Below are positions 1 through 64,000 of a stretch of DNA of 64,000 nucleotides, in pieces (within the stretch, counting starts at the first letter, position 1; every line of letters starts with the position of its first letter). Location: positions 1-64,000 of the forward strand of contig JAMXLF010000007.1 in NCBI GenBank assembly GCA_024281055.1. The letters run 5' to 3'. Origin of the DNA: Geobacteraceae bacterium. GTDB taxonomy: Bacteria; Desulfobacterota; Desulfuromonadia; Geobacterales; Geobacteraceae. A program made the position numbers and the translations under genes. Below the pieces are notes generated by a model. That model was not told where the DNA came from. It did not search any database and saw only the letters and a list, made by a program, of their open reading frames with translations.

Positions 1-803
1 CTCATGCTCCCCCCCAGGATGGTATTCAGGATGGAGGCCTCGTAACGCTGGGGATGGTTCTGGGGAAGCGCGCCGGTGCCGAGACTGAGGTGGACCTGCT
101 CCAGGTCCTTGTCCATGAGGCCGAACCGCTTCTCGTAGTCGGGGAGGGAGCAGGAGGAGACGGCACCGCTGCCGGTCGGCAGCCCATCGAAAAGGCCGTT
201 CAGAAGCTCCAGGAGCTCCGGGTGATCGACCCTGCCGGCGGCAGTGATGATGATGTCGCCGGCCCGGTAGCTGCTCTTCTTGTATGCCTGGATAAAGTCG
301 CGGGTGAGCCCCGCCACGCTCTCCTCGCTGCCGATGATCGGCATGCCGAGGGGATGATCCTTCCAGATGGCGCGGAACAGGAGGTCGGTGAGATAATCCT
401 CCGGGCTGTCCTCGTGCATCCGGATCTCCTGGAGGATCACCTTGCGCTCCTTCTCCAGCTCTTCGGGGTCGAACAGGGGATTGAGAAAGATGTCGGTGAG
501 CAGGTCCACGGTCCGGGGGAGGAACGAGGCGAGGACCTTGGCGTAGTAGCAGACGAACTCGCGACCGGTGAAGGCATTGAGGAATCCGCCCATGGAGTCG
601 ATTTCCCGGGCGATGTCGAGGGAGGTCCGCCGCTCAGTCCCCTTGAAGAGGAGGTGCTCGATGAAATGGGCGACACCGTTCGTCTCCCGCCCTTCATGGC
701 GCGAGCCGCTGGCGACCCAGATCCCGAGGGAGACGGAATGCACATGGGGGATATGCTCGGAGATGACCCGTATGCCGTTGTCCAGAACTGTTTTCGTGAC
801 CAT
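1..803 (-). CDS. M16 family zinc peptidase (partial, C-terminus off the left edge)
   Basis: Reading leftwards from the ATG at 803, the frame stays open to base 1, so the first about 267 residues are present and the C-terminal part is missing. It starts [13 protein letters not shown] and carries the inverted zinc motif HFIEH near residue 46, which is HxxEH of the pitrilysin/processing-peptidase family, with downstream acidic residues in the expected region (about residues 115-130). Whole enzymes of this family are about 420 residues with two homologous halves; only the catalytic half is visible. It lies just downstream of pnp, an order I recall from several Deltaproteobacteria and Firmicutes (inference). 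A terminator hairpin separates it from pnp, so it may have its own promoter or depend on read-through. The long plus-strand frames over the same bases are shadows. Confidence 0.9.
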
Positions 804-845
804 GGTTACACTATAACCGGTGTGGGGGCAATATCAAGGCCCCGG

Positions 846-875
846 TAAAAACAGGGGCGGCCTGTGCGGCCGCCC
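846..875 (-). terminator. Rho-independent terminator after pnp
   Basis: Read on the minus strand, an 8-bp perfect stem GGGCGGCC/GGCCGCCC with a 5-base loop is followed after two bases by TTTTT. It begins about 75 bases after the pnp stop and ends about 45 bases before the M16 peptidase start. Confidence 0.7.
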
Positions 876-881
876 TCGTCC

Positions 882-900
882 GGCATTCCCGCGGAATGCC
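882..900. repeat. Short perfect inverted repeat downstream of pnp
   Basis: GGCATTCC and GGAATGCC flank a 3-base centre. It could be an RNA processing hairpin at the 3' end of the pnp transcript; no function can be assigned. Confidence 0.4.
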
Positions 901-951
901 CGTTTCGTCATATACCGGCACCGCCGGTCCGGGAATGCAGGCCGGCGCCTG

Positions 952-3048
952 TTACTCCTCGGGAAGCGTCGCCCCGAGTGCTTCCTTGCGGGACAGCTTG
1001 ATTTTACCCTGTTTGTCGATGCCGATGCACTTCACGAGCACCTTGTCCCCTTCCTTGAGGACGTCGGTGACGTTCTTGACCCGTTCCTTGTCCAGCTCGG
1101 AGATGTGGACCAGGCCGTCGGTACCCGGAAAGATCTCGACGAAGGCGCCGAACTCCATCACCTTCTTCACGGTGCCCATGTAGAGTTTTCCCTCTTCGGC
1201 CTCGGCGGTCAGGTCCCGGATCATCTTGATGGCCTTGTCGCAGGCAGCCTTGTCGGTACTGGCGATGTTGATCCGGCCGGTATCCTCGATGTCGATGGTG
1301 ACGCCGGTCGCCTCGGTGATGCCGCGCACGTTCTTGCCGCCGGAACCGATGACGTCGCGGATCTTGTCGGTCTTGACCCAGATGGTGGTGATCCGCGGCG
1401 CATAGGCGGAGAGGTCCGGTCGCGGCGTGGCGATGGTCTCGGCCATCTTGCCGAGGATGTGGATCCGCCCCTCGCGGGCCTGGGCAAGCGCCTTCTGCAT
1501 GATCTCCTTGGAGACGCCGGTGATCTTGATGTCCATCTGCAGCGCGGTGACCCCCGTGGTCGTTCCGGCCACCTTGAAGTCCATGTCGCCGAGATGGTCC
1601 TCGTCGCCGAGGATGTCGGAGAGGATCGCAACGTCGTTCCCCTCCTTGATGAGTCCCATGGCGATCCCCGCCACCGGGGCCTTGATCGGGATGCCGGCGT
1701 CCATCATGGACATGGAGCCACCGCAGACCGTGGCCATCGACGAGGAGCCGTTGCTCTCCAGGATGTCGGAGACGATCCTGATGGTATAGGGGAAATCTTC
1801 GTGTTTCGGCACCACCCGTTCCAGGGCGCGCTCCGCCAGCATGCCGTGGCCGATCTCGCGACGGCCTGGGGCAAGGCGAAAGCTCGTCTCCCCGACGGAA
1901 AACGGCGGGAAGTTGTAGTGGAGGAGGAAGCGCTTCTTGGTTTCGCCATAGAGGGAATCGATCCGCTGCTCGTCGATGGAGGTCCCGAGGGTAGCGGCGA
2001 CGAGGGCCTGGGTTTCTCCCCTCGTAAAGAGGGCGGAACCGTGCACCCGCGGCAGGAGTCCCACCTGGGTCGTGATCGGGCGGATGGTCCGCGTGTCGCG
2101 GCCGTCGATCCGCTCGCCGTCCTTGATGATATGCTCACGTACCAGCTCGTACTCGAAGTCGCCGAGGAACCCCTTGATCTCCTTTTCCCGCCCTTCGTAC
2201 TCCGTGGCGAGGGTGGCAAGGGCTTCGTCGGTAATGGCGTCGATGCGGTCGTGCCGCTCCACCTTGGACTTGATGCGCACCGCCTCCTTCATCCCCGCGT
2301 AGGCGAGCTCCTTCACCCTGGCCTTGAGGGCCTCGTCCACGACCGGTGCCGGGCAGTCGCGCTTCGAAACCCCGGCCATCTTCCGCAGCTCCGTCTGGGC
2401 GGCGATGATCGGCTGGACCGCGGCGTGGCCGAAGAAGATGGCGTCGAGCATGACCTCTTCGGGCACCTCCGCAGAGCTCCCTTCCACCATGATGACCGCA
2501 TCCCTGCTGGCCGCCACGACGATCTCGATGTCGCTTTTCTCCAGCTGCTCCGCAGTGGGGTTGGCCACGAACTGCCCGTCCACCCGGCCCACCTTGACCC
2601 CGGCGATGGGGCCCTGAAAGGGGATGTCGGAAACCTCCAGGGCAGCCGATGCGCCGATCATGGAGAGGATGCCCGGATCGTTGTCACGGTCCGCCGAGAT
2701 GACGGTGGCCATGATCTGGGTATCATTCAGGAAGTTCTCTGGAAAGAGGGGGCGGATCGGCCGGTCGATGAGGCGGCAGGTCAGGGTCTCGTTGTCCGAG
2801 GGACGCCCCTCCCGCTTGAAGAAGCCGCCCGGGATCTTCCCGCCGGCGTAGGCCTTCTCCTGGTAGTTGACGGTCAGGGGGAAGAAGTCCTGCCCTTCCT
2901 TGGCGGTCTTGGTCGCCACGGCCGTCACGAGCACCATGGTATCGCCGCAGCTCACCACCGTAGCACCGCTGGCCTGCTTGGCCATCACGCCCGTGGCGAT
3001 AGTAATCGTCCGGCCGCTGAACTCAATCTGAACCTGTTTCTGTTCCAT
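952..3048 (-). CDS. pnp: Polyribonucleotide nucleotidyltransferase (PNPase)
   Basis: A 698-residue protein of the usual PNPase length. It phosphorolytically degrades RNA from the 3' end, releasing nucleoside diphosphates, and can add tails in reverse. Visible order: first RNase PH core (about 10-220), helical linker, second RNase PH core with FTRGETQ near 345 and the [10 protein letters not shown] segment near 440, then a KH domain ([11 protein letters not shown] near 565) and a C-terminal S1 domain (about 620-690, MEFGAFVEI). The ATG at 3048 follows a GGAG about 13 bases upstream. It sits downstream of rpsO as in many bacteria, separated by a strong hairpin and a heptad-repeat array. In E. 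coli the pnp leader is an RNase III and autoregulation target; whether that holds here is not visible. Confidence 0.98.
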
Positions 3049-3112
3049 AGTATTTACGGTCTCCTCACCTTGTTGATTGTTGGTGTTGGGGCCGTCGATA
3101 AAAAGACTAAAC

Positions 3113-3188
3113 GAGGTTCAAGGTTCAAGGTTCGAGGTTCGAGGTTCGAGGTTAAAACCTCGTGCCCAGAGCCTCGTTCCTCGTTCCT
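3113..3188. repeat. Heptad-periodic array, unit GAGGTTC/AAGGTTC
   Basis: Six consecutive 7-bp units (3113-3154) of the form GAGGTTC or AAGGTTC are followed by a short spacer and degenerate units of the opposite sense ending near 3188 (CTCGTTC twice). It lies in the rpsO-pnp gap. It is one of at least eleven intergenic loci in this window with the same 7-bp period but different unit sequence. Confidence 0.8.
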
Positions 3189-3248
3189 GATTTTAGCCGC
3201 TTTATCCACGCCCCCAACAAAAATAAAAAGGGCTCGCAGGCCCATTCA

Positions 3249-3300
3249 AAAAAAGGAAAGGCAATATACCCCAGAGCAAGTGGCGAGGTATACTGCCTTT
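3249..3300 (-). terminator. Strong hairpin after rpsO with T-tract
   Basis: Two bases after the rpsO stop, a 14-bp stem (AAAGGCAGTATACC with GGTATATTGCCTTT, one mismatch) encloses a 16-base loop and is followed on the minus strand by CC and seven T. It fits a terminator or attenuator between rpsO and pnp; in E. coli a terminator and RNase III sites occupy the same position. Confidence 0.7.
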
Positions 3301-3302
3301 TC

Positions 3303-3569
3303 TTATCTCCTGATGCCGAGCTTTTCGATGATCGTTCTGTATCTCTCCACGTCTTTCTTCTTGAGATAGTCGAGAAGTCTCCTTCTCTGACCGACGATCT
3401 TCAAGAGACCACGACGACTGTGATGATCCTTTTTATGAACCTTGAAATGTTCGGTCAGATAGATGATCCGTTCGGTGAGGATCGCTATCTGCACTTCAGG
3501 GGAACCGGTATCATTGTCATGGAGCTTGTAGCTGTTGATGATTCCCTGCTTCTTGTCCGTTACCAGCAT
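3303..3569 (-). CDS. rpsO: 30S ribosomal protein S15
   Basis: An 88-residue protein with the S15 hallmark segments [29 protein letters not shown] and [12 protein letters not shown]; the usual length is 88-89. It binds the central domain of 16S rRNA and nucleates platform assembly. The ATG at 3569 is chosen over a GTG at 3578 because the ATG has AGGAGGT seven bases upstream, whereas the GTG lies within this ribosome binding site. Gene order truB-rpsO-pnp is typical. Confidence 0.98.
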
Positions 3570-3636
3570 CGTGCACACCTCCTTTCCTGACAGGAATTGA
3601 TTGATGGTTTATCGTGATCGGTTTCTGCCGTTCGCC

Positions 3637-4593
3637 TCAGAGTGATAACTCCGCAACATGACTTTTTACCACAAGCTCCGGGTCATGTAAAGTGGAAAGC
3701 TCGTTGAATACCCGGAGAAGACCTATTCGCCCCGTTTCACCGCCACAGATTTCCGCGACCGCGACGAGGCTTCCCCCGAAGGAAAGGCGTATCCGCTCCG
3801 GGCATCCGGCCGCGCTTGCCAAGGGAGCCGTGCAATCGTCCCGCGTCGGTGCGATCCCCCGTCTCACCTTCGCCACGCCGCTTTCGGTAAGCGGCAGGTC
3901 CCGCAGATGGGAGAGGGCCGCGTACGGGGAGATGAGCATCCCCCTAAGACCTCCATCCCGGGCGAATCGGTCAAGGGAAACGGCCGCGTCGATGCCGAAC
4001 GGGCCGCTCATGGTCCGGCGAAGCGCAACGAGATGCGCACCGCAGCCGAGCCGCTCCCCCAGGTCATTCGCCAGAGTCCTCACGTAGGTCCCGCGGGAGC
4101 AGCGCACCCGGAAGGAAACGTCCGGGAGTGCCACCTCCTCGATGACCAGTTCATGGATATCGACCGGCCGGGCGTCCCGCGCCACCTCCTCGCCGCGGCG
4201 GGCGAGACGGTACAAGGGAACGCCGTTGCGCTTCAGGGCCGAGTACATGGGGGGGACCTGGAGAAGCCTGCCGGTGAACAGGGGTGCCGTCTCCCGGACC
4301 TTTTCCGGAGTGATCTCCCGCCACTCTCCTACCCGGATGACGGTGCCGGTGCAGTCCTGGGTGTCTGTCGCGGCACCGAGCCGCATCACCGCCCGGTACT
4401 CCTTGACCGTCTCGTCGAGGAACGGGATCGCCTTGGTCCCTTCACCCAAGGCCACCGGCAGAACCCCGGTGGCAAAGGGGTCGAGGGTACCGGTGTGGCC
4501 TGCCTTCTTCTGTCCCGCACCTCGCCGGACGGCGCGCACCACGTCGTGGGAGGTCATCCCCGCAGGCTTGTCGATGACGATGAATCCGTCCAT
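3637..4593 (-). CDS. truB: tRNA pseudouridine-55 synthase
   Basis: A 318-residue TruB. It converts U55 in the T-loop of tRNAs to pseudouridine. The catalytic motif GHTGTLDPFATGVLP at about residues 32-46 contains the essential Asp (GTLD). The N-terminal DKPAGMTSHDVV segment and RCSRGTYVRTLANDLG near 165 are both family hallmarks. A C-terminal PUA-like part follows. The start is only three bases after the nrnA stop with AAGGA directly adjacent, so translation is probably coupled. Confidence 0.97.
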   Translation of the reverse strand: MDGFIVIDKPAGMTSHDVVRAVRRGAGQKKAGHTGTLDPFATGVLPVALGEGTKAIPFLDETVKEYRAVMRLGAATDTQDCTGTVIRVGEWREITPEKVRETAPLFTGRLLQVPPMYSALKRNGVPLYRLARRGEEVARDARPVDIHELVIEEVALPDVSFRVRCSRGTYVRTLANDLGERLGCGAHLVALRRTMSGPFGIDAAVSLDRFARDGGLRGMLISPYAALSHLRDLPLTESGVAKVRRGIAPTRDDCTAPLASAAGCPERIRLSFGGSLVAVAEICGGETGRIGLLRVFNELSTLHDPELVVKSHVAELSL

Positions 4594-4596
4594 TCC

Positions 4597-5556
4597 TTAA
4601 AGTGCTGCTTCCATGTGGGCGAGGACCTTCCGTCGCACCTCGTCGACCGTACCGGCTATCGTGCATCCCGCGGCGTTGTGGTGACCACCGCCCCCAAAGG
4701 CCGCCGCCAGGGCCGACACGTCCACCTTCCCCTTGGAGCGGAACCCGACCTTGACGAGGCCGGAGTTGATTTCCCGGAAAAAGAGCGCCACTTCCACCCC
4801 CCGGATGGAACGGGGGTAGTTGACGAAGCCGTCGGTCAGCTCGGAGTTGGTCCCGGTCCGCTCGTACATGTCGAGGGTCACCGTGACTGAGGCGACGTCC
4901 CCGCGGGGAGAGATCGACAGGGTTGCCAGGGAAAGGGCCAGGAGCTCGAGGCGCTGGCGCGGCTGGCTCTCGTAGAGCTTCTCCGCCACGGACCAGGCAT
5001 TTACCCCACAGGCAACCATTTCAGCGGCAATGGTGAAGGCCTCGGGGTTGGCGTTGGAGTAACGGAACGAGCCGGTGTCGGTGATGACGGCAGTATAGAG
5101 ACAGAGGGCGATGTCGTAATCGATACCGTGGCCGTCGGCCTTGATGATCCGGTGAATCAGTGCCCCCGTGGCACTCGCCTCGGAGTCGATCAGGTTGAGG
5201 GCACCGAACCGGTCGCAGTGCAGGTGGTGGTCGATGTTGATGAACTTGCCGATGCCCCGGAACTGTTCCAGCTCCGCCCCGGCCCGGCGGAACTCCCCGA
5301 CGTCGAGAACGAAACAGACGTCGAAGCTGCGGGGCGGGATGGCATGGACCACTTCCTCGGCCAGGGGAAGAAAGGTGTACAGCTCGGGGAGCGGGTCGCA
5401 CATATAGACCGTCACATCCTTGCCGAGCCGTTTCAGGTGACAGGCAAGAGCGAGGGTAGAACCCACGGCGTCGCCGTCGGGGCTTTCGTGGGTGGTGAGG
5501 AGAAACGAGCCGGAAGCGGCGATCTCGTCAATGATTCTCTGTATCATCACCTTCAT
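4597..5556 (-). CDS. nrnA: DHH/DHHA1 phosphoesterase, NrnA-like (nanoRNase / pAp phosphatase)
   Basis: 319 residues with a DHH domain (DAVGST near 29, DVGEF near 85, NIDHHLHCDRFG near 108) and a C-terminal DHHA1 domain with the nucleotide-binding FGGGGHHNAAG near 290. Family members degrade 2-5 nt oligoribonucleotides and dephosphorylate 3'-phosphoadenosine 5'-phosphate. In Firmicutes and Deltaproteobacteria the gene sits between rbfA and truB, as here. The start overlaps the 3' end of rbfA by 29 bases; a second ATG three codons in is an alternative. Activity on nanoRNA versus pAp cannot be told from the sequence. Confidence 0.93.
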   Translation of the reverse strand: MKVMIQRIIDEIAASGSFLLTTHESPDGDAVGSTLALACHLKRLGKDVTVYMCDPLPELYTFLPLAEEVVHAIPPRSFDVCFVLDVGEFRRAGAELEQFRGIGKFINIDHHLHCDRFGALNLIDSEASATGALIHRIIKADGHGIDYDIALCLYTAVITDTGSFRYSNANPEAFTIAAEMVACGVNAWSVAEKLYESQPRQRLELLALSLATLSISPRGDVASVTVTLDMYERTGTNSELTDGFVNYPRSIRGVEVALFFREINSGLVKVGFRSKGKVDVSALAAAFGGGGHHNAAGCTIAGTVDEVRRKVLAHMEAAL

Positions 5557-5896
5557 CGGCAGTGCTGATCTCCTTCAGGATGGTTTCGATGCGCGCCCCG
5601 TACTCCACCGATGCATCGTAACGGAAGAGAAGGTCAGGGACGTAGCGCATCCTGAGCGTTTTCCCCATCTCCTTGCGGATGAAGCCCCGGGCGCTGTTCA
5701 GCCCCTGTTCGGTGGCCTTTTTCTCCGCATCGCTGCCGATCACCGTGAAATAGACCGTCGCCAGGTGGAGGTCGTCGGTGACTTTCACCCCGGTAATGGT
5801 GACAAAGCCGATGCGGGGGTCCTTGAGCCCCTTGACGAGGAGCGCGGACACCATTTCATGAATCGCTTCAGCGACCTTTTCAGACCTTTTAAACAT
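5528..5896 (-). CDS. rbfA: Ribosome-binding factor A
   Basis: 122 residues with the RbfA KH-like fold: KRSEKVAEAIHEMVSALL at the N-terminus, RIGFVTITGVKVTDDL near 38 and ATVYFTV near 58. RbfA helps late maturation of the 30S subunit and processing of the 16S 5' end. It follows infB in the canonical operon, with 139 bases between them holding a hairpin. Confidence 0.96.
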   Translation of the reverse strand: MFKRSEKVAEAIHEMVSALLVKGLKDPRIGFVTITGVKVTDDLHLATVYFTVIGSDAEKKATEQGLNSARGFIRKEMGKTLRMRYVPDLLFRYDASVEYGARIETILKEISTADEGDDTENH

Positions 5897-5963
5897 TCTC
5901 TTTTTCTCTTTTTATTCTTTGGAAACGCGTTTTTTCGCAAGGTCAAGGCGATCAAGGGATGAC

Positions 5964-5989
5964 GCGGAGGCGTAGCAGCGCTACGCCGC
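5964..5989. repeat. Hairpin in the infB-rbfA gap
   Basis: GGCGTAGC and GCTACGCC form a perfect 8-bp stem around a 3-base loop, extended imperfectly by GCGG/CCGC. There is no T-tract, so a terminator is unlikely. It may be an RNA processing or stability element; I recall similar CGTAGC hairpins in Geobacter genomes but cannot confirm it. Confidence 0.5.
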
Positions 5990-6035
5990 ACAAGGAATCC
6001 CGAAGATCAACGCAGAGATTGCGGAAAAGGCGCGT

Positions 6036-8693
6036 TTACAGCGTGGCGGCGATCTTTTCGATCTCGAGCGCCTCGATCACATCCCCCACCTTGAGGTCGT
6101 TGTAATTCTCCAGGCCGATGCCGCACTCGTAACCGGACGCCACATCCTTCACGTCCTCCTTGAAGCGGCGGAGGCTCGACATTTTCCCCTGGTAGATGAC
6201 CACGTTGTCGCGCAGCAGCCGCACCTGGGCGTTACGCACCATCTTGCCGTCGAGAACATAGCATCCGGCCACCATGCCGATCTTCGGTACGGAGAAGGTC
6301 TCGCGGATCTCGGCCCGTCCCAGGTGCTTCTCCCGGAGGGTCGGCTCGAGAAGCCCTTCCATGGCCTTCTTGATGTCCTCCACCGCGTCGTAGATGATGT
6401 TGTAGAGGCGGATATCGACCCCTTCCTTCTCGGCAAGGGCCTGGGCCTTCACCTCGGGGCGGACGTTGAAGCCGAGGATGATGGCGTTCGAAGCGGCGGC
6501 CAGGTTCACGTCGGTCTCAGTGATAGCGCCGACCGACGAGTGGATCACGTTCAGCCGGACCGCATCGGTGGAAAGCTTCCGGAGCGACTCGGCGACCGCC
6601 TCCACGGAGCCCTGGACGTCCGCCTTGATGATGACGTTAAGGTCCTTCACCTCGCCCTTCTGAATCTTGTCGTAGAGCTGCTCCAGGGTAAGTTTGGCGT
6701 GTTTGGCGAGCTCGGTCTCGCGGATCTTCTGCTGGCGATGGGAAGCGATTTCCCTCGCCTGCTTCTCGTCCGAAAGGACCACGAACACGTCGCCCGCATC
6801 GGGAACGCCGGTGAAGCCGACCACCTCTGCAGGCATAGCGGGGCCGGCGGACAGCACCTTCTCTGCCCGGTCGTTCTGCATGGCGCGCACCCGGCCGTAA
6901 TGGATGCCGGCCACAAAGTAGTCACCCACCTTGAGAGTCCCCTCCTGGACCAGCACCGTGGCCACAGGGCCCCGGCCCTTGTCCAGCTTGGCCTCGACGA
7001 TAGTACCGCGGGCGGCCTTGTCGGGATTGGCCTTGAGCTCCATCAGGTCCGCCTGGAGGAGCACCATCTCCAGGAGTTCCTCCAGGTTGAGGCGTTTCTT
7101 GGCCGAGACTTCCACCATGGTGGTGTCGCCCCCCCACTCGCTGGAGACAAGGCCCAGCTCCATCAACTCCTGCTTCACCCGCTCCGGCTTCGCCTCGGGC
7201 TTGTCGATTTTATTCACAGCCACGATGATCGGCACGCCGGCCGCCTTGGAATGGTTGACCGCCTCGCGGGTCTGGGGCATGACACCATCGTCGGCCGCCA
7301 CCACGAGGATGACGATGTCGGTCACCTTGGCGCCGCGGGCACGCATGGCGGTAAACGCCTCGTGGCCCGGGGTGTCGAGGAAGGTGATCTTGCGGCCGTT
7401 GAGCTCCACGTCATAGGCGCCGATGTGCTGGGTAATCCCCCCCGCTTCGCCGGCGATCACGTTGGTCTCGCGGATGGCGTCCAGGAGCGAGGTCTTGCCG
7501 TGGTCGACGTGACCCATGATGGTCACCACCGGCGGCCGTTTCTGCAGACTCTCCGGGGCGTCGGGGGCCGCCTCCAGCATCATATCCAGGTCGATGGCGA
7601 CGTTCTCGATCTCGTAGCCGAACTCCGTGGCAAGCAGCGTGGCTGTGTCCACATCGAGAGGATGGTTGATGGTGGCCATCATTCCCATCTTCATCAGGGC
7701 GCGGATCAGGTCGTTGGCCTTGGCCCCCATCCTCTTGGCCAGCTCGCCGACGGTGATGGTCTCGGAAATCTTGATGATGCGCTTGATGGCCTTGGGAACG
7801 GTGATCTCGGTCTTCTTGCCGATCACGGGACGTTCTTTTTCCCGCCGTTTCCCCTTGCCGGCGCGCGGTCCCGGCTCGAAAACGCGCTCCCGTTTCTCGA
7901 GCATCTCGCCCTTCTTGAAGCCCTCCTTCTTCTTGGCGCCCGGTACGGCCTTCTTGGCCCCCTTGGCGGCCTCGCCGGCAGGGGCCTCTTTTCCCTTGCG
8001 CCCCTTCTTGCGATCATCGACGGGGACCGGCACCTCAACCATGGTCGGCGACACCGGCCTTTCGCCGGGACGTGCAGGGACACCCCGCTCCGGGGCGCCG
8101 GCGGGGGACGGTCGCTGACCCGGGACAGGGCGCTGGCCGGGGGCGGGGCGCTGACCCGGGACGGGGCGCTGGGCCTCGCGCCGCTCGGGCTGGCGCTCCT
8201 GGGGCTTCATTCCGGGGATTTCAACCCGGCCGAGGATCCTCGCCCGTGTAGCGGTCGGCTTTTCCGGCTCGTATTCCCGCGGAGCGACTTTCGGCTTTTC
8301 GACCGGCGGAGCGGCGGAAGGCGCCTCTTCAGCGGGAGGAGCCGCAGGCGCGACAGGCGCTTTGACCTCCGCAACCTCTGCAGGTGGGGCTTCCACCGGG
8401 GCGGCAACCTCCGGCGCAGGAGGGGCTTCCACCAGGGTGGGAGGAGCCTCCGCGGGAGACGGAGCCGCCTCCACCACCTTGGCCCTGCGCCTGATAAGCG
8501 TCGTCGTCACCCGGACTTCTTCCTTGGCAACATCCTTGACAGGAGGGGGGGCGGTCAGGGCGTTGACATCCGCTTCATCAATAACGGCCATGTGGTTCTT
8601 GACTTCCACGCCCACGGATTTCAGCCTGGCTATCAGTTCCTTGTTATCGATGCCCATCTTCTGCGCCAGTTCATACACGCGGATCTTACTCAT
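6036..8693 (-). CDS. infB: Translation initiation factor IF-2
   Basis: 885 residues. The N-terminal IF2N fold ([20 protein letters not shown]) is followed by a Pro/Ala/Glu-rich linker (about 70-270) with repeated PGQRP units, and a second IF2N-like segment near 315. The GTPase domain has G1 GHVDHGKT near 391, G3 DTPGHEAF near 437 and G4 NKID near 493. Domains II-IV include the C-terminal fMet-tRNA binding domain. IF-2 brings initiator tRNA to the 30S subunit and promotes subunit joining. The start codon overlaps the end of the upstream ylxR gene by 8 bases, so translation is probably coupled. Confidence 0.98.
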
Positions 8694-9288
8694 GGTTACT
8701 GCACCCCTCCCTCACGAAGTTCCTGTACTTTTCCAGCTCTGTCATGATTGTTGTGATAAAGCCACTCTGTTCGATGGCCGCCACGCCCCGCATCTCCTTG
8801 CCGATGAGCGCGCCGAGCCGATCCTTGGTGAACAGCTCGACCACGGGGACCCCGGCGCGATCCGCCAGGAAAACGAACCGTTCCCGGCTCTCTCCCGACA
8901 GGTCGGCGGCAACGAAGAGGACGCCGGGAGTTCGCCGCTTAAAGGCTTCCGCGACCGTATCGCTGCCGGAAACGACCTTCCCCGCCTTATTGGCAAGTGC
9001 CAGATAGGAGCCGATCCGTTCCTCGAGAAGCTGGACCACCCGGGCGATCAGGGCGTCGGCGCCACCTGACCTGACCTCTCCCCGGAAGGACCTGGCGAAC
9101 TGGTTCTTCGCCGCCGCCGTCCGCAGGCATTCCCGTTGCCAGCAGGTATAAGCACCCCGACCGGGAAGCTTCCCCTGTGGATCGGGTACCAGGGTCCGGT
9201 CGGGGGCGAGGACGAAACGGAGGAGTTCCCTCTTGTCCTTCGCCGTCCGGCATCCCAGGCAGCTCCGCTGTGGTTCCTGCTTCGCCAT
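8686..9288 (-). CDS. YlxR (DUF448) fused to an L7Ae-like RNA-binding domain
   Basis: 200 residues. The N-terminal half (1-85) is YlxR-like: [19 protein letters not shown], then PGRGAYTCW with conserved cysteines. The C-terminal half (about 95-190) resembles the L7Ae/YlxQ family: [18 protein letters not shown], then [15 protein letters not shown] and [18 protein letters not shown]. In Firmicutes these are two adjacent genes, ylxR and ylxQ, between nusA and infB; here the same slot holds one fused gene. It is probably an RNA-binding accessory of translation or transcription. It overlaps infB by 8 bases and starts two bases after nusA ends. Confidence 0.88.
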
Positions 9289-9290
9289 GG

Positions 9291-10457
9291 CTACTCTTCG
9301 GCCTGCTCCTCAGCGGCCGTTTCTGCCGCGGCGCTGCTCTCTTCCCCGGCAGCCTCCTCCTCGGCAGCTTCTTCTGCGGCGGTGCCGTCAAAGGAAGCAT
9401 ACTGGAGGAGCTCCGCCTCGGCAGCCCGCGTCTCGCTCTTGATGTCGATCCGCCAGCCGGTCAGCTTCGCGGCGAGCCGGACGTTCTGGCCCCGCTTGCC
9501 GATGGCGAGCGACAGCTGATCGTCGGCGACGATGATCTCCATGGCACGATTCTCCTCGTCCACATAGACCTTGGAAACCACTGCCGGGGCAAGGGTGTTG
9601 CAGACAAAGCGGGCCATGTCCTCGGACCAGGGGATGATGTCGATCTTTTCCCCCCGCAGTTCGGAAACCACGTTCTGCACCCGCGAGCCGCGCATGCCGA
9701 CGCAGGCGCCGACCGGGTCGACGTCCGAATCGTTGGAATAGACGGCGATCTTGGAGCGACTCCCCGGCTCCCGGACGACCCCCTTGATCTCCACGATCCC
9801 CTCGGCGATCTCCGGCACCTCCGCCTCGAACAGCTTCGCCAGCATGCCGGGATGGGCGCGGGAGAGGATGATCTGCGGCCCCTTGGTGGTCATGCGGATG
9901 TCCAGGATGAGGGCCTTCACCCGGTCTCCCTGGCGGTAGACCTCGCGGGGCACCTGCTCCTTGTGGGAGAGGACCGCCTCCGCACGGCCGAGGTCGATGA
10001 CCAGGTCGCCTCGCTCGTAGCGCCGCACCACGCCGTTGATCAGCTCGCCAAGGCGGTCCTGGAACTCGTTGAAGATCGTCTCGCGCTCCGCCTCGCGCAC
10101 CCGCTGGATGATCACCTGCTTGGCGGTCTGGGCGGCGATACGGGTGTAGCCGCTGGCGTCGAGCTTCATCCCGAGCGAGTCTCCTATCTCCACGTCGGGG
10201 TCGATCTCCCGGGCCTCTTCCAGGTCGATCTCCTTGTAGGAGTCCTGGACCTCCTCCACCACGGTCACGAATTCGAACAGCTCAACCTCGCCGATGTCCT
10301 CGTTATAGTGGGCTTCGAGGTCGCGTGTGTTGCGGAACTTCTTGTTGGCCGCGGTGAGAACCGCCTGCTCAAGGGCTTCCGTAACGATGGCCTTGTCGAT
10401 CCCCTTTTCCTTGACGATCTGATCGATGGTATGCTTGAGGTTGAAGGTCGTCTCCAC
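9291..10457 (-). CDS. nusA: Transcription termination/antitermination protein NusA
   Basis: 388 residues: an N-terminal RNA polymerase-binding domain (1-130), an S1 domain (about 135-200), and two KH domains ([21 protein letters not shown] near 235 and a second near 305, [13 protein letters not shown]). After residue 345 there is only a Glu/Ala-rich tail, so the acidic AR1/AR2 repeats of E. coli NusA (495 residues) are missing, as in many bacteria. The start is GTG at 10457, chosen because GGAG lies eight bases upstream. NusA modulates pausing, termination and antitermination. Confidence 0.97.
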
Positions 10458-10486
10458 GTCTTAGTCTCCTTCAGCGTTTATAATCG

Positions 10487-10552
10487 GTGAAAAGTGAATG
10501 GTGAAAGGTGAAGGGAAAAAGCTTTTTTCACCCTTCACCTTTCACCCTTCAC
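10487..10552. repeat. Heptad-periodic hairpin, unit GTGAAAG/CACCCTT
   Basis: Four 7-bp units GTGAAAA, GTGAATG, GTGAAAG, GTGAAGG (10487-10514) face three complementary units CACCCTT, CACCTTT, CACCCTT plus CAC (10529-10552) across a 14-base centre. The arms pair over 22 bp with one mismatch. It starts four bases after the rimP stop, between rimP and nusA, and could act as an RNA hairpin within the operon. Confidence 0.85.
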
Positions 10553-10556
10553 GGTT

Positions 10557-11036
10557 TTAGAATTCAAACTCCAGGTTCGCCTTGGCGATCTTCTCGAGGG
10601 GAATGCCGGCGGTCTGCCCTTCGGTGAGCCGCAACCGCACCACCCCTTCCTCCAGGCCGAGGAGCTCGCCGGTGAAGGTCTTGCGCTTGTTCCCCGCATC
10701 GTCGGCAAGCAGTTCGAAGGTCCGAACCTTGACGAGCCGGCCCTGGTACTTGCGGTAATCGGACTCCTTCTTGAGGGGCCGGTTGAGGCCGGGGGAGGAG
10801 ACCTCCAGGGTGTAGTGCGCCGGGATGAAGTCCTCCACGTCGAGAAGCGCGGAGAGCTCCCGGCTCGCCACGGCGCAGTCGTCGAGACTCACCCCCCCTT
10901 CGCGGTCGAGGAAGAGGCGGAGCACCATATCCCGCCCTTCCCGCCGGTACTCCACCTCCACCAGCTCAATGCCGAGAGAGGCAAGGAGCGGCTCGACCAG
11001 CTCGGTTACCTTGGAAACAACATCCACCGTTGCCAT
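10557..11036 (-). CDS. rimP: Ribosome maturation factor RimP
   Basis: 159 residues with the RimP segments GIELVEVEYRREGRDMVLRLFLD and ALLDVEDFIPAHYTLEVSSPGLNRPLKKESDYRK. RimP is needed for 30S subunit maturation. It is the first gene of the nusA-infB operon, as usual. The ATG at 11036 is preceded by a weak GGGAT just after a T9 tract, which belongs to a terminator-like hairpin in the leader. Confidence 0.96.
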   Translation of the reverse strand: MATVDVVSKVTELVEPLLASLGIELVEVEYRREGRDMVLRLFLDREGGVSLDDCAVASRELSALLDVEDFIPAHYTLEVSSPGLNRPLKKESDYRKYQGRLVKVRTFELLADDAGNKRKTFTGELLGLEEGVVRLRLTEGQTAGIPLEKIAKANLEFEF

Positions 11037-11045
11037 AAAAATCCC

Positions 11046-11077
11046 AAAAAAAAAGTGAGCCGGAGGAGCTCACTTTT
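11046..11077 (-). terminator. Terminator-like hairpin in the rimP leader (possible attenuator)
   Basis: Read on the minus strand, AAAAGTGAGC and GCTCACTTTT form a 10-bp stem with a 7-base loop and run into nine T. The last T lies nine bases before the rimP ATG. No convincing gene lies upstream on this strand, so it sits inside the leader of the rimP-nusA-infB operon. This position suggests attenuation, perhaps with NusA feeding back on its own operon (inference). Confidence 0.7.
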
Positions 11078-11102
11078 GAGTGAACATTAACTTGTGACTC
11101 TG

Positions 11103-11131
11103 TTTTTATCACGGGCCCGGCCAAAATGCAA
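11103..11131 (-). promoter_or_regulatory. Candidate sigma70-type promoter for rimP-nusA-infB
   Basis: On the minus strand TTGCAT (11131-11126) and TAAAAA (11108-11103) are spaced by 17 bp, about 25 bases upstream of the leader hairpin. The same TTGCAT -35 box occurs upstream of the PII gene. Confidence 0.5.
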
Positions 11132-11314
11132 GCGTTTTTTTCGCGTTTTATAACGGCTTTCGAAACAGCCGCGGCACGTTTGCATATTATGCCGGCAAGC
11201 CTGGCAGGCAGGATGGTTCACTTTGCCGGCCGTCGGCATGACAAGCCGGCTTCCGGGAGGAACTGACGTCAGGGAGCGCGGGCAGCAATTTAACACCAGA
11301 TAAATAAGCAATAT

Positions 11315-11343
11315 TTGCCGAGACATCGTCTCAACTTTATATA
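11315..11343 (+). promoter_or_regulatory. Candidate promoter with palindromic operator for the 61-aa gene
   Basis: TTGCCG and TATATA are spaced by 17 bp. Between them lies the palindrome GAGAC-ATC-GTCTC (11320-11332), positioned where a repressor could block RNA polymerase. Apart from this, the leader hairpin and the rimP promoter, I see nothing in the 11037-11400 gap. Confidence 0.4.
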
Positions 11344-11400
11344 AATTTAAATATCACAGAAGGCGCCACCCTAACGCGTCATTGTCGCCAGGAGAAGGAT

Positions 11401-11586
11401 ATGTTCATCGAAGTGCTTTATCCTGATGGGACAACTGGCAAGGTCAGGTCGTCCATGATGCGGAGAATGAGTCAAATGGAGCGGATTGTGGCCTACAAGT
11501 GCTCTGAGGGTTGGGTGGAGGTCCGGCGCAAGAAAAGTGGCGATTACTACCGCGGGCCCGAGCGGCGGGTGATCATTCCATTCTGA
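11401..11586 (+). CDS. Small conserved-type protein, 61 aa, unknown function
   Basis: Starts ATG with GGAGAAGGAT directly upstream. The product is MFIEVLYPDGTTGKVRSS followed by a basic C-terminal part ending YYRGPERRVIIPF. No transmembrane segment or cysteines. The sequence looks like a compact beta-rich domain; the RGPERR motif resembles short basic motifs I associate with PilZ-type or regulatory proteins, but this is not enough to assign a function. The gene stands alone, convergent with the metallophosphoesterase gene 46 bases downstream. Confidence 0.7.
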   Translation: MFIEVLYPDGTTGKVRSSMMRRMSQMERIVAYKCSEGWVEVRRKKSGDYYRGPERRVIIPF

Positions 11587-11632
11587 AGAAACACCGGCAT
11601 ACGGGTGAAATTAGATTCCCCCTACTCCCCTC

Positions 11633-12460
11633 CTACTCCGGCACCCTTACCATCTCGAACGAAGCCACTCCGTTTCTGACCCGCACCACGAGGATGTGGT
11701 AGACCGCCTCACCGGGGAAGCCGACCTTGATGAGGGGCGCACCGGCCCCGCCGGTGATGAACGCGGGAACCCCGGCGATCTCGGCCCGGTCGAAGAGGTG
11801 GACATGGCCGAAAAAGACCGCTGAAACCTTTTTCTCCGTGAGAAGCCGCGTGAGGGCGTCGGCCCCTTCGCTGAAGGTATGCCAGCTCCAGCGGGGAGTT
11901 TTCGGCGGGATGTGCATGGCGACGAAAATGGAGCGCCGTTCCACCGTGAGGTTGCCCTGCAGAAAAGCGAGTTCGCCCGGTTTCAGGGCATAGCCCGAGT
12001 TGTCCACGACAGCCACCCTGAGGCCGAGCCGGGGGCTGTCGATAACGTAGTCGAGGGGAGCGAGTTCCCGGGCGAAGAGATCCTTTCTCCCCTCGTGGTT
12101 TCCTACCACCACGAAGAACGGGATGCCGGGCACGCTCTCCTCGACCAGAGCGCGGAAGTGGTCGAGTTCTGCCGGGCTCCCGGAGACGGAAACGTCGCCG
12201 TCATGGAGGATGAAGAGCGGTTGGCAGCCGGCAGCGAGGCGCAGGGCGCGACGGAACACCGCGTCGTTTCCACGGTTGTCCCCCAGGACCACGAAGGTGA
12301 AATCCCGTGGCGCGGTCTTCTCCGCCATGGCATGGAACCTGGGCAGTGAGCGCTCGTAGAGGGATTCCGCGCCGGCCGGCGAACCTGCCAGGACGAAAGC
12401 CAGGGCACCCGCCAGCAGCAGGACCATCCCACCCAAACCGCCCGATGTGCGTGCCGTCAT
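11633..12460 (-). CDS. Secreted calcineurin-like metallophosphoesterase
   Basis: 275 residues from the ATG at 12460, which has GGAG nine bases upstream; an upstream ATG at 12499 would overlap the next gene. An N-terminal signal peptide (hydrophobic stretch about 12-32 ending PAGAES) predicts export. Metal-binding motifs in order: VLGDNRGND, LHDGDVS, VVGNHEG, AMHIPP and FGHVHLFD, the full GDxxD..GDxxx..GNHE..H..GHxH set of the superfamily. The substrate is unknown. It is followed by a convergent small gene and preceded by two small genes on the same strand. Confidence 0.88.
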   Translation of the reverse strand: MTARTSGGLGGMVLLLAGALAFVLAGSPAGAESLYERSLPRFHAMAEKTAPRDFTFVVLGDNRGNDAVFRRALRLAAGCQPLFILHDGDVSVSGSPAELDHFRALVEESVPGIPFFVVVGNHEGRKDLFARELAPLDYVIDSPRLGLRVAVVDNSGYALKPGELAFLQGNLTVERRSIFVAMHIPPKTPRWSWHTFSEGADALTRLLTEKKVSAVFFGHVHLFDRAEIAGVPAFITGGAGAPLIKVGFPGEAVYHILVVRVRNGVASFEMVRVPE

Positions 12461-12488
12461 GTGCCGTCGCTCCGGCATGACATTCTCA

Positions 12489-12707
12489 TCAGGCCGCATA
12501 GCTCGCGCAGGGACCGTTACCCCGCCGCTCCGGCGGGTTCGTCACCATGTAAATGATGCAGCGTCCCTTCACGTTGTGCGTGCACTCGGTGTATTCGCAG
12601 ACCAGGTAGGCCCGGTCGCCCGGCTCCTGCAGCCTGCGATCCAGCTCGTCGACAAGCTCGGGATTGTCGCCGAGCCTCGTTGCTATCTCTTTCAGCTTCT
12701 CATCCAT
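12489..12707 (-). CDS. Small Cys-containing protein, 72 aa, unknown
   Basis: The 72-residue product has four cysteines, three clustered (CEYTECTHNVKGRC) and one near the C-terminus (GNGPCASYAA), plus an N-terminal helical half LKEIATRLGDNPELVDEL. The spacing could bind a metal or form disulfides, but it lacks a signal peptide. A GGGACGGG lies upstream of the ATG. Position between a membrane protein gene and a phosphoesterase gene on the same strand suggests one transcript. I do not recognise the family with certainty. Confidence 0.65.
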   Translation of the reverse strand: MDEKLKEIATRLGDNPELVDELDRRLQEPGDRAYLVCEYTECTHNVKGRCIIYMVTNPPERRGNGPCASYAA

Positions 12708-12725
12708 ATCGTTACCCGTCCCTTT

Positions 12726-13028
12726 TCACTTCGCCCCCCGCAGCTTCCACCGCACGGCAAGCTGGACGGCGATGTCGAGGAAGATGACGCCCCCCACCAC
12801 CAGGATGAGGACGACATTCCCCCGAAAATAGGCGAAGCAGTTGAAGAACATGTAGAGCGCCACCACGCAGCTTAGCAGCCGGCGCAGACCGCCCGTCAGG
12901 CGCGCGACAGTTTCGGGGTCGGTGGCCCCCGGACGGATGAGACGCGGAGCGAGATGATAACCGAGGGTGGCATCGACGAGGACGAGGATAAAGTTCCCGG
13001 CGAAGATGGCGAAGAGGTAACGCTCCAC
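12726..13028 (-). CDS. Small integral membrane protein, 100 aa, unknown
   Basis: Three predicted transmembrane helices: about 5-25, 50-66 (LLSCVVALYMFFNCFAYF region) and 72-92 (VVLILVVGGVIFLDIAVQL). A GTG start at 13028 has AAGGAG just two bases upstream, which is short, so the true start is uncertain. No motif gives a function. Confidence 0.6.
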   Translation of the reverse strand: MERYLFAIFAGNFILVLVDATLGYHLAPRLIRPGATDPETVARLTGGLRRLLSCVVALYMFFNCFAYFRGNVVLILVVGGVIFLDIAVQLAVRWKLRGAK

Positions 13029-13087
13029 GGCTCCTTTTTCCCCTCCCGGACCTTGTTCAGCAGGCTGGCCTGCCGCAGGTCCCGCCG

Positions 13088-13459
13088 TCAGACCAGGTGG
13101 CGCAGGTGGGCGTCCTGCTCGTTCTTGTGGTAGACATCGAAGAAGATCACGCTGTGGTCGTCAACCTTGCCGCAGGCGCCGCAGTGCTCCAGCTTCTCCG
13201 CCTGCTTGCGGCACTGCTCGCACCAGTGGTAGATGAGCCGGTAGTCGCGGCGGCCGACGTACTTCTTCAGCCGTCCTTGGTGCACGCCGTGCATCCAGCC
13301 GTCGGCGTCGCCGGGGCGATCCAGCAGCCGGTCGATCACCTGGAGGATGCGCCCGTGCCCCCCCGGGTCCTGGCGGCGGATTTTCTCCAGCCTGGCGGTG
13401 AAGTGCTCGGTGGGCTGGTAGGTGTACCTGATCATGGCCGACATGCCGATGGAATTCAT
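13088..13459 (-). CDS. RelE/ParE-like protein with inserted zinc ribbon
   Basis: 123 residues. The N-terminal part (IRYTYQPTEHFTARLEKIRR) and the strands GRLKKYVGRRDYRLIYHW and HSVIFFDVYHKNEQ match the order of RelE-superfamily toxins (beta-alpha-alpha-beta-beta-beta). Between the last two strands lies an insert CEQC...CGAC (two CxxC pairs ten residues apart) that looks like a zinc ribbon. Its ATG overlaps the TGA of the upstream methyltransferase gene (ATGA), so translation is coupled. No antitoxin-like gene adjoins it. It may be a solitary RNase or an adapted non-toxic RelE fold; the function is inferred from motif order only. Confidence 0.6.
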   Translation of the reverse strand: MNSIGMSAMIRYTYQPTEHFTARLEKIRRQDPGGHGRILQVIDRLLDRPGDADGWMHGVHQGRLKKYVGRRDYRLIYHWCEQCRKQAEKLEHCGACGKVDDHSVIFFDVYHKNEQDAHLRHLV

Positions 13460-14475
13460 GCTGACGCGCCCTCTCCCGGCACGGTGCCGGCAAGGACCCC
13501 GGCGCCGTTGGGAAGCTCGATGGGAAGGCGCCGCACGTCGCGAACGCCGGCCGCGGCCAGCATGGTGCGCAGTTCCCCCTCGGAGTAAGCCTGGCCGGCC
13601 GGGGTGCCGATGAGCATGTTCAGGGAAAAGAGGGCCGGGAAGAGCGGCCGGTCACGGGTGTCGTCGAGGATGAACTCCTGCACCAGGACGAGCCCCCCCG
13701 GCTCCAGGGCGGCCACGGTCTTCTCCAGAACCACGGCGCACCCCGCCGGCCCCTCGCCGTGGAGGATGTGGGATAGCCAAGCCACATCGTAACGCCCCTC
13801 GATCCCCTTCTCGATAAAATCGCCGTCCTTGAAGGCGATCCGGTCGGCGAGGCCGAAGCGGGCAATGGTCTTCTCGGCAAAGGGGCGGGTCGTGGGGAGG
13901 TCGTAGACCACCGCGGTGAGCGCCGGGTTCCGTTGGCAGAAATGGATGGCGTAGGTGCCGGGGCCGCCCCCCAGGTCGAGGAGCCGCCGCCGGCCGGCGA
14001 GATCGATCTGCCCGACGATCTTTGGCGCGATCTGCATGGCGAGGTTGAACATCCCCATCTCGAAGCTCTCCCGGGCCGCCGCGTCGTCGGCGTGGGAGAC
14101 CCGCTCGCCGAGCGGCGCGCCGCGCCTCACCGCCTCGTCGAGGCTGGCCCAGCCGGCCATGAGGTGATGATGGTGGAGGATGATGTGCCCGAGGTACTGG
14201 GGAGAGGTCGTGGCGAGGAACTCGGCGGCAAAGGGGGTAGAGGCATAGCTGTCGGCGCTCTTCGTCAGGAGATCCATGGCTGTCAGTGCGTCCAGGAGCA
14301 TGCCCAGCCCGCGGGCATCGGTGCCGAGCCGTCCGGCCAGTTCCGCAGCGACGAAGGCCCGTTCCGCCAGGGGGGTGAAGACGTCGAGCTTTACCCCGGC
14401 GTGCAGGGCGCAGGCGCTCCAGTAGCCGCCCGAGAGCTGCAACAGGTCGGCAACGTTCCAGGTCTTCTGTTCCAT
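13456..14475 (-). CDS. SAM-dependent O-methyltransferase (family 2 type)
   Basis: 339 residues. An N-terminal winged-helix dimerisation domain (1-100, WSACALHAGVKLDVFTPLA) precedes a Rossmann methyltransferase domain with the SAM-binding LLDLGGGPGTYAIHF near 168 and DGDFIEKG near 215, and WLSHILHGEG with a conserved His near 233. This layout is that of acetylserotonin/hydroxyneurosporene O-methyltransferase-like enzymes; the substrate cannot be read. It is coupled to the RelE-like gene downstream. Confidence 0.85.
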   Translation of the reverse strand: MEQKTWNVADLLQLSGGYWSACALHAGVKLDVFTPLAERAFVAAELAGRLGTDARGLGMLLDALTAMDLLTKSADSYASTPFAAEFLATTSPQYLGHIILHHHHLMAGWASLDEAVRRGAPLGERVSHADDAAARESFEMGMFNLAMQIAPKIVGQIDLAGRRRLLDLGGGPGTYAIHFCQRNPALTAVVYDLPTTRPFAEKTIARFGLADRIAFKDGDFIEKGIEGRYDVAWLSHILHGEGPAGCAVVLEKTVAALEPGGLVLVQEFILDDTRDRPLFPALFSLNMLIGTPAGQAYSEGELRTMLAAAGVRDVRRLPIELPNGAGVLAGTVPGEGASA

Positions 14476-14536
14476 AACACCTCCCGTTATGTCGTTCGCC
14501 GATGACCGGCTTCAGGCAAAAACCCTATTTGATTTA

Positions 14537-14612
14537 GCCACAGATAACGACGGATAACACCGGATGATTTCAGAGGTATTATCATCCGCAGTTATCCGAT
14601 TTTATCTGTGGC
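14537..14612. repeat. Long imperfect inverted repeat (32-bp arms)
   Basis: Arms at 14537-14568 and 14581-14612 match in 27 of 32 positions across a 12-base loop. They begin with GCCACAGATAA on each strand. It lies upstream of the methyltransferase gene and downstream of the radical SAM gene. It could be a miniature mobile element or an RNA hairpin; no direct repeats are obvious at the flanks. Confidence 0.8.
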
Positions 14613-14703
14613 AATAATTGGTTTTCGTAGTTTTTTCGCTTACCCGATTTACCCGGATTTTCCGGCAGCCGTGTACGCTATATTGCCCGAATCGGGCAAA
14701 TTG

Positions 14704-15585
14704 TCAATGATACTCCTCCACATATTCCGGCACCTCGTCGAGAAAGCCGGGGAAACGCGCGGCATGGGCGAGGGCCGCATCCACGTCGGCAACGAGGCGC
14801 TCACGGTCCTTGGGGTAGCTCCCGGCCAGGTTGAGGAAGTTGGAGACGTGGTTGGAGCGGAGGATGGTCCGCGCCGGCGCGAGGTGGCAGAGAAGCTCCC
14901 GGGCCTCCAGCATCAGCTCACGGCGGGTACACTGGTCGAGGGCGCGGACGAAATCGTCGTTGTGGCGGTGAAAGAGGGTGAGAAGGGAGAAGTACTCCGG
15001 GTTCACCCGGTTCACCCAGGCGGCAGTGGCCCGGGCGTGAGCGAGGCTTCGCTCTCTTCCGGCCAGACCGAGGATGGCGGTCACCGAGAGCTTCATCCCC
15101 GCCCCCCGTGCGGCAAGGGCAAGTTCGGCCATCCGGTCGGCAGGGTACCCCTTGTCGATGGCCGCAAGGGTATCGTCGTCCCCCGACTCCAGACCGAAAT
15201 AGAGGATGCGCAGCCGCTTCTCCCGCAGGACGGCCAGTTCCTCCGCCGTCTTCGTGGTCAGGCTGTGGGGCGAGGCGTAGGAGCCCACCCGGGTAAGCTT
15301 TGGGAAGGTCGCCGCGAGGGCGTCGAGGATTGCGACAAGGCCGGCAAAGGGGTAGACGAGGGCGTCGCCGTCGGCGAGGAAGACCCGGTCCACGTGGGGA
15401 CGGTAGCGCTCGGGAATGGCCGCGATCTCGGCCCGCACCTCATCCAGTGGCTTTACGGCGAAGCGCTTCCCCTTGTACATGCCGCAGAAGGTGCAGCAGT
15501 TGCGGGAGCAGCCGATGGTGACCTGGAAGATAAGACTCCTCGCCTCACTGGGAGGGCGGAATACCGGTTCCACATAATGGGGCAT
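14704..15585 (-). CDS. Radical SAM protein
   Basis: 293 residues with an N-terminal cluster motif GCSRNCCTFCGMYKG near 25, which gives the CX4CX2C spacing seen in one radical SAM subgroup (usually GCSHNxCTFC), plus an additional Cys. Further core elements are FLADGDALV near 70 and the LYFGLESGDDDTL segment near 128. The reaction is unknown. Start is 22 bases after the ychF stop, so both are probably co-transcribed. Confidence 0.88.
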   Translation of the reverse strand: MPHYVEPVFRPPSEARSLIFQVTIGCSRNCCTFCGMYKGKRFAVKPLDEVRAEIAAIPERYRPHVDRVFLADGDALVYPFAGLVAILDALAATFPKLTRVGSYASPHSLTTKTAEELAVLREKRLRILYFGLESGDDDTLAAIDKGYPADRMAELALAARGAGMKLSVTAILGLAGRERSLAHARATAAWVNRVNPEYFSLLTLFHRHNDDFVRALDQCTRRELMLEARELLCHLAPARTILRSNHVSNFLNLAGSYPKDRERLVADVDAALAHAARFPGFLDEVPEYVEEYH

Positions 15586-15607
15586 GGCTTTTTACCTTAT
15601 CAGGCTG

Positions 15608-16693
15608 TTACACGTTGAACCGGAAGTTGATGATATCCCCGTCCTTCACCTCGTAGGTCTTCCCTTCCAGTCGGACGAGCCCCTTGTCCCGGGCCGCGGC
15701 CAGGGAGCCGTGGGCGATGAAGTCGTCGTAGGCGACCACCTCGGCGCGGATGAAGCCCCGCTCGATGTCGGAATGGATCTTGCCGGCGGCCCGCTGGGCG
15801 TCGGTCCCCTTCCGGATCGTCCAGGCCCGCACCTCGTCCTCGCCGGCGGTGAGGAAGGAGATGAACCCGAGGAGGTCGTAGGAGAGGCGGATGAGCTTGT
15901 GGGAGGCCGGCTCCGCGATCCCCAGATCGTCGAGAAACACCGCCGCCTCGTCGGGGGGGAGCTGGGCGATCTCCATCTCGATCTTGCCGCAGAGGGAGAG
16001 AACCCTGACCTGCCGGCCGGCGAAGAACGTTTCCAGCTCCGCGGTGATGCGCCGGGTCTCCTCCGTTTCCAGGGCGTCCTCGGCCACGTTGAGGACGATC
16101 AGCTGCGGCTTGATGGACATGAACTGGAGGCTGCGCATCGCCCTCTGCTCCTCCTCGGTGAAATCCACGTCGCGCAGGGCCTTCTCGTTCTCCAGGGCCT
16201 CCTTGCACTTCACGAGGAGGCCCTGCTCCACCTCGTCCGGCTTTTTCCCCCGCTTTGCCCCCTCCTCCATCCGGACAAGCCTTTTCTCCACGAGCTCCAG
16301 GTCGCCGAATATCATCTCCAGCTCGACGGTTTCGGCATCGCGGCGGGGCTCCACGCTCCCCATGGGGTGGACGATCGCCTCGTCGACGAAGCCCCGCACC
16401 ACGTGGACGATGGCGTCCGCGTCGCGGATCAGGTCGAAGACCTTCCGGTTCTGTTCCATGTCCCCCTTGGTGAGGCCCAGGTAGTCGACATACTCCACCG
16501 TTGCCTGTGTGGTCTTTTTCGGAGAAAAAATCCCGGTGAGCCGGTCGAGCCGGGCATCGGGGACCTTGACCACGCCGGTATGGGACTCGCCGGAAAGGGT
16601 GGGAAAGGTCGTCACCTCGAGGTTGAGGCCGGTCAGGGCGTTGAAGATGGTGGTCTTGCCGGAATTGGCCAGGCCGATGATCGCGGTTTTCAT
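15608..16693 (-). CDS. ychF: Redox-regulated ATPase/GTPase YchF (Obg family)
   Basis: 361 residues, close to the usual 363. P-loop GLANSGKTTIFNALTG at 7-22, the Obg-like switch TFPTLSGESH, a coiled-coil insert (about 125-200, rich in Glu/Lys), and a C-terminal TGS domain (about 275-360: DEVRAWTIRKGTDAQRAAGKIHSDIERGF). The usual EGVG/NKxD motif is represented by LIVLNVAED. YchF binds ATP rather than GTP in most species and associates with ribosomes. A strong AGGGAG precedes the ATG. Confidence 0.96.
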   Translation of the reverse strand: MKTAIIGLANSGKTTIFNALTGLNLEVTTFPTLSGESHTGVVKVPDARLDRLTGIFSPKKTTQATVEYVDYLGLTKGDMEQNRKVFDLIRDADAIVHVVRGFVDEAIVHPMGSVEPRRDAETVELEMIFGDLELVEKRLVRMEEGAKRGKKPDEVEQGLLVKCKEALENEKALRDVDFTEEEQRAMRSLQFMSIKPQLIVLNVAEDALETEETRRITAELETFFAGRQVRVLSLCGKIEMEIAQLPPDEAAVFLDDLGIAEPASHKLIRLSYDLLGFISFLTAGEDEVRAWTIRKGTDAQRAAGKIHSDIERGFIRAEVVAYDDFIAHGSLAAARDKGLVRLEGKTYEVKDGDIINFRFNV

Positions 16694-16823
16694 CTGGGCA
16701 GATCTCCCTTGTTTATTTAGTTCATGGGCAACGGGACGATGTGCGGGACGGATGCGATGCCTCAGGAGCGTCGCGACGTGCAGTATACGAGGATATCTAT
16801 TCGCTGTAAAGGATGAAAACCCC

Positions 16824-17519
16824 TCACCGCCAGCGGATCACGCCCTGTGCGACATCGATCTGATAGCGGAAATCCTTGAAAAAATCGAGGCCGAGGAGCC
16901 CATCATGAAGTTCGCTCATGTCGGAGTGGGGAAGAATGCCGATCTCCAGGGGAGATTTGCTTCGTTCCCCGACGACAACCGCGTCGATCTGCGCAATACG
17001 GAACTCGATCGTGCTCCCGTCGGCAAGCCCCATAGCTACGATACGCATCGCCGTCGGGCTGAGCCCGAGGCTGGCGGCCAAAGCCTCGGTCACGCACGTG
17101 AGCGCGGAACCGGTGTCGAGGAGAAACAGGGCCTGCACCCTTTTGTCTCCGTGCTTCAGGACAACCGGCACGAGGATCTGGTTATCGGCTACCTTCACCG
17201 GGGTCGTCTGCGGCAAGGGGGAAGGTATATCCCTGCGGACGATCAAGCGCGACCGGTAGAGCGGGGGGACCTTTTCAGGGGTATCGACGAAGTGGATGAC
17301 ACCCTGTGCGTCGGTGTACTGGTAGATTTCGGCCGTCGCGACCGGGAGAGCGTCCTCGGCCAGTGCGGCGGTCGGGAGATCTCGGGTCGCTCCCCCCTTC
17401 TGCGGAAGATCTGCGCCGAGCCAGAGAGCAAGGGCCACGATAAAGGCGCACGCCTTTCTCCCCAGGATAAAACCGGTTTCCCCCATGCGACTCCGATTCC
17501 GCGAGCCGGGCTGTTTCAT
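16824..17519 (-). CDS. Exported DUF4124-retropepsin-like aspartic protease
   Basis: 231 residues. A signal peptide (about 20-38, ACAFIVALALWLGADL) is followed by a DUF4124-like module EIYQYTDAQGVIHFVDTPE near 85 and then a clan AA aspartic protease domain with LFLLDTGSALTCV near 130 (DTGS active site) and the second-half segment HDGLLGLDFFKDF near 210. Such single-domain retropepsins act as dimers. An ATG at 17486 is an alternative start. The substrate is unknown. Another DUF4124 fusion, with an M23 peptidase, occurs at 41622. Confidence 0.82.
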   Translation of the reverse strand: MKQPGSRNRSRMGETGFILGRKACAFIVALALWLGADLPQKGGATRDLPTAALAEDALPVATAEIYQYTDAQGVIHFVDTPEKVPPLYRSRLIVRRDIPSPLPQTTPVKVADNQILVPVVLKHGDKRVQALFLLDTGSALTCVTEALAASLGLSPTAMRIVAMGLADGSTIEFRIAQIDAVVVGERSKSPLEIGILPHSDMSELHDGLLGLDFFKDFRYQIDVAQGVIRWR

Positions 17520-17638
17520 CGTAGTGGCCCCCGTTTATTCCGGCTTCTCGTTGTTGCAGTTGTATAGTGTACCACGTTCCCGATCGACGGGGAGCGCTCG
17601 GGTGATTTCGCTCTCCCCACGGCAAAGAGTTTCCGCAT

Positions 17639-17666
17639 TTGACACCGTGCCGCTTCGGTCTAAACT
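17639..17666 (+). promoter_or_regulatory. Candidate sigma70 promoter
   Basis: A perfect TTGACA is followed by 16 bp and TAAACT. It points to the small gene at 17788, leaving a leader of about 115 bases. The same -10 sequence and spacing precede the exopolysaccharide operon. Confidence 0.4.
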
Positions 17667-17787
17667 TAGCAGTAAAGGCTTGCATATGGATGCCGGTCCG
17701 TTTTTCGTGCGGTAACGCACCGTTCCGATACCGTCGCGTCACTCATATCCTGGTCCAAGCCCCTGGGGGTCTGAAGGAGGTGCCACC

Positions 17788-17976
17788 ATGTTAACCCTGG
17801 AAGTGCACAGCCAGTTCATTACGTGGCCCGATGAATTCGCAATTGTGATGATGCGGTATTACCAGCACCACGGAGTGCCTTTCAAAGTCCACAGGAAATG
17901 CGTTCATACCGGCTGGAACCCCAGGGCCGGGAACGTATCCCCCCATGGGCCCGCAGCACCGATCGTCGGCAGGTAA
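17788..17976 (+). CDS. Small hypothetical protein, 62 aa
   Basis: The ATG has a near-perfect ribosome binding site AAGGAGGT six bases upstream, which is the main support. The product MLTLEVHSQFITWPDEFAIV and the following His/Tyr-rich part match no family I know. A promoter-like sequence lies about 120 bases upstream. It may be the truncated front of a longer ancestral gene, because the sequence downstream (17977-18106) carries nothing recognisable. Confidence 0.4.
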   Translation: MLTLEVHSQFITWPDEFAIVMMRYYQHHGVPFKVHRKCVHTGWNPRAGNVSPHGPAAPIVGR

Positions 17977-18106
17977 GATCGATTCCGCTGCAAGGGACGA
18001 GGAGACGGTCACCGGGATTGGCCAAACGAAGCCGGGCATGAATGGTCCGGGAATGGAAAGATTTGAGGGCTGGGCCGGCGTTGACCGGAACAGTCACGTG
18101 TCATGC

Positions 18107-18364
18107 TCAATTAACAGAAGACTTTTCGGCGATTTGACGTAACTGTCTGGACAAGACCGTTGTGAGGCTCGTGTCATAAAATTCATTTGGAAATAAGGAC
18201 TTGGGTACTTCATTGCGCCCAAAGTTCTGGGAGTAAACAAAGCGCGCACACTTAGTGAAATCACCACAACAGTACTTGTTCATGAGATGTCGATAGGTGC
18301 ACGGCATATCTGCCAACTCGTGATTATAGAAGAAACAGGAAGAAAGCAGGTCACAATTAGCCAT
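18107..18364 (-). CDS. Small Cys-rich cytoplasmic protein, 85 aa
   Basis: Starts at ATG 18364 with GGAGGGG directly upstream (an earlier ATG at 18376 would sit upstream of this site). Starts MANCDLLSSCFFYN, then YCCGDFTKCARF and VPKSLFPNEFYD: two Cys pairs plus CARF/PN motifs. From memory, a family with this pattern (C-L-S-C-F, Y-C-x-GD, CARY, VP..L.PN) recurs in Geobacter genomes; I could not check it. It may bind a metal or iron-sulfur cluster. Its GC content is lower than that of neighbours. The 190 bases downstream, up to the ROK gene's stop, hold nothing recognisable. Confidence 0.75.
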   Translation of the reverse strand: MANCDLLSSCFFYNHELADMPCTYRHLMNKYCCGDFTKCARFVYSQNFGRNEVPKSLFPNEFYDTSLTTVLSRQLRQIAEKSSVN

Positions 18365-18560
18365 GATCCCCTCCATCTTCAGCGAGTCTTGAGCACTATG
18401 TTACAACTTTATAATCATTTCCCTCACAGTCAATTACCCAGCTTAAAAAAATGACAATTGTGCAAAGGGTGAAACAGCGCAAGGGGAGACCTGAAAGAAA
18501 AAACCACCGCGTCTTCGTGACAGGTGGGCCTTGGGTTTAGTTCGGGGAGAAGGGAACCGG

Positions 18561-19463
18561 TTACCTGCCGATCCAGGCGGCGCCGAAGACGCCCGCAGAA
18601 TCGCCCAGTTCGTTCCTGAGGATGGGAGTGCGCAGGTCGTCGTGAAAGGCGTGGTGCCGGACCCGCTCGCAGCCTTCGGTGTATAGCTCGGTGATGTTGG
18701 ACAGTCCACCTCCCAGCACCACCGCGTCGGGATCGAGGATAGAGATGAGACCGCCGAGACAGCGGCCGAAGTCGTCGAGGAAGCGGTCGAAGGCCCGACG
18801 GCACAGTGGTTCGCCGGCCCGCGCCCCCGCGACGATCTGGTCCATGCCGAGCCGCTCGCCATATTCCCGGAGAAAGGCCGACTCCACCCCCGAGCCGCTG
18901 ACAAGGGTTTCCACGCAGCCCCGGTTGCCGCAGTAGCAATGCGCCCCGGCGGGATCCACGGAGAAATGCCCCCACTCCCCGGCGATCCGGTGCGGACCCT
19001 CGCGCACCACACCGTCGATACAGAGCCCGCCGCCGCAACCGGTCCCCATGATCACGCCGAACACAAGACCAAAGCCCCGCCCCGCCCCCAACCGGCACTC
19101 CGCCAGGGTGAAGCAGTCGGCATCGTTGCGCATCCCCACCGGCTGCCCCAGCTCGCGTTCCAGATCGGCCTGGAACGGCCGGCCGATCAGGCAGGTGGAA
19201 TTGGCGTTGCGCACCAGACCGGTCACGGCATCGACGGAACCGGGGATACCGACCCCCACCGTCACGGGGAACCCTGCCGGCACCAGCACCGCCGTTTCCC
19301 GGACCAGCCCGGCCACCGCCGCGACAATGGCGTCGTAGCCTTCTGCCAGCGGGGTCGCCCGACGCGTGCGGCGCGCCACTGTCCCATTCGCTGCCAGGAG
19401 CAGGGCTTCGGTCTTGCTCCCCCCCAGGTCGATGCCGATGCGCCAGGTTTGCTCTCCGTTCAC
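18561..19463 (-). CDS. ROK-family sugar kinase
   Basis: 300 residues from GTG 19463, which has GAGG five bases upstream and gives the typical ROK N-terminus (WRIGIDLGGSKTEALLL, ATP-binding loop). An in-frame ATG at 19502 would overlap the thioesterase gene by 22 bases and is the alternative. Signature elements: RNDADCFTLAE near 125, the HCYCGNRGCVETLVSG zinc site with three cysteines near 195, and VVLGGGLSN near 255. Family members phosphorylate glucose, fructose, mannose or N-acetyl sugars; Asn/Asp spacing suggests a hexokinase, with the sugar not predictable. Confidence 0.9.
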   Translation of the reverse strand: MNGEQTWRIGIDLGGSKTEALLLAANGTVARRTRRATPLAEGYDAIVAAVAGLVRETAVLVPAGFPVTVGVGIPGSVDAVTGLVRNANSTCLIGRPFQADLERELGQPVGMRNDADCFTLAECRLGAGRGFGLVFGVIMGTGCGGGLCIDGVVREGPHRIAGEWGHFSVDPAGAHCYCGNRGCVETLVSGSGVESAFLREYGERLGMDQIVAGARAGEPLCRRAFDRFLDDFGRCLGGLISILDPDAVVLGGGLSNITELYTEGCERVRHHAFHDDLRTPILRNELGDSAGVFGAAWIGR

Positions 19464-19480
19464 GTTTGCCTCGCAACCGG

Positions 19481-20242
19481 TCAGGGTAAAGGAGACGGGC
19501 ATGCCCGCCAGCGGGTGACGAGGCGGGTGAGCTCGACACCGTCCTCACGCCGCATGAGCTGGTGGAGAAAGGCCCGCTCCCCTCCGCCGGCAAGTTCCTG
19601 ACAGCGGGCGACGACCGTTTCGCCGTAGAACACCTCGGCCCGGTAGGCGATTTCGAGCTCGGAAAGGAGGCACTCCTCCGCCACCGCCGCCGGCACCGTC
19701 TCCAGTGCCCAGGCGGCGTAGACCACGTTGTTGGCGTGCCGGTTGATGTCCAGGTCACCCCTCCTCACCTGGAAGACGAGCTCCGTCTCCGGCGCGGTGA
19801 GGCGCGGCAGCGTCGCGAAATTGTCGGCAATCGCCCGGCGCGGCAGGAGCGGCCAGGCGGGGAGGCGCTCGTCGATCACCACCGGTCGACGGGTGGCAAG
19901 GTCGAGCACCGCGAACGAGCTCGTGGCAAGGGCAATGGGGCGGCCGTCGGCGGCAGTCATCTCGAATTCACGGCACGAGAAGCGCCCCTCCCGGGTCGAA
20001 GGCCAGGTGCGCACCCGCACCTCCTCGCGGGAGCGTACCGTGCCGGGGAGCTGCAGGTGGGTGCGCGACAGCACCCAGGTGAGCCCCTGCGCCATCAGGT
20101 CGAGCACCGAGACCCCGAGCAGCTTTGCGTGGTCTCCCGCCGCCTCCTGCAGGTAATTGAGGATCGCGGTCGGCCGCACCAGTCCATGGGCGTCCACCTC
20201 GTATGACCGCACCTGAAACTTCTTCTCGTAGATGGGTTCCAT
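19481..20242 (-). CDS. Acyl-ACP thioesterase
   Basis: 253 residues from ATG 20242 (GGAG four bases upstream). Two hot-dog folds: the first has YEVDAHGLVRPTAILNYLQEAAGDHA near 12, the second DLDINRHANNVVYAAW near 160, which contains the catalytic Asn/His typical of FatA/FatB and bacterial acyl-ACP thioesterases. It releases fatty acids from acyl carrier protein. Its neighbour is a ROK kinase with overlapping ends, which may only reflect compact packing. Confidence 0.9.
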   Translation of the reverse strand: MEPIYEKKFQVRSYEVDAHGLVRPTAILNYLQEAAGDHAKLLGVSVLDLMAQGLTWVLSRTHLQLPGTVRSREEVRVRTWPSTREGRFSCREFEMTAADGRPIALATSSFAVLDLATRRPVVIDERLPAWPLLPRRAIADNFATLPRLTAPETELVFQVRRGDLDINRHANNVVYAAWALETVPAAVAEECLLSELEIAYRAEVFYGETVVARCQELAGGGERAFLHQLMRREDGVELTRLVTRWRACPSPLP

Positions 20243-20487
20243 CTCGCTCCATTTCCCCGTAGTGGTCTTGTACCAGTTATTACCACGTTCCCTCCCCCAT
20301 TTCCAGACGAAAACGATGAAAAAAGACCGGAGAGAAGCGGGAGGAATGGAAGCCGGCAACGCCGCGCGCTACGGGGAGAAACGCGTTCTTTGATTGCCTC
20401 GGAGACAGAAACGCGCTATTCTCTTTCGCTGGGTAACAACCCATCCGACGCCGGGGCCGTCCCGCCCGGCATACTTCGAGGTTTGCC

Positions 20488-21123
20488 ATGTACAAAGCTT
20501 TCACACTCTCGCGTATCTGCCTCCTCGCCCTCCTTCTCGCTGCTCCGACCATGGCGCACGCGGGCAAAATGCAACCCCTCACCGCGCCGACGGCCGCCGT
20601 GCCGGAGCCCGCAGCCACTCCGGCCACGGAGCTGAAGCAGCCCGAAGCGACCGGAACGGAACACACCGTCAAAATCGGCTACGTAGACATAACACGCTTC
20701 GGAGCGGAGACCGAGGCGGGCAAAACAGCCCGCGAAAAGGTCAGGAAGAAGTCCGAGCGGCTGGAAAGCCAGGTAAACGCCCGGCAGAAACTGCTGGAGA
20801 AACAGAAGGCAGCCCTTCAGGTGAAACTCCCGTCTCTCCCCCCGAAGGAGCAGGAGGCCAAGGCAAAGGAATTCGAGAAGAAGGTCGAGGAGCACCGGAA
20901 GTTCCTGCAGAGCGCAGAAAAAGAGATGAAGGGGTTCGAGGCGGAGGTGACGAGACAGCTCTACCAGGATATCGAAGAGGCCGCGGCGGCCTTCGGCAAG
21001 GCGAACGGCTATTCAGCCGTCGTCGTCAAGCGGGACCTTCTTTATGTCGGCAGTGGTGTGGAGGGGGAGGACGTGACCGCACGGGTCCTGAAGATCATGA
21101 ATGCCAGGAAGGATAAGAAGTAG
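20488..21123 (+). CDS. OmpH/Skp-family periplasmic chaperone-like protein
   Basis: 211 residues. A signal peptide (hydrophobic 9-24, cleavage after AHA) is followed by a Pro/Ala-rich linker (about 27-58), then IGYVDITRFGAETEAGKTA, a long charged coiled coil (about 80-160) and a C-terminal SAVVVKRDLLYVGSGVEGEDVTARVL segment, all as in OmpH/Skp. Such trimeric chaperones hold outer membrane proteins in the periplasm. The linker makes it longer than Skp (161). GAGG precedes the ATG. Confidence 0.85.
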   Translation: MYKAFTLSRICLLALLLAAPTMAHAGKMQPLTAPTAAVPEPAATPATELKQPEATGTEHTVKIGYVDITRFGAETEAGKTAREKVRKKSERLESQVNARQKLLEKQKAALQVKLPSLPPKEQEAKAKEFEKKVEEHRKFLQSAEKEMKGFEAEVTRQLYQDIEEAAAAFGKANGYSAVVVKRDLLYVGSGVEGEDVTARVLKIMNARKDKK

Positions 21124-21176
21124 CCGCGGGCCTGCGATCGCTTACCGGAAAACGGGTACCGGAAAGAAACGGGAAC

Positions 21177-21854
21177 CTACATCCCCGGGGGGTTGACTTC
21201 GAATGCCGAGGAGGCACTGAGCTCCACCCCGGGCACGTTCCCGGACGAGGCGGGCTGTCCTGCGGAGGGTAGCGCCGGCTGGTCGGGAGCGACGTCTCCC
21301 GGGAGCGGAACGCCGGCCTGGGACTTCGAGTCCCGTGCGCTTCCCGCGCCGGCATCAACTGCTCTGGCCAGGGCATCGACCTGATCGTGGCCCGTGGCTT
21401 CGACGCGGGGACGGAATTGCGTATCGTCGCGCTGGATGCGCTCCAGTTGCTTCGACACCAGGTTTGCATAGCGGTTGCGCTTTGCCGGCGTCCGGCTGTT
21501 GTAGCAGCCGACGGCTTCCCAGGTATAGCCGTACTTCTCCATGCACGCGGCAAGAATCATCGCGCCGGTCTTGATGTTGGTGCACACGTCGCCCAGGGCG
21601 TTCCACCGCTCCATGCCCAGGGTCGATGCCCAGCTGGAGTTGATCTGCATCACGCCGAAGTCGTAACTTCCGTTCGTGTTCCAGTTGATGGCACGCGGGT
21701 TGTTATTCGACTCGACCTTGGCGATGGCCCGCAGAATCTGCGGATTGATGCCGTACTGGGCCCCCGCTTCGTCGAAGCAGTACGGTTCGACGGCGTCCGC
21801 GCCCGTAGCCAGCAGAAGCAGCATGGCTATGCCCAGGCTGATGATTTTCCCCAT
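21177..21854 (-). CDS. Lytic transglycosylase (SLT, IagB-like)
   Basis: 225 residues from ATG 21854 with GAAGGG upstream. A signal peptide (1-21) is followed by an SLT domain: AGAQYGINPQILRAIAKVESNNNP with the catalytic Glu near 42, NTNGSYDFGVMQINSSW near 58, and AACMEKYGYTWEAVGCYNS near 98. The IagB-like subgroup cleaves peptidoglycan to let secretion systems or pili through. A Pro/Ser/Ala-rich tail (about 150-225) has no known fold. Convergent with the OmpH-like gene. Confidence 0.88.
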   Translation of the reverse strand: MGKIISLGIAMLLLLATGADAVEPYCFDEAGAQYGINPQILRAIAKVESNNNPRAINWNTNGSYDFGVMQINSSWASTLGMERWNALGDVCTNIKTGAMILAACMEKYGYTWEAVGCYNSRTPAKRNRYANLVSKQLERIQRDDTQFRPRVEATGHDQVDALARAVDAGAGSARDSKSQAGVPLPGDVAPDQPALPSAGQPASSGNVPGVELSASSAFEVNPPGM

Positions 21855-22006
21855 GAACGAAACCCTTCTATTTGTTAAGACCAATGTTTCCAACTATACC
21901 AGAATCCCACCCCCATTACCAGAAAAACAGGTCCGCAAGGACTCCCCCTCCCGTAAGCAGTGAAACACATTAAGGTTTAGGGCTCCACTTCCGACGATTC
22001 GCACTG

Positions 22007-23317
22007 TCAGGCAAACACCAGACTGAAACAGGCGAGAAAGGCGAGCTGGCAGGCGCCGACCACCCAGCCGTTCTTGAGCATCGAGCGCATGTCGTCGGAC
22101 TCGGCGAAGCCGAGGGAGCTGACCATGTTCGCCCCGGGGAAGACGAAATTGTGGACCCGGGTGGCCACCACCAGGGCAAGGGACCAGGCGAGCATGGAGA
22201 CGGCATACTTGGCCAAAAGCGGGCCGAACATCTCGTGGAGGAGCTTGAGGGTCGCCACCGTGGCGCCGCTGATGCCGAAGGCCCCGAGGAAGCCGCCGGT
22301 CATGACGATCGCCGGCCTGCCGCCGAGCTCCATGACCGGCTTGAGGAAGGCGCCAAGGGCGGCAAAGCCCCCCGCCTGCTCGACAAATGTGATGAACGGA
22401 TCGAGCAGCAGAAAAAGGAGAAACAGGCCGACATTTCCTGCCATCCCCTTGACGATGAGGCCGAGGACCTCCGCGAAGGTGAGCCCGCCGACGAGGCCGG
22501 TGATGAAGGAGAGCCCGAGCATGATGACGACCACGAACGAGGTGGGGGCGTGCGTGACAAGGCCGTAGATGACCGCCGCGAGAAAGGCGCCGACAAAGAC
22601 CAGGGTGGCGCGGGTGCTCCGGGGCGTTGGCGCGAACCGCGCCAGTTCCGCTGGAGGAGCGTAGGGGTGACTATCCCGGGTCCGGCGCTGGATTCGCTGG
22701 ATCATGCACCAGGTGACGGTCAGGGTGATGAGGGCGACAGGCCCGGAAACGTAGAGGAGCATCTCGGCGTAGCCGATGTGCGTCAGGCCGAGCAGGGTGA
22801 TGACCGGCGGCGAAAAGGGCCCGAGGATCAGCGCCTCCTCGCCCACCGCCTGGAAAATCACCCCGACCGTGCTCCGGGAAAGTCCCACCCCCGCAGCGAT
22901 CGGCACGACGATCGGCGCGATGATGGCGTTCCCCCCCGCCATGGTTCCGAGCAGGCCGACCATCACCAGGCAGGCGGCCATGATGCCGAGCATCGCCTTT
23001 TTCTCCGTGTCGACGCCGATGGTGTGGATTATCCGGTGAACGAGGGTGTGAGAGACCCGGGTGGCGGCGAGCACCTCCCCGAGGCCGCGGCCGAGCATGA
23101 TAATGAGGCCGACCAGGGCGAGAAAGGAACCCATGGCGTTGGCGAGCGCCGCGCCGAAGCTGATGAGCGTCTGGTGGCTGAGGAATGCGCCGAGTACGAC
23201 GCAGAGCGCCGTCGCCGCCAGGATGTCCGTGCCGCGGAAGACCAGAACGACGTAAACGAGAAGAGGCAACAGTCCCGCCAGGCCCAGCCAGAGTGAATGG
23301 TTCGTTGCAACGGCCAT
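22007..23317 (-). CDS. Ion-transporter-superfamily permease (GntP/anion permease-like)
   Basis: 436 residues with about 11-12 hydrophobic segments in two homologous halves. Conserved-looking loops: GTMAGGNAIIAPIVVPIAAGVG near 120 and GAFGISGATVATLKLLHEMFG near 345, which resemble the re-entrant substrate loops of IT-superfamily permeases. Its ATG is about 40 bases after the D-aminoacylase stop and on the same strand, so it may import N-acyl-D-amino acids or export products (inference from neighbourhood). The exact family is not certain. Confidence 0.75.
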   Translation of the reverse strand: MAVATNHSLWLGLAGLLPLLVYVVLVFRGTDILAATALCVVLGAFLSHQTLISFGAALANAMGSFLALVGLIIMLGRGLGEVLAATRVSHTLVHRIIHTIGVDTEKKAMLGIMAACLVMVGLLGTMAGGNAIIAPIVVPIAAGVGLSRSTVGVIFQAVGEEALILGPFSPPVITLLGLTHIGYAEMLLYVSGPVALITLTVTWCMIQRIQRRTRDSHPYAPPAELARFAPTPRSTRATLVFVGAFLAAVIYGLVTHAPTSFVVVIMLGLSFITGLVGGLTFAEVLGLIVKGMAGNVGLFLLFLLLDPFITFVEQAGGFAALGAFLKPVMELGGRPAIVMTGGFLGAFGISGATVATLKLLHEMFGPLLAKYAVSMLAWSLALVVATRVHNFVFPGANMVSSLGFAESDDMRSMLKNGWVVGACQLAFLACFSLVFA

Positions 23318-23356
23318 ATTTCAACGCCTTTCGAAAGCGATTCGCCGACTGTTCAT

Positions 23357-24958
23357 TTAAGGCCGTCCCTTACGCAACACCCGCCCCGGCCGGTCTCCGG
23401 TCAGCTTTCCGTCCCATATCACCGGTCGCCCTGCGACCAGGAGATGGACGACCCCCGTGGCGTAGCGGTGGGGATCGGTATAGGTCGCCCGGTCAGCAAT
23501 GGCCTCCGGGTCGAAGAGGACCAGGTCAGCGGCAAAACCGGGCCGAACCATTCCCCGGTCGCTGAGTCCGAGGCGGCCGGCGGGGAGGGCGGTCATCTTC
23601 CGGATGGCCGTGGCGAGCGTGAGAAGCTTCTCCTCCCGCACGCAGCGTCCAAGGACCCGGGGAAAGGTGCCGTAGGAGCGGGGGTGGGTCGCCTCGCCGG
23701 CGTCCGCCGCCGCATCGAGGGCGTGGCCGTCGGAGCCGACCGCAACATGCGGGTCGGCGAGGATGGTCGCCACGTCCTCTTGAGCCATGGAGAAGAAGAT
23801 CGCCCCGACACACCCTTCCTCTTCGACAAGAAGCCGGATCACCGCCTCTTCCGGGGGACACCCCCACCCGGCGGCGATGGCCGAGATCGTTCGACCCGAG
23901 AGCGCCCGGTTCTCGGCCGAGCGCACGTTGCTCACCATGATCCCCGCCGCCCCTTCGCGCACCGTCATCTCCCGGCCGATCTCTGCAGCAAGGCGCGCCG
24001 TGAGCGCGGGGTCGCGCAAACGGCAAAGCAGCGCACCGGCCCCGCCAGCGTGGGCCCACCGGGGAACGACGGCCGCCAGGGTCGTGGCCGAGGCGTCGTA
24101 GGTGTACTGGTCGGCACCAATATCCACCCCCGTCTCCCGCGCCGAGGCAAGCCGTGCCAGCAACTCCCCGCCTCGTCCCCGGTTGGTCTTCCCCAGGGCC
24201 TTCAGGTGGGACACCTGGACCCTCGCACCGCTATCCCTGCCGATGGCGATCGCCTCGTCGAGGGCAGTCATGAGCCCTTCCCCCTCGTCGCGGATATGGC
24301 TCGCATAGAGGGCGCCCGAGGCGGCCAGTACCCGCGCGAGGGCTACCAGTTCGGCGCACGGCGCAAAGCTTCCCGGTGGATAGATGAGTCCGGTGGACAT
24401 TCCCCAGGCTCCCTGCCGCAAGGTTTCCGCGAGGAGGCTCGCCATCCGTTCCAGCTCCGCGGCAACAGGCTCACGGTCAGCCATTCCGATGACGGCGATC
24501 CGCAGGGGCGCATGGCCGACCAGCGGCACCACGTGGCTGATGAGGCCGAGCCGGTCCAGGCGGTCGGCGTAAGAGGCGAAATCGTCCCATTCGAGGCCGT
24601 CTGCCGGCAGGGTGAAATCGTGGAGCCGAAGGTAGTCGGCCAGCTCCCGTTCACGTCCCGTTGCCACCGGAAACATCCCCAGGCCGCAGTTGCCGATCAC
24701 CTCTGAGGTAACCCCCTGGAACGCCTTGCTGGGCGCATGGGGATTGCGGAAGAGCGTCATGTCCGTGTGGCCGTGGATATCGATGAACCCCGGCGCGAGC
24801 ACGAGTCCGCCGGCATCGACGACCCGGTCCGCCGGGGCATCGAGCTTCGGGGCAACCGCTACGATCCGCTCACCGGCCACCAGCACATCGGCACGCCGGG
24901 GGGACGCTCCGGAACCGTCAACCAGCAGGGCACCGCGAAAAAGATCCGAGGCAGGCAT
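23357..24958 (-). CDS. N-acyl-D-amino-acid deacylase (D-aminoacylase)
   Basis: 533 residues, the usual length for this amidohydrolase. Metal-binding GFIDIHGHTDM near 58, VIGNCGLGMFP near 93, SHIRDEGEGLM near 220, QVSHLKALG near 250 and GSDGHALD near 375. The enzyme releases free D-amino acids from N-acyl forms and belongs with peptidoglycan or N-acyl compound recycling. Co-oriented with a permease gene about 40 bases downstream. Confidence 0.9.
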   Translation of the reverse strand: MPASDLFRGALLVDGSGASPRRADVLVAGERIVAVAPKLDAPADRVVDAGGLVLAPGFIDIHGHTDMTLFRNPHAPSKAFQGVTSEVIGNCGLGMFPVATGRERELADYLRLHDFTLPADGLEWDDFASYADRLDRLGLISHVVPLVGHAPLRIAVIGMADREPVAAELERMASLLAETLRQGAWGMSTGLIYPPGSFAPCAELVALARVLAASGALYASHIRDEGEGLMTALDEAIAIGRDSGARVQVSHLKALGKTNRGRGGELLARLASARETGVDIGADQYTYDASATTLAAVVPRWAHAGGAGALLCRLRDPALTARLAAEIGREMTVREGAAGIMVSNVRSAENRALSGRTISAIAAGWGCPPEEAVIRLLVEEEGCVGAIFFSMAQEDVATILADPHVAVGSDGHALDAAADAGEATHPRSYGTFPRVLGRCVREEKLLTLATAIRKMTALPAGRLGLSDRGMVRPGFAADLVLFDPEAIADRATYTDPHRYATGVVHLLVAGRPVIWDGKLTGDRPGRVLRKGRP

Positions 24959-25171
24959 GTGAGCTCCTCATATTTGCAAAGCCGTAGCGTCTTATTAACT
25001 CAAGGACAAACTCTGGCAGGTTGTTGAAATACATCACTTTTCAATAGCCTGCCAAGCCATGTTTAGCAGATTCCCGCGCCTATTGCCAACAAATTCGGGA
25101 TCGCAACCCGGAATACAGGGCCGAATGGCGGCAACTCGTATCTAGATGTACAAGAGGAGATAAGCCAGACG

Positions 25172-25200
25172 CAAAAAAGGCGGGGAGTCTCCTCCCCGCC
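25172..25200 (-). terminator. Rho-independent terminator after the CPxG-repeat gene
   Basis: On the minus strand GGCGGGGAG, a GAGA loop and CTCCCCGCC are followed by six T. It ends the transcript of the small exported protein gene. Nothing else is recognisable in 24959-25171. Confidence 0.85.
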
Positions 25201-25232
25201 TCTGTCCAGCGGTCAACCAGCCGTGGAGCTGG

Positions 25233-25526
25233 TCATTTCTGCAGACATTTGTCGATATCCTGGTCGAACACGGTCCCGGGCGGACAGATGAACGGCGCTT
25301 CGCAGCTCTTTGACTTGGCGTTGTACTTCGCGCCCTCCGGACACTTGCCGCTGCGTGAGGGCTTGCTGCAGAAGTCCTGCTCGGCGTCAAGCGAGAAACC
25401 CTTGGGGCACATGGGAATAGCCTCGCACTTTTTCTTGGTGGTATTGAAGGTAAACCCCTTCGGACATTCGGCAAAGGCCGTGCCCATAGCTACCGACAAC
25501 ACGATAACAATAACAGCGTACTTCAT
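25233..25526 (-). CDS. Exported protein with four CPxG cysteine repeats
   Basis: 97 residues from ATG 25526, with GGAGGAGGG directly upstream. A signal peptide (1-19, ending FAE) is followed by four repeats of about 19-21 residues, each CPxG(x)8-9C: CPKGFTFNTTKKKC, CPKGFSLDAEQDFC, CPEGAKYNAKSKSC, CPPGTVFDQDIDKC. The even spacing suggests one disulfide per repeat in the periplasm or outside. I do not know a function. An AT-rich upstream region carries palindromes (see the element at 25679). Confidence 0.8.
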   Translation of the reverse strand: MKYAVIVIVLSVAMGTAFAECPKGFTFNTTKKKCEAIPMCPKGFSLDAEQDFCSKPSRSGKCPEGAKYNAKSKSCEAPFICPPGTVFDQDIDKCLQK

Positions 25527-25678
25527 TTCCCTCCTCCTATCAGACATAAATTTCCAGCAGGAATACCGGCCCATCTGTCAGATTCCATAACGCTGGCATA
25601 ATTGTATACACAACCCAAGCCTAGAGTTAATCTCAAAACATTAAACAGGTATAATTGGTATTTTATTATAACAATAAA

Positions 25679-25713
25679 TGTTACAATATCTCACAGTGAC
25701 GTCACTTGTAACA
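25679..25713. promoter_or_regulatory. Palindromic site upstream of the CPxG-repeat gene
   Basis: TGTTACA (25679-25685) and TGTAACA (25707-25713) are a perfect inverted pair; between them lies AGTGACGTCACT (25695-25706), a 12-bp perfect palindrome. It sits about 150 bases upstream of the gene start in an AT-rich region of about 300 bases without genes (25527-25830). It could be an operator; the two symmetry centres do not coincide. Confidence 0.4.
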
Positions 25714-25830
25714 GAATAATCTGCACAATGCCAGAAAAAGTTTTTGTTTATCGGTATCTGAGTGATCATTCGGGATTGCAAGTACTGGCGGGATTACGAC
25801 AGCTCATCAAAAAGTGGAAAATTCATCTGC

Positions 25831-26589
25831 TCACGACGCCGGCGTTGTGCCGTTGCCATCCAGCTCCCGCAGGTAACGCTTTGCCCGGACCGACCCTTGG
25901 TCGGCAGCCTTGCGGAGCCAGTGTTCTGCTTTGCTGCGATCCTTCTCCACCCCGTCCCCCCGGGCATACATCACTCCCATGAATATCTGGGCACGGGGAT
26001 CACCCTGCTCGGCGACAAGGCGGAACCAGTGGGCCGCTTCCCGGTGATCCTTCCCCACCCCCTCACCCTTGAAGTAGAGAAGCCCGAGATTGAAACATGC
26101 GCCGTTATTGCCATTCTCCGCCGCCTGGCGAAACCAGCGGGCTGCCTCGCGGAGCTCCTTGTCCACCCCTTCCCCCCGCGCGTACATGAGCCCCAGGTTG
26201 ACCTGGGCCTTTGCGTAGCCTTGGTCGGCGGCACGGCGGAACCAGAACGCAGCCTCCTTCAGATCCTTCGCCACACCGTCTCCCTTGAAACAGAGAAGGC
26301 CCAGGTTGTACTGGGCGCCGGCGTGCCCCCGCTCGGCAGCCCGCCGAAACCAGCGTGCCGCCACAGCCTGATCACGCTTGACGCCTTCACCCTTGCCGTA
26401 CATGACGCCAACGGCAAAATCCCCCTCAGGGGTCCCTTCGGCGCCGAACTCCTGGAGCGCTCCCGCAAAGTCCCCCTGCCGGTACGCGGTCATCCCCGGT
26501 TCGCCGGCACAGCCACCGAGGAACAGGAGAGCGAGCAGTAACACGCCTGCCGTCAAGCAGACAGGGATTGTCGTCCGAATGAGCCCCAT
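25831..26589 (-). CDS. Sel1-repeat lipoprotein
   Basis: 252 residues from ATG 26589, with GGAGGAA upstream. A lipobox LFLGGC near residue 26 predicts a lipoprotein. Six Sel1-like repeats of about 36 residues fill the rest, with the pattern A..WFRRAA..G.A.AQ.NLG...  .G.GV.KD (for example AAERGHAGAQYNLGLL). Sel1 repeats form helical solenoids for protein-protein contacts. Divergent from the ribbon-helix-helix gene. The partner is unknown. Confidence 0.88.
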   Translation of the reverse strand: MGLIRTTIPVCLTAGVLLLALLFLGGCAGEPGMTAYRQGDFAGALQEFGAEGTPEGDFAVGVMYGKGEGVKRDQAVAARWFRRAAERGHAGAQYNLGLLCFKGDGVAKDLKEAAFWFRRAADQGYAKAQVNLGLMYARGEGVDKELREAARWFRQAAENGNNGACFNLGLLYFKGEGVGKDHREAAHWFRLVAEQGDPRAQIFMGVMYARGDGVEKDRSKAEHWLRKAADQGSVRAKRYLRELDGNGTTPAS

Positions 26590-26726
26590 GAAGCTATTCC
26601 TCCATCGTTCATCATCAGAACCGTTTTTTACCAGATTCTCTCCCCTGCTGCCAGGGAAAACGCACAAAGCTTCGCGGGACGGGACGATGAAGGGCAATAG
26701 AAAAAAAGAGGCCCCTTCGACAGATA

Positions 26727-26755
26727 TTTACTCAGGTAAGTATACATGGTACAAT
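26727..26755 (+). promoter_or_regulatory. Sigma70-type promoter for the ribbon-helix-helix gene
   Basis: TTTACT and TACAAT are spaced by exactly 17 bp, 45 bases before the start at 26800. Confidence 0.6.
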
Positions 26756-26799
26756 CCGAACACCACTACTACCCACGCCCTCAAGTCAAGGAGTCCCCA

Positions 26800-27177
26800 A
26801 TGCTTGACGACGACACCAGGGATCAGATCCCCCTCTTCGAGCTCCCCCCGCCGAAAAAGACGGAAACCGGCACCAAAACAGCGGGTCCGAAGGAATCGGG
26901 ACCGGAAAGGCAACCCGCCGCATCAAGTACACCGAAGAAGACAAAGGAGACGCAAAGGCCCGCATCCCGTGAGGCGAAGCGGAAGACCGTTTCCAAGCCA
27001 CCCGCCAGGAAAGCCATGGAGGCAAAAGCTGTCTCAGGGCTCGTTCCCGAAGGAGACGTGCGACTCACCGCCAACATCCGCCAGGACCTGCACCTGCGGC
27101 TCAAGATCGCCGCCGCCCACCGCCGCACCACCATCGGCGAGATCATCGAAGAACTGGTGGAAAAGCACGTCAAATAA
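26800..27177 (+). CDS. Protein with disordered N-terminus and C-terminal ribbon-helix-helix domain
   Basis: 125 residues from ATG 26800 with AAGGAG six bases upstream. Residues 1-80 are Lys/Pro/Thr/Glu-rich and probably disordered. The C-terminal 45 residues (DVRLTANIRQDLHLRLKIA...TTIGEIIEELVEKHV) have the MetJ/Arc ribbon-helix-helix pattern: a beta strand, then two helices. The layout resembles small DNA-binding partition or antitoxin proteins, but no ParA or toxin gene is adjacent. The 265-base gap that follows holds nothing recognisable before the bioB control region. Confidence 0.75.
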   Translation: MLDDDTRDQIPLFELPPPKKTETGTKTAGPKESGPERQPAASSTPKKTKETQRPASREAKRKTVSKPPARKAMEAKAVSGLVPEGDVRLTANIRQDLHLRLKIAAAHRRTTIGEIIEELVEKHVK

Positions 27178-27369
27178 GGGCCACCCCCGTCTTCACGACA
27201 TCTTTACCCCGGCCTTCAATCGCAAAATCCTCGACGTAGCGCTGTTTATGCCCTGTGGGTACTACGCCTGCAGTTTTGCTCAATCGGCCAAGCCAAATCT
27301 GCCGCAAATCCGGGCGCGGCCTATCCGCATGTTACAAGACAGCTGGTCCCGGTGCAAAAGAGCTATCAG

Positions 27370-27400
27370 TGGTTAACCCATAATTGATTCGGGTTGACAA
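27370..27400 (+). promoter_or_regulatory. BirA-box-like operator overlapping the bioB -35 region
   Basis: TGGTTAACC (27370-27378) and GGTTGACAA (27392-27400) are separated by 13 bp. Each half matches the bacterial biotin-repressor box (TTGTwAACC, 14-15 bp, GGTTwACAA) at 8 of 9 positions, with slightly short spacing. The right half contains TTGACA (27394-27399), a likely -35 box, 44 bases upstream of the bioB start, so occupancy would block transcription. Confidence 0.5.
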
Positions 27401-27442
27401 CCACCTCCCCCCTGTGCTAACAAAAAGGGCGGAGGACGCACC

Positions 27443-28432
27443 ATGAGAACCACCATCGCAGCAATCGCCGACAGGGTCATCGCCGGCGGCACCATCACCG
27501 AGGCAGAAGCCCTGCACCTGGCGACCGCCGGGAGGGCCGAGCTCTTCTTCCTCTTCGCCGAGGCAAATCGGATCAAGGAACATTTCGTCGGCAGCCGGGT
27601 CTACCTCTGCTCCATCATCAACGCCAAGTCGGGGCGCTGCCCCGAGAACTGCGCCTTCTGCGCCCAGTCGGCCCACCACCGGACCGACGCGCCGGTCTAC
27701 CCCCTCGTGGACGAGGAGCGGATAGTGGCCTGCGCCCGGGAGGCCGAGGCCAACGGCTCCTCCTGCTACGGGATCATCACCAGCGGCACGACCATCAACC
27801 GGGGAGAGGAGCTGGAGCGAATCCTGCGGGCCGTGCAGCGCATCCGGCAGGAAACCGGCATCACACCCTCCTGCTCCCTCGGGATCATCGACATCGGGAT
27901 CGCCCGTGCCCTCCACGAGGCGGGGGTGGCGACCTACCATCACAACCTGGAAACGGCCCGAAGCTTCTTCCCGGAGATCTGCACCACCCACGACTACGAA
28001 GAGGACGTGCAGACCGTGCGGGTGGCGAAGGCGGCGGGGATGAAGGTCTGCTGCGGCGGCATCTTCGGCCTCGGGGAAAGTGCCGCCCAGCGGGTGGAAC
28101 TGGCCCTCATCCTGCGGGAGCTGGACATCGACTCGGTCCCCCTTAATTTCCTGAACCCCATCGAGGGGACACGCCTCGCCGGCGCAGAGCTCATCTCGCC
28201 CATGGAGTGCCTGACGACCATCGCCCTCTTCCGCTTCATCCTCCCGGCAAAGAAGATCTCGGTCTGCGGTGGCCGGGAAAAGAACCTGCGCGACCTCCAG
28301 TCGTGGATGTTCGCTGCCGGGGCGAGCGGCACCATGATCGGCAACTACCTCACCACCACCGGCCGCCCGGCGGAGCAGGACTGGCAGATGCTGAAGGACC
28401 TGGGGCTGGAAGTGGCTTCATGCTGTGAATGA
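27443..28432 (+). CDS. bioB: Biotin synthase
   Basis: 329 residues. Radical SAM cluster CPENCAFC (CX3CX2C) near residue 63, then AQSAHH; YHHNLETA near 155 and CCGGIFGLGES near 198 are typical. It inserts sulfur into dethiobiotin. GGAGG lies eight bases upstream of the ATG. First gene of bioB-bioD-bioA. Confidence 0.97.
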   Translation: MRTTIAAIADRVIAGGTITEAEALHLATAGRAELFFLFAEANRIKEHFVGSRVYLCSIINAKSGRCPENCAFCAQSAHHRTDAPVYPLVDEERIVACAREAEANGSSCYGIITSGTTINRGEELERILRAVQRIRQETGITPSCSLGIIDIGIARALHEAGVATYHHNLETARSFFPEICTTHDYEEDVQTVRVAKAAGMKVCCGGIFGLGESAAQRVELALILRELDIDSVPLNFLNPIEGTRLAGAELISPMECLTTIALFRFILPAKKISVCGGREKNLRDLQSWMFAAGASGTMIGNYLTTTGRPAEQDWQMLKDLGLEVASCCE

Positions 28433-28457
28433 ACTGCACAGAGACAGTAGAGTTATT

Positions 28458-29302
<845 letters not shown>

Positions 29303-29307
29303 AAAAA

Positions 29308-29433
29308 GCACCAAATCGCAAGCTCCAAATACAAAACAATTTTCAATATCCAAAAGCAAATACCGTTCAAATGGTTATTGGATGTTTCTTTGGAGCTTGT
29401 TTGAGATTTGTGATTTGAGATTTGGAGTTTGCC
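29308..29433. repeat. AT-rich heptad-periodic array between bioD and bioA
   Basis: Six in-phase units TTTGGAG, CTTGTTT, GAGATTT, GTGATTT, GAGATTT, GGAGTTT (29389-29430) face degenerate complementary units around 29308-29355. It is related in unit composition to the bioB-bioD array. Confidence 0.65.
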
Positions 29434-29472
29434 AATCATCGTCTGGAAATACCAGAAAATGGAATTGTAGAA

Positions 29473-30825
29473 ATGGATACTAAAACTCTCCAAGAGTACG
29501 ACAAAAAATATGTCTGGCACCCCTTCACCCAGATGCGGGAGTGGGAGGCGAGCGACCCGCTGGTCATCGTCGGCGGGGAGGGGTCATGGCTGATCGACTC
29601 CGACGGCAACCGCTGGCTCGACGGGGTCGCCTCGGTCTGGACCAACGTCCACGGGCACTGCAAAAAGGAGATTAACGAGGCGGTAAAGACCCAGGTGGAC
29701 CGGCTCGAACACGCGACACAACTGGGGCTTGCCAATGACCAGGCCGCGCTGCTCGCCAAACGCCTCGTGGAGATCGCCCCGCCGGGGCTCGCCAAGATCT
29801 TTTACTCGGACAACGGCTCCACCGCCATGGAGGTCGGCATCAAGATGGCCTTCCAGTACTGGCGACACAAGGGCCGGCCGGAGAAGACCCGCTTCGTCTC
29901 CTTCCGGAACGCCTACCACGGCGACACGATCGGCTGCATGAGCGTCGGCGGGATCGACATCTACCACGAGGTGTTCCGCCCCCTCCTCTTCCCTGCCGTT
30001 CATGCGCCTTCCCCCTACTGCTACCGCTGCGAGCTCACGACGGAGCGCGATTGCGCCAGGTGCGGCCAGCTCTGCCTTACCGAGCTCGAACGACTCATGG
30101 CGGCCCATGCCGGCGAGCTGGCCGGGGTTGTGATCGAGCCCCTCGTCCAGGGAGCCGGGGGAATGATCGTCCAACCGGCAGGGTTCGTCCGGCGGGTGCG
30201 CGAGCTCTGCGACAGGTACGACTGCCTGATGATCGCCGACGAGGTGGCGGTCGGCTTCGGCCGGACCGGCACCATGTTCGCCTGCGGGCGGGAGGGGGTG
30301 ACCCCCGACATCATGGCCCTCTCCAAGGGAATCACGGCCGGCTACCTCCCCCTCGCAGCCACCCTCACCACCCGGGAGGTCTACGACGCCTTCCTCGGCG
30401 AATACCAGGAGCTCAAGACCTTCTTCCATGGCCACACCTTCACCGGCAACCCCATCGCCTGCGCCGCAGCCCTAGCCTCCCTCGATCTCTTCGAGAAGGA
30501 GCGGCTGCTGGATGCCCTCCCGGCCAAGGTAGCCTACCTGGAAGAGCGGCTTGCCCGGATGAAATCGCTGGAACACGTGGGGGATGTCCGTCACTGCGGC
30601 ATGATCGGCGCCGTCGAACTGGTGCGGGACCGGGAGACGCGGGAGCCTTATCCCTGGGAAGAGCGGGTCGGCGTCGAGGTCTGCCTGGAGGCCCGCAAGC
30701 ACGGCCTCTTCCTTCGCCCCCTCGGCAACGTCATCGTCATCTTTCCCCCCCTTGCCATCACCATGGAGGAACTGGCGCTCCTCATGGACGGCATTGCCGC
30801 CTCGATCTCGGCGGTTACGGGATAA
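29473..30825 (+). CDS. bioA: Adenosylmethionine-8-amino-7-oxononanoate aminotransferase
   Basis: 450 residues from ATG 29473 (MDTKTLQEYDKKYVWHPFTQM). An earlier in-frame ATG at 29422 would add residues encoded by the repeat-rich gap and is less likely. Class III aminotransferase with YSDNGSTAMEVGIKMA near 105, IADEVAVGFGRTGTMF near 255 and the PLP lysine in MALSKGITAGYLPLA near 285. It converts 7-keto-8-aminopelargonate to 7,8-diaminopelargonate. The 307-base gap that follows holds an RNA candidate and a terminator. Confidence 0.96.
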   Translation: MDTKTLQEYDKKYVWHPFTQMREWEASDPLVIVGGEGSWLIDSDGNRWLDGVASVWTNVHGHCKKEINEAVKTQVDRLEHATQLGLANDQAALLAKRLVEIAPPGLAKIFYSDNGSTAMEVGIKMAFQYWRHKGRPEKTRFVSFRNAYHGDTIGCMSVGGIDIYHEVFRPLLFPAVHAPSPYCYRCELTTERDCARCGQLCLTELERLMAAHAGELAGVVIEPLVQGAGGMIVQPAGFVRRVRELCDRYDCLMIADEVAVGFGRTGTMFACGREGVTPDIMALSKGITAGYLPLAATLTTREVYDAFLGEYQELKTFFHGHTFTGNPIACAAALASLDLFEKERLLDALPAKVAYLEERLARMKSLEHVGDVRHCGMIGAVELVRDRETREPYPWEERVGVEVCLEARKHGLFLRPLGNVIVIFPPLAITMEELALLMDGIAASISAVTG

Positions 30826-30865
30826 GAATTTCATTTCCCGCAATATCCGGTCATCCTTGAATTCA

Positions 30866-31042
30866 GGGGCGGCTGCCTCAGCCTCGGGAGTGGAGGGAAA
30901 AGTCCGAGCGGCGAGCGGACACCCGCCGTAAATGCCAGTGCCTGCCATGATGGCAGCGAAACAGAATTCCATTCGAGAGACGCCAACGCAAGGTCCGCAG
31001 CTCGGGGTCGACCGGAACGGACGAGGCTGCGGCAGCTGCCCC
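30866..31042 (+). ncRNA. Candidate structured RNA (family unknown)
   Basis: Arms at 30866-30886 and 31022-31042 pair in 19 of 21 positions, closing a 177-base element. Inside: a stem GGCG/CGCC near 30910-30930, a perfect CTGCCA-TGA-TGGCAG hairpin, and GTCCG/CGGAC near the 3' side. CCGAGC could also pair at long range with GCTCGG. The segment GAGGGAAAAGTCCG resembles conserved region I of RNase P RNA, but the rest of RNase P is absent. A terminator follows 32 bases downstream. The strand is assigned from that resemblance and the direction of bioA. It could instead be a 3' UTR structure of bioA. Confidence 0.4.
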
Positions 31043-31073
31043 TCCCCGCTAAAATTTCCCGAAGGATATAAAT

Positions 31074-31100
31074 AAGGGGAGCCGACCGGCTCCCCTTTCA
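31074..31100. terminator. Terminator between bioA and the convergent CCA-type gene
   Basis: GGGGAGCCG and CGGCTCCCC form a 9-bp stem with a tiny loop, extended by AA/TT, with T-rich flanks on both strands. It can serve both convergent transcripts. Confidence 0.7.
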
Positions 31101-31132
31101 TTTCCATGGATATGGATGCAGCAGGATCAGAA

Positions 31133-33760
31133 TTACGCCTCGGCCAGCCTCTCCCGGGCGATGCGCAGCTCATCCTCCCTGGTGGCCGCGAGCCCGTTCA
31201 GCCGGGCATCCAGCACCACATCGAGGATTTCCCTGAAACGGGGCCCTTCGGGGACCCCCAGCGCCTTCAGGTCTTCGCCGGTGATGAAGCAGCGGATATT
31301 CTGGAGCTGGGTGAAGTAGAGAGAGATACAGCGCTTCACCTCCTCGCTCCTGGTCCGCGACATCAGGTAGAGAAGAACCTCCACCGGGAGTCCTGTCAGC
31401 CAGTGGTAGACATCGCTGCGCTGGATCTGTTGCCCCTTGCTCGCCCGCCGCTCCATGGCGTCGAGCGTTATCCCTCCCATCTTACGGCTCTCGAACAGCT
31501 TCTCCTTGTAATGTTCATTCACGGCGAGCCGCGTGCAGGTCCCCCAGAACTGTTCGTTACTGAGCGGGTTGCAGAGGGCGAGGAAATAGACCGCCCATTT
31601 CTCGTAGCGCCGCTCCAGGAAGAGGAGCTCGAACCAGGCGACGATCTTCTTGGCCTCATCGAGCACCCGCCGTGTTTCGGGAATGAGCTGGAGGTCGGGG
31701 TGGATGAACCGGAGAAGCCCCAGCGAGGCCATCCGCTCCACACCCCGCAGCGGGTCCTTTTCCCGCAGGATATGGACCAACTCGGAAAGCAGGCGCTTGC
31801 CGCCGAGCTTGTCGAGAAAACTCATCTTCACCGCGTTCTTGATCAGGTTCTCGGTGTGCTTGGCGATGCGGAAGTCGAGCCGCTGCTCGAAGCGGATCGC
31901 CCGGAACACCCGGGTCGGGTCCTCGACGAAGGAGAGGTTGTGCAGGACGCGGATGACCCGGTCCTGGAGGTCCTTCTGGGCACCGAAAAAGTCGATGAGC
32001 TGGCCGAAGGCGGCACTGTTGAGGCGGATGGCGAGGGTGTTGATGGTGAAGTCGCGGCGGTAGAGGTCCATCTTGAGGGAGGACCGCTCCACCGTGGGGA
32101 GCGCGCCGGGGGAGGCGTAATACTCCAGACGGGTGCTCGCCACGTCGATCTTGAAGCCGTCCGGGAAGATGATCACCGCCGTGCCGAACTTCTCGTGCCC
32201 CTTGCAGCGGCAGCCGAACTCGGCGGCAAAGGTTTCGGCGAAGAGAATGCCGTCCCCCTCCACGGTCACGTCAACATCCTCGTTCTCGATCCACAGCAGC
32301 AGGTCGCGCACGAAGCCCCCCACGGCGTACACCGGCAGGTCAAGCTCGGTGCCGACGCGCCCCAGGTCCCGCAGGATCTGCATGATGCGTGGATGCAGCT
32401 GCTTCCCCATCATCCCGGCGAGCTCCCGCATGCGCACGGGGATGTTGTCGCGGGCCAAGTCGTAGAGGGCCTCGCCCGAGTACATGTAGCGCAGGAGATC
32501 CGTGCGGGTGACGACACCGACCAGCTCTCCCTCCTCGAAGATCGGCACGAACCGGCGGTTCTGCCCCACCATGTATCCCTGGATGGCGGCGATCGGCGTG
32601 GTCGGCTCCGCCGTCATGAACTCGGTGTGCATGTACTCCTCAACGGGGAGCTCCCCCAGGTTGTGGAACAGGGCCTTTTCCACGATCCGCCGGGAAATGA
32701 TGCCGACCATCCGTCCCCCGTCCATGACCGGCATGGCATTCACGTTGTACCGGGTGAGAAGCTCCCGCGCCTCCTCGATGGTGGTCGTTGCCGGCATGGT
32801 CTTTACCGGCGACGACATGATGTCCCGCGCCATCCGCCGGGGGTTGACCCGTTCCCGCAGGACCTCCTCCAGCCGGGCCAGCACCTGGATGAGGGTGAGC
32901 TCTTTCACCGCAGCCGAGGCCGCGGTGGCGTGACCGCCGCCTCCCATATCGCGCAGGATCTCACCCACGTTCACCTCGGGGATGCGGCTCCGCGCCACGA
33001 TGTAGACCCTGCTCCCCATCCCCACCACGATGAAGAGCGCCTCCAGGTTCTCCATGTCCCGCATCATGTGGGCCAGCACGGCGATGTCGCCGATGTAGTA
33101 GTCCACCGAGGCTTGGGCGATGGAGATATCCACCCCGTTCAGGGTGGTGGTCGTAAGGGACTTGAGGAGATCGTTCAGGAGCGAAACCTGCTCGGCGGTC
33201 AGCTCCTGGGTGATGAAGTCCGCCACCGTGTTGAGGCTCGCCCCCTTTTCCAGGAGCCAGGCCGCGGCCGAGTAATCGTCCACCGTCGTGGAGGGAAAGG
33301 TGAGGCTCCCGGTGTCCTCGTAGACGCCGAGCATCATCAGCGTCGCCTCGGTGGGGCTCACCTCGCACCCCTTTTTCATGAGGATATGGGTGAGGATGGA
33401 GGTGGACGAGCCGCACTCGCGGATCACCCCGCCGCTCGGTCTGATGTCGCCGGGGGTTTCGGTGTGGTGGTCATAGATATGGACCTGGAGGCCCGGTTTG
33501 GCGAGGATGTCGGCAAAGTGGCCGATGCGGGAGGAGTGCTGGCAGTCCACGAGGATGAGGCGGTCGATGGCGGTGAAGTCCACGTCGCGAAGCCGCGTGA
33601 AGTTCAGGGCGTAGCCGGTCGACTTGAGGAAGAAGTCGCGCATGCTCTTCTCCTGCGACCCGGAAAAGACCATGAGGGCGTCTGGATAGAGCTTCTTCGC
33701 GGCGACCATGGCGCCGAGGCAGTCGAAGTCGGCGTTAACGTGGGTGGTGATGACGTCCAT
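31133..33760 (-). CDS. DHH-CBS-tRNA nucleotidyltransferase-type fusion protein
   Basis: 875 residues from ATG 33760 (MDVITTHVNADFDCLGAM); residues read further upstream come from a repeat array. Order: DHH domain (1-310) with HVNADFDCLG, DCQHSSRIG, YDHHTE and GGGGHATAASAAV; two CBS domains (about 315-430); class II poly(A) polymerase/CCA head (about 460-600: YAVGGFVRDLLLW, ENEDVDVTVEGDG), then RRDFTINTLAIRLN and an RNA-binding helical part (FRAIRFEQRLDF). Published work reported separate CC- and A-adding enzymes plus a poly(A) polymerase in Geobacter sulfurreducens. Which activity this one has is not readable here. Confidence 0.9.
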   Translation of the reverse strand: MDVITTHVNADFDCLGAMVAAKKLYPDALMVFSGSQEKSMRDFFLKSTGYALNFTRLRDVDFTAIDRLILVDCQHSSRIGHFADILAKPGLQVHIYDHHTETPGDIRPSGGVIRECGSSTSILTHILMKKGCEVSPTEATLMMLGVYEDTGSLTFPSTTVDDYSAAAWLLEKGASLNTVADFITQELTAEQVSLLNDLLKSLTTTTLNGVDISIAQASVDYYIGDIAVLAHMMRDMENLEALFIVVGMGSRVYIVARSRIPEVNVGEILRDMGGGGHATAASAAVKELTLIQVLARLEEVLRERVNPRRMARDIMSSPVKTMPATTTIEEARELLTRYNVNAMPVMDGGRMVGIISRRIVEKALFHNLGELPVEEYMHTEFMTAEPTTPIAAIQGYMVGQNRRFVPIFEEGELVGVVTRTDLLRYMYSGEALYDLARDNIPVRMRELAGMMGKQLHPRIMQILRDLGRVGTELDLPVYAVGGFVRDLLLWIENEDVDVTVEGDGILFAETFAAEFGCRCKGHEKFGTAVIIFPDGFKIDVASTRLEYYASPGALPTVERSSLKMDLYRRDFTINTLAIRLNSAAFGQLIDFFGAQKDLQDRVIRVLHNLSFVEDPTRVFRAIRFEQRLDFRIAKHTENLIKNAVKMSFLDKLGGKRLLSELVHILREKDPLRGVERMASLGLLRFIHPDLQLIPETRRVLDEAKKIVAWFELLFLERRYEKWAVYFLALCNPLSNEQFWGTCTRLAVNEHYKEKLFESRKMGGITLDAMERRASKGQQIQRSDVYHWLTGLPVEVLLYLMSRTRSEEVKRCISLYFTQLQNIRCFITGEDLKALGVPEGPRFREILDVVLDARLNGLAATREDELRIARERLAEA

Positions 33761-33770
33761 AAAAACCTGT

Positions 33771-33877
<107 letters not shown>

Positions 33878-33880
33878 GCT

Positions 33881-34684
33881 TCAGCTAACCGTCAGCGCAG
33901 CATACGCCACTACCTGCCGATTATCCCCCGTCACATCCCCGCTCGTGGCGTAGCGCACGAGCCGCGCCCGCGTGGCGCCCAACTCCAGGGCGGCAACAAG
34001 CATAACGGTCGCCGGGACCACGCCGCACATGGTGATCTCCCGCTCCCGGCAGACATTGAGGAGCCCCTCGGGCTTAAGGGCCAGCACCTCGGCGATGGCC
34101 TGGTCGTCCTTGGCCCGCGCCGCATCCGCCGATTCGTAGTGGGTCATGTCGGAGCTGGCAACGATGAGGGTCTCGCCGCCATACTCCCGGATTGCCCGGG
34201 CAATGCCGGTCCCGAGCGCCTTGCAGCTGGCGAAGTCGCCGAAGCCGAGGCAGAGCGGCGTGATGGTCACATCGGGGCGGACGACCTGGAGAAAGGGTAC
34301 CTGGACTTCGAGGGAGTGTTCGTAGTGGTGGGCGGTGGTGTCTTCGGCCACCAGCGGGGCATGCTGCATGACGAGCTCGGCGAGGCGGGTGTTGACCGGG
34401 ACACGGCCAAGGGGAGTAAGCCATTCCCCGCGGGCGTACAGGGCGGCCCGGGCGCCGATGCCGTGGTGGTTCGGCCCGAGGATGATGACATCCTGCGGGA
34501 CCTCGACGCGCCCGAACAGATCGCCGGCAACCCCGCCCGAATAGATATAGCCGGCGTGGGGGGAGATAACCCCGATAACCTTATCCCGTTCGGGCGCGGC
34601 GACAACCAGCTGTTCCACTTCCGCCCGAAGCCTCTCCCCGTTGCCGGGGTAAAACTGTCCGGCCACTGCCGGCTGGCGAATCAT
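33881..34684 (-). CDS. MEMO1/AmmeMemoRadiSam system protein B-like
   Basis: 267 residues from ATG 34684 (MIRQPAVAGQFYPGNGERL). Family motifs: ISPHAGYIYSGGVAGDLF near 40, DVIILGPNHHG near 65, EHSLEVQVPFLQ near 115 and SSDMTHYES near 175, which form a LigB-like fold. In AmmeMemoRadiSam systems it accompanies AMMECR1 and a radical SAM protein; neither is next to it here. The metal-binding histidines are kept. Function unknown. Confidence 0.9.
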   Translation of the reverse strand: MIRQPAVAGQFYPGNGERLRAEVEQLVVAAPERDKVIGVISPHAGYIYSGGVAGDLFGRVEVPQDVIILGPNHHGIGARAALYARGEWLTPLGRVPVNTRLAELVMQHAPLVAEDTTAHHYEHSLEVQVPFLQVVRPDVTITPLCLGFGDFASCKALGTGIARAIREYGGETLIVASSDMTHYESADAARAKDDQAIAEVLALKPEGLLNVCREREITMCGVVPATVMLVAALELGATRARLVRYATSGDVTGDNRQVVAYAALTVS

Positions 34685-34694
34685 GGCTAACTCC

Positions 34695-34722
34695 GTGAAT
34701 GGTGAAGGGTGAAAGGTGAACG
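34695..34722. repeat. Heptad array GTGAATG (four units) upstream of the MEMO gene
   Basis: Four in-phase units GTGAATG, GTGAAGG, GTGAAAG, GTGAACG end just before the MEMO gene start. No complementary arm is adjacent. Confidence 0.75.
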
Positions 34723-34875
34723 GTTTACAAGCGATAAAACACCCTCGAAACAAAGTTTAAACCATATGATAAAGGATGCAATGGGCCTTCTGCGTTGCCG
34801 GCTCCTACGATCCACCATCTATGATTCCCGACTCACGCCTCACGACTTACGCCTTACGATTTCCCGCCTCCCCCC

Positions 34876-35491
<616 letters not shown>

Positions 35492-35505
<14 letters not shown>

Positions 35506-36298
35506 CACTGCTCTCCTCCCCTTCCCCGGCGGCAACCGCTGGCATTACCCAGATGGTCTCCAGGCGGTGTGCCTGGACGACCTTCACCAGCTTCAGCTTG
35601 CAAAGCTCCAGTACTGCGAGGAACGTGGCGACAACGTATTCGCGGGTGAGGATCCCGGAAAAGAGTTCTTCGAAGGCTACCGCCTCTTTCCCTTCCAGGA
35701 AGGCGAGGATCTCGCCGATACGGTCGGCGATGGAGATATTCTCGACGCCGACCTCGTGGAAGGTTTCGGCCGGGATCTTGGCCAGAACCCGTTGCAGGGC
35801 CTCGATGAGTTCGATCATATCCACCTGTGGCGGCTCTTCGCCGGGCTGCAGCTCAATGAGCTCCGGGGCCGCGAACTTCCTGGCAAAGACGTCCCGGCCG
35901 AGGAGCTCCCGCTCTCCGAGAGCCTGGGCCGCCTCCTTGTACTTGCTGTATTCGAGAAGCCGTTTCACCAGCTCGGCGCGGGGGTCTTCCTCTTCCTCGG
36001 GGCTTTCCTCGTCGGCGGGGATCGGCAGGAGCATCTTCGACTTTATCTGGATGAGCGTCGAGGCCATGACGAGGAACTCGCCGGCAATATCGAGGTTGAG
36101 CTCCTTCATCAGCTCGATGTACTCCAGGTACTGTCGGGCGATGGCGGCGATGGGGATGTTGTAGATGTCCACCTCATTCTTCCTGATGAGGTGGAGCAGC
36201 AGGTCGAGGGGACCTTCGAAGGCCTCGACGCTGACGTTGTAGGCGCTCTGCTGGCCGTCGCCGAAGAAGCTTTCCTGTGTTGCGGTCTCGCTGGTCAA
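35492..36298 (-). CDS. scpA: Segregation and condensation protein A
   Basis: 268 residues: YNVSVEAFEGPLDLLLHLIRKNEVDIYNIPIAAIARQY at the N-terminus is the kleisin SMC-binding region, and the C-terminal winged helix begins near 195 (VAFEELFSGILTREYVVATFLAVLELCKL). It forms the SMC-ScpAB complex with ScpB, whose start overlaps by 14 bases. Confidence 0.94.
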
Positions 36299-36327
36299 AG
36301 GTTATTCCCCACTACTAAATCACTGTT

Positions 36328-36375
36328 TACCCCTCATCCGGCCTACGGCCACCCTCTCCCACCGTGGGGAGAGGG
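36328..36375. repeat. Dispersed CCCTCATCCGGCC-type hairpin repeat
   Basis: Contains CCTCATCCGGCCTACGGCC and a CCCTCTCCC/GGGGAGAGGG hairpin. A second copy in opposite orientation occurs at 38339-38435. I recall such repeats in many proteobacterial genomes. Confidence 0.6.
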
Positions 36376-36449
36376 TTTCTCCCCTCGCTCCTTGTGGACC
36401 CAATAAGCGGGCCTAAAGAAGAGGGGCAGGGGTGAGGGGAAAAGTGTCA

Positions 36450-37433
36450 TTAAAGCTTGAGCGCCTCGCGGACCTCGTCCATGGTCTTGTCGGCCTGCTC
36501 TGCGGCCCGGCGGCTCCCGTCGGCGAGCACCTCCTCCACCACCTCGGGCCGGGCGGCGAGCTCCGTGCGCTTGACCCGGAAGGGTGTCAGGGCCTGGACG
36601 AGGGCCTCGGCCTGGATCTTCTTGCACTCCACGCAGCCGATCTGCGCACCACGGCAGGCGGGGTAGATCTCGGCCTTCTGCTCCTCGGAGAGGTAGTGAC
36701 GGTTCAGGGAGAAGGCCACGCACCGGTCGGGCTCGCCCGGGTCGCTCCGCCGCACCCGGTTCGTGTCGGTCACCATGGACATCACCTTCTTGCGGGTCTC
36801 ATCGTCGCTCTCCGAGAGGAAGATGGCGTTGCCGTAGGACTTGCTCATCTTGCGGCCGTCGAGACCCAGTACCTTGGGGGTCTCGGTGAGGAGCGCCTCC
36901 GGCTCGGGGAAGACCTCGCCGTAGAGGTAGTTGAAGCGCCGGGCGATCTCCCGGGTGATCTCCAGGTGCGGCAGCTGATCCTGTCCCACCGGCACCCGCG
37001 TCGCCTTGTAGAGGATGATGTCGGCGGCCATGAGCACCGGATAGCCGAGGAAGCCGAAGGTGGAAAGGTCCTTGGCCGCCAGGTTCTCCCGCATCTCCTT
37101 GTAGGTCGGGTTGCGCTCCAGCCAGGAGACCGGGGTGATCATCCCGAGAACCAGATTCAGCTCCGCGTGCTGGGGAACGAGGCTCTGCCGGAAGATCACA
37201 CTCTTCTCCGGATCAATGCCGAAGGCCAGCCAGTCGAGCACCATGTCGTGGATGCTCTCCCGGATCATGCCCGTGTTGTCGTACTCGGTGGTGAGGGAGT
37301 GCCAGTCGGCGGCAAAGAAGAAGCACTCGTACTCCTTCTGCAGTTCCAGCCAGTTGGCGAGAACGCCGTGGAAATGCCCCAGGTGCAGCTTGCCGGTCGG
37401 TCTCATGCCGCTGACGATGCGTTTGTTCTTCAT
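36450..37433 (-). CDS. trpS: Tryptophan-tRNA ligase
   Basis: 327 residues from ATG 37433 (MKNKRIVSGMRPTGKLHLGH). The class I signatures are HLGHFHG near 18 and KMSKSYGNAI near 195, with ADWHS near 42. It charges tRNA-Trp. ATG 37433 is preferred because longer frames run into a repeat array. It follows scpA in reverse order on the same strand. Confidence 0.96.
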   Translation of the reverse strand: MKNKRIVSGMRPTGKLHLGHFHGVLANWLELQKEYECFFFAADWHSLTTEYDNTGMIRESIHDMVLDWLAFGIDPEKSVIFRQSLVPQHAELNLVLGMITPVSWLERNPTYKEMRENLAAKDLSTFGFLGYPVLMAADIILYKATRVPVGQDQLPHLEITREIARRFNYLYGEVFPEPEALLTETPKVLGLDGRKMSKSYGNAIFLSESDDETRKKVMSMVTDTNRVRRSDPGEPDRCVAFSLNRHYLSEEQKAEIYPACRGAQIGCVECKKIQAEALVQALTPFRVKRTELAARPEVVEEVLADGSRRAAEQADKTMDEVREALKL

Positions 37434-37453
37434 GGACGAAAACTCCTTAACAC

Positions 37454-37529
37454 AAAGTTCAAGGTTCAAAGTTCAAGGTTCAAAGTTCAAGGTTCCAACA
37501 CTGAACGTTGAACCTTGAACGTTGAACGG
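37454..37529. repeat. Heptad-periodic hairpin, unit AAAGTTC/AAGGTTC with GAACGTT
   Basis: Six alternating units AAAGTTC and AAGGTTC (37454-37495) face GAACGTT, GAACCTT, GAACGTT, GAACGG (37503-37529). It begins six bases after the M50 protease stop and ends before trpS. Confidence 0.9.
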
Positions 37530-37535
37530 TATTAT

Positions 37536-38234
37536 TCAATGCATGAGAAATCGGGTCACGGTGAAGACCAGATGGCTCTGCGGACCGGCCAGCAGGTGGA
37601 TTCCCACGCTGAGAACCGGGCTGATGACGTACTGGAAGATGCTCGGGATATGAAGCACGTCAGGGAGAAAGATCAGCGCGATGATGATGAGCATGCCGTA
37701 CCGCTCGACGCGGGCGTATGCCGTCGCCAGCCGGTACGGCAGAAGCCCGACGGCCACCCTGCCGCCGTCGAGAGGCGGAACCGGGATCAGGTTGAAGATG
37801 GCAAGCAGGAGATTGATGTAAATGGAAAAGGCGAGCATCAGGGCGACCGGCTCGACGAACACCTGGAGCGGCCCGGCATCGGCAACCCGCTCCGTCGCTG
37901 CGCCCAGCCCGCGCAAGGCCGCTGCAGAGAGGGAGGCGAGGATGAAGTTGGTGACCGGCCCCGCCGCCCCCACCCAGATCATGTCCCGCTTGGGATGGCG
38001 CAGGTTGTTGAAGTTCACCGGTACCGGCTTGGCCCAACCGATCCCGATGATGAAGACCATGAGGGTGCCGAAGATATCCAGATGCTTGAGGGGGTTCAGG
38101 GTGAGCCGCCCCATGTAGCGGGCGGTGTTGTCCCCGAACTTGTCCGCCACGTAACCATGGGAGACTTCGTGGCAGGTGATCGCCATGAGGGCCGGGACGA
38201 GCATGATCGACAGCTTCAGGAAGAAATTTTCCAT
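37536..38234 (-). CDS. Site-2-protease-type M50 membrane metalloprotease
   Basis: 232 residues with several transmembrane segments. The zinc motif HEVSH (HExxH) lies near residue 23 in a hydrophobic helix and the third ligand motif NLIPVPPLDGGR near 150. This is the short S2P group without PDZ domain. Substrate unknown; such proteases cleave membrane-anchored regulators. Followed by a heptad array, then trpS. Confidence 0.9.
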   Translation of the reverse strand: MENFFLKLSIMLVPALMAITCHEVSHGYVADKFGDNTARYMGRLTLNPLKHLDIFGTLMVFIIGIGWAKPVPVNFNNLRHPKRDMIWVGAAGPVTNFILASLSAAALRGLGAATERVADAGPLQVFVEPVALMLAFSIYINLLLAIFNLIPVPPLDGGRVAVGLLPYRLATAYARVERYGMLIIIALIFLPDVLHIPSIFQYVISPVLSVGIHLLAGPQSHLVFTVTRFLMH

Positions 38235-38338
38235 GGAATCCTTGTGCGGGCGTTAGTTGAAAACCTTTCTTTTCTAGCAGATACGGCGGGCAAAGTCAAC
38301 GTCGGCACAAGAACGTGAACAAACGGGAGTAGGACATA

Positions 38339-38435
38339 CCCTTCTCCCTCAGGGAGAAGGTGGCCGAAGGCCGGATGAGGGGCAGCAGTTCATCATTTCC
38401 CCCTCACCCTGGCCCTCTCCCTCAGGGAGAGGGGA
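38339..38435. repeat. Dispersed CCCTCATCCGGCC-type hairpin repeat, second copy
   Basis: CCCTTCTCCCTCAGGGAGAAGG hairpin followed by GGCCGAAGGCCGGATGAGGGG and a second CCCTCTCCC/GGGAGAGGGG hairpin. Reverse orientation relative to the copy at 36328. Confidence 0.6.
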
Positions 38436-38462
38436 TAGTTGGCGGCTGAGAGGGGAAATGGG

Positions 38463-38494
38463 AAAAAAGAAAAGGCGGGATCGCTCCCGCCTTT
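38463..38494 (-). terminator. Rho-independent terminator after glnA
   Basis: On the minus strand GGCGGGA, loop GCGA, TCCCGCC, then TTTTCTTTTTT. It lies about 25 bases after the glnA stop. Confidence 0.85.
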
Positions 38495-38518
38495 CCGTGC
38501 TGCTCTGTATCGCCGATC

Positions 38519-39931
<1,413 letters not shown>

Positions 39932-39971
39932 CAACAATCTCCTTTCACGATAAAAAAAATGATTTCAACTG

Positions 39972-40394
<423 letters not shown>

Positions 40395-40582
40395 TTATGC
40401 CAAACCTGTCCCTACAGCAAGCAAATTCATTGCCAAATCGACCAAAGACAAATTGTTATTATATTTCAATAAATTAGACAGCAACAACGGACTCTGCGCC
40501 AACGACGACTAAAGTTTAGCATAAAAAATAGACACCTCAACCCGCCACATGCCCAATATAAAGGCATAATGCGAACCGTACG

Positions 40583-41497
40583 TCAACCGTTCTCCACAGC
40601 CGTCTCCAGCAGAGCTAACAGCATCGCGGTCTTCGGCATGTCGATCCCCTGCTCCCTTCCCGCAGCCAGAGGCTTGGCAAGTATGGCGTCAAGTTCGAGG
40701 AGCCGTCCCTCCTCCCGGTCGATGAGCATGGACGGACGATAGGGGCCCATTGGTTCGGTGAAGCTGATCATCTGCCCGGCAAACGACTCCGGGATATCCT
40801 CCCTGAGCCCCTGGGCGTTCCCCGCCCGGATGACCTCGATCATGATGTCGTGGACCAGGGACCGGCAGCCGTCATGGCCCAGCAGGATATCCACCGGCTG
40901 CCCCGTCAAGGCGCAGATGCCGTTGAAGGGAATATTCCAGACGAGCTTTTCCCAGCGGGCCCTCTTCAGGTCGCGAACCACCTGGCATTCCACCCCCGCC
41001 GACCGGAATGATGCCGCAAGTTCCTCGGCCCTGGCCGGATCGTGTTCCCGGAACTCGCCGAGAACGATGCGTCCGGCCCCGAGATGGTGCACCACCCCCG
41101 GTTCACCCCGGTTGCAGCAGAGAAAGGCCACCCCGCCCAGCACCCGTTCGGCGCCGAACCGGGACGCAAGGGCTTCTTCGTTGCCGATCCCGTTCTGGAG
41201 GGTGAGGATGCGGGTCTCGGCAGAAAGGAGGGGGGCGATGAACTCGCCGAGCAGGTGATTGGCGAAGGTCTTGAGCCCCACGAGCACCAGGTCGACCATG
41301 CCGATCTCCACCGCGCTCCGGTAGCCCCGCACATCTCGGAGATGAAAGTCGCCGTTGATGGAATGGACCGTCAGCCCCCGGTCCCGGACCGCCTCGAAGT
41401 CCCGGCGCAGAAGAAACCGGACGTCGTTTCCGGCCCGCTGGAGCAAGGCACCGTAGTAAAGCCCCAGGGCTCCGGCGCCGACAACCGCAATGCGCAT
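40583..41497 (-). CDS. panE: Ketopantoate reductase-like (PanE/ApbA family)
   Basis: 304 residues from ATG 41497 (MRIAVVGAGALGLYYGALL, the Rossmann GxGxxG NADP site). VKT-like LVGLKTFAN near 85, LQNGIGNEEAL near 110 and the C-terminal helical domain with KLVWNIPFNGICALTGQP near 190 fit the family. It may reduce 2-dehydropantoate in coenzyme A synthesis; paralogues act on other substrates, so the symbol is tentative. Confidence 0.85.
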   Translation of the reverse strand: MRIAVVGAGALGLYYGALLQRAGNDVRFLLRRDFEAVRDRGLTVHSINGDFHLRDVRGYRSAVEIGMVDLVLVGLKTFANHLLGEFIAPLLSAETRILTLQNGIGNEEALASRFGAERVLGGVAFLCCNRGEPGVVHHLGAGRIVLGEFREHDPARAEELAASFRSAGVECQVVRDLKRARWEKLVWNIPFNGICALTGQPVDILLGHDGCRSLVHDIMIEVIRAGNAQGLREDIPESFAGQMISFTEPMGPYRPSMLIDREEGRLLELDAILAKPLAAGREQGIDMPKTAMLLALLETAVENG

Positions 41498-41621
41498 ATG
41501 TTCTTCACCTCTTCGATTATCGTTTTTACGGCCTTGCAACCCGAACTGGATTAGAACGACATTCCTAAAGACTAATTAATGCATCTTGTCAATTGACCGC
41601 AAACGCGGTATAGTTGGCCCC

Positions 41622-42407
41622 ATGACCCGGACAGAAAGAACAGCGTCGGCAGGCAGGTTCATGCTCCTTGGGGCGGTGGCGGTTGCAGCGTCGCTTCTCG
41701 CCGCGCCGGGGGCCCGCGCCGATATCTACCGATTCGTGAACGACGAGGGGGTCGAATGTTTCACCGACACCCCGAACGGCAATGCCACGCGGGTCCTCCG
41801 GGAACGGACCGGCCGGCAACGGCCGGCTCGTGGTCGCACTACGCCGCAGCAGAATATGGCAACCGGGAGTGCCCAAAAAACAGTCAGTCTTCCGCAGCCT
41901 CATACCGGGGAGGGCGAAGAAACCGTTGTACTTCCCATCCAAGGGGTGATCACCTCGCTCACCGGGCTCAGGCATGACCCGATCGACGGCATGCTCCGTT
42001 TCCACCAGGGGGTCGACATCGCCATTCCCGAAGGAACACTGGTCAAGCCGGTTGCCGCGGGGACCGTCGTCTTCAGCGGCTGGCGTTCCGGCTACGGCAA
42101 CACGGTGGTCGTGCAGCACAGCGACGGGATGACCACCCTCTATGCTCACAACCGGCTCAACACCGTCAAACTGGGGGACGCGGTCGACAGAGAGACGGCC
42201 ATCGCCCTCTCCGGCTCCACGGGGCGCTCCACCGGTCCCCACCTCCATTTCGAGGCCTGGAAGGATGGCGCCAACCTGACCGAGGACTTCATCCCCGCCG
42301 ACTACCCCCGCCAGGCCGTCGTTGGCGCCGCCCACAGCCATCGCGACGGCGACGGCGTCCGCCGGATTCTCCAGGCGGACGGGACAATCCTCTTCACAAA
42401 CTACTGA
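41622..42407 (+). CDS. Exported DUF4124-M23 (LytM) peptidase
   Basis: 261 residues. Signal peptide (hydrophobic 14-32, ending GARA). A DUF4124-like module DIYRFVNDEGVECFTDTPN near 35 is followed by a linker and an M23 domain with RFHQGVDIAIPEGT near 138 (HxxxD zinc site), HSDGMTTLYAHN near 178 and the HLHFE motif near 213. Full zinc site (H, D, HxH) is present, so it is probably an active peptidoglycan endopeptidase, unlike degenerate EnvC/NlpD-type activators. Confidence 0.88.
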   Translation: MTRTERTASAGRFMLLGAVAVAASLLAAPGARADIYRFVNDEGVECFTDTPNGNATRVLRERTGRQRPARGRTTPQQNMATGSAQKTVSLPQPHTGEGEETVVLPIQGVITSLTGLRHDPIDGMLRFHQGVDIAIPEGTLVKPVAAGTVVFSGWRSGYGNTVVVQHSDGMTTLYAHNRLNTVKLGDAVDRETAIALSGSTGRSTGPHLHFEAWKDGANLTEDFIPADYPRQAVVGAAHSHRDGDGVRRILQADGTILFTNY

Positions 42408-42526
42408 GGTGAGGCGTAGGACGTGAGGCGTAAGGCGTGAATATTTCTGCCTTTAGCGTCTTACGTCCGACGCCTAACGCCTTACGTTTGACGCCTTACG
42501 TCTGACGTCTTACATCTGACGCCTCT
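42408..42526. repeat. Seventeen in-phase heptads, unit CGYNTNA, between M23 gene and hrpB
   Basis: Starting right after the M23 stop, units GGTGAGG, CGTAGGA, CGTGAGG, CGTAAGG, CGTGAAT, then (after an interruption of two units) CGTCTTA, CGTCCGA, CGCCTAA, CGCCTTA, CGTTTGA, CGCCTTA, CGTCTGA, CGTCTTA, CATCTGA, CGCCTCT, keep the 7-base phase through the turn of the hairpin. The last units form the 3' end and stop codon of hrpB. Confidence 0.9.
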
Positions 42527-45044
42527 TAGTGTGTTTCGTCGGCACGGCACTCCACGGGTCGTCGGGCCAGGGGTGTTTCGGGTAGCGCCCCCGCAACTCC
42601 TTTTTCACCTCGGGATAGACCGCATTCCAGAAGTTGCGGAGGTCCCGGGTGACCTGGATCGGCCGGCCGGCCGGGGAAAGAAGGTGGAGGAGAAGCGGCA
42701 CCCTCCCCCAGGCCACCGTTGGCGTATCGGCGAGGCCGAACAGCTCCTGGAGCTTGACCGCCAGTACCGGCCCCTCCTCGGGGAGATAGTCCACCCGGAT
42801 CCGGGACCCGCTCGGCACGGTCACCTGGGGCGGGGCCCCGTCGTCCAGCTTCTTCGCCTGCTCCCAGGAGAGGAGCGAGCGTAGCGCTGGGAGGAGGTCG
42901 ACCTTCGCCAGCTCCGCCCGGGACCTGACCCCGGCGGCAAAGGGGGCAAGCCATTCACCCAGGGTCGAGGCGAGCTGCCCGTCAGACAGGTCGGGCCACT
43001 CGCCGGGAAGCGTGCGGGCGAGAAACCGGATCCGCGCCCTGAACTGGAGGGCCTGGGGGGTCCAGCCAAGGGCCGCCAGTCCCGGTCCCGCGGAGATCCC
43101 CGCAAGCAGTGCCCGGCACACCTCGTCACCGGACGCGGCAACCGGACGGGAGCCGAGGACCAGGGCGTCGAGACGCTCCTCCTCCCGGGCGGCCACCCGT
43201 CCTTCCCGCTCGTCCCATTCCACCACCCGCTGCCGGACGATGGCGCCGGCGAATTCCCGGCGCAGGCCGGCAAGGGAAACGGCAGTCGCCTGCCGGATTA
43301 CCCCTTCCCCCTGCTCTCCACCCTCCACGTTGACCGCGACGATAAAGGGGTGATTGCGCACGGCGCTCCACTCCGAGAGCCGCCCCCCCCGGCCGTTGGC
43401 CAGGAGATAACGGTCCGAACCGGGTTCGCGCTGCCGGGCGATCCGGTCGGGATAGGCCATGGCCAGGAGAATTCCCACCTCGTCAGCAGTAGGCAGGGTC
43501 TCCTCCTCGGTGACGTCCAGAAGCCTTCGCAACTGCCGGGCTACCCGGTCGACCGTACGGCAGACCTGAGAATCGGCCGCGCCGACCCCCCTGCCTACCG
43601 CACTCCTTCGTCGCCAATCGGCGAGGGCCTCCAGCCGGTCGAGGAGATCGCTGTCGCTGGTGTAGCGGTCGAGGGTCTCGCGCGTCCCGCGGAAGATGTC
43701 CCGCTCCGAGAGGAGTGCGGCCAGGTCGCACCCAGCAGCACCGACGCCCCGCCCCCGTGCGGCCAGGAGGAGATGGGCAAGGCGCGGATGAACAGGGAAC
43801 CCGGCCATGCGCCGTCCCTCGCCGGTGATGCGTCCCGCCCTGTCCAGCCCACCAAGCCGTTCGAGGAGCTTCCGTCCTTCGGCAAGGGCAGCGGCCGGCG
43901 GCGGGTCGAGCCAGGCAAGACTCCCCGCATCGACCACCCCCCAGCGGGCCAGGTCGAGGGCCAGGGAGGCGAGGTCAGCCGTACAGATCTCGGGGGAATC
44001 GAAGGGAATCAGGGTGCGCTGGGCATGCTCGGTCCAGAGCCGGTAACAGACGCCGGGGGCAAGACGTCCCGCCCGGCCGGCCCGCTGGGCCGCCGAGGCG
44101 GCGGAGACGCGGACCGTCACGAGCCGGCCGAGGCCGCTCGCCGGGTCGAAGCGGAGCCGTCGGGCAAAGCCGCCGTCGATCACCACGCTGACCCCCTCGA
44201 TGGTCAGGCTCGTCTCGGCAATGTTGGTGGCAAGCACCACCTTGCGCCGGTCGGCCAGCAGGATGGCCCGCTCCTGCGCCGCAAAAGGGAGTTCACCATA
44301 CAGGGGACAGAGCAGGAGCGGCTCCTGTGGAGGGAGCGACTCGCGCAGGAGCTTCTCGCAACGCCTTATTTCGCCGGAACCGGGAAGAAAGACGAGGAGG
44401 TCCCCCGTGGTCTCGCCGAGGGCGCGGAGCACGGCCCTGCCGGCAACGTCCGCGCAGTTTCCCGCCGGTTCACGCTCCAGATAACGGATATCCACGGGAA
44501 AGCTCTTGCCCCGACTGGTGATGACTGGGGCATCCCCCAGCAGCCGCGAGACCGGTGCACCGTCGAGGGTTGCCGACATGACGACGATCCGGAGATCGTC
44601 CCGGAGCACGGTCTGGACGTCCCGGCAGAGGGCCAGGGCAGTGTCGGAGACCAGGCTGCGCTCGTGGAACTCGTCGAAGATCACCACCCCCACGCCGTCG
44701 AGGAGGGGGTCGTCCTGCAGCCGGCGGGTGAGAATCCCCTCGGTCACCACCTCGATGCGGGTGGCGGCCGACACCTTCCGCTCGAAGCGGATGCTGTAGC
44801 CCACGGTCCGTCCCACCTCTTCGCCGAGGCGGGAGGCCATCCAGCAGGCCGCGTTGACGGCCGCCAGACGGCGGGGCTCCAGCATGACGATCCGCTGCTC
44901 CTGCAGCATCGGGTCAGACAGGATGGCGAGCGGCACCGTGGTGGTCTTGCCTGCCCCGGGCGGCGCCTCGAGGATGACCGCCGGTGAAGCCTTGAGGGCT
45001 GAGAGGAACTCGGGGAGAATCTCGTCGATGGGAAGTCGGGACAT
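42510..45044 (-). CDS. hrpB: ATP-dependent RNA helicase HrpB-type
   Basis: 844 residues from ATG 45044 (MSRLPIDEILPEFLSAL). DEAH helicase motifs: APPGAGKTTTVPLAIL near 27 (Walker A), IFDEFHERS near 115 (DExH), ATNIAETSLTIEGVSVVID near 270, QRAGRAGRLAPGVCYRLW near 325, and the HrpB C-terminal domain from about 500. RNA substrates are unknown. The last residues KRRQM are encoded inside a heptad array, which also supplies the stop codon. Confidence 0.93.
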   Translation of the reverse strand: MSRLPIDEILPEFLSALKASPAVILEAPPGAGKTTTVPLAILSDPMLQEQRIVMLEPRRLAAVNAACWMASRLGEEVGRTVGYSIRFERKVSAATRIEVVTEGILTRRLQDDPLLDGVGVVIFDEFHERSLVSDTALALCRDVQTVLRDDLRIVVMSATLDGAPVSRLLGDAPVITSRGKSFPVDIRYLEREPAGNCADVAGRAVLRALGETTGDLLVFLPGSGEIRRCEKLLRESLPPQEPLLLCPLYGELPFAAQERAILLADRRKVVLATNIAETSLTIEGVSVVIDGGFARRLRFDPASGLGRLVTVRVSAASAAQRAGRAGRLAPGVCYRLWTEHAQRTLIPFDSPEICTADLASLALDLARWGVVDAGSLAWLDPPPAAALAEGRKLLERLGGLDRAGRITGEGRRMAGFPVHPRLAHLLLAARGRGVGAAGCDLAALLSERDIFRGTRETLDRYTSDSDLLDRLEALADWRRRSAVGRGVGAADSQVCRTVDRVARQLRRLLDVTEEETLPTADEVGILLAMAYPDRIARQREPGSDRYLLANGRGGRLSEWSAVRNHPFIVAVNVEGGEQGEGVIRQATAVSLAGLRREFAGAIVRQRVVEWDEREGRVAAREEERLDALVLGSRPVAASGDEVCRALLAGISAGPGLAALGWTPQALQFRARIRFLARTLPGEWPDLSDGQLASTLGEWLAPFAAGVRSRAELAKVDLLPALRSLLSWEQAKKLDDGAPPQVTVPSGSRIRVDYLPEEGPVLAVKLQELFGLADTPTVAWGRVPLLLHLLSPAGRPIQVTRDLRNFWNAVYPEVKKELRGRYPKHPWPDDPWSAVPTKHTKRRQM

Positions 45045-45055
45045 CGGAAGGAAGC

Positions 45056-45733
45056 TCAGAAGAGGAGCCGGAGCCCTTCGAGGTCGATGCCGGCCAGGGA
45101 GGCGACTATCCTGAAGGCGCCGGCAAGCATTTCCTCCGGATAGCTGTTGGTTACGGCAAGGGCCCGAAGTCCCGCACCAGTGGCAGAGGCAATCCCGGCA
45201 GGGGTATCCTCGATGGCGAGGGTGGTTTCCGGGGTGATTACCCGGTCGGGAAAGCATGCCGCCAGCCGTTCCAGGGCCAATGCATAGCTTGCCGGATCGG
45301 GCTTGCTGGCGGCCACGTCCCCGGCGGTGACCACCACGTCGAACAGCCCGGCAATCCCCAACTGCCCGAGAATGGGATCGATGTCCGCGGGGAGAGCGCC
45401 GCTGCAGAGCCCAAGGGGGAGCTTACCCGCAATGGAGCGGATCAGCTCCACCACCCCCGGATACGGTTCGACCCCCCCAGAGATAATCCGCTGGAAGGCC
45501 CGGGCCTTCTCATCGATCAGCCGCTTCAAATCCTGGTCGGCGAGTGGTTCCCCCCCGGCCCGGAAAGCCTCCCGAAAGGCGTCCCGGTCGTCAAACCCGA
45601 TGTAACACCCGAGATACTCCTCCCAGGAATACCCCAGGCCGAGAGGGACGAGGACCTCCTGGAAGGCCTTGTAGTGGAGGGGTTCGGTATCGACGATAAT
45701 CCCGTCGAAGTCGAAGATGACGGCAGCAAGCAT
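45056..45733 (-). CDS. HAD-family hydrolase, beta-phosphoglucomutase-like
   Basis: 225 residues. VIFDFDGIIVDTEPLHY at residues 5-21 (motif I with nucleophile Asp), GLCSGALPADID near 108 (motif II), SKPDPASYALALERL near 140 and LAIEDTPAGIASATGAGLRALAVTNSY near 170. The helical cap fits the GS/phosphoglycolate/beta-phosphoglucomutase subclass. Starts 12 bases upstream of the hrpB start on the same strand; substrate unknown. Confidence 0.9.
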   Translation of the reverse strand: MLAAVIFDFDGIIVDTEPLHYKAFQEVLVPLGLGYSWEEYLGCYIGFDDRDAFREAFRAGGEPLADQDLKRLIDEKARAFQRIISGGVEPYPGVVELIRSIAGKLPLGLCSGALPADIDPILGQLGIAGLFDVVVTAGDVAASKPDPASYALALERLAACFPDRVITPETTLAIEDTPAGIASATGAGLRALAVTNSYPEEMLAGAFRIVASLAGIDLEGLRLLF

Positions 45734-45822
45734 GATTGGGCTCTCCGTTCAACGTCACGCGGTTTCTCTTCCCGCGGCACAGCGGGTAACGGATCCACAC
45801 CCCGACTGCACCGCGGGCAGAT

Positions 45823-45854
45823 AAAAAAACAGCGATTCCCGGGGGGAATCGCTG
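45823..45854 (-). terminator. Rho-independent terminator of the tRNA unit
   Basis: On the minus strand CAGCGATTCCC, CCC loop, GGGAATCGCTG, then seven T. It ends the tRNA-Gln/tRNA-Glu transcript six bases after the tRNA-Glu CCA. Confidence 0.9.
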
Positions 45855-45860
45855 CGCAGA

Positions 45861-45935
45861 TGGTGATCCCAAGGGGACTTGAACCCCTGTTACCGACGTG
45901 AAAGGCCGGTGTCCTAACCGCTAGACGATGGGACC
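45861..45935 (-). tRNA. tRNA-Glu (anticodon TTC)
   Basis: 75 bases with CCA encoded. Acceptor GGTCCCA pairs TGGGATC (one G-U), D arm GTCTAGCGGTTAGGAC, anticodon loop CTTTCAC gives TTC, T arm GGGGTTCAAGTCCCC. Confidence 0.97.
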
Positions 45936-45942
45936 CTAAACG

Positions 45943-46019
45943 GTGAATCGTGAAACGTGAATGGTGAAAGGAAAAACCGGTTTCAACCATTCACTCTTCA
46001 CCTTTCACCATTCACTGTT
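45943..46019. repeat. Heptad-periodic hairpin between the two tRNA genes
   Basis: Units GTGAATC, GTGAAAC, GTGAATG, GTGAAAG, GAAAAAC, CGGTTTC, AACCATT, CACTCTT, CACCTTT, CACCATT, CACTGTT run in exact phase from 45943 to 46019, the two halves complementary. It separates tRNA-Gln from tRNA-Glu and must be cut out of the transcript. Confidence 0.9.
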
Positions 46020-46024
46020 GTTTA

Positions 46025-46099
46025 TGGCTGGGGTGCGAGGATTCGAACCTCGGAATGACGGAGTCAGAGTCCGTTGCCTTACCGCTTGGCGACACCCCA
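46025..46099 (-). tRNA. tRNA-Gln (anticodon CTG)
   Basis: 75 bases with CCA. TGGGGTG acceptor with CACCCCA, D arm GCCAAGCGGTAAGGC, anticodon loop ACTCTGACT gives CTG (reads CAG), T arm GAGGTTCGAATCCTC. First gene of the tRNA unit. Confidence 0.97.
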
Positions 46100-46110
46100 A
46101 TGAAACTTGA

Positions 46111-46139
46111 TTTATACCAGAGGTAATTGCATGCGTCAA
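46111..46139 (-). promoter_or_regulatory. Promoter of the tRNA-Gln/tRNA-Glu unit
   Basis: On the minus strand TTGACG (46139-46134) and TATAAA (46116-46111) are spaced by 17 bp and end about 11 bases upstream of mature tRNA-Gln. The -35 box overlaps the stop codon of korC. Confidence 0.8.
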
Positions 46140-46687
46140 GCTTTTTGGTTGTTGACTTGCTCCGCCCCTGCCTCGATGGCCTTGACGTTGGCCGGGATGA
46201 AGCGGTGGTTTCGCTCCGGCAAGGCATCCTTCAGCGCTTCAGTTAGCGAGGCCGGCGAAACCGCGCCGGTCTTCGCCACGTATGCACCTACCGCCACCAT
46301 ATTCACCATCCGCGCGTCGCCAAGCTGCATGGCAATATCATTCATTGGCAGACGGATGATCTCGATATCCTCGCGGTCGAACCCGGCGGTATCGACGAGC
46401 GACGTGTTTATGATGCACACTCCTCCCGGCCGCACTCTGGAGCCGTATTTATCGAGGGACGCCTGGTTGAGGACGATCGACACCGATGGAGAGCCGATGA
46501 CCGGCGAACCCACCTCGCCATCGGCGATCACCACCGTGCACATCGCCGCGCCGCCGCGTTTTTCCACCCCGTAAGCAGGGAAAAAGGAGACGTTCTTCCC
46601 CTCGATGACCGCCGCATAGGAGAGGAGGTTCCCCGCCAGGAGTACCCCCTGGCCGCCGAATCCTGATATGAAAACGTCGTGACGCAT
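46136..46687 (-). CDS. korC: 2-oxoacid:ferredoxin oxidoreductase, gamma subunit
   Basis: 183 residues from ATG 46687 ([27 protein letters not shown]), the GFGGQG motif of the gamma domain. It is the last gene of korDABC. With alpha and beta subunits it forms the CoA-binding enzyme that oxidises 2-oxoglutarate (or another 2-oxoacid) to acyl-CoA and CO2, passing electrons to ferredoxin. Confidence 0.93.
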
Positions 46688-46699
46688 GTTAAAACCTCG

Positions 46700-46786
46700 G
46701 TGAATGGTGAATGGTGAAAGGTGAATGGCAAAGACGAAAGGCCCTGGAAAGGGATCTTTCACCATTCACTCTTCACTATTCACAGA
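46700..46786. repeat. Heptad-periodic hairpin, unit GTGAATG, between korB and korC
   Basis: GTGAATG, GTGAATG, GTGAAAG, GTGAATG (46700-46727) face CACCATT, CACTCTT, CACTATT, CAC (46760-46783) across an irregular centre. The stop codon of korB (46780-46782) is part of the array. Confidence 0.85.
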
Positions 46787-47523
46787 TTTTCAACGTTCTT
46801 GAACACGCCGAGCTTGAAATAATCCGTCATCTCGCTTCCCACCCGCTCGTTCGCCTGGAGCGGGTTCATCCCCCAGTTGGTGGGGCAGGCGGAGAGGGCC
46901 TCGATGAAGGAAAAGCCCTTCCCCTCCACCTGGTAGCGAAACGCCTTCTTGATCTGCTTCTTGGCATCCATCAGGTTTTTCGGCGAGTTTACCGCTACTC
47001 GCGCCGAGAACGCCACCCCCTTAAGCTGCGCGAGGAGCTCGGCCATCCGGATGGGCGCACCGTCCTTCGACTGGTTGCGACCATAGGGAGAGGTTGAGGT
47101 CTTCTGGCCGACGAGGGTGGTGGGTGCCATCTGCCCGCCGGTCATGCCGTAAGTGGTATTGTTGACGAAGATGACGCAGATGTCCTCACCCCGGTTGGCG
47201 GCATGGATGATCTCCGCCGTGCCGATGGCGGCCAGGTCGCCGTCCCCCTGGTAGGTGAAGACGAAACTGTCGGGCCGGGCCCGTTTCACGCCGGTGGCCA
47301 CGGCCGCCGCACGGCCGTGGGGAGCCTCTACCACGTCGATGTCGAAATAGCCGTAAAGAAAGACGGAGCATCCCACCGAGGCAACGCCGATGGTACGCTG
47401 CTGCACGCCGTACTCGTCCAGCGCCTCGGCGACGAGCCTGTGAATGGTGCCATGGTGGCACCCCGGACAGAAGTGAGTCTGGACATCCTTCAGGCTGACG
47501 GGTCTCTTGAATACCTGCTGCAT
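46780..47523 (-). CDS. korB: 2-oxoacid:ferredoxin oxidoreductase, beta subunit
   Basis: 247 residues from ATG 47523 ([30 protein letters not shown]). TPP-binding [22 protein letters not shown] near 95 and [18 protein letters not shown] near 125; FCPGCHHG near 18. Substrate 2-oxoglutarate is likeliest because the operon has the four-gene KorDABC layout, but a 2-oxoisovalerate enzyme cannot be excluded. Confidence 0.93.
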
Positions 47524-47532
47524 GTAAAACCT

Positions 47533-47560
47533 CGGGACTCGGGACTCGGGACTTGGGACT
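47533..47560. repeat. Heptad array CGGGACT between korA and korB
   Basis: Four in-phase units CGGGACT, CGGGACT, CGGGACT, TGGGACT lie just upstream of the korB start; no complementary arm is visible. Confidence 0.8.
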
Positions 47561-47601
47561 GGAAAAACCAATAGGTTACCAATCCTCATCCATGGCCCCG
47601 G

Positions 47602-48657
47602 TTAACAGTATTTCCTGATCTGCTCCAGCAGCTCTTCCGGCGTCGGGAGAGAACCGGCGCCCGGCGGCCTGCCGTAGAAGAAGACATCGGCGTCCCGGGC
47701 AATGGAGAGCCGCACGTCCTCGATCATCTGGCCGGTATTGAGCTCGACATCGAGGATCCTCTTGCACCGCTGCGTCAGGGCGGCAAACGCCCGTTCCGGG
47801 AAGGGGAAGAGGGTTATCGGCCGGAGGAGCCCCACCTTGAGGCCGGCCTCCCGGGCCATCATGATGGCGGTCTTGGCGATGCGCGCGGTGGAGCCGAAAG
47901 CCGCGATGACAAGCTCCGCATCCTCCGTCTCGAACTCTTCCCAGCGCTCCTCCTTCTCCTTCAGCTCCCGGTACTTGGCATGGAGCTTCCAATTATGCGC
48001 TTCCAGCTCACCGTCGCCGAGATAGAGGGACTTCACCACCCGCTGCTCACCGTCCCCCTTGCCGCGCACCACCCAATCCTTCGCCGGGAGCAGGGTGTCG
48101 GGACGTCCGTGGGGAACGAGCGCTTCTTTCATCTGCCCCACCACCGAATCGGCCAGGATCATGGCTGGCATCCGGTAGATATCCGCCAGATCGAAGGCGA
48201 GCAGGGTCAGATCGTACATCTCCTGCACCGACGACGGCGCGAGGACGATGATGTGGTACCCGCCGTGGCCGCCCCCCTTCACCGCCTGGAAATAGTCGGC
48301 CTGGGAAGCATCGATGCCGCCGAGGCCGGGACCAGACCGGGAGATATTGACGATGACGCCGGGGAGTTCCGAACCGGCCATGTAGGAGATCCCCTCCTGC
48401 TTGAGGGATATGCCCGGGCTGGACGAGGAGGTCATGGCACGGACACCGGTGGCGGACGCGCCCAGCAGCATGTTGATGGACGCGATCTCGCTCTCGGCCT
48501 GGATGAATTCGCCGCCGAGCCGCGGCAGTTCCCGGGAAAGATATTCGGGGATATCGCTCTGGGGAGTGATGGGATACCCGAAGTAGTAGCGGCAACCAGC
48601 TTCGATGGCCGCCATGGCCACGGCCTCGTTCCCTTTCACAAACAGGCGCTTTGACAA
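47602..48657 (-). CDS. korA: 2-oxoacid:ferredoxin oxidoreductase, alpha subunit
   Basis: 351 residues from a TTG start at 48657: CGGAGG lies five bases upstream, and the resulting SKRLFVKGNEAVAMAAIEAG matches the usual N-terminus of this subunit. A frame-open ATG at 48708 would add 17 residues without a comparable ribosome site. Hallmarks: FGYPITPQSDIPEYLSREL near 26, MTSSSSPGISLKQEGISY near 78, and a C-terminal transketolase-like domain with the LRPITLFPFPE segment near 295. Confidence 0.92.
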   Translation of the reverse strand: MSKRLFVKGNEAVAMAAIEAGCRYYFGYPITPQSDIPEYLSRELPRLGGEFIQAESEIASINMLLGASATGVRAMTSSSSPGISLKQEGISYMAGSELPGVIVNISRSGPGLGGIDASQADYFQAVKGGGHGGYHIIVLAPSSVQEMYDLTLLAFDLADIYRMPAMILADSVVGQMKEALVPHGRPDTLLPAKDWVVRGKGDGEQRVVKSLYLGDGELEAHNWKLHAKYRELKEKEERWEEFETEDAELVIAAFGSTARIAKTAIMMAREAGLKVGLLRPITLFPFPERAFAALTQRCKRILDVELNTGQMIEDVRLSIARDADVFFYGRPPGAGSLPTPEELLEQIRKYC

Positions 48658-48788
48658 ATCAGCCTCCGATGAAACGTACCGCTCCGGAATCGAGTGAGAC
48701 ACCGTCAACGAACAGTCAGCTGGGTGCAGTGAATCGCTATGATGTTTGTTCTGTTGAAGTGTCTGACTGTGCGACCGGAGCGACAGAG

Positions 48789-48992
48789 TTATCTGAAAAC
48801 GACGATGGCAAGGTCAGGACATATCTCGGCACACAGCGCGCAGCCGGTACATTTTTCCTGATCGGTTATCTGGGCAGGAGTATACCCCTGATAGTTTATC
48901 CTCTCACTCAGGACTAACAATTGTCTGGAACAGGCAATGGTGCACAATCCGCATCCCTTGCACCGCGCCTCCTCGATCTCGATCCTTGCCAT
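48789..48992 (-). CDS. korD: 4Fe-4S ferredoxin-type subunit (delta)
   Basis: 67 residues with two clusters: CKGCGLCTIAC near 11 and CTGCALCAEICP near 48, i.e. two CxxCxxC...CP sets. Accepts electrons from the alpha/beta/gamma core. First gene of korDABC; 131 bases separate it from korA. Confidence 0.93.
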   Translation of the reverse strand: MARIEIEEARCKGCGLCTIACSRQLLVLSERINYQGYTPAQITDQEKCTGCALCAEICPDLAIVVFR

Positions 48993-49185
48993 GTTGAAGT
49001 TCCGTTAATTTGAAATATAAGAGCGCCAAGATACCTGACCTACTTCAAACCTAGCAGAAAAAAAGCCGCTGAGTCAATGCCTTATTTTGATATCTCTTGA
49101 CTTTTGTGCTTGCAATTCAGTCTCAATGCAGTTAAATAAAACATAATGAGTCTGCAAATACATTGATCACCAGAGGAGGATTCAT

Positions 49186-49686
49186 ATGGCAACACTGTTG
49201 GAACTGACAGCAAGCATCGTTTCTTCGCATGCATCCATCACCGAGCTGTCGGGCGAAGAACTGCTTCAGGAGATCCAGAAGGTTCATGCAGCCTTGCAGA
49301 AACTGGAAGGTTTCATTGACGAAGAAGCCGGGGCTGCCGAAGCCAAGGCTCCGACCATTTCACTGAAAAAGGCATTCCAGGCTGACCAGGTGGTCTGCAT
49401 GGTCTGCGGCAAGGGTGGCATGAAGACCCTGGCCCGCCACCTGGCCCAGGTCCACAAGATGAAGCCCGGTGAATACCGGAAGCAGTTCGGCATCCCCCGG
49501 ACCCAGGCCCTGACCGCCAAGAACTTCTCCGAGACGCGCAGGAAAATGGCCCAGGACAGGGGCCTGGCCGACAACCTTGCCAAAGCGCGGGAGATAAGGG
49601 CAGCCAAACTGAAGAGCCGGAAAGCCGAACCCGTCAAGCCGGCAAAGGCCGTCAAGGCCAAGACAGCGGCAAAGAAAAAGAAATAG
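49186..49686 (+). CDS. MucR/Ros-type zinc-finger regulator
   Basis: 166 residues from ATG 49186 with GAGGAGG upstream. The N-terminal helical half (1-60) is followed by a MucR/Ros finger (VVCMVCGKGGMKTLARHLAQVH near 68, CxxC and HxxxxH) and GEYRKQFGIPRTQAL. The last 35 residues are Lys/Ala-rich (VKPAKAVKAKTAAKKKK), which is unusual and histone-H1-like; it may tighten nonspecific DNA binding. Targets unknown. A terminator follows directly. Confidence 0.88.
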   Translation: MATLLELTASIVSSHASITELSGEELLQEIQKVHAALQKLEGFIDEEAGAAEAKAPTISLKKAFQADQVVCMVCGKGGMKTLARHLAQVHKMKPGEYRKQFGIPRTQALTAKNFSETRRKMAQDRGLADNLAKAREIRAAKLKSRKAEPVKPAKAVKAKTAAKKKK

Positions 49687-49709
49687 CCACGAGCCTGCCC
49701 GTTTACCGG

Positions 49710-49744
49710 AAAAGCCGCCCTTATTCCATGGGCGGCTTTTCTTT
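49710..49744 (+). terminator. Rho-independent terminator after the MucR-type gene
   Basis: AAAGCCGCCC and GGGCGGCTTT flank a 9-base loop and run into TTTTCTTT. Confidence 0.85.
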
Positions 49745-49854
49745 ATGCAAGGAAACCCGCGGCCGAACAACACTCCCGTATGAGCCAGCCCACGTCCTGC
49801 CGCTGTCGGCACCCCTTGTCACCGCCTGTAGAGAAGCAAGAAGCGCCTTGGCGG

Positions 49855-49883
49855 TTGACGGGTTGTGGCGGATGCGCTAAAAT
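49855..49883 (+). promoter_or_regulatory. Sigma70-type promoter for the HD-GYP gene
   Basis: TTGACG and TAAAAT spaced by 17 bp, about 120 bases upstream of the start at 50004. The rest of the 49745-50003 gap holds nothing else recognisable. Confidence 0.6.
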
Positions 49884-50003
49884 GCGAAAATTCCGGCCAT
49901 CGCCTGCCATACGTCCTTCCCCTTCCTCGAATCGCGCACGTAACGTCTTTCATCCGTCACCTCCCGGGACAGCATCCGGGACCCGGTGAAAGAGGAGCAT
50001 ACC

Positions 50004-51089
50004 ATGCCCCGTGAAGCCGATCGGTTGAACCGCCTTCGCATACTGACCGAGATTTCCGCCCTCATCAATTCCACCCTCGATACCCGCGAAATCAGGAAAC
50101 GGGCTACCGAGGCCGCCACGTTGCTGATGCATGCCGAAACGGGGAGTCTTCTCCTGGTCGACCCTGAACGCAACGAGCTTTTTTTCGAGGTGGCACTGGG
50201 CGAACAGGGGGAGAAAATCAAGGAAATCAGGCTGCAGATCGGCCAGGGAATCGCCGGCTGGGTGGCCCGGAACGGCGAGCCGCTCATCATCCACGATGTC
50301 CAGAATGACGAACGATTCTTCCGGGGGGCCGACCAAAAGAGCGACTTCAGGACACGCACCATGCTCTGCGTACCGGTGAAATCCCGGGATACCGTTATCG
50401 GGGTCCTGCAGGCGATCAACAAGAAGGACGGCAGATTCGACTATGACGATCAGGAGACCCTGGCGGCACTCGCCAACCAGGTCGCGGTCGCCATCGAGAA
50501 TGCCCGCCTCTACGAGGAATTGCGGGAAACCTTCTATGGTACGACCGTCGCCCTCGCCGAAACCCTCGAAAAGCGCGACCCCTATACCGGCGGCCATGTA
50601 CGGCGGGTCAGGAACTACAGCCTGGCCATCGGCCGGGGACTCGGCATACAGGCAAAGGATCTGGAGCGTCTCAATCTCTCCGCGATCCTCCACGACATCG
50701 GCAAGGTCGGGGTGCGGGACAGCGTCCTGCTCAAGGAAGGGAAACTTGACCCCGACGAACTGGCCGCCATGAACCAGCATTCCCTCTTCGGCGCGGAGAT
50801 CCTCCAGCATGTGCGTCACCTCCAGGACGTCATTCCCGGGGTAAGGGGGCACCACGAGAAATACGACGGGAGCGGCTATCCCGACGGCCTGCGCGGGGAG
50901 GATATTCCCCTCAACGCCAGGGTCATCGCCGTGGCCGACACCTTCGACGCCATGACCACCGACCGACCGTACCGCAAAGCGCTCAGCGTTTCCACCGCGT
51001 TCTCGGAACTGAGAAAAGGGTGCGGCACCCAGTTCGATGCAGAGGTCGTCGAGACGTTCATCAAAGCTTTTGAACAGGGAGAGATCTGA
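50004..51089 (+). CDS. GAF-HD-GYP cyclic-di-GMP phosphodiesterase
   Basis: 361 residues from ATG 50004 (GAGGAG just upstream). GAF domain about 15-165 (RLNRLRILTEISALINST, then AVAIENARL). HD-GYP domain about 170-355: GHVRRVRNYSLAIG, LHDIGKVGVRD near 233, HHEKYDGSGYPDGLRGEDI near 280 with the GYP motif, VADTFDAMTTDRPYR near 310. HD-GYP enzymes hydrolyse c-di-GMP to pGpG or GMP. The GAF domain probably senses a ligand. Overlaps and is co-transcribed with the MBL-fold gene one base downstream. Confidence 0.93.
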   Translation: MPREADRLNRLRILTEISALINSTLDTREIRKRATEAATLLMHAETGSLLLVDPERNELFFEVALGEQGEKIKEIRLQIGQGIAGWVARNGEPLIIHDVQNDERFFRGADQKSDFRTRTMLCVPVKSRDTVIGVLQAINKKDGRFDYDDQETLAALANQVAVAIENARLYEELRETFYGTTVALAETLEKRDPYTGGHVRRVRNYSLAIGRGLGIQAKDLERLNLSAILHDIGKVGVRDSVLLKEGKLDPDELAAMNQHSLFGAEILQHVRHLQDVIPGVRGHHEKYDGSGYPDGLRGEDIPLNARVIAVADTFDAMTTDRPYRKALSVSTAFSELRKGCGTQFDAEVVETFIKAFEQGEI

Positions 51090-51090
51090 C

Positions 51091-51849
51091 ATGAAGCTCA
51101 GAGTGCTGGGATGCGCCGGAGCGGAATTTCCCCATTTCCACCCGCCCGGGTTTCTCATCGACGAAACAGTGCTGCTCGACGCCGGCACCATCGGCGCGGT
51201 CCTCAGCGAAGACGAACAATGGGCCATCAGGCACATCCTCATCACCCACGCCCACCTCGACCACATCCGTGGGATACCGGTCCTCGCCGACAACATCCTC
51301 ATCAAGAACCTGAACCACCACGTAAACATCGCCGGCACCCGTGAGGTCCTTGCAGCGCTCAAAACCCACCTGCTGAACGATGTCATCTGGCCGGACTTTG
51401 CCCGCCTCCCCACCCCGGAAGCGCCGGTAATCGGCTACCTGGAGCTGGAGACAGATAAGACCACCGACATCGGCGGATATGCGGTAACCGCCTGCCGAGT
51501 GCACCACTCCGTGCCGGCGGTGGGATACATCGTCCGCCGGGCCGGGAAAGGAATCCTCTACAGCGGCGACACGGGCCCCACGGAAGACATCTGGCAGCAC
51601 GCTGCCGATCTCTCCGCCCTGATCGTGGAGGCGTCGTTCCCCAACGCCATGGAGGAGACGGCCCGCCTCACCGGCCACCTGACGCCACGGCTCCTCGGCA
51701 TGGAGCTCGGAAAAGTGGCGAAGCTCCCACCGCGCGTCCTCGTCACCCATCCGAAGCCGCAGTACTACGACACCATCAGGACGGAACTCGTGGCACTCGG
51801 CATCCCCAGGCTCGAGCTTCTCAGGGACGGAAACGTGTACGAGTTGTAA
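51091..51849 (+). CDS. MBL-fold metallohydrolase, possibly class II cyclic nucleotide phosphodiesterase
   Basis: 252 residues from ATG 51091, one base after the HD-GYP stop. Motif HAHLDHIRG near 45 (HxHxDH), GDTG near 145 and LVTHPKPQYYDT near 220. The arrangement resembles class II cyclic nucleotide phosphodiesterases (SHxHxDHI, PVLADN), which would fit its placement behind a c-di-GMP phosphodiesterase, but other MBL substrates are equally possible. Confidence 0.8.
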   Translation: MKLRVLGCAGAEFPHFHPPGFLIDETVLLDAGTIGAVLSEDEQWAIRHILITHAHLDHIRGIPVLADNILIKNLNHHVNIAGTREVLAALKTHLLNDVIWPDFARLPTPEAPVIGYLELETDKTTDIGGYAVTACRVHHSVPAVGYIVRRAGKGILYSGDTGPTEDIWQHAADLSALIVEASFPNAMEETARLTGHLTPRLLGMELGKVAKLPPRVLVTHPKPQYYDTIRTELVALGIPRLELLRDGNVYEL

Positions 51850-51868
51850 TGGTTAGATCGATAAAAGA

Positions 51869-51909
51869 AAAAACGGGGTCGGACGGATAGCCGCCAACCC
51901 CGTTTTTTT
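51869..51909 (+). terminator. Terminator after the MBL-fold gene
   Basis: ACGGGGT...ACCCCGT with an inner CGG/CCG pairing, followed by seven T; A-rich upstream, so it may serve the convergent gene too. Confidence 0.8.
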
Positions 51910-51937
51910 GTGCATACGATCTGATTCCCAGCCTTGT

Positions 51938-52246
51938 TCAATTCTCTTTCAGTGCCACGCCGCAGTGCATGCACTTCTTCGCGAAGATATTGCCGCTCAT
52001 CCCCCGGACATGGAAATAGCCACGGCAAGCCGGACAGCGGGCAAAACCGATGAGGAGTTCGACAACGACCCCCACGCAGATCCAGGCAATGCCGATGGTC
52101 ATGATGAGCCGCAGCGGCAGCTCCCTCATGGCCATGACGTAGACCAGCGGGGCGAACAGAATCACGATCACCAGCAGAAACCTGCGCAGGAAGCGGATGC
52201 GCTTCAGGCCGGCAGCAATTATTTGTTGATCCCGGGTATCTGTCAT
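51938..52246 (-). CDS. Two-TM membrane protein with zinc ribbon, 102 aa
   Basis: A basic N-terminus (TDTRDQQIIAAGLKRIRFLRR) precedes two transmembrane helices (about 24-41 and 50-66), then a zinc ribbon with CPAC near 71 and CMHC near 92. Such membrane zinc ribbons often work in protein quality control; no function can be assigned. The ATG is 52246. Confidence 0.75.
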   Translation of the reverse strand: MTDTRDQQIIAAGLKRIRFLRRFLLVIVILFAPLVYVMAMRELPLRLIMTIGIAWICVGVVVELLIGFARCPACRGYFHVRGMSGNIFAKKCMHCGVALKEN

Positions 52247-52324
52247 CGGGTGACCTCATGGGGTGCGGGCCTGTATTCCTCTTTCCGTCGGATAATACGG
52301 CGTTTATTAACTCATTACAACAAT

Positions 52325-52355
52325 AAAAAAGACCGGCGCCAAACGCCGGCCTTTT
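52325..52355 (-). terminator. Terminator downstream of ettA
   Basis: CCGGCG/CGCCGG stem with CCAAA loop, followed on the minus strand by six T. Lies about 80 bases after the ettA stop. Confidence 0.75.
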
Positions 52356-52431
52356 CATCCAATCACTCACTTTCTTTGAACCAATGGGCGCCCATTCCCC
52401 TCCCACCGGGGGAGGTGGAATATTTGTGGAG

Positions 52432-54117
52432 CTACGCCCGCGTCAGCTGCCGGCACTTGATCCGGTGCGGCTGGTCGGCAGCGGACCCGAGCCTGCTCTT
52501 CCTGTCCGCTTCGTACTCGGAGTAGTTCCCCTCGAACCAGACGACCCGGCTCTCCCCCTCGAAGGCGAGGATGTGGGTGGCGATCCGGTCGAGGAACCAC
52601 CGGTCGTGGGAGATGACCACGGCGCAGCCGCCGAAGTTCTCCAGCGCCTCCTCCAGTGCCCGCATGGTGTTCACGTCAAGGTCGTTGGTCGGCTCGTCGA
52701 GGAGGATGACGTTCCCTCCCTCCTTGAGCATCTTGGCGAGATGTACCCGGTTGCGCTCCCCACCGGAGAGCATCCCCACCTTCTTCTGCTGGTCGGCGCC
52801 GGAAAAGTTGAAGCGGGCCACGTAGGCACGGGAGTTGACGGAGAGCTTACCGAGCTGAACGGTGTCGGCGCCGCCGGAGATCTCCTCCCAGAGGGTCTTG
52901 TCCGGATCGAGGGCATCGCGGCTCTGGTCCACGTAGGCAAGCTTCACTGTCTCGCCGATGCGGAAAGAGCCGTTGTCCGCGGTTTCCTGGCCGGTGATCA
53001 TCCGGAACAGGGTGGTCTTGCCGGCGCCGTTCGGGCCGATCACCCCGACGATACCACCGCGGGGGAGACGGAAGTTCATCCCCTCGACGAGGAGCCGGTC
53101 GCCGTACCCCTTGGCGACGTTTTCCGCCTCGATGACGATGTCACCCAGCCGCGGCCCGGCCGGAATGTAGATCTCCAGCTCCCGGGCCTGCTTCTCGGCC
53201 GCCTCGTTCACCAGTTGCTCGTAGGCATTGATGCGCGCCTGCCCCTTGGCGTGGCGCCCCTTGGGGGACATCCTGATCCACTCAAGCTCCCGCTGCAGGG
53301 TTTTCTGGCGGTCGCTCTCCTGCTTCTCCTCGATGGCCAGCCGCTGCTGCTTCTGCTCCAGCCATGACGAGTAGTTCCCCTTCCACGGGATTCCTTCCCC
53401 CCGGTCGAGTTCCAGGATCCACCCCGCCACATTGTCGAGGAAGTAGCGGTCGTGGGTGACGGCGATGACCGTGCCGGCGTACCCCTGGAGATGGTGCTCC
53501 AGCCAGGCGACCGTCTCGGCGTCCAGATGGTTGGTCGGCTCGTCCAGGAGCAGGATGTCCGGCTTCTGGAGGAGGAGCCGGCAGAGGGCCACGCGGCGTT
53601 TCTCCCCGCCCGACAGGACCTTGACCGGGGTATCGCCGTCGGGGCAACGCAGGGCGTCCATGGCCATCTCCAGACGCGAGTCGAGGTCCCAGGCATCCAG
53701 GTGGTCGAGCTTCTCCTGCACCGCGGCCTGGCGGTCGCAGAGCTTCGTCATCTCGTCGTCCCCCATCGGCTCGGCGAATTTCGCGTTGATCTCGTTGAAC
53801 TCGTTCATGAGGTCCACGGTCTCCTGCACCCCTTCCTCGACAACCTGGCGGACCGTCTTTGACTCGTCGAGGCGGGGCTCCTGCTCGAGGTACCCGACCG
53901 TATAGCCGGCGGAAAGGACCGCCTGGCCGTTGAACTCCTTGTCCACCCCGGCCATGATCCGGAGAAGCGAGCTCTTTCCCGCGCCGTTCAAGCCCAGCAC
54001 GCCGATCTTGGCGCCGTAGAAGTACGAAAGAGAGATGTCCTTCAGCACCGGTTTCTTGTCGTAATACCTGGAGACCCGCATCATGGTATAGATGATCTTG
54101 TTGCCGTCAGTGCTCAT
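52432..54117 (-). CDS. ettA: Energy-dependent translational throttle protein (ABC-F)
   Basis: 561 residues with two ABC ATPase domains: [17 protein letters not shown] near 36 and [17 protein letters not shown] near 350, signatures [18 protein letters not shown] near 165 and [15 protein letters not shown] near 445, and a linker rich in Lys/Glu with [19 protein letters not shown] near 285. These match EttA, which binds the ribosome E site and gates the first peptide bond by ATP/ADP ratio. The C-terminus is close to the E. coli length (555). Confidence 0.95.
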
Positions 54118-54266
54118 CTGCTATTGCTTCCTCCTCGGAAATTGTTTGATAGCGCAAGGTTACCAGTAAAGTCCCCGGTTAGGCAAGATTTTCTGCGCGG
54201 AAAAAAGGGACACGCCGCCGGGAAGATCCCTCCTGACGGGAAAATGTGATTATTTTTCGCAGGCGC

Positions 54267-54308
54267 TTGCTTTGCCCGCCAAGGCAGGTAAACTTCTAAA
54301 AAAGAAGT
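54267..54308 (+). promoter_or_regulatory. Candidate promoter and operator of the exopolysaccharide operon
   Basis: TTGCTT and TAAACT (54289-54294) spaced by 16 bp. The inverted repeat ACTTCT-AAAAA-AGAAGT (54292-54308) overlaps the -10 box, and TTAA-TGAGTCG-TTAA follows. It lies about 50 bases upstream of the first gene. The rest of the 54118-54357 gap shows no other element. Confidence 0.45.
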
Positions 54309-54357
54309 GTTAATGAGTCGTTAAGAAATTTAATTAAGTATGCGCTAAGGAAAGATC

Positions 54358-55464
54358 ATGGTACGTCTCGCGTATTTCCTGACGCCGGTTTTTCTGAAGT
54401 ACTTTCTCTTCGGGGTAGTTGGCGTCATCATTGCGGTGACGCTGCTGCTCTTCGTCATTCTCATAATCCACAAGCTGCACGTCGAACATCGGGAGCTGCT
54501 GCTGCGCAAGCTCAAGGACCGGTACACCGTCACCGTCAGCGTCAGGATGCTGGAGTCGTCGGCACGGATCGACAAGCCCGAACACCCCCCCGAGTACGAA
54601 GCCCTCGGCGATGTGCTCATCGACATGATGGTGAACGTCACCGGCGCCATGACCGACCAGCTCCGCGCCATTGCGCGGGAATACGGCATTGTCGGCCACT
54701 ACCGGGAACGGCTCGGTTCCCGCTCCTGGGTAAGGCGTTACCGGGCCGTCGAAAAGCTCGGCTTTCTGAAGCTCCCCGAGCTAAAGCCGATCTACCGCTC
54801 ACTCCTGGACCGGGAGAATGACCCCCACGTGGTCACCAAGGCCATCTGGGCGCTGAGCCTCATCGCCCATGGCGAAGACCTGCCCCTGATCAACCGCTTT
54901 CTGACGGACTCCTGCTTTGCCTCATCCAAGTACAGGTCATACATTTACACCAACGTCATCAGAGCACTCCGGGAACGGGGCGAGGAAGGGATCTTCCTGG
55001 AATTCCTCGCCGGATGGATGGGCGAAGAGGCCGTCTCGGTCATCCTGAAGAAGGATATCATCGAAGCCTGCGGCGCAGAAGGCCTCTACGCCGCCAAGGA
55101 GACGATCATCGCCTATTTCAAAAGGTTCCATGACGTTCCGGAGATGCGCATCTCCTGCATCCGGGCTTTGGAGAAGATCTGTGCCGGCGATGCGCATCCG
55201 CTGATCGCTGAGGGGCTCAGGGACAGTGACTGGCGCGTGCGTGCAGTAGCAGCAAAGGATGCCCACATCTGCCCGGAGGAGATCATCGAACCTCTCGAAC
55301 AAGCGCTCTATGACCGGAACTACCACGTCCGGATCAATGCCGCCCAGGCCCTGAAGCAGATGGGGGAAAGGGGCCTCGCCGTGCTTACCCGCAACATCAG
55401 GAGCGACGACCGGTTCGTTCGGGATGTCGCCTACTACGTACTGGCGGAAAAAGCCTATGCATGA
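54358..55464 (+). CDS. Membrane-anchored HEAT-repeat protein of the exopolysaccharide operon
   Basis: 368 residues. One transmembrane helix near the N-terminus (about 14-38) and helical HEAT/armadillo-like repeats from about 115 (RRYRAVEKLGFLKLPELKP, DPHVVTKAIWALSLIAHG, WRVRAVAAKDAHICPEE, YHVRINAAQALKQMGERG). It should be a cytoplasmic scaffold tethered to the inner membrane, perhaps contacting the synthase. Overlaps the synthase gene by 8 bases, so translation is coupled. Not part of known pga or bcs operons (inference from memory). Confidence 0.8.
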   Translation: MVRLAYFLTPVFLKYFLFGVVGVIIAVTLLLFVILIIHKLHVEHRELLLRKLKDRYTVTVSVRMLESSARIDKPEHPPEYEALGDVLIDMMVNVTGAMTDQLRAIAREYGIVGHYRERLGSRSWVRRYRAVEKLGFLKLPELKPIYRSLLDRENDPHVVTKAIWALSLIAHGEDLPLINRFLTDSCFASSKYRSYIYTNVIRALRERGEEGIFLEFLAGWMGEEAVSVILKKDIIEACGAEGLYAAKETIIAYFKRFHDVPEMRISCIRALEKICAGDAHPLIAEGLRDSDWRVRAVAAKDAHICPEEIIEPLEQALYDRNYHVRINAAQALKQMGERGLAVLTRNIRSDDRFVRDVAYYVLAEKAYA

Positions 55465-56875
55465 GACCCTGAGCCTGATACTGCTGATCCTGCAGATTCT
55501 CGTCTTTTTCTATTTCGTCGCGGTCAACGGCGCATACACCATCTTCACGCTCATATCCCTCAGGGACATCCGGACCCATCTCAACACCATCAGCAACCAG
55601 GAACTCACCACCATCCTCTCGGGGATATTCTACAAGCCGCTCTCCGTCATTGTCCCCGCCCACAACGAGCAGAAGACCATCGTCAGCACAGTAAGATCGC
55701 TCCTCCTCCTCAATTACCCGGAGTTTGAAGTGATCGTCGTCGACGACGGCTCCACCGATGCCACACTGGCCCAATTGACCCAGACCTTCCGGCTCGTGAG
55801 GATCGAGAAACCGGTAAGCATCGTACTGCGCCACGAACCGATCGAGGAAATGTATGTTTCCCTCGACTATCCCCACCTGACGGTGCTCGCCAAGAAAAAC
55901 GGCGGCAAGGCCGACGCCCTCAACGCCGGGATCAATGCATCGAGGTTCCCGATCTTCTGCAGCATCGACGCCGATTCCCTGTTGGAGAGCGACGCCCTCC
56001 TCAGGGCGTCCAAGCTGTTCGTCGAGGACAGGGAAGTCATCGCCACAGGAGGTATCGTCAGGGTCCTCAACGGCTGCACCCTGGAAGGGGGGGTGGTCAC
56101 GGAAGTGAACGCCCCCCGGAAGGCGCTCGAATGCTACCAGGCGGTGGAGTATACGCGGGGGTTCCTGTCGGGGCGGACGTCGTGGAACTTCTTCGACAGC
56201 CTGCTCATCATCTCCGGGGCCTTCGGCATATTCCGGAAGGACATGGTGCTGGCCGTCAATGGATACCGCAAGTCGGTGGGCGAGGATATGGACCTCGTCG
56301 TTCGGCTCCATCGGCACTGCCGGGACAACGGGATCCGCTACAAGGTGGTGTTCGTCCCCGACCCGGTCTGCTGGACCCAGGTCCCTTCTGACCTGGTATC
56401 ACTGCTCAAGCAGCGAAACCGCTGGCATCGGGGCTTGATAGACAGCCTCTGGCACAGCAGGGGGATGCTCTTCAACCCGCGCTACGGCAAGGTCGGCCTG
56501 TTCGGCTTCCCCTATTTCCTTTTCATCGAAGCGACCGGTCCGACCATCGAATTCCTCGGCTATTGCGCTTTCATCCTGTTTTTCATCACCGGCGCCATCA
56601 ACCTGGATTTCATCCTGCTCTTCCTTGTCCTCGCCATATTCTGGGGGATGTGGATCAACCTCGGTTCCATCCTTCTCGACAACATGATCTACAAGCGCTA
56701 CCGGGGCCTCGGGGACCTCCTTAGACTCTGTCTGTTCGGCGCCCTGGAATTCATCGGCTACCGGCAGCTCATCGTCGTGGAACGCTTCATCGCTACCCTC
56801 TTCTTCTGGAAAAAGGATTGGGGCAAACACAAACGTCAGGAGATAAAGAGTGCACCTGTTCAAGAACATGCTTAA
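55457..56875 (+). CDS. PgaC-like glycosyltransferase family 2 polysaccharide synthase
   Basis: 472 residues from ATG 55457. An N-terminal transmembrane helix (5-30) is followed by the catalytic domain: VVDDGSTDATLAQL near 90, SIDADSLLESD near 175 (DxD), VGEDMDLVVRLHR near 275 and QRNRWHRGLIDS near 320 (QxxRW). Several transmembrane segments follow (about 350-440). The D, DxD, ED and QxxRW set marks a processive inverting synthase such as PgaC or HasA; product probably a beta-linked GlcNAc polymer because a deacetylase is encoded nearby (inference). Confidence 0.9.
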   Translation: MHETLSLILLILQILVFFYFVAVNGAYTIFTLISLRDIRTHLNTISNQELTTILSGIFYKPLSVIVPAHNEQKTIVSTVRSLLLLNYPEFEVIVVDDGSTDATLAQLTQTFRLVRIEKPVSIVLRHEPIEEMYVSLDYPHLTVLAKKNGGKADALNAGINASRFPIFCSIDADSLLESDALLRASKLFVEDREVIATGGIVRVLNGCTLEGGVVTEVNAPRKALECYQAVEYTRGFLSGRTSWNFFDSLLIISGAFGIFRKDMVLAVNGYRKSVGEDMDLVVRLHRHCRDNGIRYKVVFVPDPVCWTQVPSDLVSLLKQRNRWHRGLIDSLWHSRGMLFNPRYGKVGLFGFPYFLFIEATGPTIEFLGYCAFILFFITGAINLDFILLFLVLAIFWGMWINLGSILLDNMIYKRYRGLGDLLRLCLFGALEFIGYRQLIVVERFIATLFFWKKDWGKHKRQEIKSAPVQEHA

Positions 56876-57029
56876 TGACTTCTTCTACCTCGTGCCCCGG
56901 ATGATTCTCTTCAGCGTATTTCTGGCCTGTCTGCTGATCACCGTCTTCATCTCGTTCGATCCCCTGCGCCCCTATATGCATCCTCTGGAAACGTTCCGGT
57001 GGTGGGCAGCCCACGCCATTCAGGGATAA
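56850..57029 (+). CDS. PgaD-like small membrane protein, 59 aa
   Basis: GTG at 56850 has AGGAG eight bases upstream; its first 26 bases overlap the synthase gene. The 59-residue product has one transmembrane helix (about 14-34, LVPRMILFSVFLACLLITVF) flanked by basic residues. PgaD is a small inner-membrane partner of PgaC with two helices; the size and position fit a reduced equivalent. Confidence 0.6.
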   Translation: MHLFKNMLNDFFYLVPRMILFSVFLACLLITVFISFDPLRPYMHPLETFRWWAAHAIQG

Positions 57030-57052
57030 GTAACGGACGGGAAAGGGTTGGT

Positions 57053-59467
57053 ATGGATTTTAACAGGCTTGGCTTCCTGGCCCTGGAAAACGGGGACTAT
57101 CAGGAAGCCGTGAACATCTTCCGCAGAGCCATCGAGAAAAGAAAAAGCGCCAGCAGCTTTATCGGTCTGGGAATGGCCTGCGAGCGACTGAGTGACGTTC
57201 CCATGGCCAGATGGGCCTATTACAAATCCCTTGAACTGGATCCCGACAACAGGGAGGCGCTGCCCCGTATAGAGGCCATTGAAAAAATCAGGCCCCGCAC
57301 GCCGGTGAGAACTCGCCAATCCCTGTTCAGGACTGCTGACGACTGCCTGGAGGTTTTCGACGGTACCTGGCGCCGTTTTTTCGTCAAGGGAATAAACCTC
57401 GGTTTGGGACTTCCTGGCTATTTTCCGGGTGAATATGCCGTCAAGAAGGGAACGTACCTGAAATGGTTCCGGCAACTCGCCGACCTGGGGATCAATGCGC
57501 TCCGCATCTACGCGATCCATCCGCCCTGTTTCTACGAAGCACTCGCGGAATTCAACCACGACCGGCACCTCAGGCTCTACCTGTTCCAGGGTATATGGGC
57601 CGAGTTGCCGGAAAACGGTGATTTCAACGATCCGAAATTTCTTACCTACGTACGCGGCAATATAAAAGATGCCGTCGATATCGTTTACGGCCATGCGGAC
57701 CTGCCCGAACGGCCGGGCTATCCCCATGGCACGTATACCATCGACGTCTCTCCATACGCCGCAGGCTTCATATTCGGCAGGGAATGGGAACCCTGCGCCG
57801 TCAGACGGTTCAATGCGATGCACGGAAATGTGGTGCGCGATTTCCGGGGGGCTTTTCTCGGCATCAAGGCTGGCACCCCGTTCGAGATATGGATAACCGA
57901 GACAAGCGATTATCTGCAGAAGTACGAATACGTCACCTACAAGGCCTCCCACCCCGTTTCGGTAAACAACTGGCCGACCCTTGACCCCCTGACTCACCCA
58001 TCCGAGTCCGACAAGACTGAAGAGGCGATGATTCTCGGCTTGTCGAAAAGTACCGATCCCTGCGCGGAGGGAGGGTACCTGTCACTGCAGGAAGATCTGG
58101 AAACCCTCGACGTGGCAAAAATATACCGGAAACAGGGAGGGGGGTTCTTCGCCTCCTACCATCCCTATCCCTACTACCCGGATTTTATGAACAACGATTA
58201 TCTCACGGAGGAAAACCCGTACTATGCGTACCTCACGGCACTGAAACGGCATCACGGCAAACAGCCGGTTCTCGTGGCGGAATTCGGGGTTCCGAGCAGC
58301 AGAGAAATCGCGCACTGGCAGAAGAACGGTTGGCATCACGGTGGACACGACGAGGCACGCCAAGGGGAGATCAACGGCATCCTCATGGAGACGATTCATC
58401 GGTCAGGCATGGCGGGAGGCCTTCTGTTCAGCTGGTTTGACGAGTGGTTCAAGAAGAACTGGATGCTGCTCCCCTACGAGCTTCCCCCGGACAGGAAACC
58501 CTTCTGGTATGCCAGCCAGGACGCTGAAGAGAATTACGGGTTGCTGGCGGCCTATCCCGGCTATCCCGGCAAGAAGGTCACCCTCGATGGCAATGTGGAG
58601 GAGTGGCGCGATGCAGCCATCCTCTATGACAAAAGGACAGAGACCCCGCTTGTTCGCTTCAACGACAATTTCGATCATGTGCGGACCCTGAGGAGGCTCG
58701 CGGTCCAGCACGATGAAGGCTTTCTCTACCTTCGCCTCGAAACGGCAGGCCCTGTCTCTTTTTCGCAGGCGAGCTATCTGATAGGGCTCGACACGTGCGC
58801 ACCGGAAACGGGCGAATTCCTGCTCCCTCTGAAGACGAACCTTGCCACCCCCATCGGCCTCAAGTTCCTGATCCACCTGGCGGGTAACGAGAACAGCAGA
58901 ATCCTCGTCTGCCAGAGCTACGACAAGCGACTGAATTATTACGGACGGCTGGTGAGACCGGAAATCTCCCGCCAGGGGGCCTGGGTAAGCATCCAGAACG
59001 AAACCAACAAGAGGCGTATCAGCAAGGACGGGAAAACGTTTTATCCATCCCGCACGTTCCCCGTGAGTCCACTCCGTTTCGGCAGTCTCAACCCGGGGAA
59101 TCCTTTGCACAATACACTGGCGGATTTCTATGTCGCCGGCAACGGTATCGAGCTGCGGCTTCCCTGGAGTCTGCTCAATTTCACCGACCCGAGTTCGAAG
59201 TCGGTACTGTGGATGGACAAAAATAGCCAAACAAGGATAACCGACGGCATAAGGATACTCGCCGTTTCCTTCAAGCCGGAGAGCGGACAGCTGTTTGCCA
59301 GGGATACCGGCTTGCCGAGCCGCATCACCGATTCATTGCCGGAAAGGCTCGGGAGAGAGAATGTCCGCACCTACTCATGGGAAGATTGGGAAGCCCCCGT
59401 TTACCATACCTATCTCAAGGAAAGCTACCACGTGTACCGGAAGGTGCTCGCAAAGCTTCCGGGGTGA
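57053..59467 (+). CDS. TPR-glycosidase-CBM9-like protein
   Basis: 804 residues from ATG 57053 (MDFNRLGFLALENGDYQEA). Residues 1-80 form two TPR-like helical pairs. Residues about 100-500 are a TIM-barrel glycosidase of GH2/GH5-like type: VKGINLGLGLPGYFPGEY near 105, LADLGINALRIYAIHPP near 140, LVAEFGVPSSREI near 420 and GLLFSWFDEWFKKNW near 465, with candidate catalytic Glu/Asp residues. Residues about 500-800 resemble a carbohydrate-binding/DOMON domain (KVTLDGNVEEWRDAAILYD). No signal peptide is evident. A starting ATG at 56999 would overlap the small membrane gene. It may process the nascent or trimmed polymer. Confidence 0.82.
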   Translation: MDFNRLGFLALENGDYQEAVNIFRRAIEKRKSASSFIGLGMACERLSDVPMARWAYYKSLELDPDNREALPRIEAIEKIRPRTPVRTRQSLFRTADDCLEVFDGTWRRFFVKGINLGLGLPGYFPGEYAVKKGTYLKWFRQLADLGINALRIYAIHPPCFYEALAEFNHDRHLRLYLFQGIWAELPENGDFNDPKFLTYVRGNIKDAVDIVYGHADLPERPGYPHGTYTIDVSPYAAGFIFGREWEPCAVRRFNAMHGNVVRDFRGAFLGIKAGTPFEIWITETSDYLQKYEYVTYKASHPVSVNNWPTLDPLTHPSESDKTEEAMILGLSKSTDPCAEGGYLSLQEDLETLDVAKIYRKQGGGFFASYHPYPYYPDFMNNDYLTEENPYYAYLTALKRHHGKQPVLVAEFGVPSSREIAHWQKNGWHHGGHDEARQGEINGILMETIHRSGMAGGLLFSWFDEWFKKNWMLLPYELPPDRKPFWYASQDAEENYGLLAAYPGYPGKKVTLDGNVEEWRDAAILYDKRTETPLVRFNDNFDHVRTLRRLAVQHDEGFLYLRLETAGPVSFSQASYLIGLDTCAPETGEFLLPLKTNLATPIGLKFLIHLAGNENSRILVCQSYDKRLNYYGRLVRPEISRQGAWVSIQNETNKRRISKDGKTFYPSRTFPVSPLRFGSLNPGNPLHNTLADFYVAGNGIELRLPWSLLNFTDPSSKSVLWMDKNSQTRITDGIRILAVSFKPESGQLFARDTGLPSRITDSLPERLGRENVRTYSWEDWEAPVYHTYLKESYHVYRKVLAKLPG

Positions 59468-59473
59468 ACTGCC

Positions 59474-60244
59474 ATGCCACTGACGAGAAGGGATTTCCTT
59501 AAACTCGGCTGCGCGACGGCCATCGCCTCGGTGACGTTCCCGGGGTTGCTCCATGCCGCTCCGGTACAGGTTCCAATCCTCATGTACCATGACATCGCCG
59601 AGCTGTTTCGGGATGACTACACCACCGCCCCTGCCTTGTTCGCCGCGCAGATGGAATGGCTTTACGCAAACGGCTACCGGACGATACTCCTGCCGGAACT
59701 GGCAGACCCGGACAACGTGCGGGGGAACGTGGTCATCCTGACCTTCGACGATGGCTACGCCTCGTTCATGGACTACGCCTTCCCTCTGCTCAGGGAGTAC
59801 CGGTTCAAGGCGTACATCAACATCATAGGGAAATCCGTCGGAACCTTCATCGACATCGACGGGAACAGGCCCCTTCTGAGCTGGGACGAGTATCGCCATC
59901 TGGGTCGGAGCGGACTTGTCGCTTTCGGCTGTCATACGTATGACCTCCATTATCGGGGAGGAGTAAAGAAGGTTTCAGGTGAACGGCTGGAACAAGACTT
60001 GACGCTGTTCCAGGAAACGCTCCGGCGCGAAACGGGCACCACTACGGAAGTCCTGGCCTGGCCCTATGGCGCCCACAACGATACCGCCATCAGAATTGCC
60101 CAGAAACTCGGCTTCAGATACCTGCTGACATCGAACGAGGAACGTCTGCGGGTAACCGGGTCGTATGAAAGGATTCCACGACTGACGATCAACAGCAGGG
60201 TCGACCTCGTTTCATTTCAACAGTACATAGGAGATCAGTCATGA
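59474..60244 (+). CDS. Tat-secreted polysaccharide deacetylase (PgaB N-domain-like)
   Basis: 256 residues. A Tat signal TRRDFLKLGC...ASVTFPGLLHA at residues 4-28. NodB/CE4 domain: LTFDDGYASFMDYAFP near 91, GCHTYDLHYRGG near 155 (His and Asp ligands, as in PgaB), LAWPYGAHN near 195. It should deacetylate GlcNAc residues in the periplasm. The second, hydrolase-like domain of E. coli PgaB is absent. Overlaps the next gene by 4 bases. Confidence 0.9.
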   Translation: MPLTRRDFLKLGCATAIASVTFPGLLHAAPVQVPILMYHDIAELFRDDYTTAPALFAAQMEWLYANGYRTILLPELADPDNVRGNVVILTFDDGYASFMDYAFPLLREYRFKAYINIIGKSVGTFIDIDGNRPLLSWDEYRHLGRSGLVAFGCHTYDLHYRGGVKKVSGERLEQDLTLFQETLRRETGTTTEVLAWPYGAHNDTAIRIAQKLGFRYLLTSNEERLRVTGSYERIPRLTINSRVDLVSFQQYIGDQS

Positions 60245-61836
60245 TATCGCGAGGCATTTTGCCGCTCATCGTTGTCCTCTGGAGTGCTGCGGCCTGCCTT
60301 GCCGCATCCCCGGCCGAGCTCTCCGCTGAGGGAAAATTCGACGAGGCTGTGGCGGCTTACCAGAAGGCAATCGAGGCGGCCGCTGACAACCGGGAAAAGG
60401 GGATGCTCTACAAGCAGCTCGGGGACCTCTACGTCACGAAGGACGACTACGGAAAGGCGGCCGATCAATTCATCCCGGCCCTCGCCCATTACGGCGGCTT
60501 CAGCGAAAAGGAGCGCCTGCAGATGGCCATCTACATCGCCTGGGCGGACCGCCTCAAGGAGGCCATCACCGCGGTCAGGGCCATCCTCGCCATAAATCCC
60601 GACAACACGGATGCCCGGGTCAACCTGGCACGGTTTCTCTCGTGGGCCAACGAGCTTACCCCGGCCATCGAAGAGGCCGACCGCGTGCTGGAGGCATCCC
60701 CCGACAACCGCGATGTTCTCCTCGTCAAGGCCAATGCCCTGAGCTGGCGGGGCGACTACGACCTCGCCATCCCCATCTACCGGGACCTTCTGAACAAGGG
60801 GGACAATTTCGACGCCCGCCTGGGGCTGGCCAACGCGCTTCTCGCCAGCGGCCAGCGGGCTGAGGCGGAGCAGGCGGCCATGCCGCTCCAACCCGCCTAC
60901 TCGTACCAGGAGCGGGAACTGGGGAAATTCCGCACGGCCCTCGGCAAGACCACGCTGCACGACATCGACCTCCGCTATTCTTATTACCGCGATACGGACC
61001 ACAATTATTACAATCGCGTCACTGCGTCGTACACCTATAACCCCGGGACATGGCGGGCCGGGGCAAGCTACAGGCGTACGTATGCCTGGGAACATATCCC
61101 GAGCGGCCGGGCCGAAGAGTTCGCCGCAAATTTCTATGCACAGGCGATAAAGTTCCTGGGAGTCGGCGGCAGCGTGGGGTTGACGCAGACGAGCAGCTGG
61201 AACGGGGACCACCTGCATGTTACCGGCCAGGTCAAGGCTGACGCCACCGTCCTCAAGGGCACCGCCGGCGCCTCATTCAGCAGGGAAGCATTCACCGAAA
61301 CGGCCCAGCTCATCCAGAACGGCATCACGTACACCAATGCCAGCGTCTATTTCTCCCAGAAACTGGTCGACAGCCTGACCCTTTCCGGGAGCTACAGCTA
61401 CCGAGCCTATTCGGACAGCAACCACGCCAACGACGTCCAGCTATCCCCCCGCTATACCCTGTACGCCGGGAACCCGACCATCACTGCGGGAGCCCGTCTC
61501 CGCTATCTGAATTTTGACCACCAGACGGCCCATGGTTATTTCGATCCGAACTATTTCCAGTCGTACGGCATCTTCGTGTCAGCCTACGGTGAATGGGGAA
61601 ATTTCTACGGCTATCTCGAGCCGAACGGAGGGTATCAGACATTCCGGAGGAAAAACATAGCGCAGATCGCCTCTAACACCGACGACCTGTATGGCGGGGT
61701 GAACGGATCGATGGGATACCGGATCACGAAGAATGTGCTCTTCGAGGCGGAGGGGGAATTCGGTAACTACGCACTGGGGACGACGAGCGGTTTCGAGTAC
61801 TACGTTATCGGAGCACGGATCGGGCTGACCTTCTGA
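60241..61836 (+). CDS. PgaA-like TPR-beta-barrel exporter
   Basis: 531 residues with a signal peptide (about 1-20). TPR-like repeats fill 20-215 (LSAEGKFDEAVAAYQKAIEAA, LNPDNTDARVNLARFLSW), and a C-terminal beta-barrel follows (about 230-531, alternating aromatic strands ending in GARIGLTF with terminal Phe, as in outer membrane proteins). This resembles PgaA/BcsC export pores but is shorter than PgaA (807). ATG 60241 overlaps the deacetylase stop. Confidence 0.85.
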   Translation: MISRGILPLIVVLWSAAACLAASPAELSAEGKFDEAVAAYQKAIEAAADNREKGMLYKQLGDLYVTKDDYGKAADQFIPALAHYGGFSEKERLQMAIYIAWADRLKEAITAVRAILAINPDNTDARVNLARFLSWANELTPAIEEADRVLEASPDNRDVLLVKANALSWRGDYDLAIPIYRDLLNKGDNFDARLGLANALLASGQRAEAEQAAMPLQPAYSYQERELGKFRTALGKTTLHDIDLRYSYYRDTDHNYYNRVTASYTYNPGTWRAGASYRRTYAWEHIPSGRAEEFAANFYAQAIKFLGVGGSVGLTQTSSWNGDHLHVTGQVKADATVLKGTAGASFSREAFTETAQLIQNGITYTNASVYFSQKLVDSLTLSGSYSYRAYSDSNHANDVQLSPRYTLYAGNPTITAGARLRYLNFDHQTAHGYFDPNYFQSYGIFVSAYGEWGNFYGYLEPNGGYQTFRRKNIAQIASNTDDLYGGVNGSMGYRITKNVLFEAEGEFGNYALGTTSGFEYYVIGARIGLTF

Positions 61837-61849
61837 CGAGAATTATCCG

Positions 61850-62590
61850 TCAGCGGCCTGCCCGCTGCCGGACAGCTTCAAAGAGAAAAATCCCCCCCGA
61901 CACGGAGGCGTTGAGGGAGGAAACCCCTCCCTTGAGCGGTATCTTGACGAGGATGTCGCACCTCTTCTTCACGAGCGGCCGGATCCCCTCCCCCTCACTG
62001 CCGATCACGAGTGCAACGTTCCCCTTGAGATCCTGGTCGAAAACGCTCACGGCAGCGGCGCTGTCAGCGCCATACACCCAGAATCCCGCATCCTTCAACT
62101 CTTCCAGGGTACGGGCGACGTTGGTGACCTGGGCAATCGGGACCGTCTCCACAGCACCCGCAGAGGCCTTTTCCACCGCGGGAGTCACATGGGCGGCCCG
62201 GTCCATGGGAATGATCACCCCGTGCGCACCGGCACAGGCCGCACTCCGGATGAGCGCCCCCAGGTTATGGGGGTCCTGAACGCCATCGAGCACGAGAAGG
62301 AGACCGCTTTCGCCCGACTCCCGCCAGCGCGCCAGGATATCGGCAGTCTCCGCATAGACGAACGACTCCACCCGGAGTGCCACTCCCTGGTGGTGATCGG
62401 TGCCGCAAAGCCGCGCGATGTCACCCTTCTCCCGCTGCCGGACCGGCACCCCCTTGTCGGCGGCAAGCCTCATGAGCCGTTCGAGCCGGTTGTCCCGGGC
62501 GCCGGCAGCGACAAAAAGCTCGAAAGCCCTCCTGCTGCTGCGGAGGGCCTCCATGACCGGATTGAAGCCGTAGACGATCTCTTCTTTCAT
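61850..62590 (-). CDS. rlmB: 23S rRNA 2'-O-methyltransferase (SpoU/TrmH family, RlmB-like)
   Basis: 246 residues from ATG 62590 (MKEEIVYGFNPVMEAL). N-terminal L7Ae-like substrate domain (1-75), then SPOUT methyltransferase motifs: VLDGVQDPHNLGALIRSAACAGAHGVI near 95, VALVIGSEGEGIRPLV near 195 and LKGGVSSLNASVSGGIFLFE near 215. Probably methylates G2251 of 23S rRNA or a related site. Confidence 0.92.
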   Translation of the reverse strand: MKEEIVYGFNPVMEALRSSRRAFELFVAAGARDNRLERLMRLAADKGVPVRQREKGDIARLCGTDHHQGVALRVESFVYAETADILARWRESGESGLLLVLDGVQDPHNLGALIRSAACAGAHGVIIPMDRAAHVTPAVEKASAGAVETVPIAQVTNVARTLEELKDAGFWVYGADSAAAVSVFDQDLKGNVALVIGSEGEGIRPLVKKRCDILVKIPLKGGVSSLNASVSGGIFLFEAVRQRAGR

Positions 62591-62604
62591 AATCATGCCT
62601 TTGT

Positions 62605-62680
62605 GTAGGGGCAACCCCCTGTGGTTGCCCTCTTGGGCAGTGGTGCCCTCTTGAGGGCGGCCACAGGGGGCCGCCCCTAC
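62605..62680. repeat. GTAGGGGC inverted repeat between rlmB and pyrF
   Basis: Arms of 28 bases begin GTAGGGGC on one strand and end GCCCCTAC; 24 of 28 positions match. The same family recurs at 63432. Confidence 0.85.
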
Positions 62681-62687
62681 GGGGAAA

Positions 62688-63407
62688 TCAAGCCGCCATG
62701 ATCTCCTCGACAATCGCCTCGGCCGCCTGAACGGGATCGGAAGCCGCGGAGATAGGGCGGCCGATCACGAGATAATCCGCCCCGGCTGCCACCGCCGAGG
62801 CTGGGGTCATGATCCGTTTCTGGTCGTCGGCGGAGGCAAATGCCGGTCGCACCCCGGGGGTGACTATAAGGAACTCCTTGCCGCAGGCCTCGCGGATAAG
62901 GGGTGTCTCCTGGGGGGAGGCCACCACGCCGTCGATCCCCGCCCTTTTCGCCAGCTGTGCCAGTCGCACCACCATCTCCGGCACCGGCCGATCGATCCCC
63001 ACGGCCCGCAGGGTCTCCTCGTTTGACGAAGTGAGGATGGTGACCGCCAGCACTTTCGGCCGTTCCGCCCCCCGGAATTCCCGGTCCAGCGCCTCCACGG
63101 TCGTGGTCATCATCTCGTAGCCGCCGAGGGCGTGCAGGTTGAAGAGCTTCACCCCGAGGCGCGCCGCCTCCAGGGAGGCCATGGCCACCGTGTTGGGAAT
63201 GTCGTGGTACTTCAGGTCGAGGAAGACCTCGCCGCCGTATTTCTGGATCATCCGCACGACCACCGGCCCGCAGGCAGTGTAGAGCTGCTTTCCCACCTTG
63301 AACATTCCCACCCGGTCGGCGATGAGGGATGCCCATTTCTCCACGTCGCTGAACTCGTTGACGTCGAGGGCGAAGATAATTTTGTTTCGGGCTTCGTCTC
63401 TGGTCAT
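62688..63407 (-). CDS. pyrF: Orotidine 5'-phosphate decarboxylase
   Basis: 239 residues from ATG 63407 (MTRDEARNKIIFALDVNEF). Catalytic DLKYHDIPNTVAMA near 65 contains the Lys/Asp pair; the phosphate-gripping segments are VTPGVRP near 185 and YLVIGRPISAASDP near 215. Makes UMP in pyrimidine synthesis. Confidence 0.95.
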   Translation of the reverse strand: MTRDEARNKIIFALDVNEFSDVEKWASLIADRVGMFKVGKQLYTACGPVVVRMIQKYGGEVFLDLKYHDIPNTVAMASLEAARLGVKLFNLHALGGYEMMTTTVEALDREFRGAERPKVLAVTILTSSNEETLRAVGIDRPVPEMVVRLAQLAKRAGIDGVVASPQETPLIREACGKEFLIVTPGVRPAFASADDQKRIMTPASAVAAGADYLVIGRPISAASDPVQAAEAIVEEIMAA

Positions 63408-63431
63408 GTCAAATCCTTTGATATTACAAAC

Positions 63432-63490
63432 GTAGGGGCGGCCCCATGTGGCCGCCCAAACAGAGGGCAACCACATGGGGTTGCCCCTAC
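63432..63490. repeat. GTAGGGGC inverted repeat between pyrF and proS
   Basis: Arms of 26 bases around a 7-base loop begin GTAGGGGC and end GCCCCTAC; same family as 62605-62680. The pair brackets pyrF. Confidence 0.85.
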
Positions 63491-63497
63491 AGCACGG

Positions 63498-64000
63498 TTA
63501 TTTCAGCGCCGCGACCACCAGCGCCCTCACTTTGGCAACCGCCTCGTTGACGGAGAGAAGCTCCACCTCGCCACTCTTCCGGTGCTTCAACTCCACCTTC
63601 CCCTCGGCCAGATTCTTCGCCCCCACCACGATACGCAGCGGAATGCCGATCAGATCGGCGTCTTTGAACTTGAAGCCGGGACGCTCGTCGCGGTCGTCGA
63701 GGATCACCTCCACGCCGGCGGCGGCCAGTTCCTCGTAGATGGCGTCGGAGGCCTGGGCTACCGCCTCCTCCTTGTAGTTCAGGGCTGACACGATGCAGTG
63801 GAACGGGGCTATGGGAATCGGCCAGATGATGCCGTTGCCGTCATAGTTCTGCTCGATGCAGGCGGCCACGGTACGGGAGACGCCGATGCCGTAGCATCCC
63901 ATGAAAATGATCCGCTCCTTTCCCTCCGCGTCGAGGTATGTCGCCTTCAGGGCTTCGGAATACTTGGTACCGAGCTTGAAGACGTGACCCACCTCGATCC
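63498..64000 (-). CDS. proS: Prolyl-tRNA synthetase (partial, N-terminus off the right edge)
   Basis: The C-terminal about 165 residues are present; the frame is open to base 64000. [15 protein letters not shown] near the left, [12 protein letters not shown], and the anticodon-binding HGTP domain ([49 protein letters not shown]) match bacterial ProRS. An internal GTG at 63992 should not be taken as the start. Confidence 0.95.

Follow-up and report, generated by a model that had tools for sequence, protein, structure and literature searches.

A predicted exopolysaccharide operon in a Geobacteraceae bacterium in which the synthase gene is paired with a HEAT-repeat gene

The bcs, pel and alginate systems each combine an inner-membrane synthase, periplasmic modifying enzymes and a TPR-linked outer-membrane channel. 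The pgaABCD operon of E. coli is built from a GT2 synthase, a CE4 deacetylase, a glycosidase and a porin with a TPR domain and 16 strands, and the icaADBC operon of staphylococci also has a GT2 synthase and a CE4 deacetylase. The XrtG-associated loci of Lactobacillales (TIGR03111) are exosortase-type, and S. meliloti produces APS, a surface polysaccharide controlled by c-di-GMP. Here, we compare these systems with an operon in a window of 64,000 nucleotides from a Geobacteraceae bacterium (assembly GCA_024281055.1, contig JAMXLF010000007.1, positions 1 to 64,000).

As a preliminary description of this DNA had reported, six packed open reading frames, all on the plus strand, occupy positions 54358-61836 of the window; the gaps between neighbours are, from 5' to 3', -8, -26, +23, +6 and -4 nt. 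On both sides, the directly bordering genes are on the minus strand. Pfam and NCBIfam matches within the operon are to HEAT, GT2, TPR, polysaccharide deacetylase and Tat signal families. The features are:

54118..54357, plus strand: upstream intergenic region and presumed promoter, between a minus-strand ABC-F gene and the operon
54358..55464, plus strand: HEAT-repeat protein of 368 aa (Pfam HEAT_2, 8.8e-23)
55457..56875, plus strand: GT2 processive polysaccharide synthase of 472 aa (Pfam, NCBIfam, motifs)
56850..57029, plus strand: 59-aa membrane protein with one helix, specific to the window (codon use; no sister homologue)
57053..59467, plus strand: TPR, TIM-barrel glycosidase and C-terminal beta domain (TPR profile match, structure model)
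59474..60244, plus strand: PgaB/IcaB-type polysaccharide deacetylase (CE4) bearing a Tat signal (TIGR03938, PDB PgaB matches)
60241..61836, plus strand: outer-membrane exporter with signal peptide, TPR domain and 16-strand beta-barrel (structure model, PDB matches)

Scans for sigma-70-type promoters and for terminators gave nothing above chance. The succession of HEAT, GT2, TPR-glycosidase, deacetylase and porin genes recurs in 14 other genomes, and the arrangement therefore goes far beyond chance. Within the host family the operon is rare. The flanking ABC-F and SpoU genes were found in all 19 genomes searched, but they are not neighbours in the relatives, which therefore offer no clean empty site that would show an insertion. 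Judged from sequences and structure models, the six genes almost certainly serve to produce a cell-surface sugar polymer, to trim it and to export it. It contains an inner-membrane GT2 with processive motifs, a periplasmic modifying enzyme (the CE4 deacetylase with its Tat signal) and a TPR-linked outer-membrane barrel, all as in synthase-dependent exopolysaccharide systems; this agrees with the earlier view that its logic is pga-like without being that of pga itself.

The synthase carries the motifs DDGSTD, DAD, GED and QxxRW. It had been called PgaC-like, which holds insofar as PgaC_IcaA is its best NCBIfam model, and fails insofar as the score of 115 bits lies below the curated cut-off of 422 and the protein belongs to a separate clade. 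All HEAT-linked GT2s form this one clade, split from PgaC, IcaA and other GT2s with a support of 0.999, and the window synthase has two insertions absent from PgaC. The second-best NCBIfam match is the XrtG-associated TIGR03111 (87 bits); the XrtG loci, in contrast to this operon, have no HEAT gene, and their GT2 lies outside the HEAT clade. IcaA likewise lies outside this clade, and the ica operon has no HEAT gene, porin or GH-A glycosidase.

The HEAT-repeat protein has a single N-terminal membrane segment (residues 19-37, by hydropathy), in agreement with the membrane anchor described before, and its solenoid is predicted to lie on the cytoplasmic side. In line with the preliminary description, we know of no component of pga or bcs that corresponds to it, nor of one in the pel and alginate systems. 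In the window, the HEAT gene overlaps the GT2 gene by 8 nt. Counted over clade synthases with enough upstream sequence, a HEAT gene adjoins the GT2 gene in 13/13 sister operons, in 7/7 other Desulfobacterota loci chosen blind by the synthase alone and in 29/29 Gemmatimonadota loci, also chosen by the synthase alone. Of 20 Paenibacillus loci found via the glycosidase and examined, 18 have adjoining HEAT and GT2 genes. No HEAT match was obtained at related GT2 loci outside the clade, among them those of PgaC, IcaA and XrtG. Based on this linkage, we propose that the HEAT protein may be an obligate partner subunit of the synthase. Within the class, HEAT proteins share little sequence (13-23% identity with that of the window), so they may differ in function. 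Between the window and its sister operons, identity is 27.5% for HEAT and 43.1% for GT2, compared with 38.2% and 57.9% among the sisters; the corresponding values are 56.5% and 57.7% for the TPR-glycosidase and 52.2% and 53.7% for the deacetylase. The HEAT and GT2 genes of the window are thus more diverged than the downstream genes, as if they had been exchanged together.

We define the HEAT-GT2 class here as a synthase of this clade with an adjoining HEAT gene, and the window operon has both. The class occurs across many phyla and in Archaea and is not a Desulfobacterota speciality. Its synthase is carried by 28% of the Gemmatimonadota genomes sampled and the associated glycosidase family by 41% of the Paenibacillaceae genomes sampled, and HEAT-GT2 pairs are found on plasmids of Deinococcus, Alphaproteobacteria, Gammaproteobacteria, Bacteroidota, Bacilli and haloarchaea (Halobacteria). 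No published description of HEAT-linked synthases was found in a mostly open-access literature. The main text of a 2020 survey (PMC7112194) does not mention HEAT; the survey does describe a pga variant without pgaD and without detectable pgaB, which might overlap the HEAT-GT2 class. From sequence comparison, this appears to be a widespread, undescribed synthase class of bacteria and archaea in which the HEAT partner is always present, and the suggestion that the locus may define a class of its own is borne out by the HEAT member and by the GT2 clade. Two described loci were considered as members and rejected. The Rubrivivax emb/psc clusters are Wzx/Wzy-like with PEP-CTERM genes, which is another type. 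The APS operon of S. meliloti has sugar-nucleotide genes like those of a Legionella HEAT-GT2 locus, but no HEAT gene lies in its pSymB region, and comparison of its synthase with the HEAT-linked GT2s gave no match.

The exporter, described earlier as a TPR-beta-barrel porin, was modelled with 16 strands (pLDDT 89.1). Its top matches in the PDB are three BcsC entries (Z 27.3-27.6), followed by PgaA (Z 26.2, 2.4 A over 271 of 290 residues) and PelB (Z 25.6). These five best matches are polysaccharide exporters; the next match has a Z of 19. Against the PgaA NCBIfam model the protein scores 30 bits, with a cut-off of 367, yet the fold is the same. The deacetylase matches TIGR03938 (6.7e-39), its best NCBIfam model is PgaB (134 bits) and the active-site residues D92, D93, H154 and H159 are kept in the alignment. 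The TAT_signal profile scores above its cut-off, confirming a Tat-type deacetylase, and all 12 operon deacetylases checked have a twin-arginine motif; E. coli PgaB has no such signal.

The glycosidase assignment is supported by a confident model (pLDDT 85.9) with a predicted fold of clan GH-A, with invariant E244 and E410 positioned after strands 4 and 7. Neither the glycosidase part nor the CBM9-like part has a Pfam match; the C-terminal domain gave no CBM9 match even at E 10, and its likeness consists of a DGxxEW motif and beta structure. The nearest fold match is a GH157 beta-1,3-glucanase (Z 29.6, 2.9 A, 310 residues, 16% identity). GH2 and GH72 enzymes also match, GH2 nearly as well. None of these fold matches points to hexosamine. 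When the glycosidase profile was compared with PDB sequences, TPR proteins alone were among the matches listed. The protein had been taken for the hydrolase of PgaB, encoded separately. GH153 of PgaB was not among the fold matches listed, an absence that carries no weight by itself, and we therefore made a profile comparison with the C-terminal domain of E. coli PgaB, which returned a probability of 0.6%. Furthermore, GH153 catalysis uses an aspartate (PMC5933820), as opposed to the two glutamates seen here. We reject a split-off PgaB hydrolase on these grounds.

It should also be noted that the glycosidase has no signal sequence in the window or in any of the 12 sister operons checked (12/12), which is hard to reconcile with action in the periplasm. 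The reading frame is open from a GTG at 56999, upstream of the ATG at 57053, and this stretch encodes no signal either. The enzyme could be cytoplasmic and stand outside the periplasmic machine, docking through a TPR-HEAT contact and acting on a primer or on the growing chain, and we give this reading a little less than an even chance. It accounts for the absence, throughout the sister operons, of the N-terminal hydrophobic segment present in the Paenibacillus homologues and most others. However, relatives that are not part of such an operon are either secreted or anchored in a membrane, and in a WOR-3 MAG the glycosidase is fused to the deacetylase, next to a TPR protein, in a fusion that starts with a membrane segment. 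The twin-arginine motifs of the partner deacetylases would also allow co-export of a signal-less glycosidase, of which the pairing gives a hint.

The nature of the product bears on two further readings. A divergent pga operon making poly-beta-1,6-GlcNAc, in which PgaD has been truncated and PgaB divided into two proteins, would explain the best models of the GT2 and the deacetylase and the exporter fold shared with PgaA. We consider it quite unlikely: the GT2 and exporter scores fall far below their cut-offs, the synthase lies in another clade and has its two insertions, the glycosidase is unrelated to the GH domain of PgaB, and a HEAT subunit is always present instead of PgaD, of which there is no homologue. 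A PgaD, a PgaB with a GH153 domain, a PgaC-type synthase and a PgaA above cut-off are all missing; in addition, the gene order differs, and the glycosidase is of another family, separate and signal-less. Alternatively, the polymer could be a beta-glucan (1,3- or mixed linkage), trimmed or branched by the glycosidase as a glucanase or transglycosylase and relieved of O-acetyl groups by the CE4 enzyme. The GH157 endo-beta-1,3-glucanase and GH72 glucanosyltransferase matches fit such a system, as do several class members without a deacetylase. Nevertheless, GH-A folds span many specificities, with GH2 enzymes nearly equal here, the deacetylase is of the PgaB/IcaB N-deacetylase type and glmS adjoins one archaeal member; we regard a beta-glucan as unlikely. 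In that member, the Halosolutus locus, glmS and a sugar nucleotidyltransferase lie downstream, pointing to a hexosamine donor, and we favour a polymer based on N-acetylhexosamine.

The explanation that we consider best, and probable, is a trans-envelope exopolysaccharide machine of the HEAT-partnered synthase class. In such a machine, the GT2 would polymerise a nucleotide sugar on the cytoplasmic side of the inner membrane, and the growing chain would be threaded along a path formed by the membrane helices of the GT2 itself. The HEAT protein would scaffold and gate the synthase from the cytoplasm, in the position that known systems give to PgaD, Alg44 or a PilZ domain. The periplasmic steps would be removal of acetyl groups by the CE4 enzyme and trimming of the chain by the GH-A glycosidase, with the TPR-barrel porin docking these enzymes and exporting the polymer. 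The many class members that have no deacetylase, and the rarity of the operon in the host family, count against this scheme. Unlike bcs, pel and alginate, the operon has a HEAT subunit and no BcsB, PilZ, PelD/E/F/G or Alg44-like part, and no PilZ or GGDEF domain is encoded in it; REC genes, and in some cases GGDEF genes, adjoin the Paenibacillus members.

A bolder proposal, which we offer tentatively and well short of an even chance, is that the HEAT-GT2 synthases are a distinct, undescribed class in Bacteria and Archaea whose membrane-anchored solenoid is an obligate activating subunit, passing phosphorelay or c-di-GMP signals from adjacent receiver-domain proteins on to the synthase, and that the signal-less glycosidase is exported folded with the Tat-borne deacetylase. 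If the HEAT-partnered synthase class is borne out, the HEAT solenoid would be a new type of regulatory subunit beside the few known controls of processive synthases, and a common surface-polymer machine would have been overlooked because each of its genes bears a generic name. This could explain why surveys by pga, bcs, pel and alginate profiles missed the class. The strict HEAT-GT2 pairing means that one gene deletion can directly test the partner's role.

The 59-aa protein had been described as PgaD-like. We rejected this assignment, as it has one hydrophobic segment compared to two in E. coli PgaD, no PgaD match in Pfam or NCBIfam, and the sister operons contain no homologue of it. A weak match to cytochrome b559 (19 of 30 bits) is probably due to chance. 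The codon use of the reading frame is coding-like (0.47 nats/codon in its own frame, whereas the other two forward frames score about -0.5), and the start is preceded by a good ribosome site, suggesting that it is probably a real gene.

An ORF check confirmed all six genes that the preliminary description had placed at 54358-61836 on the plus strand. In order, they encode the HEAT-repeat protein, the GT2 synthase, a 59-aa ORF, a TPR-glycosidase, a deacetylase, and the porin that would serve as exporter. They are separated by -8, -26, +23, +6 and -4 nt, and the operon is directly flanked on either side by minus-strand genes. A search with the glycosidase recovered the order HEAT-GT2-glycosidase-deacetylase-porin, either whole or cut short by a contig end, in another 14 genomes from Desulfobacterota and Nitrospirota, and the HEAT gene was present at all 13 of these sister loci with upstream sequence. 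At one locus (L028, 3521-11173), HEAT-GT2 runs divergently from the remaining three genes, and the gene set therefore falls into two modules. A further locus (L033, 5953-13402) apparently carries a decayed copy of the operon, with an internal TAA in the GT2 frame and the porin in two pieces ~1.2 kb apart. The 59-aa ORF has no counterpart in the sister operons (nothing significant by tblastn), and in most of them the GT2 and glycosidase genes are adjacent or overlapping. Since its codon use is consistent with a gene, it is probably real but lineage-specific.

Further loci were scored with a HEAT profile of 16 family members, none of them from the loci of the two blind tests that follow. When loci were chosen by GT2 profile alone, HEAT was adjacent in 7/7 Desulfobacterota loci outside the operon set and in 29/30 Gemmatimonadota loci (L169-L198), the remaining one ending at a contig end; HEAT-linked GT2s occur in 69 of 249 Gemmatimonadota genomes. 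No HEAT match appeared at GT2-related or control loci that fall outside the clade (pga of E. coli and Plesiomonas, ica and XrtG among them). The HEAT-linked GT2s split from other GT2s in the tree (support 0.999) and carry two insertions that PgaC lacks. On PLSDB plasmids, the pair was found in Deinococcus, haloarchaea, Mesorhizobium, Erythrobacter, Devosia, Planococcus, Bacteroides and Legionella; the HEAT match in Emticicia was weak. A minimal diderm form is HEAT-GT2-porin. The glycosidase is present in 41 of 100 Paenibacillaceae genomes, and GT2 and HEAT are adjacent to it, without deacetylase or porin, at 18 of the 20 loci examined; these loci often also contain receiver-domain genes and a nucleotide-sugar dehydrogenase, and sometimes GGDEF. 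One Paenibacillus locus (L070, 7406-15292) has two tandem glycosidase paralogues, then HEAT and GT2. On a Planococcus plasmid (L089, 1-7251), polyphosphate-polymerase-like, DUF4956 and CotH genes lie immediately upstream of glycosidase-HEAT-GT2.

Structure models were of single chains. That of the exporter combines a TPR domain with 16 strands, at a mean pLDDT of 89.1. By VIA-align, BcsC, PgaA and PelB rank first (Z 25.6-27.6; next match Z 19), and no other single result speaks as strongly for a synthase-dependent exopolysaccharide machine as this predicted fold. The porin of L003 (13169-15175) has an additional N-terminal stretch resembling a SPOR domain, and that of L005 is likewise longer. 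The deacetylase matches PgaB and IcaB models as well as PgaB structures, with metal and catalytic residues retained. Its assignment as Tat-type held, with a twin-arginine motif in 12/12 operon copies checked.

The preliminary description took the glycosidase for the PgaB hydrolase as a separate protein, but profile comparison showed the two to be unrelated. Pfam detected no domain other than TPR. The model is a TIM barrel (pLDDT 85.9) whose best fold match is a GH157 endo-beta-1,3-glucanase (Z 29.6, 2.9 A, 310 residues, 16% identity); GH2 and GH72 enzymes come next. In the model, E244 comes after strand 4 and E410 at the end of strand 7, both invariant in 21 sequences, and this arrangement is that of a retaining clan GH-A enzyme. 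An N-terminal hydrophobic segment was found in 0/12 sister glycosidases; one lies close to the N-terminus in all 18 Paenibacillus homologues among those listed, and in homologues from Deinococcus and others. In a WOR-3 MAG (L007, 1823-4999), glycosidase and polysaccharide deacetylase are fused in one protein beside a TPR protein, which connects the two enzymes independently. Because the glycosidase is signal-less, the Tat signal of the deacetylase is invariant and this fusion exists, the sequences suggest Tat co-export of the pair. That the glycosidase instead acts in the cytoplasm is a serious possibility, though not the favored one. A further homologue (L035, 8004-12074) has a long additional C-terminal domain, and its gene has neither HEAT nor GT2 next to it.

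In known systems the synthase partner is PgaD, a PilZ domain, Alg44 or PelD (PMC8461298), whereas here HEAT occupies that position and would bind and gate the GT2 synthase. The polymer is probably N-acetylhexosamine-based, since the deacetylase is PgaB-type and glmS adjoins an archaeal member; a glucan is a live alternative. Window and sister HEAT proteins share 27.5% identity (38.2% among sisters), and the GT2s 43.1% (57.9% among sisters). The glycosidase and deacetylase of the window are no more diverged from the sisters than these are from one another, and the window GT2 groups with Deinococcus (support 0.949). Judging from these sequences, HEAT and GT2 were apparently exchanged as one unit, as would be expected for physical partners, although both may instead have evolved faster.

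The operon is single-copy in the 4.4 Mb host genome. Its G+C content (58.0% vs 62.3% for the rest of the window) is one of the lowest values found in 114 windows as long as the operon. In the host's family and order the operon is nearly missing: among 58 relatives, 2 other genomes carry the glycosidase, one in a distant form. This scarcity suggests horizontal gain. On the same strand, 3.3 kb upstream of the operon, 49986-51089 encodes a GAF plus HD-GYP-type protein with HHEKYDGSGYP present, a candidate c-di-GMP phosphodiesterase.
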